A stretch of 64,000 nucleotides of DNA from Ectothiorhodospira shaposhnikovii (GTDB lineage Bacteria > Pseudomonadota > Gammaproteobacteria > Ectothiorhodospirales > Ectothiorhodospiraceae). Shown piece after piece: positions 1-64,000 of the stretch (positions within the stretch are counted from its first letter, which is position 1; each line of letters starts with the position of its first letter). Made by a program: the position numbers and the translations under genes. Under the pieces are notes generated by a model. The model saw only the letters and a program-made list of their open reading frames with translations, ran no database searches and was not told the origin of the DNA. The stretch is from the NCBI RefSeq assembly GCF_022227765.1, contig NZ_JAJMLZ010000005.1, forward strand, positions 124,001 through 188,000, written 5' to 3'.

Positions 1-171
1 GCGCGGTCCTTCGGTCGGGCTCGGCACCCAGAGCCCGGTGAAGGGCGGCTGGGATACCCGATGTGCATCCTTGAAGACCCGTTGGTAATCGCTCGCCTGT
101 ACCAGTCGGACGTGGCGAGGAAACCCCTGGTCATTCAGCCCGATCAGAGGATCAGGGGCAAAGACGGGCAC
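1..171 (-). CDS. rnpA: Ribonuclease P protein component, partial (C-terminus beyond window)
   Basis: Protein subunit of RNase P, which matures tRNA 5' ends together with the catalytic RNA. Only the first 57 codons are in the window. The translation contains [17 protein letters not shown], which aligns with the family N-terminus (FPRELRLLTPSQFTFVF in E. coli). It follows rpmH in the usual order. The only canonical start I find in this frame is a GTG at 171, which lies inside rpmH, so the two genes would overlap by 20 bases. That start adds about 12 residues ahead of the usual N-terminus. The start is therefore uncertain; the identification rests on motif and synteny. Confidence 0.78.
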
Positions 172-286
172 GGCCCCGGGCGCGGCGAGCGGCCAGCACC
201 TTGCGGCCACCACGGGTAGCCATGCGGGCACGGAAGCCATGGGTGCGCTTGCGGTGCAGGTTACTGGGCTGGAATGTTCTTTTCAT
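152..286 (-). CDS. rpmH: 50S ribosomal protein L34
   Basis: Small basic ribosomal protein of the large subunit, 44 residues, too short for most ORF calls. The translation begins [20 protein letters not shown] and continues [18 protein letters not shown], a near-perfect match to bacterial L34. The tail (RARLCP) differs from the usual RLSA/RLTV type. It is transcribed away from dnaA as in most Gammaproteobacteria, with rnpA overlapping its 3' end. Confidence 0.96.
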
Positions 287-349
287 GACGGCAGACCGTG
301 GCTGAGTTCTATTTACGGGCGATAGAGAGCGCCCAATCTAAGGCGCGTA

Positions 350-378
350 AAAGTACCTGCGATTGACATGGGTGTCAA
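350..378 (-). promoter_or_regulatory. Candidate sigma-70 promoter for rpmH-rnpA
   Basis: On the minus strand a perfect -35 TTGACA (378-373) is followed after 17 bases by TACTTT (355-350), about 65 bases before the rpmH start. The -35 lies inside the 361-380 palindrome, so a protein bound there could repress rpmH. The -10 is only a fair match. Confidence 0.5.
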
Positions 379-380
379 TC
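361..380. repeat. 8-bp inverted repeat in the rpmH-dnaA divergent region
   Basis: GATTGACA-TGGG-TGTCAATC is a perfect 8+8 palindrome with a 4-base spacer. It has no T-run, so it is not an intrinsic terminator. Its position over the rpmH -35 and upstream of dnaA suggests an operator; the bound factor is unknown. Confidence 0.5.
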
Positions 381-408
381 CGCGTCAACCAAGGTCTGGG
401 GACAAGGA

Positions 409-429
409 TGTGGAAAAAGGTGTGGATAA
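409..429 (-). promoter_or_regulatory. DnaA boxes upstream of dnaA
   Basis: TGTGGATAA at 421-429 is the exact reverse complement of the DnaA box TTATCCACA. TGTGGAAAA at 409-417 is a one-mismatch copy 12 bases away in the same orientation. They lie just upstream of a -10-like TAGACT (447-452) and the dnaA start, the arrangement expected for dnaA autoregulation. Confidence 0.75.
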
Positions 430-488
430 GTTTGCGGGCCTGCGGGTAGACTTACGCATCCCTCAACCCCCTACCACTGGAGATACCC

Positions 489-1877
489 TTGGTTGGCAAC
501 TCCTTGTGGCAGCAATGCGTGTCGCGTCTGGAGAGTGAACTCTCCGAACAGCAACTCAATACCTGGATTCGTCCCCTGCATGCAGTGGAGGAACAGGGCG
601 TATTACGGCTGCTCGCTCCCAATCGATTCGTGCTGGACTGGGTCAAGGACCATTTCTTCCAGCGTATCGCCCAGGTCGTCACCGAGGTCCTGGGCAATGA
701 CTCCATGCGTGTGCTGCTGGAAGTGGGCAGCAGCCGCCCGCCGACACCGGTGGCGCGCCCTGCCCCGCCGACGCCGGTGACACCGGTGACCACGGCCGCG
801 GATGCGGCCCAGGCCCGCGGTCCGGCTCCGGCTCCGGCGGCCAGTTCACCCCAGTTCACCAACAACCTGAATCCCAACTTCACCTTCGACAACTTCGTCG
901 AGGGCAAGTCGAACCAACTTGCCCGCGCCGCCAGCTTGCAGGTGGCCGCCAATGTGGGCAAGGCCTATAACCCTCTGTTCCTCTACGGCAGCACCGGCCT
1001 GGGGAAGACCCACCTGATGCATGCCATCGGCAACACCATCCTCAAAGAGCGACCGGATGCCAAGGTGGTGTACCTGCATTCAGAGCGATTCGTGGCCGAC
1101 ATGATCAAGGCGCTGCAGCACAACTCCATCGACGAGTTCAAGCGCTACTACCGGTCGGTGGATGCCCTGTTGATTGACGACATTCAGTTCTTTGCGGGCA
1201 AGGAGCGTTCCCAGGAGGAGTTTTTCCATACCTTCAATGCCCTGCTGGAGAGTCAGCAGCAGGTGATCCTGACCTGTGACCGCTACCCCAAGGAAGTGGA
1301 CGGCCTAGAAGACCGGCTCAAGTCCCGATTCGGTTGGGGACTCACCGTGGCCATCGAGCCGGCGGAGCTGGAAACCCGGGTCGCGATCCTCAAGCGCAAG
1401 GCGGAAGAAGCCGGCGTCAATCTGCCCAGCGAGGTGGCCTTTTTCGTCGCCAAGCGCATCCGCTCCAATATCCGCGAGCTGGAAGGGGCCCTGCGTCGGG
1501 TCATCGCCAATGCCCATTTCACCGGCCGTCCCATCACCCTGGAGTTCGCCAAGGAAGCACTCCATGACCTTTTGGCCCTGCAGGACAAGCTGGTCACCAT
1601 CGACAACATCCAGAAGACCGTGGCGGAGTATTACAAGATCCGGGTGTCCGACTTGCTGTCCACCCGGCGCAGCCGGTCCATCACCCGACCCCGCCAGGTG
1701 GCCATGGCCCTGGCCAAGGAGCTGACCAATCACAGCCTGCCGGAGATCGGCAAGGCCTTTGGGGGACGGGACCACACCACCGTGCTGCATGCCTGCCGCA
1801 AGGTAGTGGAGCTGCGCGAGTCCGATGCGCGGATCAATGAGGATTTCATCAACCTGCTGCGGACATTGACCACCTGA
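489..1877 (+). CDS. dnaA: Chromosomal replication initiator protein DnaA
   Basis: AAA+ ATPase that binds DnaA boxes and opens oriC. 462 residues. Domain I is about 1-80, followed by a Pro/Ala-rich domain II linker (about 82-120). The AAA+ core has Walker A GSTGLGKT (167-174) and Walker [10 protein letters not shown] (227-235). The C-terminal domain IV carries the signature [12 protein letters not shown] (from about 428). The start is TTG at 489, preceded by GGAG at a good distance; it gives the family N-terminus [21 protein letters not shown]. The rare start codon and upstream DnaA boxes are consistent with tight control. First gene of dnaA-dnaN-recF-gyrB. Confidence 0.98.
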
Positions 1878-2118
1878 AAACAGCCAACCCTGTGGAAAAG
1901 GTGTGCACCCACACTGAGGAAAGCCCGAGCCCGGATTTATCCACAACTCGTCAACACGTGCCAGGTTCGCTTATACGGCGATCATTTCACAGGGTTTTTT
2001 CTGGTTAAATTATTGAATTGATTGAATATTTAAGAAGTTATCCAGAGCTTGGCGGGTGACTTATTACAATCATTAAAAAGATATTCTTTAAATAATAGTT
2101 AAAGACGGACGGTTCCAG
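1878..2118. other. oriC: Putative chromosomal origin of replication (oriC)
   Basis: This 241-base dnaA-dnaN spacer holds a perfect DnaA box TTATCCACA (1937-1945), near-boxes TGTGGAAAA (1891-1899, reverse) and TTATCCAGA (2038-2046), and a GATC at 1980. About 1985-2110 is strikingly AT-rich against the GC-rich surroundings, with A/T runs resembling a DNA unwinding element. The dnaA-dnaN location is a common origin position. Boxes upstream of dnaA may form a second part of the origin. Confidence 0.75.
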
Positions 2119-3219
2119 ATGAAACTGAGTATTCAACGGGAAGTGCTGCTGAAACCGCTGCAGCAGGTGATCGGGGCTGTGGAAAAACGCCATACCATGC
2201 AGATCCTGGGCAATGTGCTGCTTCGGTGTGACGGTACGCACCTAAGAATGACCGCCACTGACCTGGAAGTGGAGTTGGTTGCAGAGCTGGAATACGCCTC
2301 TGAAGAAACCGGTGAAGTCACGTTGCCTGCGCGCAAGCTTCTGGACATCTGCCGTGCCCTGCCGGACGAGGCCGAAATCCGGATTCAGGTCAGTGGGGAG
2401 CGGGCCGTGTTGTCGTCCGGGCGATCCCGCTTTGTACTCACGACCCTGCCGGCGGGGGATTTCCCCAACCTGGATGAAATCGAGAGCCGGATCGAGTTTT
2501 CCCTCACCGAGAGGGAACTGCTCACCCTCATCGGTCGCACATCCTTCGCCATGGCCAATCAGGATGCCCGGTATTACCTCAATGGATTGATGCTGGAAGT
2601 GGAAAAGGGCACGATCCGGACGGTGGCCACCGATGGTCACCGCCTGTCCCTGTGTACGCTCAAGTCCATTGTGGAAACGGAAGAGACCCAGCAGGTCATC
2701 ATTCCACGCAAGGGCGTGCTGGAATTATCCCGCCTGCTGGAGCACAGTGATGACCCCGTCCGGATCCAGATCGCGGCGAATCATCTCAGGGTGCGTGTGG
2801 CGGGTCTTTGTTTCACCACCAAGCTGATCGATGGGCGTTTTCCGGACTACAAGCGGGTCATTCCGCGGGATGGTGAGCAGGTGCTGAAGGTGGATCGTGA
2901 ACTCCTGCGACAAGCGCTGGGACGCACGGCGATCCTCTCCAATGAAAAGTACCGGGGGGTCCGGTTTGAGCTGTCTCCTGGTACTCTGAAGATCCAGTCC
3001 CATAACCCGGAGCAGGAAGAAGCGGAGGAAGAACTGGAAGTGGATTACAGTGGCGAGTCGCTGGAGATCGGCTTTAACGTCACCTACTTGATGGACGTGG
3101 TCGCCAATCTGCAGGGAGAAGTCCTCGAAGCCACGTTCAAGGATCCCGGCTCTTCCGTCCTGATTCGGGACCTGGGTTTTCAGGATGCCCTCTATGTGGT
3201 CATGCCCATGCGTCTGTAA
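2119..3219 (+). CDS. dnaN: DNA polymerase III beta sliding clamp
   Basis: Ring-shaped processivity clamp that tethers DNA polymerases to DNA. 366 residues, the normal length for three repeated clamp domains. The N-terminus MKLSIQREVLLKPLQQVIG and the C-terminal end YVVMPMRL are characteristic; the latter forms part of the cleft bound by polymerase clamp-binding motifs. It follows dnaA across the AT-rich origin spacer and precedes recF by about 80 bases. Confidence 0.98.
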   Translation: MKLSIQREVLLKPLQQVIGAVEKRHTMQILGNVLLRCDGTHLRMTATDLEVELVAELEYASEETGEVTLPARKLLDICRALPDEAEIRIQVSGERAVLSSGRSRFVLTTLPAGDFPNLDEIESRIEFSLTERELLTLIGRTSFAMANQDARYYLNGLMLEVEKGTIRTVATDGHRLSLCTLKSIVETEETQQVIIPRKGVLELSRLLEHSDDPVRIQIAANHLRVRVAGLCFTTKLIDGRFPDYKRVIPRDGEQVLKVDRELLRQALGRTAILSNEKYRGVRFELSPGTLKIQSHNPEQEEAEEELEVDYSGESLEIGFNVTYLMDVVANLQGEVLEATFKDPGSSVLIRDLGFQDALYVVMPMRL

Positions 3220-3297
3220 TTCCTGCTGCCATCTTCGGGGGCCTGGATGCCCAGGCCCCTTTCCCATCTTTTCCCCATCAGTCCCGTCTCCCCTCTC

Positions 3298-4374
3298 ATG
3301 AGTCTGACACGACTCGATATCTTCAATCTCCGCCTGTTTGAAAAAACCCGGCTGGAGCCCTGTTCCGGATTGAATCTGGTGATGGGCGAAAATGCTTCGG
3401 GCAAGACCAGCCTGCTGGAGGCGGTTCATGTGCTGGCCACCGGTCGCTCCTTCAGGACACAGCGGATGGAATCCGTCATTCGCCATGGGGCCCGGGATCT
3501 GATGGTGACCGGGCGTCTGCGGCTCGATGATCGACAGGTGTCGCTGGGCATTCGCAAGGGCGGCGGCAGGACGGTGGCGAGGATCAACGGTAAAACCGTG
3601 CGCAGTCAGTCCGAACTGGCCCAGGCCTTGCCCCTTCAGGTCATTCATCCGGACAGTCATGAGTTGCTGTCAGGAAGCCCCGCTGAACGACGCGGTTTTC
3701 TCGACTGGGGGATCTTCTACCAGTCGCCCGAATCCATGGCGCATTGGCAGAACTATCGACGGGCGCTGATTCAGCGCAACGAGGCCCTGCGTCGCGGCCT
3801 GAATGACAAGGCCCTGGATGTCTGGGAAGTACTGCTTGCCCAATCCGGTGAAGCCATGGATCGTGCGCGGTTGTCCTATCTGGATACACTGTTGCGTCAT
3901 GTCCGCGAGTTGGAAACGCTGCTTCCAGGCAATGAGGGGGTGGATATTGCCTATCGTCGTGGTTGGCGCGAAGGCGTGGATCTCAAGACCCTTTTGCAGA
4001 CGGCCCGACCCCGGGAGCGAGAGATGGGCTATACCCTTTCCGGTCCTCATCGGGCTGACGTGGTGTTTCGTCGCGGTGATGTACTCCTGGCTGATGGGGC
4101 ATCCAGGGGGCAGCAAAAGTCGGCCGTGCTGCTTTTGCGTCTGGCTCAAGTGGCTGCCTTCAGGAGTGTGAGTGGACGGTCAGCGGTAGTGATGGTGGAT
4201 GATTTGCCGTCAGAGCTGGACGAAGTTCACCGGGATGCCGTGCTTGCCCTGCTCCAGGGGCTGGATTGCCAGATCTTTGTCACTGCCATCGATCCTCGCC
4301 AGATTGATGCCCGCGGCTGGTTGCGTTTCAGAATGTTCCACGTGGAACATGGTCGGTTGAAGGAGGTTCGCTGA
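3298..4374 (+). CDS. recF: DNA replication and repair protein RecF
   Basis: SMC-like ATPase that with RecO and RecR loads RecA at single-strand gaps. 358 residues from the ATG at 3298, matching the usual ~357; the frame is open further upstream but the family N-terminus (MSLTRLDIFNLRLF) starts here. Walker A GENASGKT lies at 30-37, the ABC-type signature LSGSPAERR in mid-protein, and the Walker B region VVMVDDLPSELD near the C-terminus. The last codons contain a perfect parS site (4334-4349), so coding sequence and a centromere-like site overlap. Confidence 0.97.
   Translation: MSLTRLDIFNLRLFEKTRLEPCSGLNLVMGENASGKTSLLEAVHVLATGRSFRTQRMESVIRHGARDLMVTGRLRLDDRQVSLGIRKGGGRTVARINGKTVRSQSELAQALPLQVIHPDSHELLSGSPAERRGFLDWGIFYQSPESMAHWQNYRRALIQRNEALRRGLNDKALDVWEVLLAQSGEAMDRARLSYLDTLLRHVRELETLLPGNEGVDIAYRRGWREGVDLKTLLQTARPREREMGYTLSGPHRADVVFRRGDVLLADGASRGQQKSAVLLLRLAQVAAFRSVSGRSAVVMVDDLPSELDEVHRDAVLALLQGLDCQIFVTAIDPRQIDARGWLRFRMFHVEHGRLKEVR
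4334..4349. promoter_or_regulatory. parS: parS centromere site 1 (inside recF 3' end)
   Basis: TGTTCCACGTGGAACA is a perfect 16-bp palindrome identical to the Pseudomonas-type parS sequence bound by ParB. With flanking A/T the symmetry extends to 18 bp (4333-4350). It lies within the recF coding sequence, about 2.4 kb from the presumed origin, where ParB-parS complexes normally assemble. Confidence 0.92.
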
Positions 4375-4385
4375 ATCCTGGTATA

Positions 4386-4401
4386 TGTTCCACGTGGAAC
4401 A
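4386..4401. promoter_or_regulatory. parS: parS centromere site 2 (recF-gyrB spacer)
   Basis: A second exact copy of TGTTCCACGTGGAACA, with the palindrome again extending to 18 bp (4385-4402). Centres of the two sites are 52 bp apart, close to five helical turns, so ParB dimers would sit on the same DNA face. The rest of the 247-base spacer to gyrB shows no other gene. Confidence 0.92.
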
Positions 4402-4582
4402 TCCGTTGGGGCATTGATAAAAAATTGGCGGGAGTGACAAAAGAGAATTCGTGAGGGTGACAGTCAAAATGATGAGAGCGTGGCCGGATTGACAAGCAAG
4501 ACAAAGGGGTGAGGTTGGGCGACCGGTAGAGCGTTGGCGGGAATGCCGTAAAAGAGCGAGACGGCGGGACCCTGCCGGCAAG

Positions 4583-7045
<2,463 letters not shown>

Positions 7046-7163
7046 TGAAAACGCGGGATCGGACCGGTGGCATGGTTTGCCGGTCCGGGAAGGGCATACT
7101 TTACGGGGGGAATGGGGCAGAATAGCTCCCATCGAAGTCTTCAAAGACCACGAGGCGAGGACC

Positions 7164-7736
7164 ATGGATATCGGCGGCTATGTCATGCTTGGCATCTTCA
7201 TCCTGATCGCCCTCTATGCGGTGATCATCTACAACAATCTGGTCAGCCTCAAGCATGGGGTGTCCAAGGCCTGGTCCAACATCGATATTCTGCTCAAGCA
7301 GCGCTTCGACGAGCTGCCCAAGCTGGTGGAGGTCTGCCGCCAGTACATGTCCTATGAGCAGGACACCCTGGAAAAGGTCATGCGTGCCCGCAGTCAGGTG
7401 GCCGCCGCGCAGCAGAACCAGGACATGAAATCCCTGGGGCAGGCGGAAGATATGCTGAGAGTGGGCCTTGGCAATCTCTTTGCCGTGGCCGAAGCCTACC
7501 CGGAACTGAAGGCAGACCAGACCTTTCGCCATCTGCAGTCAAGGATCACCGGTCTGGAAAACGCCATTGCCGATCGGCGCGAGTATTACAACGAATGCGT
7601 CAATCGCAACAATGTCCGCATCGAACAGTTTCCGGACGTGGTGATTGCCCACCTGTTCCGTTTCGGCCCCTTCGAACTACTGGAGTTTTCCCGGCGGGAA
7701 CTGCAGGACGTGGATGTCCGTGCCCTGTTCAGCTAG
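7164..7736 (+). CDS. lemA: LemA family protein
   Basis: Membrane-anchored helical protein of the LemA family; exact function unresolved. 190 residues from ATG 7164, preceded by GAGGCGAGG. One N-terminal TM segment (about 6-25) is followed by the family stretch YNNLVSLKHGVSKAWSNIDILLKQR and coiled helices including AEAYPELKADQTF. It is followed after 13 bases by the GIDE-type gene, a pairing often seen in bacteria, suggesting a joint envelope role. Confidence 0.92.
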   Translation: MDIGGYVMLGIFILIALYAVIIYNNLVSLKHGVSKAWSNIDILLKQRFDELPKLVEVCRQYMSYEQDTLEKVMRARSQVAAAQQNQDMKSLGQAEDMLRVGLGNLFAVAEAYPELKADQTFRHLQSRITGLENAIADRREYYNECVNRNNVRIEQFPDVVIAHLFRFGPFELLEFSRRELQDVDVRALFS

Positions 7737-7749
7737 GCGCTGAAGCACG

Positions 7750-8682
7750 ATGCTGGAGGGCATGGCCACCTCGGTCCGGCTCATGGATGCCGGGGAGTAT
7801 GCCTTCCTTGTTGCGGTTCTGGTCCTGCTCCTGCTGGGATCGCTCTGGGGATTCATGCGCGGCAGTTACCGCAAGCGCCTCATCGCGGATACCCCGACCT
7901 CCCGCATCCGGTCTGCGGCCCAGGGGTACCTGGAACTGGTGGGTCAGGCCCGGCTGATGCCGGGACCTCCCATCATCGCACCCCTGACGGGCACTCATTG
8001 TGCCTGGTATACCTATCAAATCGAGCGGCGTGATAGCGCTGGTCGCAATCAGACCTGGCGTCGTGTTGAACAGGGCCGCAGTGACAACCTGTTCCTGTTG
8101 CAGGATGACACGGGAGAATGCCTGATCGACCCGGAAGGCGCACAGGTGGTCTGTGTGCACCGGGATATCTGGCATGGCAGCGCGCCCAGACCCCTGATCG
8201 GCCCCGCGGGAGGGGGCAGCCTGCTGGGAATGGGCCAGTATCGTTACACGGAACGCCGTCTGCACCTGGATGAGGATCTCTATGCCATCGGCTACTTCCG
8301 TACCCAGGGGACCAGCGATGACAGTCCGCTGAACCTGGAGGTGGCAGAGATTCTCGGTCGCTGGAAGAAGGACGCGTCCATCATGAAGCGCTTCGACACC
8401 AATCAGGATGGCGAGATCGACATGGAGGAATGGGAACGTGCCCGGCAGGCAGCCATTCAGAAGGCCCTGCTCCGTCGCGCTGAACGCGCCGATGCCCCGG
8501 CGGTCCATATCATGAGCCGGGGCCCCGACCGCCGCCGCCCTTATATCCTCTCCGCCATTTCCGAGGATCGCCTGGTGCGACGCTATCGATGGCTTGCCCG
8601 GTTCAGCGGTCTCTCGTTTCTGCTGACCGCCGGCGCCCTGGCATGGGTGGTGCTGACCCGCATTGCCCCGTCAGGCTTGTGA
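7750..8682 (+). CDS. GIDE-domain membrane protein with an EF-hand loop
   Basis: 310-residue membrane protein resembling bacterial proteins annotated as E3 ubiquitin ligase-like (GIDE domain, the intermembrane part of eukaryotic MUL1). One TM segment is near the N-terminus (about 17-36) and one near the C-terminus (about 285-303). The GIDE-like region (about 50-190) has PLTGTHCAWYTYQIER. Unusually, residues 216-227 read DTNQDGEIDMEE, a canonical EF-hand loop with D1, N3, D5, G6, I8, D9 and E12 all present, so calcium may be bound. No RING finger is seen, so ubiquitin ligase activity should not be assumed. Coupled to LemA. Confidence 0.8.
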   Translation: MLEGMATSVRLMDAGEYAFLVAVLVLLLLGSLWGFMRGSYRKRLIADTPTSRIRSAAQGYLELVGQARLMPGPPIIAPLTGTHCAWYTYQIERRDSAGRNQTWRRVEQGRSDNLFLLQDDTGECLIDPEGAQVVCVHRDIWHGSAPRPLIGPAGGGSLLGMGQYRYTERRLHLDEDLYAIGYFRTQGTSDDSPLNLEVAEILGRWKKDASIMKRFDTNQDGEIDMEEWERARQAAIQKALLRRAERADAPAVHIMSRGPDRRRPYILSAISEDRLVRRYRWLARFSGLSFLLTAGALAWVVLTRIAPSGL

Positions 8683-8780
8683 TACATTACCTGTATATAA
8701 CAGTCAGACATCGAGGCATCGGTCTGCTACACCCTACCCTGCCCCGGATGTTGGAAACTCAATCTGATGCCGGAACTGCA

Positions 8781-10829
8781 ATGAACAACCCATTACTCCA
8801 GATGCAGGGCCTTCCCCCCTTTGCCGAGATTCGTCCGGAACACGTGGAACCCGCCGTGGATCAGGTGCTGGCCGACAACCGGACCGCCATCCAGGCCCTG
8901 TTGAACCAACCCGGTCCCTTCACCTGGGAGACCCTGGTCCATCCCCTGTCCCTGCTGGAAGACCGCCTCAACCGGATCTGGTCACCGGTGCGGCACATGA
9001 ACTCCGTGGTCAACAGCGATGAACTGCGCCAGGCCTACAATGCCTGCCTGCCCAAGTTGTCCGACTATGCCACGGAAATGGGTCAGAATCTGGCCTTGTT
9101 CCAGGCCTTTCGCAGCATTGCCGATGGTCCCGGATTCGCCGAACTGGCCCCAGCCCAGCAACGGGTGATCAACAATGCCCTGCGAGACTTTCACCTCTCC
9201 GGCGTCGATCTGCCCGAAGACAGGAAGGCCCGCTACAAGGCCATTGCCCAGGAACTGTCCCAGCTCACCTCCCGTTTCGAGGAAAACGTCCTGGATGTCA
9301 CCCAGGCCTGGAAACGGATCGTTGCCGATGGGAAAGATCTCAGGGGGTTGCCTGAATCCGCCCTGGAGATGCTGTTGCAGAATGCCCGCCAGCACAAGGA
9401 AGACGGTTATCTGATCAACCTGGAATTCCCGTCCTACTACGCCGTCATGACCTATGCCGACGATCGTGACCTGCGCCGCGAGGTCTATACGGCCTATGTC
9501 ACCCGGGCCTCCGACCAGGGCCCCCATGACCGCCGCTTCGACAACTCTCAGGTGATGGAACAGATCCTGGCCCTGCGTCATGAACAGGCCCGGTTACTGG
9601 GGTATCCCAGCTATGCCCATCTGTCCCTGGCCACCAAAATGGCCGAATCGCCGGAACAGGTGGTCGGATTTCTGTCCGAAATGGCCCAGCGGGCCTGTCC
9701 TGCCGCCCGCAAGGAACTGGAGACCCTGCAGGCCTTCGCCACGGACCACCTGGGGCTTGAAGACCTACAGGCCTGGGATCTGGCCTATGCCTCGGAAAAG
9801 CTGCGCAAGCATGCCTATGATCTCTCTCAGGAGGATCTCAAGCCCTACTTCCCGGTGGATCGGGTGTTGCAGGGGCTGTTCCAGTTGGTGGAGCGCCTGT
9901 ATCAGGTGCGGATCACTCGGGTGGCGGATGCTCCGGTCTGGCACGATGACGTCCGCTTTTACGAGATTCAGGACCCGGACGGCACGCCCCGAGCCCGGTT
10001 CTATCTGGATCTCTATGCCCGTGCCCGCAAGCGCGGCGGTGCCTGGATGGACGAATGTTTGAACCGTCTGCGCGACGGCGAGCACCTGCAGTTGCCGGTG
10101 GCCTACATGACCTGCAATTCCACTCCACCGGTGGGCGGCAAGCCCGCCCTCTTCACCCATGACGAGGTGCTGACCCTGTTCCATGAGTTCGGCCACGGGC
10201 TGCACCACATGCTCACCCGGGTGGACTATCCGGACGTGGCGGGCATCAACGGTGTGGAATGGGATGCGGTGGAACTGCCCAGCCAGTTCATGGAGAACTG
10301 GTGCTGGGAGCGGGAAGCCCTGGATCTCATCGCCGGTCATCATGAAACCGGCGAGCCGCTGCCCGGTGTCCTGTTCGACAAGCTGCAGGCCACCCGTCAT
10401 TTCCAGGCCGCCATGCAGATGGTGCGCCAGCTGGAGTTTTCCCTCTTCGACATGCGTCTGCACGCGGAATACGACCCGACCCGGGGGGGGCGCATTCAGG
10501 ATACCCTGGACGCGGTGCGCCGCCAGGTGGCGGTGCTGATTCCCCCCGCCTTCAACCGCTTTCAGCACAGCTTTTCCCACATCTTCGCCGGTGGCTATGC
10601 GGCCGGTTATTACAGCTACAAGTGGGCTGAGGTCCTGTCGGCCGATGCCTTCGCCCGGTTCGAGGAGGAAGGTCTGTTCAATCCGGAGGTGGGTACCGCT
10701 TTTCTGCGGGAAATCCTGGAACAGGGTGGCGCCCGCCCTGCCCTGGAGCTGTTCCGGGCCTTCCGCGGTCGTGATCCGCAGATCGAGGCCCTGCTGCGAC
10801 ATTCGGGGTTGGTGGACGCGGCGGCATGA
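8781..10829 (+). CDS. prlC: Oligopeptidase A (M3 zinc metallopeptidase)
   Basis: Cytoplasmic peptidase degrading short peptides, including cleaved signal peptides. 682 residues from ATG 8781 (E. coli 680). The frame is open upstream, but MNNPLLQMQGLPPFAEIRPEHV matches the family start. The zinc site HEFGHGLHH begins at residue 468 (H468, E469, H472). An upstream TATAAC (8696-8701) may be its -10. The stop overlaps the xthA start by four bases (ATGA), so the two are translationally coupled. Confidence 0.96.
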   Translation: MNNPLLQMQGLPPFAEIRPEHVEPAVDQVLADNRTAIQALLNQPGPFTWETLVHPLSLLEDRLNRIWSPVRHMNSVVNSDELRQAYNACLPKLSDYATEMGQNLALFQAFRSIADGPGFAELAPAQQRVINNALRDFHLSGVDLPEDRKARYKAIAQELSQLTSRFEENVLDVTQAWKRIVADGKDLRGLPESALEMLLQNARQHKEDGYLINLEFPSYYAVMTYADDRDLRREVYTAYVTRASDQGPHDRRFDNSQVMEQILALRHEQARLLGYPSYAHLSLATKMAESPEQVVGFLSEMAQRACPAARKELETLQAFATDHLGLEDLQAWDLAYASEKLRKHAYDLSQEDLKPYFPVDRVLQGLFQLVERLYQVRITRVADAPVWHDDVRFYEIQDPDGTPRARFYLDLYARARKRGGAWMDECLNRLRDGEHLQLPVAYMTCNSTPPVGGKPALFTHDEVLTLFHEFGHGLHHMLTRVDYPDVAGINGVEWDAVELPSQFMENWCWEREALDLIAGHHETGEPLPGVLFDKLQATRHFQAAMQMVRQLEFSLFDMRLHAEYDPTRGGRIQDTLDAVRRQVAVLIPPAFNRFQHSFSHIFAGGYAAGYYSYKWAEVLSADAFARFEEEGLFNPEVGTAFLREILEQGGARPALELFRAFRGRDPQIEALLRHSGLVDAAA

Positions 10830-11593
10830 AGATCGCCACCTGGAACGTCAATTCCCTGAAGGTGCGCCTGCCCCATGTGCTGGACTGGTTGGCAGGGCAG
10901 CAGCCGGATGTGCTGGCGCTGCAGGAAACCAAGACGGTGGATGAGGCCTTCCCGCTGGAGGCATTGCGGGCGGCGGGGTATCACTGCCTGTATGCAGGGC
11001 AGAAGACCTATAACGGGGTGGCCCTGCTGACCCGCGTGCCGGCAGAGGATCCGGTGACCGATCCGCCCGGTGTCGATGACCCCGAGCGACGTATCCTGGC
11101 CGCGACGGTGAACGGGGTCCGGGTAATCAACCTGTATGTGGTGAACGGCTCGGAGGTGGGTTCGGACAAGTACGCCCGCAAACTGGACTGGCTGGTCCGG
11201 GTGACGGCGTTCGTGAAAGCGGAGCTGGACCGTCATGGCCAAGTGGTGGTGCTGGGGGATTTCAATATCGCCCCGGAAGATCGGGATGTCCATGACCCGG
11301 CGGCCTGGCATGAACGGATTCTCTGTTCCACCCCGGAGCGGGCGGCCTTGCGTGCCATGCTGGAGCTGGGCCTGGAAGACGTTTTCCGCCGGTTCGAGCA
11401 GCCGGAGGGTGCATTCAGCTGGTGGGATTATCGGGCGGCGGCATTTCGGCGCAACCGGGGCCTGCGGATCGATCTGATCCTGGCCAGCCAGGCCCTGGCG
11501 GAGCGGTGTCTGGGATCGGAGATCGATCCCGCACCCCGCCGTCTGGAGCGGCCGTCGGATCATGCACCGGTACTGGCCTGTTTTGATCTGTGA
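10826..11593 (+). CDS. xthA: Exodeoxyribonuclease III
   Basis: AP endonuclease and 3' exonuclease of base-excision repair. 255 residues. Motifs of the endonuclease/exonuclease/phosphatase family are present: WNVNSLK, LQETK (catalytic Glu), LGDFNIAP (Asp/Asn) and the terminal SDHAPV (catalytic His). The start overlaps the prlC stop. It is of the ExoIII type found in many Proteobacteria. Confidence 0.95.
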   Translation: MKIATWNVNSLKVRLPHVLDWLAGQQPDVLALQETKTVDEAFPLEALRAAGYHCLYAGQKTYNGVALLTRVPAEDPVTDPPGVDDPERRILAATVNGVRVINLYVVNGSEVGSDKYARKLDWLVRVTAFVKAELDRHGQVVVLGDFNIAPEDRDVHDPAAWHERILCSTPERAALRAMLELGLEDVFRRFEQPEGAFSWWDYRAAAFRRNRGLRIDLILASQALAERCLGSEIDPAPRRLERPSDHAPVLACFDL

Positions 11594-11648
11594 TCTAATG
11601 GCCGGGGGCGTGCCCTGCCATCGTTATCCGTGAATATATGGAAAACCC

Positions 11649-13121
11649 ATGAAATACCGCGACCTGCGTGACTTCATCTCCGGCCTGGAGGCCCAGGGAG
11701 AACTCAAGCGTATCCAGATTCCCGTGGATCCGAATCTGGAAATGACCGAGATCTGCGACCGTACCCTGCGGGCCGGCGGCCCTGCCCTGCTGTTCGAGCG
11801 TCCCACCGGGTATGACATGCCGGTGTTGGGCAATCTCTTCGGCACCCCCAGGCGGGTGGCCATGGGCATGGGGGAGGACTCGGTGGAGGCCCTGCGGGAA
11901 GTGGGCAAGCTACTGGCCTTCCTCAAGGAGCCGGACCCGCCCAAGGGCCTCAAGGAAGCCTGGAAGACGCTCCCCATCTTTAAGAAGGTGCTGGACATGG
12001 CGCCCAAGAAGGTGCGGGGCGGCGAATGTCAGGCGGTGGTGCTGGAAGGCGACGACGTGGACCTGGGCAACCTGCCGGTGCAGACCTGCTGGCCCGGCGA
12101 CGCCGGCCCCCTGATCACCTGGGGGTTGGTGGTGACCAAGGGACCGCGGCGGGAACGGCAGAACATGGGTATCTACCGCCAGCAGGTGATCGGACGCAAC
12201 CGGGTGATCATGCGCTGGCTCTCCCACCGTGGCGGTGCCCTGGATTTTCGTGACTGGCAGATCGATCACCCCGGCGAGCCCTTCCCCGTCTCCGTGGTGC
12301 TGGGCTGCGATCCGGCCACCATCCTGGGCGCGGTGACCCCGGTGCCCGATACCCTGTCGGAACATGCCTTTGCCGGACTGCTGCGCGGGGATCGCACCGA
12401 ATTGACCTGTTGCATCGGTAACGAGCTGTTGGTGCCGGCCACCGCCGAGATCATCCTGGAAGGGGTGATTCATCCCGATGACATGGCGCCGGAAGGGCCG
12501 TTCGGAGACCACACCGGGTATTACAACGAGGTGGACAACTTCCCGGTGTTCACCGTGGAGCGCATCACCCACCGCAAGAACCCCATCTATCACAGCACCT
12601 ATACCGGACGGCCACCGGATGAACCCGCCATCCTGGGGGTGGCCCTGAACGAGGTGTTCGTGCCCATCCTGCAGAAGCAGTTTCCCGAGATCACGGATTT
12701 CTATCTGCCGCCGGAGGGCTGTTCCTATCGCCTGGCGGTGGTCAGTATCCGCAAGCAGTATGCCGGGCACGCCAAGCGGGTGATGCTGGGGGTGTGGTCC
12801 TTCCTGCGCCAGTTCATGTACACCAAGTTTGTCATCGTGGTGGACGATGACATCAATGCCCGTGACTGGAAGGATGTGATCTGGGCCATGACCACCCGCA
12901 TGGACCCGGGTCGGGATACGGTCACCATCGACAATACCCCTATTGATTATCTGGATTTTGCCTCCCCGGTATCGGGGCTGGGGTCCAAGATGGGTTTTGA
13001 CGCCACCAACAAATGGCCTGGTGAAACCACCCGGGAATGGGGGACCCCCATCGTCATGAGCGAGGCGGTGAAACGGCGGGTGGACGAGATCTGGAAGGAT
13101 CTGGGCCTGGACGGAGACTGA
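11649..13121 (+). CDS. ubiD: 3-octaprenyl-4-hydroxybenzoate carboxy-lyase (prenylated-FMN dependent)
   Basis: Decarboxylates the prenylated 4-hydroxybenzoate intermediate of ubiquinone synthesis using prenylated FMN. 490 residues, standard length. N-terminus [22 protein letters not shown], the prFMN-binding stretch and the [12 protein letters not shown] motif match the family. No ubiX is present in the window; ubiA is 28 kb away. The 3' flank (13122-13218) leads to an unrelated chemoreceptor. Confidence 0.96.
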
Positions 13122-13218
13122 CGGGCATCCGGCATCAAGTCCTCGCGGTCGGTGCCGCCATTGTGATATGGCAATATGCTATTTTTTCCGGCACGAGGCT
13201 TGAGGGGACTGCAAAAGG

Positions 13219-14883
13219 ATGGACCGATCCATATTGATTCGCCTGACATGGGCGGCGGCTGTCTGCGGGGGGGCGGTTGTGTTCGCCCTGCTGATGCACT
13301 GGTTGATGGGCCCCGGCCTGCCGGCGGTCATGGTCGGTGCCGTTGCGGCCGTGGCAATCACCTTCCTGCTGCTGGAGCGCCGCTGGTTTGCCCCCCGTGA
13401 GCGTGACCTTCAGGCCCTGTACGGGCAGCTTCAGGGTGGCCCCATGCCCGACGGGGTCGATCCCAGGATCGAGGCCGTGTCCAGGCAGCTGAACCGTTAC
13501 CGGAATCTGACCGACAAGCTGGCGGAAACCGGATCGCTCATCGCCGTGTCGGCGGCCGAAGTGGCCTTTTCCTGCAATGCCCTCAAGCAACGGGTCCACG
13601 CACAGGTCACCAGCGTCAACGGCATTGCCGATTCCTCCACCCGGATCTCGGCCACGGTCCAGGCCGCCGCGCAAAGCTCCGGCGAGGCCGTGGCAAGTTC
13701 CAGGCGTACCAATCAGGCCAGTCATGAGGGGCATGAGTGTGTCGCCGATGCCTTGCGACACATGGAACAGATGAAGGAGCGCATGCAGCAGGCCTCCGCG
13801 CTCATGACCAGTCTTGAGAGCCGGGCTGGGGAGATCCAGCGCATCACCGAAGTCATCACGGGGATTGCCGAGCAAACCAATCTGCTGGCCTTGAACGCGG
13901 CCATCGAGGCGGCCCGGGCCGGAGAGCAGGGCCGCGGGTTTGCCGTGGTGGCGGACGAGGTGCGAGGCCTGGCCACGCGCACCTCGTCCGCCACCAGTGA
14001 GATTGCGCAGATGGTCCATGAGATCCATACCGAGACCTCCCATGCCGTCGCCACGATTCATCAATTGGTGGAGGCCGTCGAGGAGAGCGCGCGACGCACG
14101 GCCACGGTGGATGAGAAGCTGACGGCCATTCTGGAACACTCCGCTTCGGCGGACCGCAGCATCCAGACGGTGGTCAGTGGCAGCGAGGAAAACCATACCC
14201 ATCTGGATCAGGTCACGGGTTCCATCCAGACGGTCAGCGCCCACCTGAGCGAGACGGAGCAGGATGTGACCACCCTCTCCACCGAAGCGGACAGGCTCTC
14301 GGAACGGGCGGAGTTGATCTACGAACTGCTGGGGGACATGGGGCTGGGCGGCATCCATGACCGGATGCGCCGGGAAGCGGAGCAGGCCGCCACCGCCGTG
14401 GGACGTGCCTTTGCCGAGGCCTGCGACAAGGGCCGCATCCGCCTGGATGATCTGTTTGACCGCAACTACAAACCGATTCCCGGCACGGATCCGGTGAAGT
14501 ACAAGACGCGCTTCGATGATTTCACCGACCAGGTGCTGCCCGCCATTCAGGAACCGATCCTGGAGCGCGACGACCATGTATCCTATGCCGGCGCGGTGGA
14601 TGATCGGGGGTATTTCCCCACCCACAACCGTCGCTACACTCAGCCCCTGACCGGGGACTATCAGCGCGATCTGATCAACAACCGCACCAAGCGCATCTTC
14701 AAGGACCGGACCGGTTCCCGTTGCGGCAGCCACCAGAAACCTTATCTGTTGCAGACCTACAAGCGTGATACGGGAGAGGTGATGCACGACCTGTCGGTGC
14801 CGATCTATGTGAAGGGACGGCACTGGGGAGGATTCCGTATCGGGTATCGCAGTGAAGGAAACGGCCGGACCGGCAAGCGCTGA
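13219..14883 (+). CDS. Methyl-accepting chemotaxis protein with C-terminal sensor-like domain
   Basis: 554 residues. Two closely spaced TM segments (about 10-28 and 34-52) leave almost no periplasmic loop, so there is no external ligand domain. The MCP signalling hairpin spans about 100-360, with the conserved tip [20 protein letters not shown] around 218-237. After it comes an extension of about 180 residues (375-554) containing [19 protein letters not shown] and [13 protein letters not shown], resembling a Cache-like fold placed after the signalling domain. The receptor probably senses an internal cue. No che genes are nearby. Confidence 0.85.
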
Positions 14884-14913
14884 GCCGGACATGGGGCACG
14901 GGTGTGTTAGAGT

Positions 14914-14928
14914 GACTCACCCTGAGTC
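14914..14928. repeat. Palindrome upstream of the sensor kinase gene
   Basis: GACTCA-CCC-TGAGTC is a perfect 6-3-6 palindrome ending 20 bases before the kinase ATG. It shares the nonamer TGACTCACC (14913-14921) with the putative enhancer at 17911-17928 upstream of the DUF4168 gene, so the NtrC-type regulator may bind both. Confidence 0.45.
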
Positions 14929-14948
14929 CTGGTTTTTAGGGTGGCCCC

Positions 14949-16412
14949 ATGGTGTTTCCCGCCTCCCCCTACAGTCTGCGCACCGCCCTGCTCGGTTTTG
15001 TCCTGTTCCCCCTGTTGCTGGTGGTCATGCTGGCCGGCTGGTCCGGCCTGCGCAGCCTGGAATCCCAGGTGGAAATGCGCATGCAGCAGGATATCGAACT
15101 GGTGGCGCGGGCGATCCAGCTTCCCCTGAGCGACGCCCTGGCCCGTGACCGCCGGGGCCAAATCCAGCAGGCCCTGGATTCGGCCTTTCGCATCGACCAG
15201 GTGTACGGCGCCTATGTCTATGATGATTCCGGTGAACTGATTGCCGCTAGCGGCCCCCGCAGTCCTTCCATGGAACGGCGACGGGATGCGCGTCTGGCGA
15301 CGGTGACGGGTACCCACGGGGCCTATGACGACCGCGGCGGAGACGAGGTGTATTCCTTTTTCATGCCCCTGACCGATGCCGGCGGACGCATCAACGGTTT
15401 GTTGCAGGTGACGCGCCACGGCAGTGACTTTCGCGATGACCTGGCCCAGGTCCGCTCCCGTGCCCTGCTCGCCCTGGCGGCCCTGAGCCTGCTGCTGCCG
15501 GCCGTCGTGTTCTGGGGTCATCAGCGGGCCGTGGGCAGGCATGTGGATCGTCTGGTGACGGTCATGGCCCGGGTCGGTCAGGGCGACCGCCTTGCCCGGG
15601 TAAGGCCCGCCGGTCCCCATGAGCTGCGAATGCTGGCGCAGGCCATGAACCGGATGCTGGAAGGTATCCAGCGCTCGGAGACGGAACTGGAGCGTCAGCG
15701 CCGGCGACAGGCTGCCCTGGAGGAACGTTTGCGGCAATCGGAAAAGCTGGCGGCCATCGGTCGGTTGGCGGCCGGCGTGGCCCATGAACTGGGGACCCCG
15801 CTGGGGGTGATCAATGGCCAGGCCCAGCGTGCCCTGCGTCATGCTCCGGCGGACGGCGGCACCGGCAAGGCGCTGATGAAGATTCGTCGCGAGGTGCAGC
15901 GGATGGACCGGATCGTGCGACAGTTGCTGGATTTCGGACGCCGCAATCCCAGTTGCACCCGTCCGGAGCCGGTAGGGCGTCTGGTCAAGTCTGCCCTGAT
16001 TCAGGTGGCCGAGGAAGCCCGGGGCACGGATGTGAGCCTTCGAGTGGTCACTCCGGGTGTCGGCCCTACCCTGCCCATGGACCGCCCCCGTCTGGAGCAG
16101 GCCCTCACCAATCTGCTGAGAAACGCCCTGCATGCCGCAATGGGACAGGTTCAGGTGTCCTGGGGCATCGTCGGTGGCTGGTTGGAATTGCGAGTGGATG
16201 ATGACGGTCAGGGCATCGATCCGGCCCATCGCAGTCGACTGTTTGAACCCTTTTTCACCACCAAGTCGGTAGGTAGTGGTACCGGCCTTGGACTGTCCGT
16301 TGCCCATGGCGCGGTGACGGAACACCAGGGAGAGATTCAGGTGGAGGACAGCCCCCTGGGGGGCGCCAGGCTGGTGATCCGTCTGCCGCTGGAGCGTATC
16401 GATGCGGCATGA
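14949..16412 (+). CDS. Two-component sensor histidine kinase
   Basis: 487-residue membrane kinase of the NtrB/ZraS-like type. TM1 about 12-31, a periplasmic sensor of about 140 residues, TM2 about 171-190, then HAMP. The HisKA domain has VAHELGTPL with the phospho-acceptor H279, and the HATPase has an N-box (N388, N392), DDDGQGI and GTGLGL (444-449). All catalytic elements are intact. The 3' end overlaps the response regulator gene by 11 bases. The signal sensed is unknown; the downstream exported protein suggests an envelope cue. Confidence 0.92.
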   Translation: MVFPASPYSLRTALLGFVLFPLLLVVMLAGWSGLRSLESQVEMRMQQDIELVARAIQLPLSDALARDRRGQIQQALDSAFRIDQVYGAYVYDDSGELIAASGPRSPSMERRRDARLATVTGTHGAYDDRGGDEVYSFFMPLTDAGGRINGLLQVTRHGSDFRDDLAQVRSRALLALAALSLLLPAVVFWGHQRAVGRHVDRLVTVMARVGQGDRLARVRPAGPHELRMLAQAMNRMLEGIQRSETELERQRRRQAALEERLRQSEKLAAIGRLAAGVAHELGTPLGVINGQAQRALRHAPADGGTGKALMKIRREVQRMDRIVRQLLDFGRRNPSCTRPEPVGRLVKSALIQVAEEARGTDVSLRVVTPGVGPTLPMDRPRLEQALTNLLRNALHAAMGQVQVSWGIVGGWLELRVDDDGQGIDPAHRSRLFEPFFTTKSVGSGTGLGLSVAHGAVTEHQGEIQVEDSPLGGARLVIRLPLERIDAA

Positions 16413-17832
16413 TGTCCCCAAGTCCCCGCCCGGTCTGGTGCTGGTGGTGGAAGATGATCCGGCCCATCGGGAACTGGTGCTGGATGAACTGGAAGATGCC
16501 GGGCTGGCGACCCGAGGGGTGGAGGATGTGACCTCGGCGCAAGGGATCCTGTCAACCCGTCCCGTGGATCTGGTGCTCAGTGACCTGCGCCTGCCCGGTG
16601 AGGATGGCCTCGCCCTGCTTGCCTACTGCCGGCGCCTGCCCTTGCCTCCGGCCTTCATCATGCTGACCGCCTTCGGCACGATCCCCCAGGCCGTGGAAGC
16701 CCTCAAGCTGGGCGCCGATGATTTTCTCACCAAGCCGGTGGACCTGGATCATCTGGTCATCCGGGTGCGCCGGGCCTTGCGCAACCGCCACCTGCAGGCG
16801 GAAGTGCAGCGCTATCAGGCCTTGCTGCGGGCCGATGATTTTCACGGCCTGATCGGCAGCAGTCCGCCCATGCAGGCCCTCTATGAGCAGGTGCGCCGGA
16901 TTGCCCGGGCCTCCGGGCCGGTGCTGGTCACGGGGGAATCCGGGACCGGCAAGGAGCTGGTGGCCCGGGCCATCCACGCGGAAAGCGACCGGTCCGGGGG
17001 CGCCTTTGTGGCCATCAACTGCGCCGGCATTCCCGGCGAACTGATGGAGAGCGAGCTGTTCGGTCATGCGGCGGGTGCCTTCAGTGGTGCCAGGGAAGCC
17101 CGACGGGGGTTGTTTGCCGAGGCCCATGGCGGCACCCTGCTGCTGGACGAGATCGGCGAGATGCCCCTGGCCATGCAGGCCAAGTTGCTGCGAGTGCTGC
17201 AGGATGGTCGGGTACGTCCCGTGGGCGGCAATCAGGAAATCGATGCCGATGTGCGGGTGGTGGCCGCTACTCACCGGGATCTGGAACCCATGATCCGGGC
17301 GCGGCAATTTCGTGAGGACCTGTTTTACCGCCTGGAAACCTTTCGCCTGCAGGTCCCTCCCCTGCGGGAGCGGGGGGAGGATATCGACCGTCTGGCGGCG
17401 CGTCTGCTGGCCCGCTTCAGCACCGCCATGGACCGTGATATCCGGGGTATCTCGCCCGAGGCCATGCGTCGTCTGCGGCTTCATGGTTTCCCCGGCAATG
17501 TGCGGGAGCTGACCAACCTGATGGAGCGGGCGGTGACCTTCTGCCGCGGTGACACCATCGAGGTGCGTGATCTGCCGGAGCGCCTGGATCCGGCCCGGGA
17601 GGATGCCGGCAAGGCCGGCGTGTTGTCGGCGGTGTGGTCCGATGATGAACCCATGCCGACCCTGGCGGAGGTGGAATCCCGGTATATCCATTGGGTGCTG
17701 CGGCGACTGGACGGCAACAAGCGCCAGGCGGCCCGGGTGCTCGGCATCGGTCGCCGGACCCTGTATCGACGTCTGGGCGAAACGGAAGAGGCACCCATGG
17801 GCAAGGAGATATCCGACGACCAGGATCACTGA
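16402..17832 (+). CDS. Sigma-54-dependent response regulator (NtrC family)
   Basis: 476 residues. The receiver has phospho-acceptor D61 (SDLRLPGEDG) and K111. The AAA+ domain has Walker A GESGTGKE (178-185) and Walker B GTLLLDE (244-250). The sigma-54-contacting loop reads GAFSGA (225-230) instead of GAFTGA, a conservative Thr-to-Ser change. A Fis-type helix-turn-helix lies near 420-458 (KRQAARVLGIGRRTLYRRL). It is cognate to the kinase that overlaps it. A likely target is the next gene, which has a sigma-54 promoter. Confidence 0.94.
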   Translation: MRHDVPKSPPGLVLVVEDDPAHRELVLDELEDAGLATRGVEDVTSAQGILSTRPVDLVLSDLRLPGEDGLALLAYCRRLPLPPAFIMLTAFGTIPQAVEALKLGADDFLTKPVDLDHLVIRVRRALRNRHLQAEVQRYQALLRADDFHGLIGSSPPMQALYEQVRRIARASGPVLVTGESGTGKELVARAIHAESDRSGGAFVAINCAGIPGELMESELFGHAAGAFSGAREARRGLFAEAHGGTLLLDEIGEMPLAMQAKLLRVLQDGRVRPVGGNQEIDADVRVVAATHRDLEPMIRARQFREDLFYRLETFRLQVPPLRERGEDIDRLAARLLARFSTAMDRDIRGISPEAMRRLRLHGFPGNVRELTNLMERAVTFCRGDTIEVRDLPERLDPAREDAGKAGVLSAVWSDDEPMPTLAEVESRYIHWVLRRLDGNKRQAARVLGIGRRTLYRRLGETEEAPMGKEISDDQDH

Positions 17833-17910
17833 TGCCAACGTCTCATGGTCACCGGCCGGCGAACAGTCGAATGGCGTTGTGTCCCTGGCGCACGTAGCAG
17901 ACTGGCCCAT

Positions 17911-17928
17911 GTGTCATCATGACTCACC
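17911..17928. promoter_or_regulatory. Putative enhancer (UAS) for the NtrC-type regulator
   Basis: GTGTCATCATGACTCACC contains the palindrome GTCAT-C-ATGAC and the nonamer TGACTCACC, which also occurs upstream of the kinase gene. It lies about 100 bases upstream of the -24 element, a typical enhancer distance. The binding protein is inferred from context. Confidence 0.45.
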
Positions 17929-17975
17929 TGGACAAGCCATGGGCCTCACCGGCTATCCGATTTTTAATCAAATTA

Positions 17976-17988
17976 AATCAAATGGTTA
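17976..17988 (+). promoter_or_regulatory. IHF binding site
   Basis: AATCAAATGGTTA matches the IHF consensus WATCAANNNNTTR at every defined position and lies in an AT-rich patch between the putative enhancer and the sigma-54 promoter, where a DNA bend is needed. Confidence 0.65.
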
Positions 17989-18016
17989 TGATCTTCATGG
18001 TGCATGTCTCCATGGT

Positions 18017-18032
18017 TGGCACGATGTCTGCA
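18017..18032 (+). promoter_or_regulatory. Sigma-54 (-24/-12) promoter of the DUF4168 gene
   Basis: TGGCACG-ATGT-CTGCA differs from TGGCACR-N4-TTGCW at one base only. The essential GG (18018-18019) and GC (18030-18031) are exactly 10 bases apart. Transcription should start near 18043, about 30 bases before the ATG at 18074. Confidence 0.8.
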
Positions 18033-18073
18033 AAAGTCACCGTGACATTCAACGAACCAAAAGGAGACGCCCC

Positions 18074-18478
18074 ATGAAGCGCACTTTCCTTCACAGCCTG
18101 CCCATCGCACTGACCACCGCCCTGCTTATCGGCGCCGGTTCCCATGCCATGGCCCAGCAGCAGGAAGGCAATTTCGGCGCCCAGCCGCCGGCGGGCATGG
18201 AACAGCAGGGTGCCACGGTGGATCCGCATACCCTGGACCGTTTCGTGGATGCCTTTGTGGCAGTGCAGCATATCCGGGATGATTTTGCCCGCAAGCTCGA
18301 AGACGTGAGTGACGAAGCCGAGGCCCAGGCCCTGCAGCAGGAAGCCCAGGAAGAAATGATCACCGCCGTGCAGGATGAAGGCATGAGCGTGGAAGAGTAC
18401 AACCAGGTGGCCATGAGCCTGCAGAGCGATCCGGCCATGTTGCAGCAGGTCCAGGAGATGGCGGCTGAACGGATGTAA
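18074..18478 (+). CDS. DUF4168-type exported protein
   Basis: 134-residue exported protein. A Sec signal peptide (MKRTFLHSLP..., TM 10-22) likely ends at AMA-QQQ (residue 27). The mature part is helical, rich in Gln, Glu and Met, with repeated QALQQEAQEEM-like segments, fitting DUF4168. The start at 18074 is preceded by AAGGAG. It lies downstream of a two-component pair and carries its own sigma-54 promoter, which makes it a likely target, in the way zraP accompanies zraSR, although it is not obviously a ZraP homologue. Confidence 0.82.
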   Translation: MKRTFLHSLPIALTTALLIGAGSHAMAQQQEGNFGAQPPAGMEQQGATVDPHTLDRFVDAFVAVQHIRDDFARKLEDVSDEAEAQALQQEAQEEMITAVQDEGMSVEEYNQVAMSLQSDPAMLQQVQEMAAERM

Positions 18479-18508
18479 GCCTTCCTGGGTCCCTATCCTT
18501 TCCTTGGC

Positions 18509-18536
18509 CCCCTCTTCCCTCGGGAAGAGGGGTTTT
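18509..18536. terminator. Bidirectional intrinsic terminator
   Basis: An 11-bp G/C-rich stem (18509-18519 with 18522-18532) is followed by TTTT and a further T-run. It lies 30 bases past the DUF4168 stop and touches the end of the convergent chelatase gene. Confidence 0.85.
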
Positions 18537-19318
18537 CAGTTTTTCAGGGCCTGTCCGGCGATCCAGGCAGCGATTCCGGAGTATTCCCCCAATCCCTTGA
18601 AGACGGGGGTGCAGGTCATGCCCACGGCCTCCAGCCGGGATTGCCAGCTGTTCGGGTCCGGACCCGCCATGTCGCGGCGTGCGTGGCTGGCGGTGGACAT
18701 CATGAGTGGCAGCAGAAAGGCCCGTCGATACCCTTGTGAGAGTAGCCGGGACTTCAGACCGGTAAAGGACAGACCACCGCCCAGGCAGGCCAGATGCACA
18801 TCGGGGTCCACCTGGTTCAGTCCGTGGGCCAGCGCCTGGTAATGCAGGTCGCAACGTCCCGCGCGGTGTCCATGCCCCACGAAAATGACGGCTTCCCCGG
18901 GCATCCTTTCGGTAGGCAATCCTTCCAGCAGGGCCTTGACCACCACTTCCAGCGAGGCACAAGTGGACAGCAGTGCAGGACTGACCCGAACCTGGATCCC
19001 GGGGACCGCCTCGCAGGCGGCCCGGAGGGTGCGTCGCATGACGTGATATTCATGGCCGGGGACAACGAAAAGCCCCGTCACCCCGATGGATGCGTGACCC
19101 TCCATGGCCAGGTCCGACAGGACCCGGGCCAGGGCCTCCCGAGCATCAACCCCCTGCCCCGCCGGGAGAGAGAAACGGAGCAGCTGCGGGGGATGGTCGC
19201 CCGCCTGTTGCAGGATGGCCGACTCGATCCCTCCGAGAGAGGCCTCGACCCCGGTCCCTCCCCTGGAAATCAGCAGTACGACACTTGCAGGCGGGGACAC
19301 GGGCATTGGGTGGCTCAC
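18536..19318 (-). CDS. CbiK/CbiX-family sirohydrochlorin cobaltochelatase-like protein
   Basis: Class II chelatase that would insert Co2+ (or Fe2+) into a sirohydrochlorin-type macrocycle. 260 residues. The conserved VGHGH (H149, H151) and the CbiK motif PLMMSTASHARRDMAG (H212) plus CLGGG and GLGE near the end match the anaerobic cobaltochelatase family. GTG start, overlapping the carbonic anhydrase stop by four bases (GTGA). No other cobalamin or siroheme genes are nearby, so the metal and pathway are open. Confidence 0.8.
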   Translation of the reverse strand: MSHPMPVSPPASVVLLISRGGTGVEASLGGIESAILQQAGDHPPQLLRFSLPAGQGVDAREALARVLSDLAMEGHASIGVTGLFVVPGHEYHVMRRTLRAACEAVPGIQVRVSPALLSTCASLEVVVKALLEGLPTERMPGEAVIFVGHGHRAGRCDLHYQALAHGLNQVDPDVHLACLGGGLSFTGLKSRLLSQGYRRAFLLPLMMSTASHARRDMAGPDPNSWQSRLEAVGMTCTPVFKGLGEYSGIAAWIAGQALKN

Positions 19319-19875
19319 AACTCGTTCTGAATCTGCTTGTAGCCCTGAACCAGTCGGACATTGGTCTGGGCCACATCTTCGGAGAAGCTGGAGGCGTCCG
19401 GCGTCACCGGTTGGATCTGGGCCAGATCGGTCTCGGAGTGGATGTTACTGGTGGAAGGGATGTAGAAGGACGGTGGGACTTCGCAGTCTTCCACCACCGA
19501 GTTGTGCCGGATCACTGAGCCCTCCCCCACCTTGCAGTTGAACAGCACGGTGTTGAAGCCGATGAAGACCCGGTTGGCAATGTGACAGGGGCCGTGGATG
19601 ATGGAACGATGGGCAATGGAGGAGTTTTCGCCGATGGTGACGGCGGCACCGGATTTTGAATGGATCACCACCCCGTCCTGGATGTTGGAGTTGTCACCGA
19701 TGATGATGGGCTCCATGTCGCCTTCGGCATTGAGTTCATCGGCACGGATCACCGCATAGGGTCCGATGAAGACATTTTCGCCGATGACCACCTTGCCGCA
19801 GATGATGGCGGTGGGATCGACAAAGGCGGATTCGGCCACCCTGGGGAGATGTCCGCTGGGGTTTTTCCTGATCAC
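19315..19875 (-). CDS. Gamma-class carbonic anhydrase (Cam/CcmM-N type)
   Basis: Left-handed beta-helix hexapeptide-repeat protein expected to interconvert CO2 and bicarbonate. From the GTG at 19875 it has 186 residues starting MIRKNPSGHLP, as in relatives; a TTG at 19941 would extend it. The three zinc ligands are present: H72 (VVIHS), H89 (IAHR) and H94 (IIHG), with R44/D46 and Q66/D67 of the active site. Its stop overlaps the chelatase start, and the SDR gene ends about 70 bases upstream of this start. It is closer to archaeal Cam than to YrdA. Confidence 0.85.
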   Translation of the reverse strand: MIRKNPSGHLPRVAESAFVDPTAIICGKVVIGENVFIGPYAVIRADELNAEGDMEPIIIGDNSNIQDGVVIHSKSGAAVTIGENSSIAHRSIIHGPCHIANRVFIGFNTVLFNCKVGEGSVIRHNSVVEDCEVPPSFYIPSTSNIHSETDLAQIQPVTPDASSFSEDVAQTNVRLVQGYKQIQNEL

Positions 19876-19948
19876 GGCAATTTCTCTTGTTGTCTGGATT
19901 CGAAGGTCCCGGATGCTGCCATCATCCGGAAGTCGAGGCAATGCGTGG

Positions 19949-20887
19949 TTAGTGTCCCAGCGACTTGCGGCTCATGCGATACGGATGTACCGCCGTGCCG
20001 GCGGCCTCCGCCGTCTGTTCGGCTTCCAGGGATGCCTTGATGCCCGCTTCCATGCGTGGATACAGCAGATCCACGCCCAATTCCACCGGCGCGCGGCCGC
20101 ACAGGACGACCCGGGATTCCCGCAGGTAGGACATCATGCCCGGAGGGATCAGTTGCTCGGCTTCGGCGAAAGTCACACAGGGTGGGCGTTCCAGGCCGGC
20201 GGCATCGGCAGTGGCATGGACGAAATCCGTCATGGAGCGGTGGTCGCCGTCACCCACGTTATAGACCTTGCCGGCTGCGCCATGATCCAGCGCGGCCACG
20301 CACAGGGTGGCCAGATCATCCGCATGGATGCGGTTGCCCGGGCTGGCCTCTTCCGGACAGATGACCGGTTCACCTTTGAGGATGCGGTCGATCGGCAGGC
20401 GACCGGGGCCGTAGATGCCGGGCGCGCGCAGGATCACCACCGAAATCCCGGTTTCCTGCATCAGTGCCGTTAGCCGCCGCTCTGCATCCAGACGCCGTTG
20501 GCCCCGATCCGTCTGAGGGGTGGGCTCGGTCAGTTCGTCCACCTGCCCGCCCGCCTGGTCGCCGTAGACACCGGTGGTGCTGATGTAGACGATGTTGTCC
20601 GGCGGCAGGCGTCGGCACAGCTCCACGAAAGTGCCCGTGCGGGGGTCCTCGGTGCCTTCATTGGGCGGTGGGACGCTGTGTAGAACCAGTGCGCCCGCCA
20701 GTGGCAGCGCCTCAAGACCCTCGCCGGTATCCAGATCCGCCAGCAGAGCCTCGATCCCCTGTGATCGGAGATACTCCGCGCGATCCGGGTTTCTCACCAC
20801 CGCGGTGACCCGGCGACCTGAGTGGTTGAGCCGGTGGGCAACCCGCTCGCCCACGTACCCGCAGCCCATGATCAGTACTGGTTTCAT
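19949..20887 (-). CDS. NAD(P)-dependent SDR-family epimerase/reductase (YeeZ-like)
   Basis: 312-residue extended short-chain dehydrogenase. N-terminal Rossmann motif GCGYVGERVA, the STTGVYGD stretch with the catalytic-like Tyr, and APGIYGPGR match the YeeZ/NAD-dependent epimerase group. Substrate unknown. It heads a leftward three-gene run with the carbonic anhydrase and the chelatase. A strong terminator separates it from hemY upstream. Confidence 0.88.
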   Translation of the reverse strand: MKPVLIMGCGYVGERVAHRLNHSGRRVTAVVRNPDRAEYLRSQGIEALLADLDTGEGLEALPLAGALVLHSVPPPNEGTEDPRTGTFVELCRRLPPDNIVYISTTGVYGDQAGGQVDELTEPTPQTDRGQRRLDAERRLTALMQETGISVVILRAPGIYGPGRLPIDRILKGEPVICPEEASPGNRIHADDLATLCVAALDHGAAGKVYNVGDGDHRSMTDFVHATADAAGLERPPCVTFAEAEQLIPPGMMSYLRESRVVLCGRAPVELGVDLLYPRMEAGIKASLEAEQTAEAAGTAVHPYRMSRKSLGH

Positions 20888-20987
20888 CAGTTCGTTCCTG
20901 TCGGCAGATGGGGCTATTGACTAGTAAATAGCAATCGATCCCGGAAATCCATGTTTGTAGGCCTGTCGACGGACATGCCGGCAAAAG

Positions 20988-21021
20988 AAAAGGGCCGCCG
21001 GGAAGATCCCGGCGGCCCTTT
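20988..21021. terminator. Bidirectional intrinsic terminator after hemY
   Basis: A perfect 12-bp stem (20992-21003 with 21007-21018, loop AGA) is flanked by AAAA on the left and TTT on the right, so it can stop transcription in both directions. It ends the hem operon about 65 bases past hemY. Confidence 0.9.
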
Positions 21022-21084
21022 GAGACTGCCTGAACCGGAGCCCGCCTCTTCTTCAGGGGCGGGTTACCGGGGATGCCTGATGTC

Positions 21085-22377
21085 TCAGGCGGTGCCGGAG
21101 CTCAGGCTCGGCAGGGCGGCGGTACCACCCTTGGCGGCCTTCTTGCCCTTCTTGGCGGGCTGGGCGACCGCCACCGGAGCGGCATCCGCTTCGGCGCCGT
21201 CCACGGCCAGCTGCAGGCCTTTGCGATAGGCGTCCTGAGCCAGCTTTTCTTCACCCACCTGATCCAGCAGTTCGCCCAGTTCCCGATAGGCTTCCGGGCT
21301 GGCCTTGGCGCTGATGCTGGACTCCAGGTAGCCCCGGGCCTTGCCCCACACCTTGGCCTGCTTGCACAGACGACCCAGGGTGAGCAGCAGCACGGCATCA
21401 CGACGGTGGTCACGCAGCCAGCCTTCGGCATAACCGATGGCGCGGCTGACGTCGTTCACTGCCAGCTTGCCGTACAGGCGAACCAGGTTCTCGTCCCAGT
21501 GCTGCTTGATGGCGGCACGCAGGACGGCCTCGGCGCGGTCGGCTTCATTCATATCCGACAGGGCCTGGGCATAGGCGGCGACCATGCCGGGGTTGTTGCG
21601 GGAGACCTTGGGCAGGTTCACCCAGATGCCTTCCAGCTTGCCCAGCTCGTTGGCGGCGGCGATTTCCTGGGTCTGAGCGCCGAAGGCATCGGCTTCCAGC
21701 TTGTCCAGGGTCGGGTTGTCGAAGGCGCGAGCCTTGCGCAGATCGGGCATCAGCGCCATCAGGGACTCGCTGTCGTTCACTTCCTGATACAGACGGGCCT
21801 TCAGGCGCAGCAGCTGCGGATTGCCGGGGGCCACATCGTTCAGGTGACGCAGGGTGCTGATGGCCTGAGCGTGCTCGCCGTGGGCGATCTGCAGTTCGGC
21901 CTGGGTCAGACCCACGGCCACTTCGGTGTTGCTGCCGGACTGGGAAGCCTGACGCAGGTACTCGTCACGACGGTCGTAAGCCCCTTGCATCTGGGCCGCG
22001 CGGGCGGCGGACAGATAGTTCAGCATGGGGGAGTCACCGCGTTTGGCGGACTGTACCAGCAGCTTTTCAGCCTTGGCGTAGCGACCTTCGGTCATCTCGG
22101 CCAGGCCCAGGGCCAGACCGCGCTGACAGGCCACGGCCTTCTTCTGCTGCCGCTTTTCGCTCATGCGACCGGGCAGGCCGAACACGCCCACCAGGAAGCG
22201 GATCAGGCCATAAACCACGGCCAGGATGACCACCAGGGCGATGATGAAGAAGGCCATGGTGGTCTGCACGCTCATGTCAGCGTAGGCGAACAGGACATAA
22301 CCCGGCTCCTCCATGAACATGAGGGTGGCCACGGCGGATACGATCAGAACCAGAAAAATGACGATCAGAGATTTCAT
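21085..22377 (-). CDS. hemY: HemY protein (TPR membrane protein)
   Basis: 430 residues. Two N-terminal TM segments (about 3-21 and 40-60) followed by the HemY_N region and TPR-like helices (ALGLAEMTEGRYAKAEKLL onward). The tail is Ala/Lys/Ser-rich. In Gammaproteobacteria it lies after hemX in the heme operon and is thought to help heme synthesis at the membrane; it is not the Bacillus protoporphyrinogen oxidase of the same name. It starts three bases after hemX ends. Confidence 0.95.
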   Translation of the reverse strand: MKSLIVIFLVLIVSAVATLMFMEEPGYVLFAYADMSVQTTMAFFIIALVVILAVVYGLIRFLVGVFGLPGRMSEKRQQKKAVACQRGLALGLAEMTEGRYAKAEKLLVQSAKRGDSPMLNYLSAARAAQMQGAYDRRDEYLRQASQSGSNTEVAVGLTQAELQIAHGEHAQAISTLRHLNDVAPGNPQLLRLKARLYQEVNDSESLMALMPDLRKARAFDNPTLDKLEADAFGAQTQEIAAANELGKLEGIWVNLPKVSRNNPGMVAAYAQALSDMNEADRAEAVLRAAIKQHWDENLVRLYGKLAVNDVSRAIGYAEGWLRDHRRDAVLLLTLGRLCKQAKVWGKARGYLESSISAKASPEAYRELGELLDQVGEEKLAQDAYRKGLQLAVDGAEADAAPVAVAQPAKKGKKAAKGGTAALPSLSSGTA

Positions 22378-22380
22378 TGA

Positions 22381-24006
22381 TTACCCCTCCAGCCCGCTGA
22401 GCTTCTCAAGAGAGCCACTGATATCGGGCCGTTCGGCGCGCAGTTCCCGCTGTTCCAGGTCCTGCAGACGCTTCAGCAAGGGTGCGACCGGCTCGGAGGC
22501 GAAGTACTCCACCAGCAGTTCCTGGGCACCCTTCAGGTTGGCGCGGTAGTCCTCGGCATCCAGACGCAGGGCGGCCAGACGGGCGGACTCGATGCGCAGG
22601 GCCAGTACCTGACGCATGAACAGTTCAGCGTCGGCATCCGGCATGGAGCGAACGGGCTGAGCGTGACGGCGCACGGTGACGTGCTGGTTCAGTTCGTTCA
22701 TGACCTGGAAGTAGGCACGCTCCCACCAGGCGGCGTCTTCGGCGGGCTCGCCGTTGACCATCAGCAGGCGGGCGGCGCCGTTTTCGGCCTCGGGCATCTT
22801 CAACGGCATGGGCTTGAGCTCGGCGGTGATCTGCTCCAGCTCGGCGACCAGCTGGCTCACCTGGGTACCGTCATAGTTTTCCAGGGCCTGCTTCTCGAGG
22901 GCGATGGCGTCGCGCACTTCACCGAAACGCGGATCGCCGATGGCCTTGAGCATTTCGTCAGCGGCATTCAGCGCGGCCAGGGCACCCTGTGCATCATCCA
23001 TCAGGCTCAGGCGGTGATCGGCGATGCGCATCAGGTAACGCACTTCGGCCACCTGCCATTCACGATGGGGACGCGCGGAGTCGTCCTGCAGGGCGGTCAG
23101 ACCTTCCTCCAGGGTTTCCAGGCGGCGGGCCTGGCGCTGCTCGATACCGGCCACATCGTTGCGGGCCTTTTCCAGGGCCTGGGCCAGCTCATCACGCACT
23201 TCCCGTTCCAGGCGGCTGATGGTGTCGGGCAGGGCCTGGGTGCGTTCCTGCAGCTGATTGAGTTCGCGCAGGGCGGTGCTCAGGCGGTCATTGGTGGCAT
23301 TGACCATGTCCTGGGCCTTGTTGGCGTTGGACGCGGCGTTCATGCCGATACCCAGGGCCAGCACCAGGGCCACGCCACCGACGATCAGCGGCATCTTGCT
23401 GCTGCGGCCGCCGCCGTTGCCACCGGAAGCCGGCGGGGTGGGCGGGACGCGGCCACCACCAGTGGAACCAGGGCCGGTCGCCGGCTTGGCGGCGGCGGGC
23501 GCGGAAGCACCGGTCTTCGGCGGTTCGGTCTTGGCGGCACCGGTGGTCTTTACCGGCTCGGATTTTTCAGACCCGGCTTTTGGCGAGTCGGTCTTCGGAG
23601 TTTCTGGTTTGTTGTCCACGGGTTTTGATGCCTCGGGCTTTGGGGTTTGGGATTGGTCGGCCCCGGCCTTGGGTGCATCGGACGTACTGCCCCCGGCCGC
23701 GGCTGTCTCGGGTGCGGGAGATTCGGGCTTGCCTGAATCGGGCTGGTTAGACCCGGAGGCGCCGGCCGCTCCCGCCGGTTGCTCAGAAGTGGATACGCTG
23801 CGGACGCTGCCTTCGATCGGATCGCGATCCTTGGCGTCGGCGTTGAATGCAGCATTGTCGTTGCCGGAGGCAGCGCTCACAACGGTACCGGTCAGTGGCC
23901 GCCCCCTGCTGGAAGATGTTTCCTTCAACTCGTCCGGTGCACCGGCACCGGTTGCCTGTGGCTTGTTCTTGCCTCTGGCCCTGTCTTTGGATCTAGATCT
24001 ACTCAT
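22381..24006 (-). CDS. hemX: HemX, uroporphyrinogen-III C-methyltransferase-like membrane protein
   Basis: 541 residues from ATG 24006 ([14 protein letters not shown]); an upstream ATG at 24060 lies deep in hemD. The first ~200 residues are low complexity, rich in Pro, Lys, Ser and Glu. A single TM helix follows (MPLIVGGVALVLALGIGMNA), then a long coiled-coil periplasmic domain typical of HemX. The long disordered N-terminus is larger than in E. coli. The name reflects old annotation; no methyltransferase motif is visible. It overlaps hemD by eight bases. Confidence 0.93.
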   Translation of the reverse strand: MSRSRSKDRARGKNKPQATGAGAPDELKETSSSRGRPLTGTVVSAASGNDNAAFNADAKDRDPIEGSVRSVSTSEQPAGAAGASGSNQPDSGKPESPAPETAAAGGSTSDAPKAGADQSQTPKPEASKPVDNKPETPKTDSPKAGSEKSEPVKTTGAAKTEPPKTGASAPAAAKPATGPGSTGGGRVPPTPPASGGNGGGRSSKMPLIVGGVALVLALGIGMNAASNANKAQDMVNATNDRLSTALRELNQLQERTQALPDTISRLEREVRDELAQALEKARNDVAGIEQRQARRLETLEEGLTALQDDSARPHREWQVAEVRYLMRIADHRLSLMDDAQGALAALNAADEMLKAIGDPRFGEVRDAIALEKQALENYDGTQVSQLVAELEQITAELKPMPLKMPEAENGAARLLMVNGEPAEDAAWWERAYFQVMNELNQHVTVRRHAQPVRSMPDADAELFMRQVLALRIESARLAALRLDAEDYRANLKGAQELLVEYFASEPVAPLLKRLQDLEQRELRAERPDISGSLEKLSGLEG

Positions 24007-24829
24007 GAGTTTGCTTCCTCTTTTCAGCCCATTTCTGCACGGCCACCAGCATGGATTCATCGCTGGGATCGTCGGCCACCACTGGGGATTCCGTGAAGCC
24101 CATCTCCCGGGCCGTGTCCAGCATGCGTTCGCAGCCCACCACCAGGGGGGTGTTGCGAAGCCAGAGCCGCCCTGCCTGACCGACCATCTCGTACAGGTTG
24201 CGCAGCCCCTCGGCGCTGGTAATCGTAATCACGTGGATGTCTCCCCGGGACCACTGACGCAGGAGCTGACCGGTATCCGCATCCGGCATGCCCCGTCGGT
24301 AGGTCTCGGCAAAGGTCACCCTCGCGCCCCGAGCAGTGAGTGTAGCACCTAGCAATTCACGGCCCCCGTCGCCGCGAAAGATCACGACATTCTTGCCCTG
24401 GACATCCTGCAGTTCCGGTTCTTCCAGCAGGGCTTCGCTGTCAAACCGACTGGGCGGGCAGATATGCACCCGGTGCCCAAAGCGTTCCAGCGCCTTGGCC
24501 GACTTGATCCCTACCGTGGCCAGCTTCAAGCCTTCGGGCAGGGTTCGCCGCGCATGGATCAGGTTCATGGTCCGGGCGACGGCGTTCGGGCTGACAAACA
24601 CCGCCACATGGAATTCGTCCAGTCGATCGATCAGGGCATTCAGTGCGCCCGCGTCACCGGGGTCCAGAATGGCGAGCACCGGAAAGCGCAGTGCCCGCCC
24701 TCCGGCGGCTTCCACCATGCGACAGAACGGTTCCGCCTGGTGGGCGGGCCGGGTCACCATGACGGTGACGCCCCGCAGGGGCATGTCCGGTGCCGCAGGG
24801 GCCATGTCCGCGGACGCCGTGAATGTCAT
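23999..24829 (-). CDS. hemD: Uroporphyrinogen-III synthase
   Basis: Cyclises hydroxymethylbilane with ring-D inversion. 276 residues. Recognisable HemD stretches include [24 protein letters not shown] and [13 protein letters not shown]. Sequence conservation in this family is weak, so the call also uses position: its ATG overlaps the hemC stop (ATGA) and hemX follows. Confidence 0.94.
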
Positions 24830-25794
24830 GACCGGTCGTCTTGGGTCGGCGGCGGTGCCTCGGGTGCCAGCCCCAGGTCGTTCAGGATCCTGTCGGCGCC
24901 CTCGCGCAGCAACTGTTCCGCCAACGCAATGCCCAGGGCCTCGGCCTGATCATGGGGGCCATTGAGGGCGCCACTATAGACCATGGAACCGTCCGGCTCA
25001 CCCACCAGACCCCGCATGTGGATCAGGCCGTCATCCCCCAGCACGGCATAGCCGCCGATGGGTACCTGACAGCCGCCGTTGAGGCGGCGGTTGAAGGCCC
25101 GTTCCGTGATCACCCGCAGGTGGGTGTCCGGGTCGTTCAGTGGGGCGATCAGTTCCATGACCTCGGGATCATTGCTGCGGCATTCGATGCCGATGGCGCC
25201 CTGGCCGATGGCCGGCAGGCTCTCTTCCGGGGTGAGGATGGCGGTAATGCGGTCCTCGAAGCCCAGACGCTTGAGGCCGGCGGCGGCGAGGATGATCGCG
25301 TCATAGTCACCGGCATCCAGCTTGGCCAGGCGGGAGTTCACGTTGCCGCGCAGGTCCAGCACCTTGAAACTGGGGAAGCGGGCGCGGATCTGGCATTGGC
25401 GCCGGAGACTGGAGGTGCCGACGCGGGCACCTTCGGGCAGTTCTTCCAGCGACTTGTACTTGTTGGAGACGAAGGCGTCGCAGGGGTCTTCCCGGTCCAT
25501 GATCACGGGCAGCTCCAGGCCCTCGGGCAGTTCCATGGGAACATCCTTCATGGAATGCACGGCGATGTCCGCCTCGCCCTGCAGCATGGCGGTCTCGAGT
25601 TCCTTGACGAAGAGCCCCTTGCCGCCCACCTTCGCCAGCGGGGTATCCAGGATGCGGTCGCCCTGGGTGGACAGCTTCACAAGGGTCACCTTGACCTCGG
25701 GAAACAGTTTCGTGACCCGGGCAGCCACTTCCTCGGCCTGCCAGAGGGCGAGAGGGCTTTTCCGGGTGGCGATCTTGAGTTCGGTTTTTGGCAT
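24826..25794 (-). CDS. hemC: Hydroxymethylbilane synthase (porphobilinogen deaminase)
   Basis: Polymerises four porphobilinogens. 322 residues. [11 protein letters not shown], the VHSMKDVP segment, GTSSLRRQ and the cofactor Cys in [12 protein letters not shown] are all present. First gene of leftward hemC-hemD-hemX-hemY, downstream of algR as in Pseudomonas. The 186-base spacer upstream contains TTGACA- and CATAAT-like elements on the minus strand, but not at ideal spacing. Confidence 0.97.
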
Positions 25795-25980
25795 CTTCGG
25801 GTTTAAAGCTCGTGAAAATGTGGCCGTTCAAATGGTTCGCGGTATCGTACAACGCAACCATACATTATGTCTGCCTTTCAACACACACGGCAGAGGTGCC
25901 TGTGTCAACTTTCATTGACCCGAGCCGCTATTCTTTGCAGTCGTGCACGTCGAAACCAGGTCCCGGCGGACCCCGCACCG

Positions 25981-26718
25981 TTACAGCGACTTCAGAAAAC
26001 GGCGTACTTCGGCCACGTGACGACGACTGACCTCCAGTCGTTCCCGTGACCCCTTGAGAACCACCTCGAAGCCGCCCTGACTGTTCTTCTCCATGCCGCA
26101 GAAGCGGGCCTTGGCAACCAGGGCATTACGGTGGATGCGCAGAAAGCTGCCGGCAAACTCCTCTTCCAGGGCCTTGAGGGGTTCTTCGATCAGCACCTCG
26201 CCGCCGTCATGGCGGACGGTGACGTATTTCTGGTCCGCCTGAAAATAGTGCACCGAGTCCACGGGAATCAATTCCAGGTTGCCCCGCACGCGGGCGCAGA
26301 TATGACTGCGGGCCGCGCCGGACTGGGTGGCGGGTTCGTGGAGCGCGCCGAGCTGGGCCCGGTTGGGCCGGCCGGCCTGCTCCAGGGCCTCCTGCAGGCG
26401 CTCCCGGCGTACCGGCTTGAGCAGATAGCCCACGGCGTGGGTTTCAAAGGCCTCAAAGGCATGTTCCTCATAGGCGGTGACGAAGATCACCGCCGGGGGG
26501 GTGTCCATGCCGGCGATATGCCGCGCGGCCTCCAGGCCATCCATGCCCGGCATGCGGATGTCCATGAGGATGATGTCCGGTTCCAGTTCCTGGGCCAGTC
26601 GCACCGCCTGCACGCCGTTGGATGCGGCGGCAACCACCTGATATTCATCCATGTCTTCCAGCAGTGAATGCAGCCGTTCCCGTGCCGGCAGCTCGTCATC
26701 CACGATCATGATCTTCAC
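25981..26718 (-). CDS. algR: LytTR response regulator, AlgR family
   Basis: 245 residues. The receiver domain has D53 (LMDIRMPGMDG), the Thr in VTAYEE and Lys in LKPV. The C-terminal LytTR DNA-binding domain has FQADQKYVTVRHDGGE and FLRIHRNALV. GTG start overlapping the algZ stop. In Pseudomonas AlgR controls alginate and twitching; here only the gene order to hemC is shared, so the targets are unknown. Confidence 0.93.
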   Translation of the reverse strand: MKIMIVDDELPARERLHSLLEDMDEYQVVAAASNGVQAVRLAQELEPDIILMDIRMPGMDGLEAARHIAGMDTPPAVIFVTAYEEHAFEAFETHAVGYLLKPVRRERLQEALEQAGRPNRAQLGALHEPATQSGAARSHICARVRGNLELIPVDSVHYFQADQKYVTVRHDGGEVLIEEPLKALEEEFAGSFLRIHRNALVAKARFCGMEKNSQGGFEVVLKGSRERLEVSRRHVAEVRRFLKSL

Positions 26719-27791
26719 GGCAATCTCCTTGGCAACGAGAGATCCACTCGATAATGGTCCCGGGCCTGGAGAGTCTCCATGCGCGCCTTGCCCTGGTAGG
26801 CCAGGTCCAGGCGTTGGCGAATGCTTTCCTGGGCAAACCGGTTCCCGGGTCGCCGGCGCCGCTCCTGTTCCGAAGGCATGGGATTTTCGATGGTGATGTC
26901 CAGCCGTTCTCCCTGTTGCCGGATGTCCACGCGCACGCAGCCGCCTTCGGTCAGCGGCTCGATGCCGTGGTAAATGGCATTTTCCAGCAGGGGTTGCAGA
27001 CTCAGACTGGGAACGGGATAGTCCATGGCCACCGAGGGTGCCACATGCCAGTCCACCTGGAGGCGGTCTCCCAGGCGCAGGGCCTCGATGCGCAGGTAGT
27101 TCTGAGAGAGCTTCACTTCATCCTGGAGGCTGACCATGTCCTTGCTGGACAAGGTGGCCCGGAACAGGTCGGCCAGGTCCATCACAGTGGCTTCGGCCAC
27201 TTCGGGGCGTGTCCGGGTGAGGCTGGCGATGGTGTTCATGCTGTTGAACAGGAAATGAGGGCGAATCCGTGCCTGCAGAGCCTGTACCCGGGAGCGGGCC
27301 TCGGCTTCGACGTTGGTTTTCCACTGCTTCTGTACGTAGAGGTAGCGCAGCGCCACGGCGCTGACGATGGCGCTGATGGCCAGGGTACGGGTCAGGAATT
27401 CACTGGCGGCAAGGCCCGAGTTGAGCAGGTTCCAGTCCAGGTGGCGACCGATCCATAGGGACAGCAGGGACAGCACCAGGGTGATGCTCAGGGTGGTCAG
27501 CCAGGCCGCTGCCGCGGCTTGCAACGCACTGAGGCGTTCCAGCAGGGTACGGGTTGCGCACAGGACCAGTACCGTTCCCAGGGCGACCCACTGCACGAAC
27601 AGGGAAATCAGTGCCAGATTGACCCAGAATCCATGTCGGCTACTACCGGATGAGAGGGTCAGCAGAAAGGCCAGCAGCTGTCCCATGAGCACGACCACGA
27701 ACACGGTCCGGCTTTCGCAGAAATTGGGCAGGAATCCGGATGCGGTTCCCGACTCCTCCCCTGCAGGGGTTGATGAATGCCTGGGCCTCAT
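26715..27791 (-). CDS. algZ: AlgZ/FimS-type sensor histidine kinase
   Basis: 358 residues from ATG 27791. Four TM helices lie in the first ~150 residues. The LytS/YehU-type His_kinase domain has [13 protein letters not shown] with H179, and an ATPase part with [14 protein letters not shown]. It is divergent from argH and overlaps algR. It belongs to the kinase class that pairs with LytTR regulators. Confidence 0.92.
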
Positions 27792-27894
27792 GATGATCGC
27801 GGTCTGCTGCCGTGCATGGGGGATTGGATGAAAAAGGGTTCCCTGGCCCCGGGTCCACCGCGCGAGGGCCATTGCATCCCCTACAGTATCTCAA

Positions 27895-27903
27895 TGGTAT
27901 ACT
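27895..27903 (+). promoter_or_regulatory. Extended -10 promoter of argH
   Basis: TGG-TATACT (27895-27903) lies 33 bases before the argH ATG. The -35 region is weak. It sits in the algZ-argH divergent spacer. Confidence 0.45.
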
Positions 27904-27935
27904 CCTTGCCAGTTATCCGGAGATCTGCACCTTCT

Positions 27936-29333
27936 ATGAACGCCAAGGCATCACAAGACAAACTTTGGGGCGGCCGTTTCTCGGAGCCCACCGACAGCTT
28001 CGTGGAGGCGTTCACGGCCTCGGTGGAGTTCGATCGCCGCCTCTACCGGCATGACATCCAGGGATCCTGCGCCCATGCCCGCATGCTGGCCAGGGTCGGG
28101 GTGCTGACGGAGGATGAATGCGGGCGCATCGTCGCCGGCCTGGAGGACATCCTGGCTCAGGTGGAGCGTGGGGAGTTCGAATGGTCCGTGAGCCTGGAGG
28201 ACGTCCACATGAATGTGGAGGCCCGGCTCATCGAGCGTATCGGTGACGTGGGCAAGAAGCTGCACACGGGCCGTTCCCGCAATGACCAGGTGGCCACGGA
28301 CATCCGCCTCTACCTGCGCGAGGCCATTGATCATCTGCTGACGGAAATCCGGCGTCTGCAGCGTGGGTTGCTGGATCTGGCGGAGCGCGAGGCCGAGACG
28401 GTCATGCCCGGCTTCACCCATTTGCAGACCGCCCAGCCGGTGACCTTCGGCCATCACATGATGGCCTGGTTCGAGATGCTGGAGCGGGATCATGACCGCC
28501 TGGTGGATTGCCGCCGCCGGGTCAATGTCCTGCCCCTGGGTTCCGCCGCCCTGGCCGGCACCCCCTACCCCCTGGATCGCCACTACACCGCCGAACTGCT
28601 GGGTTTCGACCGGGTGACGGACAACTCCCTGGATGCGGTCAGCGATCGGGATTTCGCCATCGAGTTCTGTGCCGCCGGCGCCCTGATCATGACCCACCTG
28701 TCCCGCTTCTCCGAGGAGCTGATCCTCTGGGCCAGCGCCCAGTTCGGCTTCGTCGATCTGCCGGACCGGTTCTGCACCGGCTCTTCCATCATGCCGCAGA
28801 AGAAGAATCCCGACGTACCTGAATTGGTGCGGGGCAAGAGCGGCAGGGTGAACGGCAACCTCATCGCCCTGCTGACCCTGATGAAGGCCCAGCCGCTGGC
28901 CTACAACAAGGACAATCAGGAGGACAAGGAACCCCTGTTCGACACCATCGACACCCTGGCCGGCAGCCTGCGGGCCTTTGCCGACATGGTGCCTCATATC
29001 CAGGTGCGGGCCGATGTCATGCGCGCCGCCACTCGCCGCGGGTTTGCCACCGCCACCGATCTTGCCGATTATCTGGTCCGCAAGGGCATGCCGTTCCGTG
29101 ACGCCCATGAGGTGGTGGGCCGGGCCGTGCGCCTGGGTGTTGAGACCGGCCGCGATCTGGCCGACATGTCCGTGGATGAGCTCAAGGGCTTTTCCGATAT
29201 CATCGAGGCCGATGTGCACGATGTGCTGACTCTGGAGGGTTCCCTGGCGGCCCGGGATCTGCATGGTGGTACCGCCCCCCGTCAGGTCCGGCTGCGTATC
29301 GCCGCGGCCCGGGAGCGTCTGACCGAGGCCTGA
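27936..29333 (+). CDS. argH: Argininosuccinate lyase
   Basis: Last step of arginine synthesis, splitting argininosuccinate into arginine and fumarate. 465 residues from ATG 27936; the frame is open upstream but [20 protein letters not shown] is the family start. The signature [12 protein letters not shown] with the catalytic serine is intact. It is divergent from algZ as in Pseudomonas. Confidence 0.97.
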
Positions 29334-29363
29334 TCTCCCCGGCGATATTCCCTGTCCGGTTTT

Positions 29364-29392
29364 CGTCATGCCCCCGTCAAGGGGGCATGACG
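29364..29392. repeat. Perfect 12-bp hairpin after argH
   Basis: CGTCATGCCCCC (29364-29375) and GGGGGCATGACG (29381-29392) pair perfectly around a 5-base loop. No T-run follows, so it may be a Rho-assisted or weak terminator for argH, or a structured site related to the neighbouring palindrome, which repeats CATGACGC. Confidence 0.6.
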
Positions 29393-29397
29393 CGCTT

Positions 29398-29409
29398 GCG
29401 TCATGACGC
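29398..29409. promoter_or_regulatory. Palindromic site upstream of the receiver/exonuclease operon
   Basis: GCGTCATGACGC is a perfect 12-bp palindrome. The octamer CATGACGC occurs in it and also at 29386-29393, 16 bases upstream. It is about 100 bases before the first gene of the operon and could be an operator. Confidence 0.4.
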
Positions 29410-29510
29410 TATCGGTTGCCTGTGCTATTTTGAGCTTATAGCCATAGGTTAAAAAGGTATTGAAGCAGGCCGTCCGTGCCGGTTTCAAGAAGGATAATTA
29501 GGAGGATGAG

Positions 29511-29891
29511 ATGGCGCCCCAATCCGTACTGGTGGTGGACGATGAACCCAATATCGTCCTCTCATTGGAATTCCTGATGAAGGAAGCCGGTTTCGACGTG
29601 CGCGTCGCCCGTGACGGCGAAAGCGCGCTGGAAGCCGTGCGCCAGGCCCCCCCCCATGTGATCCTGCTGGACGTCATGCTGCCCAAGCGGGACGGTTATG
29701 ATGTCTGCCAGACCATCCGCGCCAATCCGGCGTGGAAGGATGTCCGTATCCTGATGCTCACCGCCAAGGGGCGGCAGATCGAGAAGGAAAAGGGCCTGGC
29801 CATGGGGGCGGACGACTACATCACCAAGCCCTTTTCCACCCGTGAGGTGGTGGAGCGGGTGCGTGCCTACATGCCGGACGCCGAAAGCTAG
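29511..29891 (+). CDS. Single-domain response regulator (CheY-like)
   Basis: 126 residues, receiver domain only. Acidic pocket VDDE, phospho-acceptor D54 (ILLDVMLPKRDG), Thr in MLTAKG and Lys in ITKPF are all present; no output domain. It has a strong ribosome binding site (AGGAGGAT, 29500-29507). It is followed after 11 bases by the PAS/exonuclease gene and is the probable phosphate acceptor for the kinase three genes downstream. CbrA-type systems normally use the NtrC-like CbrB instead. Confidence 0.93.
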   Translation: MAPQSVLVVDDEPNIVLSLEFLMKEAGFDVRVARDGESALEAVRQAPPHVILLDVMLPKRDGYDVCQTIRANPAWKDVRILMLTAKGRQIEKEKGLAMGADDYITKPFSTREVVERVRAYMPDAES

Positions 29892-29902
29892 GCCGCCTTT
29901 CC

Positions 29903-32044
29903 GTGGACAAGCGCACACTGGTTGCTTTGCTCCTCTGGTCCCAGGTCTTCTTTGCCTACCTGGGCATGGTGGTGGTGGCCAATTTCGATGCCCTGAGTCG
30001 GGGTGAGTTGCCGACCCAACTGTTCGGTGTGCCGCTGCTGGCGGCGCTGGCCTTTGCCTTCCCTGTCTACCTGACCTGGTTTGCCCTGCGACGTCTGGTG
30101 TTCCGTCCGGCGCGGGTGCTGAGCCGGGATGTCCGCGCCCTGCTGGAATCCCGTTCCGCCGATGCCGAGATCAGCCTGCCTGCCCGTCATGCCATGGGCA
30201 GCCTGCCGGACAGCGTGGGCGCCATGGCGGTGGCCCTGCGTGCCTCCCGCCGCGAGATCCGCAGCGCCATGGCCTCCGCCACGGCACAGATCAATGAGCA
30301 GAAGACCTGGCTGGAGGTCATTCTTCAGGGCCTCACGGAAGGGGTACTGGTGTGCAACCGCAATCACCAGATGCTGCTCTACAACCAGTCCGCCGTCACC
30401 ATTCTCAACGAACCTGAGCGAGTCGGCCTGGGACGGCCCCTGTTCGATGTGATTTCGAAGGCACCGGTGATGCATACCCTGGACCGCCTGGAATGGCGTC
30501 GCTGCACCCGGGGCGAGTCCCAGGCGGAGCTGTCCGAATCCTTCGTCTGCACCAATGCCGAGTCCACCCGCATCCTGCAGGGGCGCATGGCCCTGATCCT
30601 GGATCCGCGGGGGGAGACCAGCGCCTATCTGATCACCCTGGTGGACATCTCCGCCGACGTGGAGACCCTGACCCACGTGGATGCCATCCGCCGTGCCCTG
30701 ACCATGGAGCTGCGTGGTGCCGTGGGCAACCTGCGGGCGGCGGCCGAGACCGTCGATGCCCATCCGGAGATGGCCACCGAGGTCCGGCGCCGGTTCGAGC
30801 ATGTGATGCGCACCGAAAGCGAGCAACTCAGCCGGCGCCTGGAAGAGCTGGCCGCCATCTTCCGGGGCCATGCCCTGGGCCGCTGGCCCATGTCCGACAT
30901 CTTCAGTTCCGACCTGATCAGCTGCGTGGCCCGACGTCTGGAGGATCTGCCGAATCTGCGCCTGGTGCCCGTGGGCCAGCCCCTGTGGGTGCAGGGTGAC
31001 AGTCTTTCCCTGGTGCGGGTGCTGGAGTGCCTGCTGCGGGAATTGCACGCCTTTTCCGGTGCCGATACCTTCCATGTGGAAACCCTGCTCGGGGATCGAC
31101 GCATCTATCTGGATCTTTCCTGGAAAGGACAGGTGGTGCCGGCCAAGCAGCTGGACCAGTGGCTGGACATCTCCTGCGGCGAGGAGCTGGGCCACCGTAC
31201 CGTGCGCGACGTACTGGACCGTCACGGCATCGAATTGTGGAGCCAGCAGGCGGGGCTGCCCGGCGAGGCCCTGCTGCGACTGCCCCTGATCGTGCCCAAG
31301 CGGCCTCAGTTCCTGCCCGAGGGCGAGCGCCTGCCGCCACGGCCCGAATTCTACGATTTCGGCATCATGCGCGAGCACGAAGGCACCCCGGAGCTGGCCG
31401 ATGTCCTGCTGGAGGATCTGACCTTCGTGGTCTTCGACTGCGAGATGACCGGTCTGGACCCGGTGGGAGGCGATGAGATCATTTCCATCGCCGGCGTGCG
31501 CGTGGTCAAGGGTCGGGTGCTCACCGGCGAGACCTTCGAGCGCCTGATCAACCCAGGCTTTTCCATTCCGGCCGCATCCATCCGCTTCCACGGCATCACC
31601 GATGACCAGGTGCGGGACAAGCCGCCCGTCACCGAAGTACTGCCCCTGTTCAAGGCCTTCGTGGGCGATGCGGTGATGGTGGCCCACAATGCGGCCTTCG
31701 ACATGAAGTTCATCAGCATGAAGGAAACCCAGTGCGGGATCAGCTTCCCCAATCCAGTGCTGGATACCCTGCTGCTGTCGGTGATGGTGGAGGACGAGGA
31801 GGAAGATCACTCCCTGGATGCCCTGCTGGAGCGCTACGGCATCCAGATCTCGGGGCGTCATACCGCCCTGGGGGATGCCGTCGCCACCGCGGAGCTGCTG
31901 GTGCGTCTGATCGAGCGTCTGCAGGCACAGGGATTCAAGACCTTCGGCGAGGTCATGCGCTCTTCCAACATGGCGGCCCAGTTGCGTCAGCGTGAACATA
32001 CCCTGACCCATCAGGGCGGGAACGGGTCGGCCGTGGGGGCGTGA
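29903..32044 (+). CDS. Membrane PAS / degenerate histidine kinase / DEDDh 3'-5' exonuclease fusion
   Basis: 713 residues. Two TM helices (about 8-26 and 42-62), a PAS-like domain (about 130-245), then a kinase-like region. At the H-box the protein reads MELRGAV (268-274) where kinases have HELRTPL, so the phospho-acceptor is Met. The N-box reads VLECLLREL (373-381) with both Asn lost, and the G-box is eroded to EELGHRTV. The C-terminal third (about 505-690) is an intact DEDDh nuclease of the DnaQ/PolC type: D512 and E514 (FDCEMTG), D600 (HNAAFD), H653 and D658 (HTALGD). The substrate is unknown (DNA or RNA ends). The order suggests a kinase that lost catalysis and gained a nuclease output. 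Co-transcribed with a receiver, a small membrane protein and a transporter-kinase. Confidence 0.9.
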   Translation: MDKRTLVALLLWSQVFFAYLGMVVVANFDALSRGELPTQLFGVPLLAALAFAFPVYLTWFALRRLVFRPARVLSRDVRALLESRSADAEISLPARHAMGSLPDSVGAMAVALRASRREIRSAMASATAQINEQKTWLEVILQGLTEGVLVCNRNHQMLLYNQSAVTILNEPERVGLGRPLFDVISKAPVMHTLDRLEWRRCTRGESQAELSESFVCTNAESTRILQGRMALILDPRGETSAYLITLVDISADVETLTHVDAIRRALTMELRGAVGNLRAAAETVDAHPEMATEVRRRFEHVMRTESEQLSRRLEELAAIFRGHALGRWPMSDIFSSDLISCVARRLEDLPNLRLVPVGQPLWVQGDSLSLVRVLECLLRELHAFSGADTFHVETLLGDRRIYLDLSWKGQVVPAKQLDQWLDISCGEELGHRTVRDVLDRHGIELWSQQAGLPGEALLRLPLIVPKRPQFLPEGERLPPRPEFYDFGIMREHEGTPELADVLLEDLTFVVFDCEMTGLDPVGGDEIISIAGVRVVKGRVLTGETFERLINPGFSIPAASIRFHGITDDQVRDKPPVTEVLPLFKAFVGDAVMVAHNAAFDMKFISMKETQCGISFPNPVLDTLLLSVMVEDEEEDHSLDALLERYGIQISGRHTALGDAVATAELLVRLIERLQAQGFKTFGEVMRSSNMAAQLRQREHTLTHQGGNGSAVGA

Positions 32045-32048
32045 CGCC

Positions 32049-32348
32049 ATGAAGCCGTCGCTCCCACCGGAGGATACCCAGGGTGACCGGGGCCTGCGGA
32101 TGGCCCCGCCCAGCGGCGCCCGGGAGCGATACGTGGCAGCTTTCCTGCTGGGGCTGGCCCTGTTCTTTCCCCCCTTGCTGGCGGTGTTCGATGTGCCCGC
32201 CACCTTGCTGGGTATCCCGTTACTGTTCCTGTATCTCTACCTGGCCTGGCTGACCGTGATCCTGGTGGTGTTGCTGATCGTGGTCCGCAACCCCGGCGGG
32301 GACGGGCCGGATGACCCGGTCACGGGACGGGAGGAGGAGCACCGGTGA
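32049..32348 (+). CDS. Small two-TM membrane protein upstream of a CbrA-like kinase
   Basis: 99 residues. Two hydrophobic helices (about 29-47 and 51-79, with PPLLAVFDVPATLLGIPLLFLYLY between), then a charged C-terminus. It resembles the small subunits that accompany SSS-family symporters and occupies the place of CbrX ahead of cbrA in Pseudomonas. Its stop overlaps the GTG of the next gene (GTGA), so translation of the kinase may depend on it. Confidence 0.82.
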   Translation: MKPSLPPEDTQGDRGLRMAPPSGARERYVAAFLLGLALFFPPLLAVFDVPATLLGIPLLFLYLYLAWLTVILVVLLIVVRNPGGDGPDDPVTGREEEHR

Positions 32349-35086
32349 ACATGGGCCTGGTCATCGGCGTCTCCCTGGGCTATCTGCTGATCCTGTTCGG
32401 CATTGCCTACTGGGGGGACCGCCGGGCGGACCAGGGCCGCAGCGTCATCAACAACCCCTATGTCTACGCCCTGTCCATCGCGGTGTACTGCACCTCATGG
32501 ACCTTCTACGGCAGCGTGGGCCTGGCGGCCCAGGGGGGCATCCACTATCTGCCCATCTATCTGGGGCCCACCCTCATGGCGGCGGTCTGGTGGATCGTGC
32601 TGCGCAAGATGGTGCGTATCTCCAAGGTCAATCGCATCACGTCCATCGCGGATTTCGTGGCCTCCCGCTACGGCAAGAGCCCCCTGTTGGGTGGGCTGGT
32701 CACCGTCATCGCCCTGGTGGGGCTGATTCCCTACATCGCCTTGCAACTCAAGGCGGTTTCCGACACCTTCACCGTGATGGTCATGTATCCCGAGGTGACG
32801 GCCCAGGATCTGATGCACAGTGTGCCGTTCTACATGGATACCGCCTTCTATGTGGCGCTGATCCTGGCCCTGTTCGCCATCCTCTTCGGTACCCGTCACA
32901 TCGATACCGCCGAACATCACCAGGGCATGGTGGCGGCCATCGCGTTCGAGTCCATCGTCAAGCTGGTGGCCTTCCTGGCCGCCGGCCTCATGATCACCTT
33001 CGTGATCTTCGGGGGGCCGGCGGACCTGTTCGACCAGGCGGCCCGGCACCCGGATCTGGCCGAGCTGTTCCGGGTCGGGGAACTGGCGGACTACGGTAAT
33101 TGGGTGGCCCTGATCCTCCTGTCCATGGTAGTGATCCTGGTCCTGCCGCGGCAGTTCCAGGTGGCGGTGGTGGAGAACGTGGACGAGCGTCACGTGAGCA
33201 AGGCCGCCTGGCTGTTCCCCCTGTATCTGTTCCTGATCAACCTGTTCGTGCTGCCCATCGCCTTTGCCGGGGTGCTGATGTTCGGCCATGGGGAGATCCA
33301 CCCGGACAGTTTCGTTCTGGCCCTGCCCCTGTCCCAGGACCTGCAGTGGCTGGCGCTGATGGTCTTTCTGGGCGGGCTGTCCGCCGCCACGGCCATGATC
33401 ATCGTCGAAACCGTGGCCTTGGCCACCATGCTCTGCAACGATCTGGTGATGCCGGTATTGCTGCGCATCCGCTGGCTGCGGTTGCAGCAGCGCAAGGACC
33501 TCACCCGCCTGCTGCTGCACCTGCGGCGCTGGGGCATCCTGCTGGGCTACGGCTATGTCAGGATCACCGGAGACATGGTGGCCCTGGTGGGGATGGGGCT
33601 GGTGTCCTTCTGCGCCGTGGCCCAGTTCGCACCGGCCCTCATCGGCGGAATCTTCTGGAAGGGTGCCACCCAGAAGGGGGCGTTGGCAGGTCTGGCGGCG
33701 GGATTTGCCGTCTGGCTCTATACCCTGTTGCTGCCGGCCTTTGCCCAGTCGGGCTGGCTGTCCATGGGTTTTGTCGAACAGGGGCTGATGGGGATCGCCC
33801 TGTTCAAGCCCTATGCCCTGTTCGGGCTGGAGGGGCTGGACCCGATCACCCATTCCCTGATCTGGTCCATGCTGGTGAACGTGGGGGCTTATGTGACCGT
33901 CTCCCTGCTCACCCGTCAGAGCACCATGGAACGTATCCAGGCCAACCTGTTCGTGGATGTGTTCCGGCTCTCCGCCGATCGCTACGGCAGCTCCCGATTC
34001 TGGCGCGGTACCGCCACCGTGCGCGATCTGCTGGACCTGCTCAAGCGGTTCGTCGGGGAGGAGCGGGCAGTACGGGCTTTTCATCAGTATGCCCGTGCCC
34101 GTGGACTGGACTTTCGCCGCATGCGCGAGGCGGACGGCGAGCTGATCCTCATGTGCGAGCGCCTGTTGGCCGGTTCCATCGGCACCGCCTCGGCCCGGGT
34201 CATGGTTTCCAATGTGGCCAAGGGGGACGTGGTCAGCCTGGAGGAAGTGATGGAAATCCTCGACGAGGCCAGCCAGGTGATCACCTACAGCCAGCAACTG
34301 GAGGCCAAGTCCCGGGAGCTGGAGGCGGCCACCGCCGAACTGCGGGCCGCCAATGCCCAGTTGCAGCAGCTGGACCGCATGAAGGATGACTTCATCTCCA
34401 CCGTCACCCACGAACTGCGTACCCCGCTGACCTCCATCCGCTCCTTCACCGAGATCCTGCATGATCATCCGGATCTGGAGACGGCAAAGCGCCAGGAGTT
34501 TCTGGGCATCATCATCAGCGAAAGCGAGCGTCTGACCCGGCTGATCAACCAGGTGCTGGACCTGGCCAAGCTGGAGTCCGGAGCCATGCGCTGGTACATC
34601 CGCCGGCTGGATCTGGTGGAGATCCTGACCGAAGCCGCCACCACCACGGGCCAGCTGTTCCGGGACAAGGGGGTGGACCTGGCCCTGGAACTGCCGGAAC
34701 AGCCGGTCTGGCTGCCCACGGATCGGGACCGGCTGATGCAGGTGGTCATCAACCTGCTCTCCAATGCGGTGAAATTCACGCCACCGCAAACCGGACGGGT
34801 GGTGCTGCGCCTGCGCCCGGCCCGGGACGGGGGGGTGCGGGTGGAGGTGGAGGACAATGGCCCGGGGATCCCGGCGGAGGCCCTGCCCACCCTGTTCGAG
34901 AAGTTCCGTCAGGTGGGCGATGCCCTCACCGACAAGCCGGAGGGCACCGGCCTGGGTCTGGCCATCTGCAAGAACATCGTGCAGCGACTGGGGGGGCGGA
35001 TCTGGGTGGAGACCGAGCCCGATCAGGGCAGCCGTTTCATTTTTACCCTGCCGGTGCCCCGGTCCCCCGAGGCGAACGATGACTGA
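32345..35086 (+). CDS. Sodium/solute symporter-histidine kinase (CbrA-like)
   Basis: 913 residues. The first ~525 are a 13-TM-like SSS (SLC5) transporter domain; next a STAC-like segment (about 545-615, FWRGTATVRDLLDLLKRF); then a coiled coil (648-680); then HisKA with H689 (THELRTPLTSI); then HATPase with N803/N807, DNGPGI and GTGLGL (867-872). All kinase motifs are intact. No PAS domain is visible between STAC and HisKA, where CbrA has one; a PAS domain is instead in the exonuclease protein of this operon. GTG start at 32345 overlaps the small membrane gene; ATG at 32351 is an alternative. It probably couples solute uptake or sensing to phosphorylation of the lone receiver. Confidence 0.92.
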   Translation: MNMGLVIGVSLGYLLILFGIAYWGDRRADQGRSVINNPYVYALSIAVYCTSWTFYGSVGLAAQGGIHYLPIYLGPTLMAAVWWIVLRKMVRISKVNRITSIADFVASRYGKSPLLGGLVTVIALVGLIPYIALQLKAVSDTFTVMVMYPEVTAQDLMHSVPFYMDTAFYVALILALFAILFGTRHIDTAEHHQGMVAAIAFESIVKLVAFLAAGLMITFVIFGGPADLFDQAARHPDLAELFRVGELADYGNWVALILLSMVVILVLPRQFQVAVVENVDERHVSKAAWLFPLYLFLINLFVLPIAFAGVLMFGHGEIHPDSFVLALPLSQDLQWLALMVFLGGLSAATAMIIVETVALATMLCNDLVMPVLLRIRWLRLQQRKDLTRLLLHLRRWGILLGYGYVRITGDMVALVGMGLVSFCAVAQFAPALIGGIFWKGATQKGALAGLAAGFAVWLYTLLLPAFAQSGWLSMGFVEQGLMGIALFKPYALFGLEGLDPITHSLIWSMLVNVGAYVTVSLLTRQSTMERIQANLFVDVFRLSADRYGSSRFWRGTATVRDLLDLLKRFVGEERAVRAFHQYARARGLDFRRMREADGELILMCERLLAGSIGTASARVMVSNVAKGDVVSLEEVMEILDEASQVITYSQQLEAKSRELEAATAELRAANAQLQQLDRMKDDFISTVTHELRTPLTSIRSFTEILHDHPDLETAKRQEFLGIIISESERLTRLINQVLDLAKLESGAMRWYIRRLDLVEILTEAATTTGQLFRDKGVDLALELPEQPVWLPTDRDRLMQVVINLLSNAVKFTPPQTGRVVLRLRPARDGGVRVEVEDNGPGIPAEALPTLFEKFRQVGDALTDKPEGTGLGLAICKNIVQRLGGRIWVETEPDQGSRFIFTLPVPRSPEANDD

Positions 35087-35092
35087 GGCGGC

Positions 35093-35755
35093 TTATGCCA
35101 GCAGCGTGCCGAACCAGCCGCTCAGATCCCGGATCTCGTCGGCGCAGACACTGTGGGGCATGGGGTATTCATGCCATTGCACCACGGCTCCGAGGCTGCC
35201 GAGCAGTTTGGAGGTATGGCGACCGAAATCCACCGGGATCACCGGGTCAAGGCTGCCATGGCCCATGAACACGGGCATCCCCCGGGCGCGCCGGGACAGA
35301 CCCACCCCGGCCTGATCCGCATCGGGCATGTAGGTGGACAGGGCAAAGATGCCGTCCACCGCCGGGCCTTCCGACAGTCCCGCCAGCAGGGCCACGGCGC
35401 CGCCCTGGGAAAAGCCACCCAGCAGTACCCGGTCGTGGTCCTTGCGGGCCGACTCCACCATGGCCTGGATCAGGGAGACCGCTTCGGCCACCTGGGCATG
35501 ATCCTCGCCCCGGCCCGGATCCAGGCTGAGAAAGTCATACCAGGCCCGCATGGGCATGTGATTGTTGATGGTCACCCGCCGCACCGGGGCATGGGGGAAG
35601 AGGAAGCGCACCGGCGCATCCGGCGGCAGGGCAAGCTCCGGCACGATGGGTTCGAAGTCGTGGCCGTCGGCCCCCAGGCCATGCAGCCAGATGACGCAGG
35701 AACGGGGCGAGGCACCGGTATCGATGACGACGGTATCAAGGGATGTGTTTTTCAT
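35093..35755 (-). CDS. Carboxylesterase / acyl-protein thioesterase-like alpha/beta hydrolase
   Basis: About 220 residues from MKNTSLDT (35755); an ATG at 35773 would add six residues. Serine-hydrolase motif GGFSQGG, the HGLGADGHDF oxyanion segment, an Asp in GSLDPVIPV and a His in PMPHSVC form the triad of the phospholipase/carboxylesterase family. Convergent with the transporter-kinase, only six bases apart. Confidence 0.9.
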   Translation of the reverse strand: MKNTSLDTVVIDTGASPRSCVIWLHGLGADGHDFEPIVPELALPPDAPVRFLFPHAPVRRVTINNHMPMRAWYDFLSLDPGRGEDHAQVAEAVSLIQAMVESARKDHDRVLLGGFSQGGAVALLAGLSEGPAVDGIFALSTYMPDADQAGVGLSRRARGMPVFMGHGSLDPVIPVDFGRHTSKLLGSLGAVVQWHEYPMPHSVCADEIRDLSGWFGTLLA

Positions 35756-35769
35756 GACCCATAGCATAG

Positions 35770-36897
<1,128 letters not shown>

Positions 36898-36920
36898 TCG
36901 TTCCGGAGAGAGCCCCTGTC

Positions 36921-37736
36921 ATGGATCATTATGCCGTCATCGGCAACCCCATCGGGCACAGCAAGTCGCCCCAGATCCACAGCCTGTTCGCCCGGCAGAC
37001 GGGCCAGGATCTCGTCTACGAGGCCATCCTGGCGCCGCCGGACGATTTTGCCGGCACCGTGCGACGTCTGGTGGCCCAGGGCTACCGGGGCTTCAGCATC
37101 ACCGTGCCGTTCAAGCACGAGGCCTTCGACCTGGCGGACCGGCTCAGTGAGCGTGCCCGCCGGGCCGGGGCCGTCAACACGCTGAAGGTGGAGCCGGAGG
37201 GACTGTACGGCGACAACACCGACGGCGTGGGCTTGGTGAATGCCCTGAGGGCCGTCCCCGGCGCGACCCTGGCGGGCGCCAGGATCCTGCTGCTGGGGGC
37301 CGGCGGCGCCGTGCGCGGCGTGCTGGCCCCGCTGCTGGCGGAGCATCCCGAGAGCCTGCACATCGCCAACCGCACCGCGGAAAAGGCGGCGGCCCTGGCG
37401 CGGGATTTCGCCGACCTGGGTCCGGTGTCCGGTGGTGGCCTGGAGGGGCTGGCGGGACGTCATTTCGATCTGGTGATCAACGGCACGGCAGCGGGCCTGA
37501 ACGATCAGGTGCCCGATCTGCCCGACGGCCTGCTCACCCCCGGGGGCGGTTGCTGCGACATGATGTATGGCGACACCCCCACCGCCTTCCTGCGTTGGGG
37601 ACAGTCCCAGGGGGCCGGCTGGACCCGGGATGGCCTGGGCATGCTGGTGGAACAGGCGGCGGAGGCCTTCGCCCTGTGGCGTGACTGCCGCCCCGATACC
37701 GGGCCGGTGATGACGGCCCTGCGCCCGGATTCATGA
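36921..37736 (+). CDS. aroE: Shikimate dehydrogenase
   Basis: NADPH-dependent reduction of dehydroshikimate in the chorismate pathway. 271 residues from ATG 36921. [12 protein letters not shown] binds shikimate, TVPFKHEAF carries the catalytic Lys, NTDGVGL the Asp, and [10 protein letters not shown] is the nucleotide loop. It follows hemB by 23 bases and is likely co-transcribed. Confidence 0.96.
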
Positions 37737-37783
37737 ACCGTTCATCCATCGGCTGCTAAAACCGGTTCATGGACCGATGGATG
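37733..37783. repeat. Interleaved inverted repeats (pseudoknot-like) after aroE
   Basis: Arm A ATGAACCG (37733-37740) pairs with CGGTTCAT (37763-37770), and arm B CATCCATCGG (37743-37752) with CCGATGGATG (37774-37783). The order A-B-A'-B' is that of an H-type RNA pseudoknot. It covers the aroE stop and the start of the 99-base spacer to the lipoprotein gene. Function unknown. Confidence 0.45.
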
Positions 37784-37835
37784 TCCCGCATCTGCGCAAG
37801 CGACACAGTGACAGTCATTCAAAAAGAGGCTCGAC

Positions 37836-38495
37836 ATGCATAAAACATTGCTGATCCTGACCCTGGCCGCCGCCATGGCGCTGGCGGGCTGCACCACCCT
37901 GGATCCCTATACCGGCGAACAGAAGGTCAGTTCCGCCACCAAGGGGGCCGCCATCGGCGCCGCCGCGGGTGCCCTGATCGGCAACGTCACCACCCGACGC
38001 GACCGCACCAAGCGCGCCATGGTCGGCGCCGGAATCGGCGCCCTGGCCGGGGCCGCCGTGGGTAATTACATGGACCGTCAGGAACTGGAACTGCGTCAGC
38101 GTCTGGAAGGGAGCGGGGTGAGCGTCACCCGGGTGGGGGACAACCTGGTCCTCAACATGCCGGGCAACATCACCTTCGACGTCAATCGTGCGGAAGTGAA
38201 GCCGGATTTCTATGAGGTGCTCAACTCCGTGGCCCTGGTGGCCAAAAAGTATGATCAGACCGCCATCGAGGTGGCCGGCCATACGGACAGTACCGGCAGC
38301 GTGGAGTACAACATGGATCTGTCCCAGCGTCGGGCCGACAGCGTGGCCCGTTATCTGGCGGGCCAGGGCGTTTCCCGGGTCCGGCTGGACACCATCGGCT
38401 TCGGTCCCCATCGCCCGGTGGCGGACAACAGCACCACCCATGGTCGTTCCCTGAACCGTCGCGTGGAACTGACCCTGATCCCCCTGACCCTGTAA
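37836..38495 (+). CDS. OmpA-family lipoprotein (YiaD-like)
   Basis: 219-residue outer-membrane lipoprotein. Lipobox ALAGC with C19. A glycine-zipper region (about 36-78, GAAIGAAAGALIG) precedes an OmpA C-terminal peptidoglycan-binding domain (about 105-215) with VAGHTDSTGS and SQRRADSVARYL. It anchors the outer membrane to the cell wall. A single gene with its own spacers. Confidence 0.92.
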   Translation: MHKTLLILTLAAAMALAGCTTLDPYTGEQKVSSATKGAAIGAAAGALIGNVTTRRDRTKRAMVGAGIGALAGAAVGNYMDRQELELRQRLEGSGVSVTRVGDNLVLNMPGNITFDVNRAEVKPDFYEVLNSVALVAKKYDQTAIEVAGHTDSTGSVEYNMDLSQRRADSVARYLAGQGVSRVRLDTIGFGPHRPVADNSTTHGRSLNRRVELTLIPLTL

Positions 38496-38545
38496 CCGCG
38501 CGTGCCTTCCGGATCTTTCCGGCAGGTTGAATCCAGCGCGTCCCT

Positions 38546-38570
38546 CCCTTCTCCCCCAGGGGGAGAAGGG
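38546..38570. repeat. Hairpin between convergent genes
   Basis: A 12-base arm (38546-38557) and its exact complement (38559-38570) form a tight stem after the lipoprotein gene. There is no T-run in either direction, so it is terminator-like rather than a textbook terminator. Confidence 0.5.
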
Positions 38571-38590
38571 CATAAGGGGCGCCGGTGAGG

Positions 38591-39121
38591 CTACCCGCCC
38601 CCGGCGTGCCGGTTCTTCACCCGCACGTAATGTTCCGCCGAATAGCGCAGGTGGGCCTTTTCCTCCTCAGTGAGCGGTCGCACCCGCCGGGCCGGGCTAC
38701 CCCGCCACAGATGACCGCTTTCCAGCAGTTTTCCCGGGGGCACCACGCTGCCGGCCGCCAGCAGCACGTCCGACTCGATCACCGCGCCGTCCATGACGAT
38801 GCTCCCCATGCCTACCATGACCCGGTCATGGATGGTGCAGGCGTGCAGGATCACCTTGTGTCCCACCGTCACCGCGTCACCCACCACTAGGTCCCGGCCG
38901 CCGGGGGTATAGGGACCGTCATGGGTCATATGCAGCACGCTGCCGTCCTGGATGTTGGTGCAGGCCCCGATGCGGATACGGTTCACATCCCCCCGCAGCA
39001 CGCACAGGGGCCAGATGGAGCTGTCCTCGCCCAGGGTCACATCCCCGATCACCACCGCCGTCTCATCCACCCAGGCACCGGCGGCGATCCGGGGCCGATG
39101 ATTTTCAAAGGCCCGGATCAT
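38591..39121 (-). CDS. Gamma-carbonic anhydrase family protein YrdA
   Basis: 176-residue hexapeptide-repeat (left-handed beta-helix) protein. Putative zinc ligands H64 (VLH), H88 (VGH) and H93 (ILH), with R43/D45 and Q58/D59, match the YrdA/CaiE-like gamma-CA group. Activity in this subgroup is often unproven. It ends the leftward run small membrane gene-bioB-yrdA, five bases after bioB. It is the second gamma-CA-type gene in the window. Confidence 0.9.
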   Translation of the reverse strand: MIRAFENHRPRIAAGAWVDETAVVIGDVTLGEDSSIWPLCVLRGDVNRIRIGACTNIQDGSVLHMTHDGPYTPGGRDLVVGDAVTVGHKVILHACTIHDRVMVGMGSIVMDGAVIESDVLLAAGSVVPPGKLLESGHLWRGSPARRVRPLTEEEKAHLRYSAEHYVRVKNRHAGGG

Positions 39122-39126
39122 GGTCG

Positions 39127-40113
39127 TCAGGCCGCGTGGACACTGCTGTGGGCGTGCTTTTCCTCCACCACCCGAGAGGTCAGTCCCAGGCGCCGGAACA
39201 GGGCCTCGTCGTGGCTTTCAGAGGCATTGGGGGTGGTGAGCAGCTTGTCGCCGTGGAAGATGGAGTTGGCGCCGGCAAAGAAGCACAGGGCCTGCATCTC
39301 GTCGCTCATCTCGCTGCGGCCCGCGGACAGGCGCACATGGGAATGGGGCATGATGATCCGGGCCACGGCCACGGTACGCACGAACTCGAAGGGGTCGAGG
39401 GGTTCCACACCATGCAGCGGCGTGCCTTCCACCTGTACCAGGTTGTTGATGGGCACCGACTCCGGATGCCGGGGCAGGTTGGCCAGTTGCTGCAGCAGGC
39501 TGGCCCGGTCGCGGCGGGATTCGCCCATGCCCAGAATGCCACCGGAGCAGACATTGATGCCGGCCTCGCGCACATGGGCCAGGGTGTCCAGGCGGTCCTG
39601 ATAGGTCCGGGTTGTGATCACCTCGCCGTAGTACTCCGGGGAGGTGTCCAGGTTGTGATTGTAGTAGTCCAGGCCCGATTCCTTCAGGCGCCGGGCCTGC
39701 ATCTCGGTGAGCATGCCCAGGGTCATGCAGGTTTCCAGCTCCAGCGCCCGCACGCCCTTGACCATCTCGATGATCTGTTCCAGGTTGCGGTCGTTGAGAT
39801 TGCGCCAGGCGGCGCCCATGCAGAACCGCGTGGCGCCTTCATCCTTGGCCTTGCGCGCCTCGGCCAGTACCTCGGCCACGGGCATGAGTTGCTCCTTTTC
39901 CACCGCGGTGTCGTGGTGGGCGCTCTGGGAGCAGTAGCCGCAGTTCTCGGAACAGGAGCCGGTCTTGATGGACAGCAGGCGGCTCACCTGGATCTGGTTG
40001 GGATTGAAGCGGGCACGATGAACGGTGTGGGCCTCGAACAGGAGGTCATTGAAAGGGCGTTCCAGGAGGGCGAGGATCTCGTCCACCTCCCAGTCGTGGC
40101 GTGTATCAGCCAT
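39127..40113 (-). CDS. bioB: Biotin synthase
   Basis: Radical-SAM enzyme that inserts sulfur into dethiobiotin. 328 residues from ATG 40113, chosen because GAGGAA lies at the right distance and [14 protein letters not shown] matches the family. The SAM cluster motif CSENCGYC (C54, C58, C61) is present, as is the second-cluster region with [12 protein letters not shown]. It overlaps the upstream membrane gene by eight bases. bioF lies 3.6 kb away on the other strand. Confidence 0.96.
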
Positions 40114-40564
40114 GGTCAGGTTCCTCGGGGATTGCAACGTCGTGCCATTGTTCGCGGTTGATCCGGATGATGTCCCGGATCGACCAGGGGATGAGTATCG
40201 CGGCGGCCACCAGCCAGTAGAGCCGGTAATAGAGTATCTCCGGCGGGAAGAAGGTGCCGATGACGATGAGTGAGCCCATCAGGGCGTAATAGCGATAGGC
40301 CGCCTGCTGGGTGTAGTGTCCCACCCGGGGTTCCGGATGATGACGGTTGAGGGCGTAGACCAGCATGGAGCCGCCGAACCACAGTACCAGGGGGACGATG
40401 CCCATGATGGCAGCGATGATGGTGGCCATGCCCACGTCGCCGGTGACCAGGAACAGGGGCACGCCGGCGACGGTCACGGCAATGATGTTGCCGTAATTGA
40501 ACAGCTTGGCCGATCCGGCGCAGGCGCGGGCTGAGACGATGCGGGGGGCGGCGGTATGGGGCAT
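40106..40564 (-). CDS. Unknown membrane protein upstream of bioB
   Basis: 152 residues from ATG 40564 ([13 protein letters not shown]). Hydrophobic segments lie near 20-40, 43-65 and 90-125, with a short polar tail ending EEPDHG. I do not recognise the family. It overlaps bioB by eight bases and is divergent from comF. Real coding is supported by the overlap, the length and the membrane profile. Confidence 0.72.
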
Positions 40565-40687
40565 GGGAAGGGTCCGTGCCTGAAGGGGCTTTTGCGCTGT
40601 GTCCGGCGGGTATCGTGCATACCCTGATCTGGTAGGATATCGGGCCAATATACCGTATCAATCCACAAGGTGACAGGGATCGTGACC

Positions 40688-41395
40688 ATGATTGCATCCT
40701 GGCTCGGGGGGCTGCGCGGCGCCCTGCTGGAAACCGCCTATCCGTCCACCTGCCTGCTGTGCGCGGCCCCGGGCCATGCCGGGCTGGACCTGTGTGCCGC
40801 CTGTCGGGCGGAATTGCCGGTGTCCGATCATGCCTGCACCCGCTGTGGCCTTCCCCTGGAGTACCCTGCCCCCTTCTGCGGGCACTGTCTGCGCCGACCT
40901 CCCCCCTTTGATGCCGCCTGGTCCGCCCTGCTCTATGCCCCGCCGGTGGACGACCTGATCGCTGATTTCAAGTTTCGCGCCCGCCTGCCCCAGGGGCGTC
41001 TGTTGGCGCGGTTGATGGCCGATGCCCTGGCATCCCGGGTGCCCCCGCCCGACTGCGTGATCCCGGTCCCGCTGCACCCATGCCGGCTGAGGGAGCGGGG
41101 CTTCAATCAGGCCCTGGAGCTGGTCCGGCCCCTGGCACGGACACTGGCGTGTCCCATCACCCATGGGGCGGTGACGCGGATACGGGCCACGCCGCCCCAG
41201 CAGAGTCTGGCGGCCACCGCGCGGCATGGCAATCTGCGGGGTGCCTTCCGGGTGGCGCCGGGTTTGGAGGCCGGGCATGTGGCCCTGGTGGACGATGTGA
41301 TGACCACCGGTTCCACCTTGCGGGAGATCGCCGCCGCCCTCAAGGCCCACGGCGTCGGCCGGGTGGATGTGTGGGTGCTGGCGCGGGCGGCCTGA
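40688..41395 (+). CDS. comF: ComF family protein
   Basis: Phosphoribosyltransferase-fold protein linked to DNA uptake and use (ComF/GntX). 235 residues from ATG 40688; GTGs at 40670 and 40682 are alternatives. Four CxxC pairs (C22/C25, C36/C39, C50/C53, C64/C67) form an N-terminal zinc finger. The PRPP motif VALVDDVMTTGSTL is near the C-terminus. Convergent with ubiA, with no spacer between them. Confidence 0.9.
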   Translation: MIASWLGGLRGALLETAYPSTCLLCAAPGHAGLDLCAACRAELPVSDHACTRCGLPLEYPAPFCGHCLRRPPPFDAAWSALLYAPPVDDLIADFKFRARLPQGRLLARLMADALASRVPPPDCVIPVPLHPCRLRERGFNQALELVRPLARTLACPITHGAVTRIRATPPQQSLAATARHGNLRGAFRVAPGLEAGHVALVDDVMTTGSTLREIAAALKAHGVGRVDVWVLARAA

Positions 41396-42289
41396 TCAGC
41401 CGGCGCTGAAGAGATAGGAGGCAATGATCCCCGCGAAGACGGCCAGGCCGAACCAGTTGTTGTTCAAGAAGGCCTGGAAGCAGCCCTTGGGATTCCGGTC
41501 ATGGATCAGGTACTGCTGATAGAGGGCCAGCAGGGCCGCGATCCCGAGTCCCAGGTAGAAGAACCCGCCCAGGCCGGCCTGCATGCCCACCAGTGCCAGG
41601 GCCACCAGGGTTAGGCCCTGCAGGATGCCGATGATCAGACGGTCGGCCTCACCGAACAGGATGGCGCTGGATTTGACCCCGATCTTCAGGTCATCCGGTC
41701 GGTCCACCATGGCATACATGGTGTCGTAGGCCGTGGTCCATAGGATGGTGGCCACGAACAGCAGCCAGGCCAGCGGCGGCGGGAACTCCCCGGTCTGGGC
41801 GGCAAAGGCCATGGGCACGGCCCAGCCGAAGGCAGCGCCCAGGTGCACCTGGGGAAGATGATGGAATCGCTTCATGAAGGGGTAGCTGACCGCCAGTACC
41901 AGGGCCACCACGGACAGGGCGATGGTCAGGGGGTTCATCAGCAGCACCAGGGCAAAGGCCGTCAGGGCGAGGGCCACGGTCACGCCCACCGCCTCCCGGG
42001 CGCTGATGCGCCGGTTGGCCAGGGGGCGGTCCCGGGTCCGGCTGACATGGCCATCGATGTCCCGGTCGGCAAAGTCATTGATGGCGCAGCCGGCGGACCG
42101 CATCAGGGCCACGCCGGCCACGAACACGAACAGGACCAGCAGGTCGGGCATGCCCTCGGCCGCGATCCACAGCGCCCAGAGGGTCGGCCAGAGGAGCAGG
42201 AGGATGCCGATGGGCCGGTGCAGCCGGGTCAGCAGGGCGTACTGGACGAGCCTGTCACGCAGACTCAGCGGGGCGGTGTCTGGGGTCAC
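41396..42289 (-). CDS. ubiA: 4-hydroxybenzoate octaprenyltransferase
   Basis: Membrane prenyltransferase of ubiquinone synthesis. 297 residues from the GTG at 42289; an ATG at 42364 would leave only two bases to gor and add an atypical N-terminus. The two Asp-rich motifs are NDFADRDID and [12 protein letters not shown], and about eight TM helices are predicted. A TACACT -10-like element for it would lie within its upstream frame. ubiD is the other ubiquinone gene here. Confidence 0.94.
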
Positions 42290-42366
42290 GGGTTTCAAAG
42301 CGGGCTTGGTCCGGTATCTGCCAGGGGCTAAAGTGTAGCAAAGCAGAACGGAGCAGGAGAGCACGC

Positions 42367-43713
42367 ATGCAAGATCATTACGACCTCATCGCCATCGGTG
42401 CCGGCAGTGGCGGCCTGTCCGTGGTGGAACGGGCGGCCCGTCACGGTGCCCGCTGCGCCGTGGTGGAGAAAGGTCCCCTGGGGGGCACCTGTGTCAACGT
42501 GGGCTGCGTGCCGAAGAAGGTGATGTGGTATGCCGCCGAGACCGCCCATCGGCTGGAGGATGCCCCCGGTTACGGCTTCAGACTGGCCCGGGAGGGGTTT
42601 GACTGGACCGCGCTGGTGACCAAAAGGGATGCCTACATCGCCGATATCAACGCCTGGTATCGGACCTATCTGGGGGATTCCGGTGTCGACCTGATCCAGG
42701 GCACCGCCCGATTCGTGGCCGAGCGCACCCTGGAAGTGGACGGGCGGCGGGTGACGGCGGATCACGTGGTGATCGCGGTGGGGGGGCGGCCCACGGTACC
42801 GGATCTGCCCGGCGCGGAGCTGGGTATCACCTCGGACGGCTTTTTTGCCCTCCAGGCTCAGCCCCGGCGGGTCGCCGTGGTGGGCGCGGGCTATATCGCC
42901 GTCGAACTGGCGGGGATGTTGCAGGCCCTGGGATCGGAAGTCTCCATGTACCTGCGTGGCGAGACCCTGTTGCGTTCCTTCGATGCCATGCTGCGGGATA
43001 CGCTGATGGAGCAGATGCTGGCGGCGGGCGTGAACCTGTTCCCCCGCACCCGGGTATCCCGGCTCATCGCCCATCCGGATAGCGTGGAGCTGCGCTGTGA
43101 CCAGGGGGAATGCCGGGGGGTGTTCGATCAGGTGATCTGGGCCATCGGCCGGACCCCGGTCACCGCCGGGCTGGATCTGGCGGTGGCCGGGGTGAGTCAG
43201 GATGAACAGGGCTTCATTCCCACCGATGCCTTTCAGAACACCAACGTGGCGGGGGTCTACGCCATCGGTGACGTCACCGGTCGTGCCGCCCTGACACCGG
43301 TGGCCATCGCGGCCGGCCGGCGTCTGGCGGACCGTCTGTTCGGCGGCCTGTCTGATCGGCATCTGTCCTATGAGAACATCCCCTCGGTGGTGTTCAGCCA
43401 TCCTCCCATCGGCACCGTGGGCCTGACGGAGGACGAGGCCCGCGCCACCCACGGCAGTGCGGTGAAGGTGTATGCCACCCGCTTCACCTCCATGTACCAC
43501 GCCATGACCGATCACAAGGTGCCCACGGCCATGAAGCTGGTGACGGTGGGAGCCCGGGAAAAGGTGGTGGGCGTGCATATCATCGGGCCGGGAGCGGACG
43601 AGATGCTGCAGGGATTTGCGGTGGCGGTGCGCATGGGCGCCACCAAGCAGGACCTGGATGATACGGTGGCCCTGCATCCCACCAGTGCGGAGGAGCTGGT
43701 CACCCTGCGGTGA
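42367..43713 (+). CDS. gor: Glutathione-disulfide reductase
   Basis: FAD- and NADPH-dependent reduction of oxidised glutathione. 448 residues. FAD motif [14 protein letters not shown], redox disulfide [13 protein letters not shown] (C42, C47), and the C-terminal interface [13 protein letters not shown] with the catalytic His and Glu. Its stop overlaps an upstream GTG of bioF. Divergent from ubiA. Confidence 0.95.
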
Positions 43714-43727
43714 CCGGGAGCGCCCCC

Positions 43728-44900
43728 ATGAAAGATCTTGCCCCCCTGCTCCAGCAACGCCGGGCCGAGCATCGTTACCGGCAGCGGCGGCTGCTGGACG
43801 GCCCCCAGCAGCCGGAGCAGATCATCGACGGTCGGCCGGTACTGGCCTTCTGCAGCAACGACTATCTGGGCCTGGCCAGCCACCCGGCGGTGATTGCCGC
43901 CTTCAAGGCCGGTGCCGACCGCTACGGCGTGGGGGCCGGGGCCGCCCATCTGGTCAATGGCCATACCCGTGCCCACCACCAGCTGGAAGAGGCGCTGGCC
44001 GCCTTCACCGGCCGTGATCGCGCCCTGCTCTTCTCCACCGGCTACATGGCCAACCTGGGGGTGGCCCAGGCCCTGCTCCATCGGGGTGACCGGGTGTTGC
44101 AGGACCGTCTCAATCACGCCTCCCTGATCGATGCCGCCCGCATCAGCGAGGCCCGGTTGCAGCGCTATCGCCACGCCGACCCGGACGACCTGGCCCGTCT
44201 GCTGGACCGGGACCCGGAGCGGGAAACCCTGGTGAGCACCGACGGCGTGTTTTCCATGGATGGCGATGTCGCTCCCCTGCCCGCCCTGGCCGACCTGTGC
44301 GCCCGGGCCGGGGCCTGGTTCATGGTGGATGATGCCCACGGCCTGGGCGTGCTGGGTGCCACCGGGGCCGGCACACTGGAACACCAGGGACTGGATCAGG
44401 CCAGGGTCCCCATCCTCATGGGCACCCTGGGCAAGGGGCTGGGCACCGCCGGGGCCTTCGTGGCCGGTGGTGAAGACCTGATCGAGACCCTGATCCAGGC
44501 CGCCCGGACCTATGTTTACACCACTGCCATGCCCGCCGCCGTGGCGACGGCCACGCTGGCTGCCCTGCAAGTGGTACGCACGGAGCCGGAGCGCCGCGAG
44601 CATCTGCGGATGCTGGTGCGACAATTCCGGGCCGGCGCAACGGAACTGGGACTGACGCTGATGGACAGCGACACCCCCATCCAGCCCTTGCTGGTGGGCG
44701 ACGCGGCCGCCGCCATGGCCCTGAGCGAAGGCCTGCTGGCCCGGGGCCTGCTGGTGCCCGCCATCCGCCCACCCACGGTGCCGGCAGGCACGGCCCGTCT
44801 GCGGGTGACCCTGAGCGCGGCCCATACCCCTGCCCATGTGGACCGGTTGCTGGAAGGCCTGCGGGCGCTTTGCGTATCGCCGGCGTCAGGGATGGGCTGA
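43728..44900 (+). CDS. bioF: 8-amino-7-oxononanoate synthase
   Basis: PLP enzyme condensing pimeloyl thioester with alanine, first dedicated ring step of biotin synthesis. 390 residues from ATG 43728, preceded by GGGAG at seven bases; a GTG at 43710 is less likely. [10 protein letters not shown] and the PLP lysine in GTLGKGLG are present. It lies directly after gor rather than beside bioB. Confidence 0.94.
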
Positions 44901-44988
44901 TCGCTCCCTTCTCCCGTCGCCCTTGGTACACTTCACCCCATCAAAACAGTCCGTCATTGCGTCCAGAACCCAGGAGAGAAGACGTCCC

Positions 44989-46056
44989 ATGCCCAACAAA
45001 GAGATCGACCTGTTCTCCACCCTCTATGCCGGTGCCCTGCACCTGAAAAACCGCATCGTCATGGCGCCCATGACCCGGTCCCGGGCAGACGATCAGGGGG
45101 TACCCGGTGAGCATGCGGCGACCTACTACGCCCAGCGGGCCTCCGCCGGCATGATCATCAGCGAGGGCACCTATCCCTGCCCCATGGGCAAAGGCTATCT
45201 GCGCACCCCGGGCATGTTCACCGAGGAACACGTGGATGCCTGGGCGCGGGTGACGGACGCGGTCCATGCCGCCGGCGGCAGCATGGTGCTGCAGGTCATG
45301 CATGCGGGCCGCATCTCCGATCCTTCTTTCCTTCCCGGCGGTGCCACCCCCGTCTCCGCTTCCGCGGTGCGCCCGGAGGGTCAGTCCTTCACCCAGGACG
45401 GCATGAAGCCCCACGTCACCCCCCGCGCCCTGGAAGTCAGCGAGATCCAGGATGTCATCGAGGACTTTCGCGTTGCCACCTCACTGGCCTTCGAGGCCGG
45501 CTTCGATGGTGTCGAACTGCACGCCGCCTCCGGCTACCTGCCCGAGCAGTTCCTCTGCTCCGGCACCAATCAGCGTACCGACCAGTACGGCGGCAGCGTG
45601 GAAAACCGTGCCCGCTTCATTCTGGAGATCCTGGAGGCCATGACCTCCGTGCGCAGCGGTGATTACATCGGCATCAAGCTGGCGCCGGAGATGGGTTTCA
45701 ACGACATCCGCGACGACAATCCCCAGGAAACCTACGGTTATCTGGTGGAACAGCTGGGCTACTACCGCCTGGCCTATCTGCACGTGGCCCTGTTCGGTAC
45801 CGAAGTGGACTACCACGGCCTGTTGCGGCCCAAGTTCAAGGGTGATGCCTACCTGGCCGGCGGTGGCCTGACCCGGGAGACGGGCGAGGCGTTGGTCAGG
45901 TCGGGCAAGGCGGATGCCGCCGTTTACGGCACCCCCTTCATCGCCAACCCGGATCTGGTGGAGCGTTTCCGCCGCAACGCACCCCTGGCCGAGGCGAACC
46001 GGGACACCTTCTACACCCCCGGCCCCGAAGGCTACATCGACTACCCCACGCTCTGA
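44989..46056 (+). CDS. Old yellow enzyme family alkene reductase (NemA-like)
   Basis: FMN-dependent reduction of activated alkenes, nitro compounds or maleimides. 355 residues from ATG 44989 with AGGAGAG upstream. IVMAPMTRSRA, HAASGYLPEQFL and TDQYGGSVENRARF are hallmarks. Substrate unknown; such enzymes often serve detoxification. Confidence 0.94.
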   Translation: MPNKEIDLFSTLYAGALHLKNRIVMAPMTRSRADDQGVPGEHAATYYAQRASAGMIISEGTYPCPMGKGYLRTPGMFTEEHVDAWARVTDAVHAAGGSMVLQVMHAGRISDPSFLPGGATPVSASAVRPEGQSFTQDGMKPHVTPRALEVSEIQDVIEDFRVATSLAFEAGFDGVELHAASGYLPEQFLCSGTNQRTDQYGGSVENRARFILEILEAMTSVRSGDYIGIKLAPEMGFNDIRDDNPQETYGYLVEQLGYYRLAYLHVALFGTEVDYHGLLRPKFKGDAYLAGGGLTRETGEALVRSGKADAAVYGTPFIANPDLVERFRRNAPLAEANRDTFYTPGPEGYIDYPTL

Positions 46057-46078
46057 CGGCCCGTTGCCCGTCCGCAGG

Positions 46079-46111
46079 CCCGATCCGGCCCGCCGTTCCG
46101 GCCGGGTCGGG
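46079..46111. repeat. Hairpin after the old yellow enzyme gene
   Basis: Arms CCCGATCCGGCC (46079-46090) and GGCCGGGTCGGG (46100-46111) form a 12-bp stem with one G-T pair and a 9-base loop, without a T-run. The rest of the 274-base spacer up to 46330 holds a -35-like TTGACA (46220-46225) without a clear -10 and no gene. Confidence 0.5.
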
Positions 46112-46330
46112 TCATGCAATCCCGAAACCAGGTCAAATGTTGCGGGTTTCATGACCAAAAACCCCATTCATGCCCTTGTAATAGGGCGGCACACCGCTCC
46201 ACAATCAGGCCATCAGGCATTGACATCCAGTCGAACAGTTGTACCGGGAAGGCGGTATCACTGCGTCATTGAGTAACCTGCCGTCCGTATCCCGGAACAG
46301 ATCGTCCAATCCGATGGAGGGGTATCAGCG

Positions 46331-47452
46331 ATGGTGGAGTTTTCCCTGATTGTCTTGTTTCTGATTGCCGCGTTGCTGTTCTATCAGCAATACAACGCGC
46401 GTGTTTCCCTGCCCGCCCCTCGGCCGGACTGTTACGGCAAGTCCGAGTCCGTGCTCAAGCCTGAGGAAAAGGCCCTGTTCAAGGCCCTGGAAGACGGTTT
46501 GGGTGTCGATCACTACGTCTTCCCCAAGGTCATGGCGGCCAGTGTGCTGGAGCTGAAGCCCAATCCCGATCAGCCCCTGAAGCAGGCTTCCCGCCAGCGT
46601 ATCGCCCATGAGTACTTCGATTTCGTGATCTGCCGGAAGTCCGATCAGGCGATGACCTGCGCCCTGCGCATGGAAGCCGCCGGCAAGGGTCTGACGGCGT
46701 TGCATGATTCCAATGTGTTTCTGGGCTCGGTCTGCCGCCACGTGGAGTTGCCTTACGCGGTGATTCCCACCGAATCCGAGTACCAGGCCGATCGTGTCAG
46801 GGCGCAGGTTGACGAGGCCATCGCCGCCACCAAGGCCCAGATCAAGGCCAAGGCCAAAGCCAAGGCGGAGGCCAAGGCCAGGGCGGAAGCCAAAGCCAAG
46901 GCCAAGATGGAAGCCAAGGCGAAGGCGGAAGCCAAAGCCAGGGCGGAAGCCGAGGCCAGGGCAGCGCAGAAGGCGGCGGCACAGAAGGCAGCAGCACAGA
47001 AACCCAAGCCGCCCGCTCCGGAGCCGACCCCGGCTGTCTCCGCTTCCGTCGCCGCCAAACCCGAGGTCAAGACCGCTCCCGCACCCAAGCCGGCCGCCCA
47101 GCCTGAACCGGCCGCCAAGTCCGAGCCCATGCCTGAAGTGAAATCCGCGCCCGGGAGCCAGGCCCCGGCAGCGACGCCGGCCCCTTCGCCCCAACAGCCG
47201 GCCGAGGCGGAAACCAAGGGCAAGGATGAGCCGCCGCCGCCCAGTGCGTCGGCTTCGCGCGGCACCAGCGGTGCGACGGTCGATGTGGTGAGTGCCCCTG
47301 CAAGAAAGGCGGTCCCGCCCCGCAGGTCCCGTGCCACGGCCGCCAAGACCGGTGTGGCTGCCGCCAAGGCCAAGCGCACCACCGCCACCCAGTCCGCCGC
47401 GGCAAGGGCCCGTGGCACCACCCGGCGAGGGCCGGTAACGAAGAAGGACTGA
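46331..47452 (+). CDS. DUF2726 protein with Lys/Ala-rich tail
   Basis: 373 residues. An N-terminal TM helix (3-19) is followed by a DUF2726-type domain (about 38-160; FDFVICRKSDQAMTCALRME), a family distantly related to nucleases. From about 165 the protein is a long low-complexity tail: first Lys/Ala/Glu repeats (KAKAEAKARAEA), then Pro/Ala, then a basic Arg/Lys/Thr/Ala end like histone H1 or AlgP tails, which may bind DNA or polyanions. Function unknown. Confidence 0.8.
   Translation: MVEFSLIVLFLIAALLFYQQYNARVSLPAPRPDCYGKSESVLKPEEKALFKALEDGLGVDHYVFPKVMAASVLELKPNPDQPLKQASRQRIAHEYFDFVICRKSDQAMTCALRMEAAGKGLTALHDSNVFLGSVCRHVELPYAVIPTESEYQADRVRAQVDEAIAATKAQIKAKAKAKAEAKARAEAKAKAKMEAKAKAEAKARAEAEARAAQKAAAQKAAAQKPKPPAPEPTPAVSASVAAKPEVKTAPAPKPAAQPEPAAKSEPMPEVKSAPGSQAPAATPAPSPQQPAEAETKGKDEPPPPSASASRGTSGATVDVVSAPARKAVPPRRSRATAAKTGVAAAKAKRTTATQSAAARARGTTRRGPVTKKD
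46840..46990 (+). repeat. Degenerate tandem repeat coding Lys-Ala/Glu-Ala units
   Basis: Six-base units of the type AAGGCC/GAAGCC are repeated, with a larger duplication visible as two similar blocks of AEAKARAEA. Such repeats expand and contract easily by slippage. Confidence 0.7.
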
Positions 47453-47516
47453 GTGAAGAAGGGGCAGGAAGGTACTGAGCAAGCATCTTCCTGTCACTCT
47501 ACTTTGGACTTCCGGC

Positions 47517-47544
47517 CGTCACTCCCGCGCACGCGGGAATGACG
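47517..47544. repeat. REP-like intergenic palindrome
   Basis: CGTCACTCCCGCG-CA-CGCGGGAATGACG: two 13-base arms with one mismatch around a two-base loop. This CGTCATTCCCGCG...CGCGGGAATGACG form is a widespread intergenic repeat type. A second partial GCGGGAATG lies just downstream (47557-47565). It sits in the 237-base spacer between the DUF2726 and lipoprotein genes. Confidence 0.7.
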
Positions 47545-47689
47545 AGACACAGAGCGCGGGAATGCCGTGTTCAGAATATCCCCCTGACCTGCCGGCCAGG
47601 CAAGGCCTGGTGGATGACTCTCGGGCTGTGTACTCCTGAGTGGGTAACGGTTACGCTGGTTCAATCGCACCTGCTCAGGAGTCCATGCC

Positions 47690-48982
47690 ATGCGTCTTCC
47701 CGTGTCCCTGGTGATCTTGCTGTTGGCCGTGCTCGTGAGCCTGCCCGGCTGTCGTGATGCCCGGACGGTCGCCCCGGATGGTGACGGCACCGTTACCATT
47801 CAAGGTGAACTGACCTATCCGGAGCGCATTGCCCTGCCGCCTCAGGCCGTGGCTGTCATCGAGGTGCGTGCCTTTGACGCAACCGGCGAGCAGATCCTGA
47901 TCGAGCAGCGCCTTGACCTGGAGGGCCGGCAGGTCCCCATTCCCTTCCGTCTTGAACTGCCTTCCGCCGCCTTGGGCGGGACGGCCATCCACGAACTGCG
48001 GGGCGCCGTGGAACTGGAGGGGCAGTGGTTGCGAGTGACGGAACCGCTGATGCTGTCCCTGACCGGGAACACGCTGGATACCGGACCGCTGCGTCTGATT
48101 CCGTTCACCGCGGCGCGCTTTGGCACCCATTTCACCTGCGGTCCCGAACAGGTCGTGCTGGACGCATCGCCACGCCTCATCGTGTCGGGCACCGCCCACG
48201 ATCTGGTGCCGGTGCCGGCGGCATCCGGCGTTCGCCTTGAAGGCGTGGAGGACCCCGACACCTGGATTCATGAAAAGGGCGGCGAGGCCCTGATCAGTGT
48301 GGCGGGGCGGGAACTGCCGCCCTGCCGGATCACACCGCCCCCTTCCCTGCCCTTCCGCGCTTATGGTCAGGAGCCGGGCTGGCACGTGGATATCGAGCAG
48401 GATCGGATCACCCTGGTCACCGGCTATGGTGCGCAAACCCTGACCCTGCCCCTGCTGCACACGGGACAGGACGGACCCCGGACCCGTTTCCGGGCCGCCG
48501 ATGCCGGGCATCGTCTGGTGGTCGCTGTCGCCCCCGATATCTGTCGCGACAGCATGAGCGGCATGCCTCACCCCTACACCGTGATCCTGCAGTGGGACGA
48601 CGAGACCCTGAACGGCTGCGGAGGGGAGCCGCTGTCCCTGCTCACGGACCGGGAGTGGGTCATTGAAGACCTGGACGGTCAGGGCATCGTGGATCAATCC
48701 CGCATCACCCTGCAGTTTTTTGCCCAGGACGGCCGGGTGGCCGGTACTGCCTCCTGCAACCGTTACCACGGAGGTTTCACGCTCACCGGCGAGAATCTGA
48801 CCTTCCAGCACCCCGCTTCCACCCTGATGGCCTGCCCCGAGGCACTGATGCATCAGGAGCAGACCTTCTTCCGCATCCTGGCCGCGGTCACCGGGTTTGA
48901 TATCGACGCCACCGGTGCCCTGGTCCTGTCCGGGCCGGAGGGGACGATGAAGGGTCATGCCGAGCCGATGGCCTCCCCGTGA
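47690..48982 (+). CDS. Multidomain envelope lipoprotein (YbaY / MliC-like / COG3650 / META)
   Basis: 430 residues. Lipobox LPGC gives lipidated C21. About 34-138 resembles YbaY (GELTYPERIALPPQAVAVIEV). About 142-212 resembles MliC-type lysozyme inhibitors (FTCGPEQVVLDAS ... ELPPC). About 220-300 resembles COG3650 (FRAYGQEPGWHVDI). About 312-425 is a META/HslJ domain (REWVIEDLDGQ, GTASCNRYHGGF). Such four-part proteins probably act at the outer membrane in stress or lysozyme defence. Domain limits are by eye. Confidence 0.82.
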   Translation: MRLPVSLVILLLAVLVSLPGCRDARTVAPDGDGTVTIQGELTYPERIALPPQAVAVIEVRAFDATGEQILIEQRLDLEGRQVPIPFRLELPSAALGGTAIHELRGAVELEGQWLRVTEPLMLSLTGNTLDTGPLRLIPFTAARFGTHFTCGPEQVVLDASPRLIVSGTAHDLVPVPAASGVRLEGVEDPDTWIHEKGGEALISVAGRELPPCRITPPPSLPFRAYGQEPGWHVDIEQDRITLVTGYGAQTLTLPLLHTGQDGPRTRFRAADAGHRLVVAVAPDICRDSMSGMPHPYTVILQWDDETLNGCGGEPLSLLTDREWVIEDLDGQGIVDQSRITLQFFAQDGRVAGTASCNRYHGGFTLTGENLTFQHPASTLMACPEALMHQEQTFFRILAAVTGFDIDATGALVLSGPEGTMKGHAEPMASP

Positions 48983-49053
48983 GCATGGGTGTGTTTTGAG
49001 CCTTGATCCGCGATACTGACCCGTATCCGGCATATACAACCTGGGGGATGACC

Positions 49054-50001
49054 ATGGAAGCCTTTGGAATCTTTGCCACCACCATCGTGGTGGTCACCAT
49101 CATCTTCATTGCCAAGGCGGTCAAGGCGGTGCCGCAGGGTGAAAAATGGACCGTGGAGCGGTTCGGGCGCTACACCCGCACCCTGGAATCGGGCCTCAAT
49201 ATCATCGTGCCGTTCATCGACAGCATCGGTCGCAAGCTGACGGTGATGGAACAGGTGCTGGACGTGCCGGCGCAGACGGTGATCACCAAGGACAATGCCG
49301 CCGTGGTGGCCGACGGCGTGGTCTTTTTCCGCATCGATGATGCCGCCTCCGCCGCCTACCAGGTGCGCAACCTGGAAGAGGCCATCGTCAATCTCACCAC
49401 CACCAACCTGCGCTCGGTGATCGGCTCCATGGATCTGGACGATACCCTGTCCAATCGCAGCAAGATCAACGATGTTCTCATGGGCATCGTCGACGATGCC
49501 ACCAATCCCTGGGGCGTCAAGATCGTCCGCATCGAGATCCGCGACCTGAAAATGGAGCCGGAGTTGCAGAAGGCGATGAACATGCAGATGACCGCCGAGC
49601 GCAAGCGCCGGGCCCAGGTCCTGGAGGCCACCGGCAAGCGGGAGGCGGAGATCCTGCAGGCGGAAGGCGAAAAGCAGGCCGCCATCCTGCGCGCCGAAGG
49701 GGAGCGTCAGGCGGCCTTCCTGGAGGCCGAGGCCCGCGAGCGTGAGGCCAAGGCCGAGGCCGAGGCAACCCGCGTGGTGTCCGAGGCCATCGCCTCCGGG
49801 AACATTCAGGCGGTGCAGTACTTCCTGGGCATCAAGTACGTGGAGGCCCTGCAGCAGATCGGCAAGGCCGATAATTCCAAGCTGGTCCTGATGCCCCTGG
49901 AGGCCTCGGGGATCACCGGTGCCGTGGCCGGCGTGACCGAACTGGTGCAGCAGATGGGGGCGGACAACAAGGCCCTGACCTCCGGCTCATCCGTTAAATA
50001 G
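49054..50001 (+). CDS. qmcA: SPFH-domain membrane protein QmcA
   Basis: Stomatin/prohibitin-like inner-membrane protein thought to organise membrane microdomains. 315 residues from ATG 49054 (GGGGG ahead; ATG at 49048 possible). N-terminal TM helix, then PQGEKWTVERFGRYTRTLESGLN typical of the family, an SPFH core and a long Glu/Ala/Arg coiled coil (EAEILQAEGEKQAAILRAEGE). Followed by an NfeD gene, the usual partner. Confidence 0.94.
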   Translation: MEAFGIFATTIVVVTIIFIAKAVKAVPQGEKWTVERFGRYTRTLESGLNIIVPFIDSIGRKLTVMEQVLDVPAQTVITKDNAAVVADGVVFFRIDDAASAAYQVRNLEEAIVNLTTTNLRSVIGSMDLDDTLSNRSKINDVLMGIVDDATNPWGVKIVRIEIRDLKMEPELQKAMNMQMTAERKRRAQVLEATGKREAEILQAEGEKQAAILRAEGERQAAFLEAEAREREAKAEAEATRVVSEAIASGNIQAVQYFLGIKYVEALQQIGKADNSKLVLMPLEASGITGAVAGVTELVQQMGADNKALTSGSSVK

Positions 50002-50014
50002 GGCAGGGCAGGCG

Positions 50015-50491
50015 ATGTTGCAGACGCTGCTGACCAATCCCTGGTTCTGGCTGATCGCGGGGATGATCCTGATGGGGCTGGAGATCCTGATCCCCGGGGT
50101 GTTCCTGCTCTGGATCGGGCTGGGCGCCCTGATCTCCGCCATGTTCGTGGCCCTGTTGCCGGATCTGGCTTTTGCCTGGCATCTCATGGGTTTTTCCGTA
50201 ACCATGCTCGGTGCCTGCGGCCTGGGGTTCTGGTTGCAGCGGCGGGGCAGGGCGGCCCAGGGTGACGCCCCGGTGATGAATCGGGAAATGGATGCCCTGC
50301 TCAACCGGGAATACATCGCCGCCACGGACTTCGTGGCGGGTCGGGGCCGGGTAAGGGTGGGGGATACCACCTATGCCGCCCAGGGGCCTGATGACGTGAA
50401 GGCCGGGGACCGGGTGCTGGCCTTTTCCCGCGACGGCATCCAGCTCCGGGTCAGGCCGCTGCACTCCGATGGTGGTGTCACGACCGGCTGA
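50015..50491 (+). CDS. NfeD family membrane protein (YbbK-like)
   Basis: 158 residues. Two or three TM helices in the first ~75 residues (WFWLIAGMILMGLEILIPGVFLLWIGLGAL), then a soluble OB-fold domain (GRGRVRVGDTTYAAQGPDDVKAGDRV). NfeD proteins partner SPFH proteins, and this gene starts 13 bases after qmcA. Confidence 0.92.
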   Translation: MLQTLLTNPWFWLIAGMILMGLEILIPGVFLLWIGLGALISAMFVALLPDLAFAWHLMGFSVTMLGACGLGFWLQRRGRAAQGDAPVMNREMDALLNREYIAATDFVAGRGRVRVGDTTYAAQGPDDVKAGDRVLAFSRDGIQLRVRPLHSDGGVTTG

Positions 50492-50522
50492 AGGTCTTGA
50501 CACGTCCCTTCGGGGAGGCGCA

Positions 50523-51464
50523 TCACGCCCCCAGCCACTGCAGGATCTGGTGGTACAGGGGAATCCCCACGATCACGTTCACCGGGAAGGTGAGGCCCAG
50601 GGCGGCGAGCATGGCCAGACCGATGTTGGCATCGGGAATAGCGGCGCGAATGGCTGCCGGCGCCGCGATGTAGGAGGCGCTGGCGGTCAGTGCGGTGAGA
50701 ATCAGCACGGAACCGGCGGGCAGATCCAGCAGCAGGCCCGTGACCATTCCGATGGCGCCCAGCAGGAACGGGACGATCACGGCAAAGCACAGCAGACGCC
50801 AGTGCTGCCAGGGGATGGGGCGCAGGGTTTCGGCGGCCGTCAGCCCCATCTCCAGCAGGAACAGGGCCAGTACGACCTTGAAGGCGTTGGTGAGCAGATC
50901 CGTCACCGCAGCGCCTTCCTGAGGGCCGTAGAGCAGCCCGATGATCACCCCGCCCACCAGCAGGATCACCCCCCGGTTGGTCAGGGTTTCATGCCACAGT
51001 CCCCGCATGCTGGCGGCCGCCTGGGCGCCGCGGTAGCGGCGGTAGAGGATGATGGCCACCACGATGGCCGGCAGCTCCATCATCACCAGATACAGGGTCA
51101 CTTCGGGGCTGATGGTCAGTTGCAACCCTTCCGCGAAGGCCAGGGCCACCGCAAAGGTCCCCGCGCTCACCGAGCCGTAATGGGCGGCCATGCTGGCGCT
51201 GTCGGCCACTGACAGCCGGATCACCCGCATCAGCAGCGGCATGAGTATCAGCGGAATCAACGCCCCCAGCACCGCCACCGCCAGCAGATCCTGAATCACC
51301 GACACACTGACATTGCCATGGAGTGCCATACCCCCCTTCAGACCGATGGTGAGCATCAGCAGCAGGCTGAGGGTGTCGTAGGCGGCCTTGGGAATGGTCA
51401 GGTCGGACTTCACCAGACCGGCCACCAGGCCGAGCAGGAAGAACATCACCACAATATCGGGCAT
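50523..51464 (-). CDS. SbtA-like sodium-dependent bicarbonate transporter
   Basis: 313 residues from ATG 51464 (MPDIVVMFFLLGLVAGLVKSD). Ten hydrophobic segments arranged as two inverted halves, as in SbtA/DUF897; conserved stretches MAAHYGSVSAGTFAVALAF and TALTASASYIAAPAA. It would import bicarbonate with sodium. The PII-like partner SbtB is not nearby. Two gamma-CA-type genes in the same window support active inorganic carbon use. Confidence 0.88.
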   Translation of the reverse strand: MPDIVVMFFLLGLVAGLVKSDLTIPKAAYDTLSLLLMLTIGLKGGMALHGNVSVSVIQDLLAVAVLGALIPLILMPLLMRVIRLSVADSASMAAHYGSVSAGTFAVALAFAEGLQLTISPEVTLYLVMMELPAIVVAIILYRRYRGAQAAASMRGLWHETLTNRGVILLVGGVIIGLLYGPQEGAAVTDLLTNAFKVVLALFLLEMGLTAAETLRPIPWQHWRLLCFAVIVPFLLGAIGMVTGLLLDLPAGSVLILTALTASASYIAAPAAIRAAIPDANIGLAMLAALGLTFPVNVIVGIPLYHQILQWLGA

Positions 51465-51540
51465 GGGCGTCGTCAGGTTGCTTGGTCTGGGGCGGAATTC
51501 TGAAGCCAACGGCCGCTGGATGCCAGTGCCGGGGCCGCAA

Positions 51541-51800
51541 TCAGCCCGTCTTGATGACCACGATGGCTACCACTACCAGCAGGATGCCCGCCCAGCCGAC
51601 GGCATTGAGCCGCTGGCCAGGTCCATGTAGCGGATTGCCTGGGCCAGAAGCGTGAACGCTCCCAGCACCAGCAGGATGGCCAGTATGCCCCAGAGTTTTT
51701 TGCGGAAGCCGTTGGACAGGGTCAGCAGCAGGTTGGCCGCCACGTCCAGGGCCGCGGCAAGGGCCACCAGGGTGAAGGGCAGCAGGTGTGTGGCCGACAT
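51541..51800 (-). pseudogene. mdtI: mdtI-like SMR transporter gene with internal deletion and frameshift
   Basis: The start (LALDVAANLLLTLSNGFRKKLWGILA) and middle (AFTLLAQAIRYMDLA) match MdtI. After YMDLA the frame is lost, but the +1 frame continues with the true MdtI end QRLNAVGWAGILLVVVAIVVIKTG and stop at 51541. About 70 bases (the YALWGGFGI... helix) are missing at a GGCCAG junction. The remaining 260 bases are not a multiple of three, so only a 75-residue product with a foreign tail is made. It is either a real loss or an assembly error. Partner mdtJ upstream is intact. Confidence 0.85.
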
Positions 51801-51846
51801 GGAAGGATGCCTCTCTCTTGGTTTGTGTCAGTCGGTTTTTGGTCAG

Positions 51847-52188
51847 TCAGGCTGACGCTTCAGGATGCTTTTCACCGGCATTGATCATGATGATCCCCAC
51901 CACGGCCAGGCCCAGTCCGATCAGCTCCTGAGTGGACAGGGTGCTGCCGAACACCAGCAGGGACAGGGCCGTGATGAGGGTGATGCCCAACCCCTCCCAC
52001 ATCGCGAAGGCCACTCCCACAGGGATCTTTTTCACCGCAAAGCCCAGGAAAATGTAGGAAAAAATGATGCATACATACATGATCAGGTAGCCGGTGATGC
52101 CGACTCCCGAACTCAGAAAGTTCATGGTGCTGACACCGGATACCTCGGTCACGATGGCCAGCATCAGGAACATCCATGCCAATCTCAT
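51847..52188 (-). CDS. mdtJ: SMR-family polyamine/multidrug exporter subunit MdtJ
   Basis: 113 residues from ATG 52188 with GGAG seven bases ahead. Four TM helices. Glu in AIVTEVSGV and the stretch IFSYIFLGFAVKKIPVGVAFAMWEGLGI match MdtJ closely. MdtJ normally needs MdtI to export spermidine; here the mdtI copy is broken, so this may be an orphan. Divergent from a LysR gene across 121 bases. Confidence 0.9.
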   Translation of the reverse strand: MRLAWMFLMLAIVTEVSGVSTMNFLSSGVGITGYLIMYVCIIFSYIFLGFAVKKIPVGVAFAMWEGLGITLITALSLLVFGSTLSTQELIGLGLAVVGIIMINAGEKHPEASA

Positions 52189-52309
52189 GGTCGATCTCCA
52201 AAAGGGTGTGTGACCGGAGATGCTATTCGGTGACTGGGGATCTGGCATAATCGCTGAGCGTCGTAAAATCTGACGCATAAGTGTCCGTTCTTCTGCCCGT
52301 GGACCGCCC

Positions 52310-53197
52310 ATGACCCTGGCCCAGATCCATGAGTTCGTTCTCGTTTGCCGCCACGGTTCCATTGCCGCCGCTGCCCGTGCCCTGGGCAAAAGCCGGGGGG
52401 CGGTGAGCATGGGGATTTCTGCACTGGAAGACCACCTTGGGGTGACGCTGTTCGAACGCAGCGGCAATCAGGTAAAGCCGACCCCTGTCGGCGCAGACCT
52501 GCTGGACGATTGTCAGCGCATCGTCTCCCTGTCCCAGTCCCTGGAGCAGCGCTGCAGGCACCATCTTCAGGGGGAGGAGCGGATGCTCCGCATCGCCCGG
52601 GATGACGCTTTGCCCGAGGCCTTCTGGCGGGAAATCGTCATTCGTCTGTCGCGACGCTTCCCCAACCTGGATCTGTGCTTCGGGCTGTCCACCATGGCGG
52701 AGCTGGACGCCATGATCGCCAGCGGCGAGGTGGACCTGGGAATCGGCCTGCGGCGGGTATCCTCCAAGCCGTCGGCGTCGGAGACCGTGGTACTCAGTCC
52801 GGTGCGGGTGATGATGGTGGTTGCCGCCGGACATCCGTTGTCCCTGCTGCAACAGGTTTCGGAACAGGATCTCAGGGACTATCCATGCATCGGCCAGGCG
52901 CATTTCACGCCCCAGGGGCTTCGGGTAACGGAGGCGGCGTCTGCCAGGCAGGTGGGTGTGAGCCACTTCGAGCTCATGCGCGACATGGCGGCGGAAGGCA
53001 TCGGCTGGACCTGGCTGCCCCAGCCCCTGGCCGCCGACGACCTGGAAACGGGGCGGTTGGTGATCCTGAGGCATGTTGCCGCCGTCCGGATGGATGAATA
53101 CGTGGCCCTCAAGTCCCGGTATTACCGGGAAGGCCAGGTCACCGACTGGCTGCTGGCGCAGGTACGGGAGTATCTGCGCCGATGCGAGTCCGCCTGA
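52310..53197 (+). CDS. LysR-type transcriptional regulator
   Basis: 295 residues. Winged HTH in the first 60 residues (FVLVCRHGSIAAAARALGKSRGAVS), then a LysR substrate-binding domain. Divergent from mdtJ and mdtI, so probably their regulator, with operator sites in the 121-base spacer. The inducer is unknown. Confidence 0.92.
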   Translation: MTLAQIHEFVLVCRHGSIAAAARALGKSRGAVSMGISALEDHLGVTLFERSGNQVKPTPVGADLLDDCQRIVSLSQSLEQRCRHHLQGEERMLRIARDDALPEAFWREIVIRLSRRFPNLDLCFGLSTMAELDAMIASGEVDLGIGLRRVSSKPSASETVVLSPVRVMMVVAAGHPLSLLQQVSEQDLRDYPCIGQAHFTPQGLRVTEAASARQVGVSHFELMRDMAAEGIGWTWLPQPLAADDLETGRLVILRHVAAVRMDEYVALKSRYYREGQVTDWLLAQVREYLRRCESA

Positions 53198-53200
53198 TGA

Positions 53201-54526
53201 TCAATGTCTCATCAGATACTCGGCCACGGCCTGATAGGCGGGCAGTGAGTTAGGGTCGATCTTGGTATTGCTTGCCGTGGGGAAAGATGAAAAACGCACG
53301 ATCACCATCCCGGCGGTCGGGTCCACATAGATGGTCTGCCCATGGACGCCGCGTGCCGCGAAGGCACCATGGGGATTGTGAAAAATCCACCACATGCCAC
53401 GGTAGCTACCGCCGTCAAGGGTGGCATACCCCGCCCTTGCAAAGGCTTCCCTGTCGCCACCGGCGCGGATGTTTGCCACGACCTCTTCGGGAAACAGCCG
53501 TTGTCCGTTGATCTCGCCGCCGTTCAGCATCAGCAGGCCGATTCGCCCCAGATCACGCAGGCCGGCGCTCAACCCTCCACCCGCAAATGGTATGCCCTTG
53601 CCGTCGATGGTCATGTAGGCATCCTGCTCTGCGCCCATTCTGCTCCAGATACGTTCTGACAGCAGCTCCGCGATATTCCTGCCCGTCACCCGCGATATGA
53701 TCCAGCCGAGGGTATCCGTGTTGATGGTCCGGTAGCCGAAACTCTGCCCATGAACCCCATCCTGTCCGACGGTTTGAAGGTATTCAAAATACCCGTTTGG
53801 ACCTTCATACCCCTCGGGTTTCGGCAACGGACTCGCCGCGGCGGAATAGGCCCATATGTCGGCCTCGGGGTCGGCATAGTCTTCGCTGTAATCGAGTGCC
53901 GTTGTCATATCCATGACCTGGCGCACGGTGGCCTCGCCAAACCCACTGTGGGAGAGTTCCGGGACAAGGGTGGCCACTTTGGCGGTATCATCAAGCGTTC
54001 CCTCCGCCACCAGGATCTCGGCCAGCAGCCCCGTCAGAGACTTTGTCATGGACATCGCCGCGTGCTGGCTCATTTCGTCGAGACAGCCGAAGTACCGTTC
54101 GTAAACCACCCGGTCCTTATGGATGATGAGTATGCCGTCGGTGTAATTGGCCGAGAGCGACGCCTTCCATGTCATGGGTTCATCGCCATCCAGTGGCGTG
54201 AAACGCACGGCATCAATGCCGTCATCGAGGGCGTACGTCAGTGGCACCGGCGCGCCGATGCCGCGGCCGACCTGCTTGGTCGGCAGTAGCTCGCGTATGT
54301 GGCACACCGTCCAGCGCAGCTTGGGGAAGCTGAAGTAATCGGACTCGGGGTGTGTGATCAGTTTTTCAGGGGGCGGCGGAAAACCCGTCATCCACCCCAG
54401 TCTTACCGGGTCCGAGTGCTCGGCGTCCAATGGTGGGTCGGATTGTGCCATCACCGGTCTGATGTCGACGGAAAAGGCCAGGACGAGCGTTAATGCCACA
54501 AGTGCGTTGCAAATTGGAGCGGACAT
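53201..54526 (-). CDS. Exported serine hydrolase of the class C beta-lactamase / NylB type
   Basis: 441 residues. Signal peptide with probable cleavage after VMA (about 27). Catalytic S159-M-T-K162 (SxxK) and Y265 in FGYRTINTDTLGW resemble 6-aminohexanoate-dimer hydrolase (NylB) and related carboxyl esterases; VHGQTIYVDP supplies the third motif. Substrate unknown; true beta-lactamase activity is unlikely from the motif context. Convergent with the LysR gene. Confidence 0.9.
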   Translation of the reverse strand: MSAPICNALVALTLVLAFSVDIRPVMAQSDPPLDAEHSDPVRLGWMTGFPPPPEKLITHPESDYFSFPKLRWTVCHIRELLPTKQVGRGIGAPVPLTYALDDGIDAVRFTPLDGDEPMTWKASLSANYTDGILIIHKDRVVYERYFGCLDEMSQHAAMSMTKSLTGLLAEILVAEGTLDDTAKVATLVPELSHSGFGEATVRQVMDMTTALDYSEDYADPEADIWAYSAAASPLPKPEGYEGPNGYFEYLQTVGQDGVHGQSFGYRTINTDTLGWIISRVTGRNIAELLSERIWSRMGAEQDAYMTIDGKGIPFAGGGLSAGLRDLGRIGLLMLNGGEINGQRLFPEEVVANIRAGGDREAFARAGYATLDGGSYRGMWWIFHNPHGAFAARGVHGQTIYVDPTAGMVIVRFSSFPTASNTKIDPNSLPAYQAVAEYLMRH

Positions 54527-54602
54527 GACGCGTCCCCCGTACGGCGTTGATCAGGCGTGGCGTTGGAGTGGTTGCTTGGGTTGGTTCGGTTCGGGTTCTC
54601 AA

Positions 54603-54618
54603 ACCCGGGGCCCCGGGT
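54603..54618. repeat. 16-bp GC palindrome in the hydrolase-ybjN spacer
   Basis: ACCCGGGGCCCCGGGT is a perfect palindrome in the 226-base divergent spacer between the serine hydrolase and the YbjN-type gene. It could be an operator or a chance GC-rich palindrome. Confidence 0.45.
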
Positions 54619-54648
54619 GATGACCGGGATGGATAAGCCGGTGAGTGG

Positions 54649-54678
54649 TTGAATGATTCTGACACGGGAGTGTATATC
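54649..54678 (+). promoter_or_regulatory. Promoter of the YbjN-type gene
   Basis: TTGAAT (54649-54654), 18-base spacer, TATATC (54673-54678). Inverted arms CGGGAGTG (54665-54672) and CACTCCCG (54710-54717) flank the expected start, so an operator or leader hairpin is possible. Confidence 0.5.
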
Positions 54679-54752
54679 ATCTGATTGGAACCTTTTGTCC
54701 GTGGGATGCCACTCCCGGTAAGTCCCTGATAGCCCTTTGAAGGAAATCCACC

Positions 54753-55217
54753 ATGCTCAAACCAGTGTTGATGAGTGCGGTCTTGCTGGCCGCGACCGGT
54801 ACCCTGTCGGCAGCCGAGATCGTGGATGCGAAGGATCCGGAAAAGATCCGGCAGCTTGCCCAGGGATATGGTTCAGCGACCCTGACCACCGACAGTGTGG
54901 GTGACCCCATGATCCGCGGGCGCATCGACGGCACGGGCTACACCATCATGTTCTATGGGTGTTCGCAGAATCTCAATTGCAAGAACATTCAGTTCACCAG
55001 TGCCTGGCAGACCAATGGCCAGTACACGCTGGAAGACATGAACCAGTGGAACAGGGTTGCCCGTTTCGGCAAGGCCTATCTGGATGACGAGGGAGATCCC
55101 GTGCTGGAGATGAACGTTAATCTGGATTTCGGCGTCACCGCGCGCAACCTGGACGACACCCTGGACTGGTGGCGCGTGGCGTTGCTCAAGTTCCGCAGCG
55201 AGGTGCTGACGAAGTAA
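54753..55217 (+). CDS. Exported YbjN-domain protein
   Basis: 154 residues. Sec signal peptide cleaved near SAA-EIV (about 21). The rest fits the YbjN fold (WNRVARFGKAYLDDEGDPVLEMNVNLD). Two Cys in GCSQNLNC could form a periplasmic disulfide. GAAGGA precedes the ATG. YbjN proteins are linked to stress and type III chaperone-like folds; role here unknown. Confidence 0.85.
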   Translation: MLKPVLMSAVLLAATGTLSAAEIVDAKDPEKIRQLAQGYGSATLTTDSVGDPMIRGRIDGTGYTIMFYGCSQNLNCKNIQFTSAWQTNGQYTLEDMNQWNRVARFGKAYLDDEGDPVLEMNVNLDFGVTARNLDDTLDWWRVALLKFRSEVLTK

Positions 55218-55242
55218 TCGCCGTTCCTTGCCGTGCACTGGG

Positions 55243-56322
55243 TCAATGGGTACTGATCGCCACCTTGAGCACGCCGTCACGCTGATGGGAAAACAGGTCG
55301 TAGGCTTCCACGATCCGGTCCAGGTGATAGCGGTGGGTGACCATCGGTCCAAGATCCAGGCGGCCATTGGCGATGATCTGCATCAGCCGGCGCATGCGCT
55401 CCTTGCCGCCCGGGCAGAGGGAAGTCACGATCTTGTGGTCACCCAGGCCGGCACAAAAGGCATCCATGGGAATGGTCAGATCGCTGGAATAGACCCCCAG
55501 GCTGGACAGGGTGCCGCCCGGCTTGAGCACCCGCAAGGCCGCTTCGAAGGTGGACTGCAGGCCCAGCGCCTCGATGGAAGCATCCACGCCGCGTCCACCG
55601 GTCAGTTTCAGGATTTCCGACACCACATCCACCTTGCGAAAGTCCAGTGTCACGTCGGCTCCCATCTGCCGTGACATCCGCAGGCGCTCATCGACGCCAT
55701 CCACGGCAATGATCATGCCCGCACCCCGCAGGCGGGCACCGGCGGTGGCACACAGCCCGATGGGACCCTGGGCAAAGACGGCGACGATATCACCGATGCG
55801 GATATCCGCCGATTCGGCCCCCGCAAATCCGGTGGACATGATGTCCGGACACATGAGCACCTGCTCGTCGGTCAGTCCATCCGGCACCGGACTCAGGTTG
55901 GCCTGGGCATCGGGCACCAGCAGGTACTCCGCCTGGGCGCCATCAATGGTGTTGCCGAAGCGCCAGCCACCCATGGGTTTGTAGCCATGGGCATGGTGTC
56001 CACCATCCTGGGCACAGCAATGGTCCTGGCAGGCGTAGGAGGTGAAACTGGGGCAGATGGCGCCGGCAATGACACGCTGTCCCTCGGTATATCCCTGCAC
56101 GTTTGCCCCCAGCTTCTCGATGATCCCCACCGGTTCATGGCCTATGGTCAGGCCGGCGGCAACCGGGTACTCACCCTTGAGGATGTGCACGTCGGTACCG
56201 CAAATGGTGGTCGTGGTGATGCGTATCAGGGCATCGTTGGGTCCCACGGCGGGGATCGGTTTGTCCGTGATTTCAATACGGCCGGGTTCCACGAACACCG
56301 CGGCTTTCATCATGCTGGCCAT
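55243..56322 (-). CDS. Zinc-dependent NAD(P) alcohol dehydrogenase
   Basis: 359 residues. Medium-chain dehydrogenase with catalytic zinc ligands C41 (CGTD), H62 (GHEPVG) and D160 (CPDIMSTG), the Cys-His-Asp set of secondary alcohol dehydrogenases such as the Thermoanaerobacter enzyme. A Cys/His-rich loop (about 90-111) follows. The cofactor region includes QGPIGLCA. Substrate probably a small secondary alcohol or ketone; this is inferred. Confidence 0.9.
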   Translation of the reverse strand: MASMMKAAVFVEPGRIEITDKPIPAVGPNDALIRITTTTICGTDVHILKGEYPVAAGLTIGHEPVGIIEKLGANVQGYTEGQRVIAGAICPSFTSYACQDHCCAQDGGHHAHGYKPMGGWRFGNTIDGAQAEYLLVPDAQANLSPVPDGLTDEQVLMCPDIMSTGFAGAESADIRIGDIVAVFAQGPIGLCATAGARLRGAGMIIAVDGVDERLRMSRQMGADVTLDFRKVDVVSEILKLTGGRGVDASIEALGLQSTFEAALRVLKPGGTLSSLGVYSSDLTIPMDAFCAGLGDHKIVTSLCPGGKERMRRLMQIIANGRLDLGPMVTHRYHLDRIVEAYDLFSHQRDGVLKVAISTH

Positions 56323-56394
56323 GGCCCCATCTCCACGTCTGGACTCTTATGAGTTAAGCAGAAAACGAGGGCGGTGGGGGCGACAGAACGGCCT

Positions 56395-57321
56395 CTATCC
56401 CCCCGGCATCAGCCACGTCACCATCACCGGGATGAATCCCAATGCAAAGATCGTGCTGAGCAGGGTGGTGCCGGCGGCCTGTCTGGGGTGGGTGTCCAGG
56501 AGGGTGGCGATGACCACGGTGTTGGCGGCGATGGGGGTGATGGAGAGCAGGAATATGGCCTGATGAACGGCCAGGTCATGGATGCCCAGCCAGTGGGTGT
56601 CCACCCAGGCAAAGGCCAGGGCCAGCAGGGGCCAGCTGATGAACTTGCCGGCAAAGGCCAGGAGGGTGAAGCGGGGGTTGCCCGCCAGGCCCCGGAAACT
56701 GAGGATGCTCATGCCGATGATCATCATGCCCAGGATGCTGTAGGCCCCCCGCAGGTTGTCGAACAGGGGTTGCAGCACCTCCGCGATACCGACGCCGTTC
56801 AGGTTCAGGGCCGCGCCCAGCAGGAAGGCATAGAGGGAGGGCAGGCGGGATACCTTGACCAGGCAGTCACGGATGCTGAAGCGCCCCCGCGCCGCCAGAT
56901 AGAAACCCACGGAATGCTCGAACAGGGTGGTGCCCAGCATGCACAGGATGTACAGGCTCACGCCTTCCGCGCCGAACAGCAGGAGGGCCACGGGAATGCC
57001 GAAATAGCCGCTGTTGCCGGTGCCCACCGACAGGGGAATGAGGGCGGCGGTGTTGTCCCCCAGCCAGCGCCGGGCCAGATACAGGTGAGTCAGGGCGATC
57101 AGGGTGCAGAAGCCGAAGATCATCACCGGCAGCAGCAGGACGCTGGGGCTCAGGGGGGCGTGCATCACTCCGGCAAAGATCACCGACGGGGTGATGATGT
57201 AGAGCATGATCCCGGCGATATGGCCGCCGCTGGCGTTGAGATAGCGCCCGGCCAGCCAGCCCAGCACGATGGTGATGTACAGGGGGAGCAGTTGGGTGAG
57301 CAGGGAGAAGGTGGCGGTCAT
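56395..57321 (-). CDS. AEC family transporter
   Basis: 308 residues from ATG 57321 (MTATFSLLTQLLPLYITIVLG); the open frame extends upstream into lpdA but without homology. About ten TM helices, with GTGNSGYFGIPVALLLFG typical of the auxin-efflux-carrier/malate permease family. Substrate unknown. It follows lpdA on the same strand. Confidence 0.9.
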   Translation of the reverse strand: MTATFSLLTQLLPLYITIVLGWLAGRYLNASGGHIAGIMLYIITPSVIFAGVMHAPLSPSVLLLPVMIFGFCTLIALTHLYLARRWLGDNTAALIPLSVGTGNSGYFGIPVALLLFGAEGVSLYILCMLGTTLFEHSVGFYLAARGRFSIRDCLVKVSRLPSLYAFLLGAALNLNGVGIAEVLQPLFDNLRGAYSILGMMIIGMSILSFRGLAGNPRFTLLAFAGKFISWPLLALAFAWVDTHWLGIHDLAVHQAIFLLSITPIAANTVVIATLLDTHPRQAAGTTLLSTIFALGFIPVMVTWLMPGG

Positions 57322-57334
57322 GCGGGCAGGATAA

Positions 57335-57364
57335 GGCCCCGCCCCCCGGAGGGGGAGCGGGGCC
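57335..57364. repeat. GC-rich hairpin between lpdA and the AEC gene
   Basis: Stem GGCCCCGC (57335-57342) with GCGGGGCC (57357-57364), extended inward by five C-G pairs. There is no T-run on the minus strand, so it is a weak terminator at best; it may mark the end of the suc operon or stabilise its mRNA. Confidence 0.5.
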
Positions 57365-57385
57365 GTCGGGAGGGAAGGTTCGGAT

Positions 57386-58861
<1,476 letters not shown>

Positions 58862-58917
58862 TCATGTGGCCCGTGTCGCGGCCTCAACCGCCACACGGGC
58901 ATGGTTCAGGATGATCC

Positions 58918-60219
58918 CTACACTTCCAGCAGCAGTCGGGCCGGGTCTTCCAGCATGTCCTTGATGGTCACCAGGAACTGCACGGCCTCGCGACCGTCGA
59001 TGATGCGGTGATCGTAGGACAGGGCCAAGTACATCATGGGCCGGATCACCACCTGGCCGTTCTCGGCCATGGGGCGCTCCTGGATGCGGTGCATGCCCAG
59101 GATGGCGCTCTGGGGCGGGTTGATGATGGGGGTGGACAGCAGGGAGCCGAAGACACCGCCGTTGGAGATGGTGAAGGTGCCGCCGGTGAGGTCCTCCATG
59201 CCCAGACTGCCCGCCTCGGCCTTCTTGCCGAAGTCGTTGATGGTGCGCTCGACCTCCGACATGGTGAGGGTGTCCGTGTCCCGCAGGATGGGCACCACCA
59301 GCCCCCGGGGCGCGGAGACGGCGATGCCGATGTCGAAATAGCCGTGGTAGACGATGTCCTTGCCGTCGATGGAGGCGTTCACTTCGGGGAAGCGCTTGAG
59401 GGCCTCGGTGGCGGCCTTGACGAAGAAGGACATGAAGCCCAGGCGTACGCCGTGGCGTTTCTCGAAGCGGTCCTTGTACTGGGCCCGCAGGTCCATCACC
59501 GGCTTCATGTTCACCTCGTTGAAGGTGGTGAGCATGGCGGCGTTCTGCTGGGCCTCCACCAGGCGCTCGGCGATGCGTGCCCGCAGGCGGGTCATGGGGA
59601 CACGCTTTTCCGGGCGGGCACCGCTGGGGCCGGTGGACGGGGCCGGCGGCGGGGCGCTGGGTGCCGGGGCCGCCTTGGCTTCCGGGGCGGTGGCAGGCGC
59701 TGCCGGTGCCTGGGCGGCCTCTGCCTCCAGGGTTTCCAGGTACTTGAGCACGTCTTCCTTGAGCAGGCGGCCGCCCTTGCCGGTGCCTTCGATCTCGGCC
59801 GGGTCCAGGCCGTGTTCGTTGACCAGGCGGCGTACCGCCGGACTCAGGGCCGGGTCATCCCCATCATCGGCGGCATCCCGCCCGGCGGTGGCGGTATCCG
59901 GTTGCTTCGCGGTTTTCCCCGCGTCCTTGCCGCCGTCATTACTGGCAGCCTTTTTCTTGCCGCCGCTCTTGCCGCCCTTGCCGGCTTTTTCCAGGCGGGC
60001 GATCACTTGCCCCGCGGTGACGATGGCACCCTCCTGCTCAATGATCTCCCCCATCACCCCGTCCTCGGGGGCGGGAACTTCCAGCACCACCTTGTCGGTT
60101 TCGATGTCGACCAGTATCTCGTCCCGCTTGACCTCGTCTCCGGGTTGCTTGTGCCAGCTGACGATGGTGGCATCCGAGACGGACTCGGGGAGTTGCGGGA
60201 TTTTGACCTCTGTACTCAT
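58918..60219 (-). CDS. sucB: 2-oxoglutarate dehydrogenase E2, dihydrolipoyl succinyltransferase
   Basis: 433 residues from ATG 60219. Lipoyl domain with K43 in ETDKVV, a flexible Ala/Gly/Lys linker, the E3/E1-binding domain (about 128-165, [14 protein letters not shown]), an Ala/Pro linker, and the catalytic acyltransferase domain ending with the active-site motif [11 protein letters not shown]. One lipoyl domain, as in E. coli SucB. Confidence 0.97.
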
Positions 60220-60312
60220 GGCGTGTGTGTCCTTATGGTTCCGGCCTTGGGACGCGGATGCGATGCACATCCGTTGGCCCCCTGTGTGTCTCTCGCCCTG
60301 GTGGTGGCCAGG

Positions 60313-63144
60313 TCAGTTCTGGCGCAGGGCCCGTTCGATCAGGGCTTCCTGCTGTTTCACGTGAACGTCCAGGTGGCCCACCGAGGGTGAGGCGGAGGCG
60401 GGCCGTGTGACATGCTGCAGGTAGCGGTCTTCGCCCAGCAGGGCGCGGATATGATGCTGGCTGGAGTACCAGGCACCCTGGTTGAGGGGCTCTTCCTGGA
60501 CCCAGTAGAACTCGGTGGCGTTGGGGTATTGTGCCAGGATCCGGCTCAGTTCCTCTTCCGGGAAGGGATAGAGTTGCTCCAGGCGCAGGATGGCGATGCC
60601 GTGTTTCTCCTCGGCGCGGCGACGCTCCAGCAGGTCGTAGTAGACCTTGCCGGCACAGAGCACGATCCGGGTGACGCCCTGGGGATCCAGCGGATCGATC
60701 TCGTCGATGACGTTCTCGAAGCGGCCTTCGGTGAGGGATTCCAGGGTGCTCACCGCCAGCTTGTGGCGTAGCAGGCTCTTGGGTGTCATCACGATCAGCG
60801 GCTTGCGGTAAGGGCGGATCATCTGGCGTCGCAGCAGGTGGAAGATCTGTGCCGGGGTGGAGGGGACACAGACCTGCATGTTGTGCTGGGCGCACAGTTG
60901 CAGATAGCGTTCCAGGCGGGCGGATGAATGTTCCGGGCCCTGGCCTTCATAGCCGTGGGGCAGCAGCATCACCAGGCCGCACAGACGTGCCCATTTCTGT
61001 TCGCCGGAGCTGATGAACTGGTCGATCACCACCTGGGCACCGTTGGCAAAGTCGCCGAACTGGGCTTCCCACAGGGTCAGGGTGTTGGGGGCCGCGGTGG
61101 CATAGCCGAACTCGAAGGCCAGTACCGCCTCTTCCGACAGCAGGGAGTCGATGACCAGGAACTCCTCCTGGTTCTCGGCCAGATTGCGCAGCGGTATCCA
61201 GCGGTTGCCGTCGCGCTGGTTGAACAGCACGGCGTGACGATGGAAGAAGGTGCCGCGGCCGCTGTCCTGCCCCGTCAGACGCACCGGGTAGCCTTCGGTG
61301 ACCAGACTGGCGTAGGCGGAAATTTCGGCAAAACCCCAGTCCAGAGGCAATGAGCCGGCGGCCATCTTGCGACGGTCGTCCATGATCTTGGCCACCCGGG
61401 GGTGCAGCTCGAAGCCCTCGGGCAGGTCCACCATGCGTCGCCACAGCCCGCGCAGGGTATCCAGGCCGACCCGGGTCTCGGCGGGCTCCCGCCAGTCCCG
61501 GTCGAGGAAGGGCTTCCAGTCCACGGCCTTGTCGTAGGGGGATTCGGACTTGTCGATGACAAAGGGCATCAGACTGGTGCCGGCGTCCAGACGGGTGCGA
61601 CAGGAGGCTTCCATGGCCCGGGCCTCTTCCCCGTCGAGGATGCCTTGCTGTTCCAGTCGCTCCGCGTAGCGGGCACGGGTGGTGGGCATGGACTTGATGC
61701 GCTGGTACATCACGGGCTGGGTGGCGGAGGGCTCATCGGCCTCGTTGTGGCCATGCCGTCGATAGCAGATCAGGTCGATGACCACGTCCTTCTTGAAGGT
61801 CATCCGGTAGTCGAGGGCGATCCGGGTGGCAAACAGCACCATCTCCGGGTCGTCGCCGTTCACGTGCAGGATGGGGGCGTTCACCATCTTGGCCACGTCG
61901 GTGCAGTAGGGGGTGGAGCGGGCATCCTTGAGGGTGCTGGTGGTGAAACCGATCTGGTTGTTGATGACGATGTGCACCGTGCCCTTGGTGGAGAAGCCCC
62001 GGGTCTGGGACATGTTCAGGGTTTCCATCACCACGCCCTGACCGGCAAAGGCGGCATCGCCGTGGATCACCACCGGCAGCACCTCGTCTCCGTCCCGGTC
62101 GTCACGGCGGGTCTGCCGGGCACGCACCGAGCCTTCCACCACCGGTCCCACGATTTCCAGGTGGGAGGGGTTGAAGGCCAGGGCCAGGTGCATGGGGCCG
62201 CCGGGGGTCTGGATGTCGGAGGAGAAGCCCATGTGGTATTTCACGTCGCCGGTGCCGGGGTGCCGGCGGCCGGTGCCCTCGAATTCCTGGAACAGCTCCG
62301 CCGGGGATTTGCCCAGGATGTTCACCAGCACGTTCAGGCGGCCCCGGTGGGCCATGCCCATGACCATCTCCCGAACCCCCTGCTCACCACCGCGCCGGAT
62401 CAACTCGTCCAGCATGGGAATCAGGCTCTCGCCCCCTTCCAGGGAGAAGCGTTTCTGGCCCACATAGCGGTTGTGGAGGTAGCGCTCCAGGCCTTCGGCG
62501 GCGGTGAGGCGGTCGAGGATGTAGCGCTTGCGATCGGCGGTGAAGCCGGGTTCGCCGCGCACCGGCTCCAGGCGTTCCTGCAGCCAGCGTTTTTCGGTGG
62601 TCTCGGTGATGTGCATGTATTCGGCACCCAGGGTCTTGCAATAGGTGCTCTTGAGAATGCGGCCGATCTCCCGCAGGGAGGCCTCTTTCGGGCCGAACAG
62701 GGAACCGGTGTTGAAGACGGTGTCCAGGTCGCCTTCCGAGAGCTCGTGGTGTTCCAGGGTCAGTTCCGGCAGGGCGCTGGCGGGTTCATACAGGCCCAGC
62801 GGGTCCAGGTCCGCCTGCAGGTGGCCCAGGAAGCGATGGGCATTGATGTACTGAAGTACCCGGACCTGCTTGCGTTCATGTTCCAGGCTGCCCATGGGCA
62901 GGCCGCGCTGGGTGCCGGCCTCGGCCATCTGGCGGAATTCATCGCGGATCCGGCTGTGGATGACCTGGGGCTCCCGGCCGGCTCGGGTCATATCCTCGAA
63001 ATAGGTTCGCCAGGCTTGTGACACCTGCTGGGGGTCTTCCAGGTAGGTCTCGTAGAGCTGGTCCAGGTAGGCGGCATTCCCGGCATCCAGATGGGAGGTG
63101 TTCCATTGGGCCTGCATGTCGCGGGTTTGGGTCGCTTTGGTCAT
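60313..63144 (-). CDS. sucA: 2-oxoglutarate dehydrogenase E1 component
   Basis: Thiamine-diphosphate enzyme decarboxylating 2-oxoglutarate in the TCA cycle. 943 residues. N-terminal SHLDAGNAAYLDQLYETYLED, AHRGRLNVL, the ThDP region (GDAAFAGQGVVMET ... NNQIGFTTS) and C-terminal VQEEPLNQGAW are all present. The start at 63144 has no strong Shine-Dalgarno; ATG 63117 is possible. A 3' segment (60353-60368) happens to hold a near-parS sequence. Confidence 0.97.
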   Translation of the reverse strand: MTKATQTRDMQAQWNTSHLDAGNAAYLDQLYETYLEDPQQVSQAWRTYFEDMTRAGREPQVIHSRIRDEFRQMAEAGTQRGLPMGSLEHERKQVRVLQYINAHRFLGHLQADLDPLGLYEPASALPELTLEHHELSEGDLDTVFNTGSLFGPKEASLREIGRILKSTYCKTLGAEYMHITETTEKRWLQERLEPVRGEPGFTADRKRYILDRLTAAEGLERYLHNRYVGQKRFSLEGGESLIPMLDELIRRGGEQGVREMVMGMAHRGRLNVLVNILGKSPAELFQEFEGTGRRHPGTGDVKYHMGFSSDIQTPGGPMHLALAFNPSHLEIVGPVVEGSVRARQTRRDDRDGDEVLPVVIHGDAAFAGQGVVMETLNMSQTRGFSTKGTVHIVINNQIGFTTSTLKDARSTPYCTDVAKMVNAPILHVNGDDPEMVLFATRIALDYRMTFKKDVVIDLICYRRHGHNEADEPSATQPVMYQRIKSMPTTRARYAERLEQQGILDGEEARAMEASCRTRLDAGTSLMPFVIDKSESPYDKAVDWKPFLDRDWREPAETRVGLDTLRGLWRRMVDLPEGFELHPRVAKIMDDRRKMAAGSLPLDWGFAEISAYASLVTEGYPVRLTGQDSGRGTFFHRHAVLFNQRDGNRWIPLRNLAENQEEFLVIDSLLSEEAVLAFEFGYATAAPNTLTLWEAQFGDFANGAQVVIDQFISSGEQKWARLCGLVMLLPHGYEGQGPEHSSARLERYLQLCAQHNMQVCVPSTPAQIFHLLRRQMIRPYRKPLIVMTPKSLLRHKLAVSTLESLTEGRFENVIDEIDPLDPQGVTRIVLCAGKVYYDLLERRRAEEKHGIAILRLEQLYPFPEEELSRILAQYPNATEFYWVQEEPLNQGAWYSSQHHIRALLGEDRYLQHVTRPASASPSVGHLDVHVKQQEALIERALRQN

Positions 63145-63282
63145 CGGCGCGTCCGCTGGTGGCGTGAATAGCGTGAGTTTATGGTTTCGGGGGTCCCTAT
63201 ATATGTAGACCTTTCCGGCGTTCTATCCAAGAGGAATCACCCCCGGATTCACCCGGCCACGGGTTTTGATAGACTCCCCCGG

Positions 63283-64000
63283 ATGGATGCTGCTCCCCTG
63301 CTTGAATCACTCAACGAAGCCCAGCGCGAAGCGGTGGGCAGTCCCTGCGGTCCTCTGCTGGTGCTGGCCGGTGCCGGCAGCGGCAAGACCCGCGTCCTGG
63401 TCCATCGGGTGGCCTGGCTGATCCAGGTGGAGGGACTCTCGCCCCACAGTATCCTCGCCGTGACCTTCACCAACAAGGCCGCCGGTGAGATGCGCGGGCG
63501 GCTGGAGAGCCTGCTGGGCATCCCGCCCCGGGGACTGTGGGTGGGGACCTTCCACGGTCTGGCCCATCGCCTGCTGCGTACCCACTGGCGCGAGGCCGGC
63601 CTGCCGCAAGCCTTTCAGATCCTCGATTCGGAGGATCAGTTCCGCCTGGTGAAGCGGGTACTCAAATCCCTGGAGCTGGACGAGGCCCGCTGGGTGCCCC
63701 GGCAGATGCAGTGGTACATCAACAGCCGCAAGGATGAAGGGGTACGGCCCGAACACATGCAGGACACCGGCGATCCGGTGAACCGGCAGATGATTCGCAT
63801 CTACAGCGCCTACGAGGCCGCCTGCCGTCGCGCCGGGGTGGTGGATTTCGCCGAATTGCTGCTGCGCAGCTTGGAGCTGTTGCGGGACAACCCCGACCTG
63901 CTGGAACACTATCGCCATCGCTTCCGCCATATCCTGGTGGACGAGTTCCAGGATACCAATGCGATCCAGTATGCCTGGTTGCGACTGCTGGCGGGTGAGC
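63283..64000 (+). CDS. uvrD: UvrD/Rep-family DNA helicase, partial (3' end beyond window)
   Basis: 239 codons of a superfamily 1A helicase. The start MDAAPLLESLNEAQREAV leads to Walker A GAGSGKT, motif Ia TFTNKAAGEMR, FHGLAHRLLR, and motif II DEFQDTN near the cut. The N-terminus and spacing favour UvrD over Rep or PcrA, though only the 5' third is present. Divergent from sucA across 138 bases that contain an AT-rich CTATATATGTAG patch. Confidence 0.92.
   Translation, partial: MDAAPLLESLNEAQREAVGSPCGPLLVLAGAGSGKTRVLVHRVAWLIQVEGLSPHSILAVTFTNKAAGEMRGRLESLLGIPPRGLWVGTFHGLAHRLLRTHWREAGLPQAFQILDSEDQFRLVKRVLKSLELDEARWVPRQMQWYINSRKDEGVRPEHMQDTGDPVNRQMIRIYSAYEAACRRAGVVDFAELLLRSLELLRDNPDLLEHYRHRFRHILVDEFQDTNAIQYAWLRLLAGE

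Follow-up and report, generated by a model that had tools for sequence, protein, structure and literature searches.

What does a transporter-linked histidine kinase control when the receiver encoded beside it has no output domain? The question is raised by four genes in the window, which is the whole 64,000-nucleotide stretch of Ectothiorhodospira shaposhnikovii DNA analyzed here. All on the + strand, they encode a lone receiver (REC; 29511 to 29891, 126 aa), a membrane-anchored PAS-pseudokinase-DEDDh exonuclease (PPX; 29903 to 32044, 713 aa, GTG start), a small two-helix membrane protein (SMP; 32049 to 32348, 99 aa), and an SLC5/STAC histidine kinase (SSSHK; 32345 to 35086, 913 aa, GTG start). 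The spacing given in the original prediction, 11 and 4 bases followed by one overlap (of 4 bases), is borne out by the open reading frame (ORF) coordinates. By eye, a ribosome-binding-site-like AGGAGG (29500 to 29505, +) lies 5' of the receiver start, and a GC-rich hairpin in the argH-receiver intergenic region (29370 to 29386) is a candidate terminator; the ORF downstream of SSSHK is on the opposite strand. No tRNA genes were found in the window. Our preferred answer, to which we give a probability of about one half, is a two-component system that responds through an enzyme rather than a transcription factor: the phosphorylated receiver would dock on a copied DHp domain and control the effector that carries it.

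A dead kinase core fused to an exonuclease

PPX begins with two helices (residues 3 to 32 and 42 to 82; 29909 to 30148, +) that probably span the membrane, judging from AlphaFold2 secondary structure and hydrophobicity assessed by eye. These are followed by a PAS domain (residues 138 to 249; 30314 to 30649, +; PF08448/PF00989), a helical hairpin assigned as a pseudo-DHp by profile comparison, AlphaFold2, and alignment (residues 250 to 330; 30650 to 30892, +), a degenerate CA (ATPase) domain in which the N-box Asn and G1 Asp are lost (30893 to 31312, +), and the DEDDh exonuclease domain (residues 509 to 666; 31427 to 31900, +; PF00929, E value 1.3e-38). Pfam detects PAS and RNase_T in this protein and misses the pseudokinase, which was retrieved by profile comparison (probability 99.3, E value 1.5e-20) and is seen in the AlphaFold2 model (mean pLDDT 89.3, pTM 0.61). 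The proposed PAS/pseudokinase/exonuclease fusion thus holds.

The two enzymatic halves have fared differently. Position H689 of the kinase is occupied by M268 in PPX, and histidine is found there in 0/135 aligned PPX rows (Glu in 82, Asp in 15), although several of these rows, longer than 600 aa, have no recognized DHp and are uninformative on this point. Equivalents of kinase N803 and D837 are likewise kept in 0/135 rows. By contrast, the five DEDDh residues (D512, E514, D600, H653, and D658) are invariant in 135/135 rows, or 133/133 once contigs duplicated between the phylum sample and the named set (L070/L136 and L083/L141) are removed. From sequence and model, PPX is a predicted exonuclease with intact active-site residues joined to a pseudokinase that appears catalytically dead. 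The closest solved structures to the exonuclease domain are PolC-type exonucleases (Thermotoga maritima PolC, 2p1j, E value 5.6e-29; compare Escherichia coli epsilon, 1j53, 8e-16), and PPX exceeds the cutoff of the broad model TIGR00573. Whereas PolC and DnaQ work in a polymerase context, PPX has a membrane anchor, PAS domain, and pseudokinase instead. An anti-phage defense system was considered and rejected: PADLOC matches only the exonuclease part of PPX and, weakly, the receiver (three models), with no match to SMP or the kinase.

The dead core resembles its neighbor. When the pseudokinase profile was searched against its own genome, the best nonself match was the adjacent SSSHK (56.5 bits, versus 20.5 for the next kinase), and the adjacent kinase was also the top match in 20/20 phylum-sample genomes having a kinase near PPX. 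We infer that the pseudokinase arose by copying the partner kinase. The same closeness, found in 21/21 genomes, makes compatible dimer faces plausible and so favors a different wiring, which we consider unlikely: the pseudokinase would pair with the SSSHK DHp, as RetS does with GacS, and the kinase would control the nuclease directly, leaving the receiver to report elsewhere or to serve as a phosphate sink. Docking of the receiver has a difficulty of its own here, in that the pseudo-DHp and the kinase DHp have different residues at the positions expected to face it (as taken from HK853).

An intact transporter kinase and a receiver without output

Every kinase feature named in the original prediction is found in SSSHK. 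Its DHp (34379 to 34582, +; PF00512, E value 2.4e-20) carries H689 (34409 to 34411), and its CA domain (34721 to 35059, +; PF02518, E value 2.8e-34) carries N803 and a GTGLGL motif (867); H689 and N803 are each kept in 76/76 rows. By sequence, SSSHK is thus a predicted active DHp-CA kinase of the SLC5/STAC superfamily. The transporter model PF00474 falls short of an E value of 0.1, and the SLC5-type identity is instead based on 41% identity (residues 5 to 652) to the SLC5/STAC kinase of Sinorhizobium fredii pNGR234b, together with a helical AlphaFold2 model (mean pLDDT 82.1); the 50 Foldseek matches listed for that model are kinase and signaling structures, with no transporter among them. Four helices (559 to 570, 572 to 585, 598 to 612, and 614 to 625) make up a STAC region (residues 559 to 625; 34019 to 34219, +), assigned by alignment with the pNGR234b kinase rather than with structure 5A1Q directly. 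In a record without annotation, that kinase has three neighbors, a DUF3311 gene and permease and regulator frames, which agree with the published description of RpuS (PMC9100948), and we take it to be RpuS.

SMP is probably a small partner of the transporter kinase. A 20-sequence alignment shows a P..G.P..W pattern and no confident family: DUF485 and DUF4212 are absent among the Pfam matches of these relatives, and DUF3311 was not confirmed (2/20 relatives match, best E value 0.1; hhalign probability, 6%). Orthology of SSSHK to CrbS was set aside because the same genome holds another SLC5-type kinase, on contig C37. This second kinase, a 1,062-aa frame that is presumably CrbS-like, lies close to two DUF294 genes and to a regulator-type frame of 440 aa.

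CbrA, CrbS (MxtR), and RpuS share with SSSHK an SLC5 transporter domain, a STAC linker, and a DHp-CA kinase. Unlike them, SSSHK has neither a PAS domain nor a fused receiver (Pfam finds HisKA and HATPase_c), and its operon includes an exonuclease; as originally noted, the PAS domain sits in PPX instead. The receiver differs as well. Where CbrB, CrbR, and RpuR carry output domains, the window receiver carries neither a DNA-binding nor a sigma-54 domain, which sets it apart from the sigma-54-interacting partner of CbrA and from the LuxR-type response regulators of the CrbS/CrbR and RpuS/RpuR pairs. Pfam returns Response_reg alone (PF00072, E value 2.1e-29). Among 108 receivers (the window's and its neighbors', two duplicates included), the phospho-acceptor D54 (29670 to 29672 in the window) is kept in 106, and all 108 end within 21 aa of the F118 position. 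The absence of an output domain was therefore correctly called.

Gene neighborhood of PPX

Conservation was surveyed in 397 evenly drawn Pseudomonadota genomes, 53 of which gave PPX-type matches; neighbors were counted around full-length PPX genes with at least 3.8 kb of flank on each side (35 loci in this phylum sample and 55 named contigs). A DUF294/CBS nucleotidyltransferase, missed by the original prediction, emerged as a fifth member of the set, present at 30/35 phylum-sample loci. The receiver is adjacent at 28/35, and a receiver, kinase, or DUF294 gene lies near PPX at 33/35 and 51/55 loci, so that the full-length exonuclease gene is not mostly found alone. Receiver and kinase together are present at just 19/35 and 34/55; the 16/35 lacking the pair count against docking, as does one genome (G050, locus L029) in which SMP, kinase, and receiver occur with no PPX in the stretch read. 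The neighborhood reaches well past close relatives, to Alpha-, Beta-, and Gammaproteobacteria as well as two records under the names Desulfobacterales and Desulfosarcina, yet it is patchy: the kinase was found at an E value of 1e-200 in 1/27 other genomes searched in the same family. Dozens of loci show the same arrangement, which is thus not due to chance. Plasmid 1 of Paracoccus denitrificans PD1222 carries all five as adjacent same-strand genes (DUF294-SMP-SSSHK-REC-PPX; PDEN_RS25395-RS25415).

Exonucleases without the dead DHp are found beside DUF294 alone, and their persistence there implies a role for the enzyme without receiver or DHp control, which weighs against docking. The original idea of one split sensory machine consequently stands for the pseudokinase-bearing form and fails for the exonuclease family at large. 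Such loci also lend something to a purely metabolic explanation, in which cotranscription reflects a shared task, taking up and using one carbon source, and the kinase exerts no protein-level control over the exonuclease: the 11 shorter exonucleases of the phylum sample retain DUF294 as their sole neighbor, and an ActP-like symporter gene adjoins five DHp-less loci by eye (L104, L107, L110, L111, and L118). Pseudomonas putida points the same way. There, PP_0354 (CBS) and PP_0353 (RNase_T exonuclease) share an operon connected with an SLC5/STAC kinase (PMC9927547 and PMC8402216); transcription of the operon is under MxtR/ErdR, and PP_0353 matters for pyruvate use (PMC9927547). Likened by description rather than sequence, this is the nearest studied relative in function. 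In P. putida, however, the link is transcriptional, through ErdR, whereas here the exonuclease lies within the kinase operon beside a lone receiver; what is available of the published description of PP_0353 mentions no PAS domain or pseudokinase. The metabolic explanation leaves both the dead copy of the partner kinase and the adjacent output-less receiver unexplained, and we judge it improbable.

Joint occurrence of DHp and receiver

If the receiver docks on the dead DHp, the two should be gained or lost together. Of the 163 loci, DHp and receiver are both present in 121 and both absent in 27; 12 have the DHp alone and 3 the receiver alone (119, 27, 12, and 3 of 161 without duplicate contigs). 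Receivers were counted as present in L164 and L193 (over-long frames) and in L219 and L220 (beyond the 600-base limit), which makes the last two counterexamples to the pairing; both have a DHp-bearing ScfR protein beside the kinase. The third, L109, has a receiver, but neither a DHp nor an ScfR protein was recognized there. This locus and the 12 with a DHp but no nearby receiver count against docking.

The NT+PAS+EXO tree was used because the exonuclease-only tree, which leaves a single usable pair, is too poorly resolved for co-loss. It gave 10 independent pairs, with 7.9 changing the same way, 1.3 opposite, and 0.8 without difference (median P = 0.039; range, 0.039 to 0.18); the first data set gave 4 pairs and no significance. 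When the dead DHp is lost, the receiver thus tends to be lost too, weakly so on the tree. Changes in DHp and in the presence of an adjacent kinase likewise tend to coincide, as direct pairing of pseudokinase and kinase would have it (9 pairs; 4.9 same, 0.5 opposite, and 3.5 no difference; median P = 0.125). Against such pairing, the receiver is present at 121/133 DHp-bearing loci, versus 83/118 for a nearby kinase, and two genomes (G108 and G152; 97 and 99% complete) keep receiver-PPX (L086 and L083) with no kinase match at an E value of 1e-170.

A second effector with a similar DHp

The receiver-kinase core has a second kind of companion, ScfR transcription factors whose DHp resembles the one in the kinase next to them. 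Their effector domains (HTH, IrrE-like, and ScfRs) are those of PccR and RamB; the kinase-like DHp is an addition, and the ScfR relatives in G415, G239, and G417 lack this segment. When the ScfR DHp of L210 was searched in 10 genomes, the local ScfR protein and the SSSHK next to it took the top two places in 10/10. At one locus (L125), the two effectors occur together with a single kinase, and each effector has its own receiver beside it; in a receiver tree with too few columns, these two receivers lean weakly toward sorting by effector. A similar DHp in ScfR proteins served by the same core suggests a general plug, made by copying the kinase DHp into an effector.

By motif pattern, the histidine is kept in 17/17 ScfR-DHp proteins, as would suit a relay in which the receiver passes phosphate to the histidine of another DHp, such as theirs, with PPX as a side branch. 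The E. shaposhnikovii genome has no ScfR-DHp match at an E value of 1e-20, however, and the absence of the PPX histidine from every row speaks against a relay, which we regard as very unlikely.

Proposed mechanism

Docking of the receiver on PPX remains our preferred reading. SSSHK, probably with SMP, would sense or carry a small solute that is probably a short-chain carboxylic acid, autophosphorylate at H689, and pass the phosphate to receiver D54. The phosphorylated receiver would then bind the pseudo-DHp of PPX, and this docking, together with the PAS domain, would switch the membrane-tethered exonuclease. Phosphotransfer, docking, nuclease control, the signal, and a nucleic-acid substrate are steps that we infer; likewise, transport or phosphorylation may control the nuclease, as originally suggested.

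A precedent is Caulobacter DivL, a pseudokinase that reads phosphorylated DivK (PMC4211667). In both cases, a PAS domain and a dead DHp-CA core go with a single-domain receiver, the putative partner in the case of PPX, and control of PPX by its receiver may resemble that of DivL by DivK. DivL acts on the CckA pathway, whereas in PPX the dead kinase is joined to an exonuclease and most resembles the partner transporter kinase. More tentatively, and with some doubt, kinase DHp domains may be copied into unlike effectors as receiver plugs, with the exonuclease and DUF294/CBS protein working against each other on one shared RNA or protein target, the first taking nucleotides off and the second putting them on, as short-chain carboxylate supply dictates.

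Implications

We found no description in the literature of a membrane sensor acting through a small receiver on an exonuclease that carries a dead copy of the sensor kinase. The five-gene set of P. denitrificans PD1222, a laboratory organism, makes the proposal open to direct testing. If it is true, a nuclease would be the direct, posttranscriptional output of this two-component system, and new outputs would attach to a kinase by grafting a copied receiver-docking domain onto an effector. The proposal might also help to account for the so far unexplained part that the PP_0353 exonuclease plays in pyruvate use.

The operon and its domains

The original prediction saw a split sensory machine with a nuclease output in a four-gene signalling operon at 29511-35086, and all four genes were found as open reading frames in the window. 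They encode a lone receiver (29511-29891, +; Pfam receiver domain), a membrane-anchored PAS-pseudokinase-exonuclease protein referred to here as PPX (29903-32044, +; Pfam PAS and RNase_T), a small two-helix membrane protein (SMP; 32049-32348, +) in which a Pfam search gave zero domains, and an SLC5/STAC histidine kinase (SSSHK; 32345-35086, +; Pfam HisKA and HATPase_c). Among the 25 NCBIfam models listed for each of PPX and the kinase, no equivalog exceeded its cut-off; PPX did exceed that of the broad exonuclease model TIGR00573 (102.1 versus 71.5 bits). The kinase belongs to the SLC5/STAC superfamily but, by the features tested, is none of CbrA, CrbS, and RpuS.

The predicted pseudokinase part of PPX was borne out by a profile match of residues 240-500 to residues 640-913 of the partner kinase (probability, 99.3; E value, 1.5e-20). 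An AlphaFold2 model of PPX (76 sequences; mean pLDDT, 89.3; pTM, 0.61) contains, in order, two N-terminal helices, PAS, a helical hairpin, an alpha/beta domain, and the exonuclease. Its top Foldseek matches were histidine kinases (9a5d WalK and 4i5s) and the PolC, DinG, and DnaQ exonucleases. The exonuclease part superposed well, mostly at about 2-3 A; the kinase alignments spanned several domains with large rmsd and thus back the fold order of PPX, not the relative placement of its domains.

All five DEDDh residues are invariant in 135 PPX rows (133 distinct). At the phospho-histidine position, histidine occurs in none of these rows (E in 82, D in 15), nor is any equivalent of kinase N803 or D837 retained. 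H689 and N803 are invariant in 76 SSSHK rows, D54 is retained in 106 of 108 receivers, and none of the 108 has an output domain, in keeping with the original prediction.

Origin of the dead kinase

A pseudokinase profile built from 26 PPX sequences (alignment A5; matches taken at E 0.001) retrieved three proteins from the source genome, namely, PPX at 258 bits, its partner SSSHK at 56.5 bits, and a further kinase at 20.5 bits, versus 34 matches for a whole-kinase search. The best non-PPX match was the adjacent SSSHK in 20/20 phylum-sample genomes with a kinase near PPX, with a lead over the next kinase that could be small (48.8 versus 37.5, 35.5 versus 25.5, and 37.9 versus 28.1 bits in genomes G448, G239, and G395).

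Distribution and gene order

Co-occurrence of the genes was checked across 397 evenly drawn Pseudomonadota genomes. PPX-type matches (cut-off, E 1e-45) were found in 53 genomes, the source genome included. Among the other 52 loci, 41 encode a full-length PPX (600 amino acids or more), with a receiver within 400 bases in 33, a kinase within 4.5 kb in 20, and a DUF294/CBS nucleotidyltransferase (DUF294), a fifth member of the gene set, in 36; the 11 shorter exonuclease loci all have DUF294 and never a receiver or kinase. For the 35 full-length loci flanked by 3.8 kb or more on each side, the counts were 28 for the receiver, 19 for receiver plus kinase, 18 for all four genes, and 30 for DUF294. 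Under the same flank rule, 55 named contigs gave 49, 34, 32, and 36, respectively; these come from the best 80 of 534 confirmed matches and hence are biased to close relatives, and two contigs are common to both sets. Represented among the best 80 are Azospirillum, Motiliproteus, Pseudomonas sp. MMS21 TM103, Azonexus, Azoarcus, Colwellia, and Tepidicella, as well as two records named Desulfobacterales and Desulfosarcina. Bins assigned to Nitrospirota, Acidobacteriota, and Caldilineaceae could be products of faulty binning. Excluding the source genome, the kinase scored at least 920 bits in 30 genomes, and 26 of these have a PPX match. Gene order varies (SMP-SSSHK-receiver-PPX or receiver-PPX-SMP-SSSHK, with DUF294 in front or behind), so the genes remain together despite rearrangement.

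Two side observations concern individual loci. At L129, two lone receivers (5732-6193 and 12220-12594) flank SMP-SSSHK-PPX. In Azoarcus sp. KH32C, NC_020548.1 202164-204038 (match H26) matches kinase residues 5-626; the annotation of the gene over this stretch is EAL-domain protein, so that it is perhaps a transporter-EAL fusion.

Closer to the source genome, SSSHK was found at E 1e-200 in 13 of 58 genomes, own included: all 10 of the genus, 1 of 27 others in the family (G017), and 2 of 21 from elsewhere in the class (G050 and G051). This scarcity outside the genus makes the gene set patchy. All four genes are present in 7 of the 9 other genus genomes (loci L024-L027 and L033-L035). G002 has at least PPX-SMP-kinase, with the kinase frame apparently broken near residue 60; in G003 (L028), SMP and the transporter part are gone, and a 355-amino-acid STAC-kinase frame (4726-5793, -) lies directly behind PPX. 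The order in G017 and G051 is SMP-SSSHK-receiver-PPX; the stretch read in G050 contains SMP, SSSHK, and receiver, and PPX was not found there.

In Paracoccus plasmids, P. denitrificans PD1222 plasmid 1 among them, five adjoining same-strand genes form the row DUF294-SMP-SSSHK-receiver-PPX. One DUF294 protein (that of L219) combines a CBS, a DUF294 nucleotidyltransferase, and a DUF294_C domain. In the source genome, DUF294 genes are sited away from the operon; contig C37 (122000-140000; L032) holds two, together with a second SLC5-type kinase that we guess to be CrbS-like. According to PMC9927547 and PMC8402216, the SLC5/STAC system MxtR/ErdR of P. putida targets the pair PP_0354 (CBS)/PP_0353 (RNase_T), of which PP_0353 is important for growth on or other use of pyruvate. 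Five loci (L104, L107, L110, L111, and L118) show a row of an ActP-like symporter (by reading), DUF294, a membrane protein of ∼175 amino acids (zero Pfam family matches for that of L107), and a receiver-less exonuclease. L128:3-11061 has two DUF294-PPX pairs, their PPX genes about 6 kb apart; a receiver was sought at this locus and none was found.

Receiver-DHp co-occurrence

The histidine-kinase docking domain (DHp) of PPX and a receiver (same strand, no more than 2.3 kb from the exonuclease domain) were tabulated for 168 loci. In the 163 with known surroundings, both occur in 121, neither in 27, DHp only in 12, and receiver only in 3. Paired tests used a tree of the other PPX domains, with 12 DHp and 18 receiver changes. 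Of ten independent DHp-receiver pairs, 7.9 changed the same way, 1.3 changed the opposite way, and 0.8 were undecided (median p, 0.039; range, 0.039-0.18); starting from the receiver instead, 14 pairs gave 7.5, 1.3, and 5.2 (median p, 0.070). DHp versus adjacent kinase gave 4.9, 0.5, and 3.5 in 9 pairs (p, 0.125), and receiver versus adjacent kinase gave 9.0, 0, and 4.0 in 13 pairs (p, 0.004). Receiver and kinase are thus the tightest pair, as cognate partners should be, and the receiver-DHp association is suggestive, not strong. Plain co-loss is seen in G116 (L094), where the DHp is gone from between PAS and the ATPase domain and the receiver is gone too; four other members of its genus (L078, L082, L084, and L086) keep both.

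A second DHp-bearing output

ScfR-family proteins with HTH, HisKA, IrrE-like, and ScfRs domains came to light through L210 and through L219 and L220, which are two of the three receiver-only loci. These transcription factors (L210:16481-18076, -; L219:1845-3446, +; L220:1466-3052, +; and those of L230-L232 and others) keep the histidine and have a DHp resembling the one in the SLC5/STAC kinase next to them. In all, 17 loci place a gene of this type close to SSSHK and receiver; 13 of them belong to a set of 20 kinase neighbourhoods drawn to look for it, and 4 were earlier loci. By motif pattern, the histidine is retained in 17/17, and the kinase-DHp profile scored at least 18 bits in 16/17, the protein of L241 giving no match. 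An eighteenth candidate frame, in L093, was dropped as the kinase itself.

With the L210 DHp as the single query, 10/10 genomes gave as their two best matches the ScfR protein of the locus and the SSSHK next to it; the DHp stretch is missing from ScfR relatives in G415, G239, and G417. Three of four SSSHK genomes that gave no PPX match (G259, G357, and G361) have an ScfR-DHp gene; in the fourth, G140, both PPX and ScfR-DHp are absent nearby (L233). One cluster, L125, combines one transporter kinase, two lone receivers, and both DHp-bearing effectors. Genes for propionyl-CoA and acetate are the targets of the regulators PccR and RamB, in agreement with a carboxylate signal.

Proposed mechanism

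No paper found in the open-access literature appeared to describe this operon, the pseudokinase-exonuclease fusion, or the ScfR-DHp proteins; subscription papers outside that scope may mention them. Our best reading is a chain in which SSSHK would signal to the receiver, the receiver to the pseudo-DHp of PPX, and the pseudo-DHp to the exonuclease. Its rivals are direct heterodimerisation, mere co-regulation, and a relay. The third step of the chain has a precedent in DivL, whose kinase fold, according to PMC4211667, reads DivK~P; the system here would work alike, yet it is a different system from DivL-DivK.
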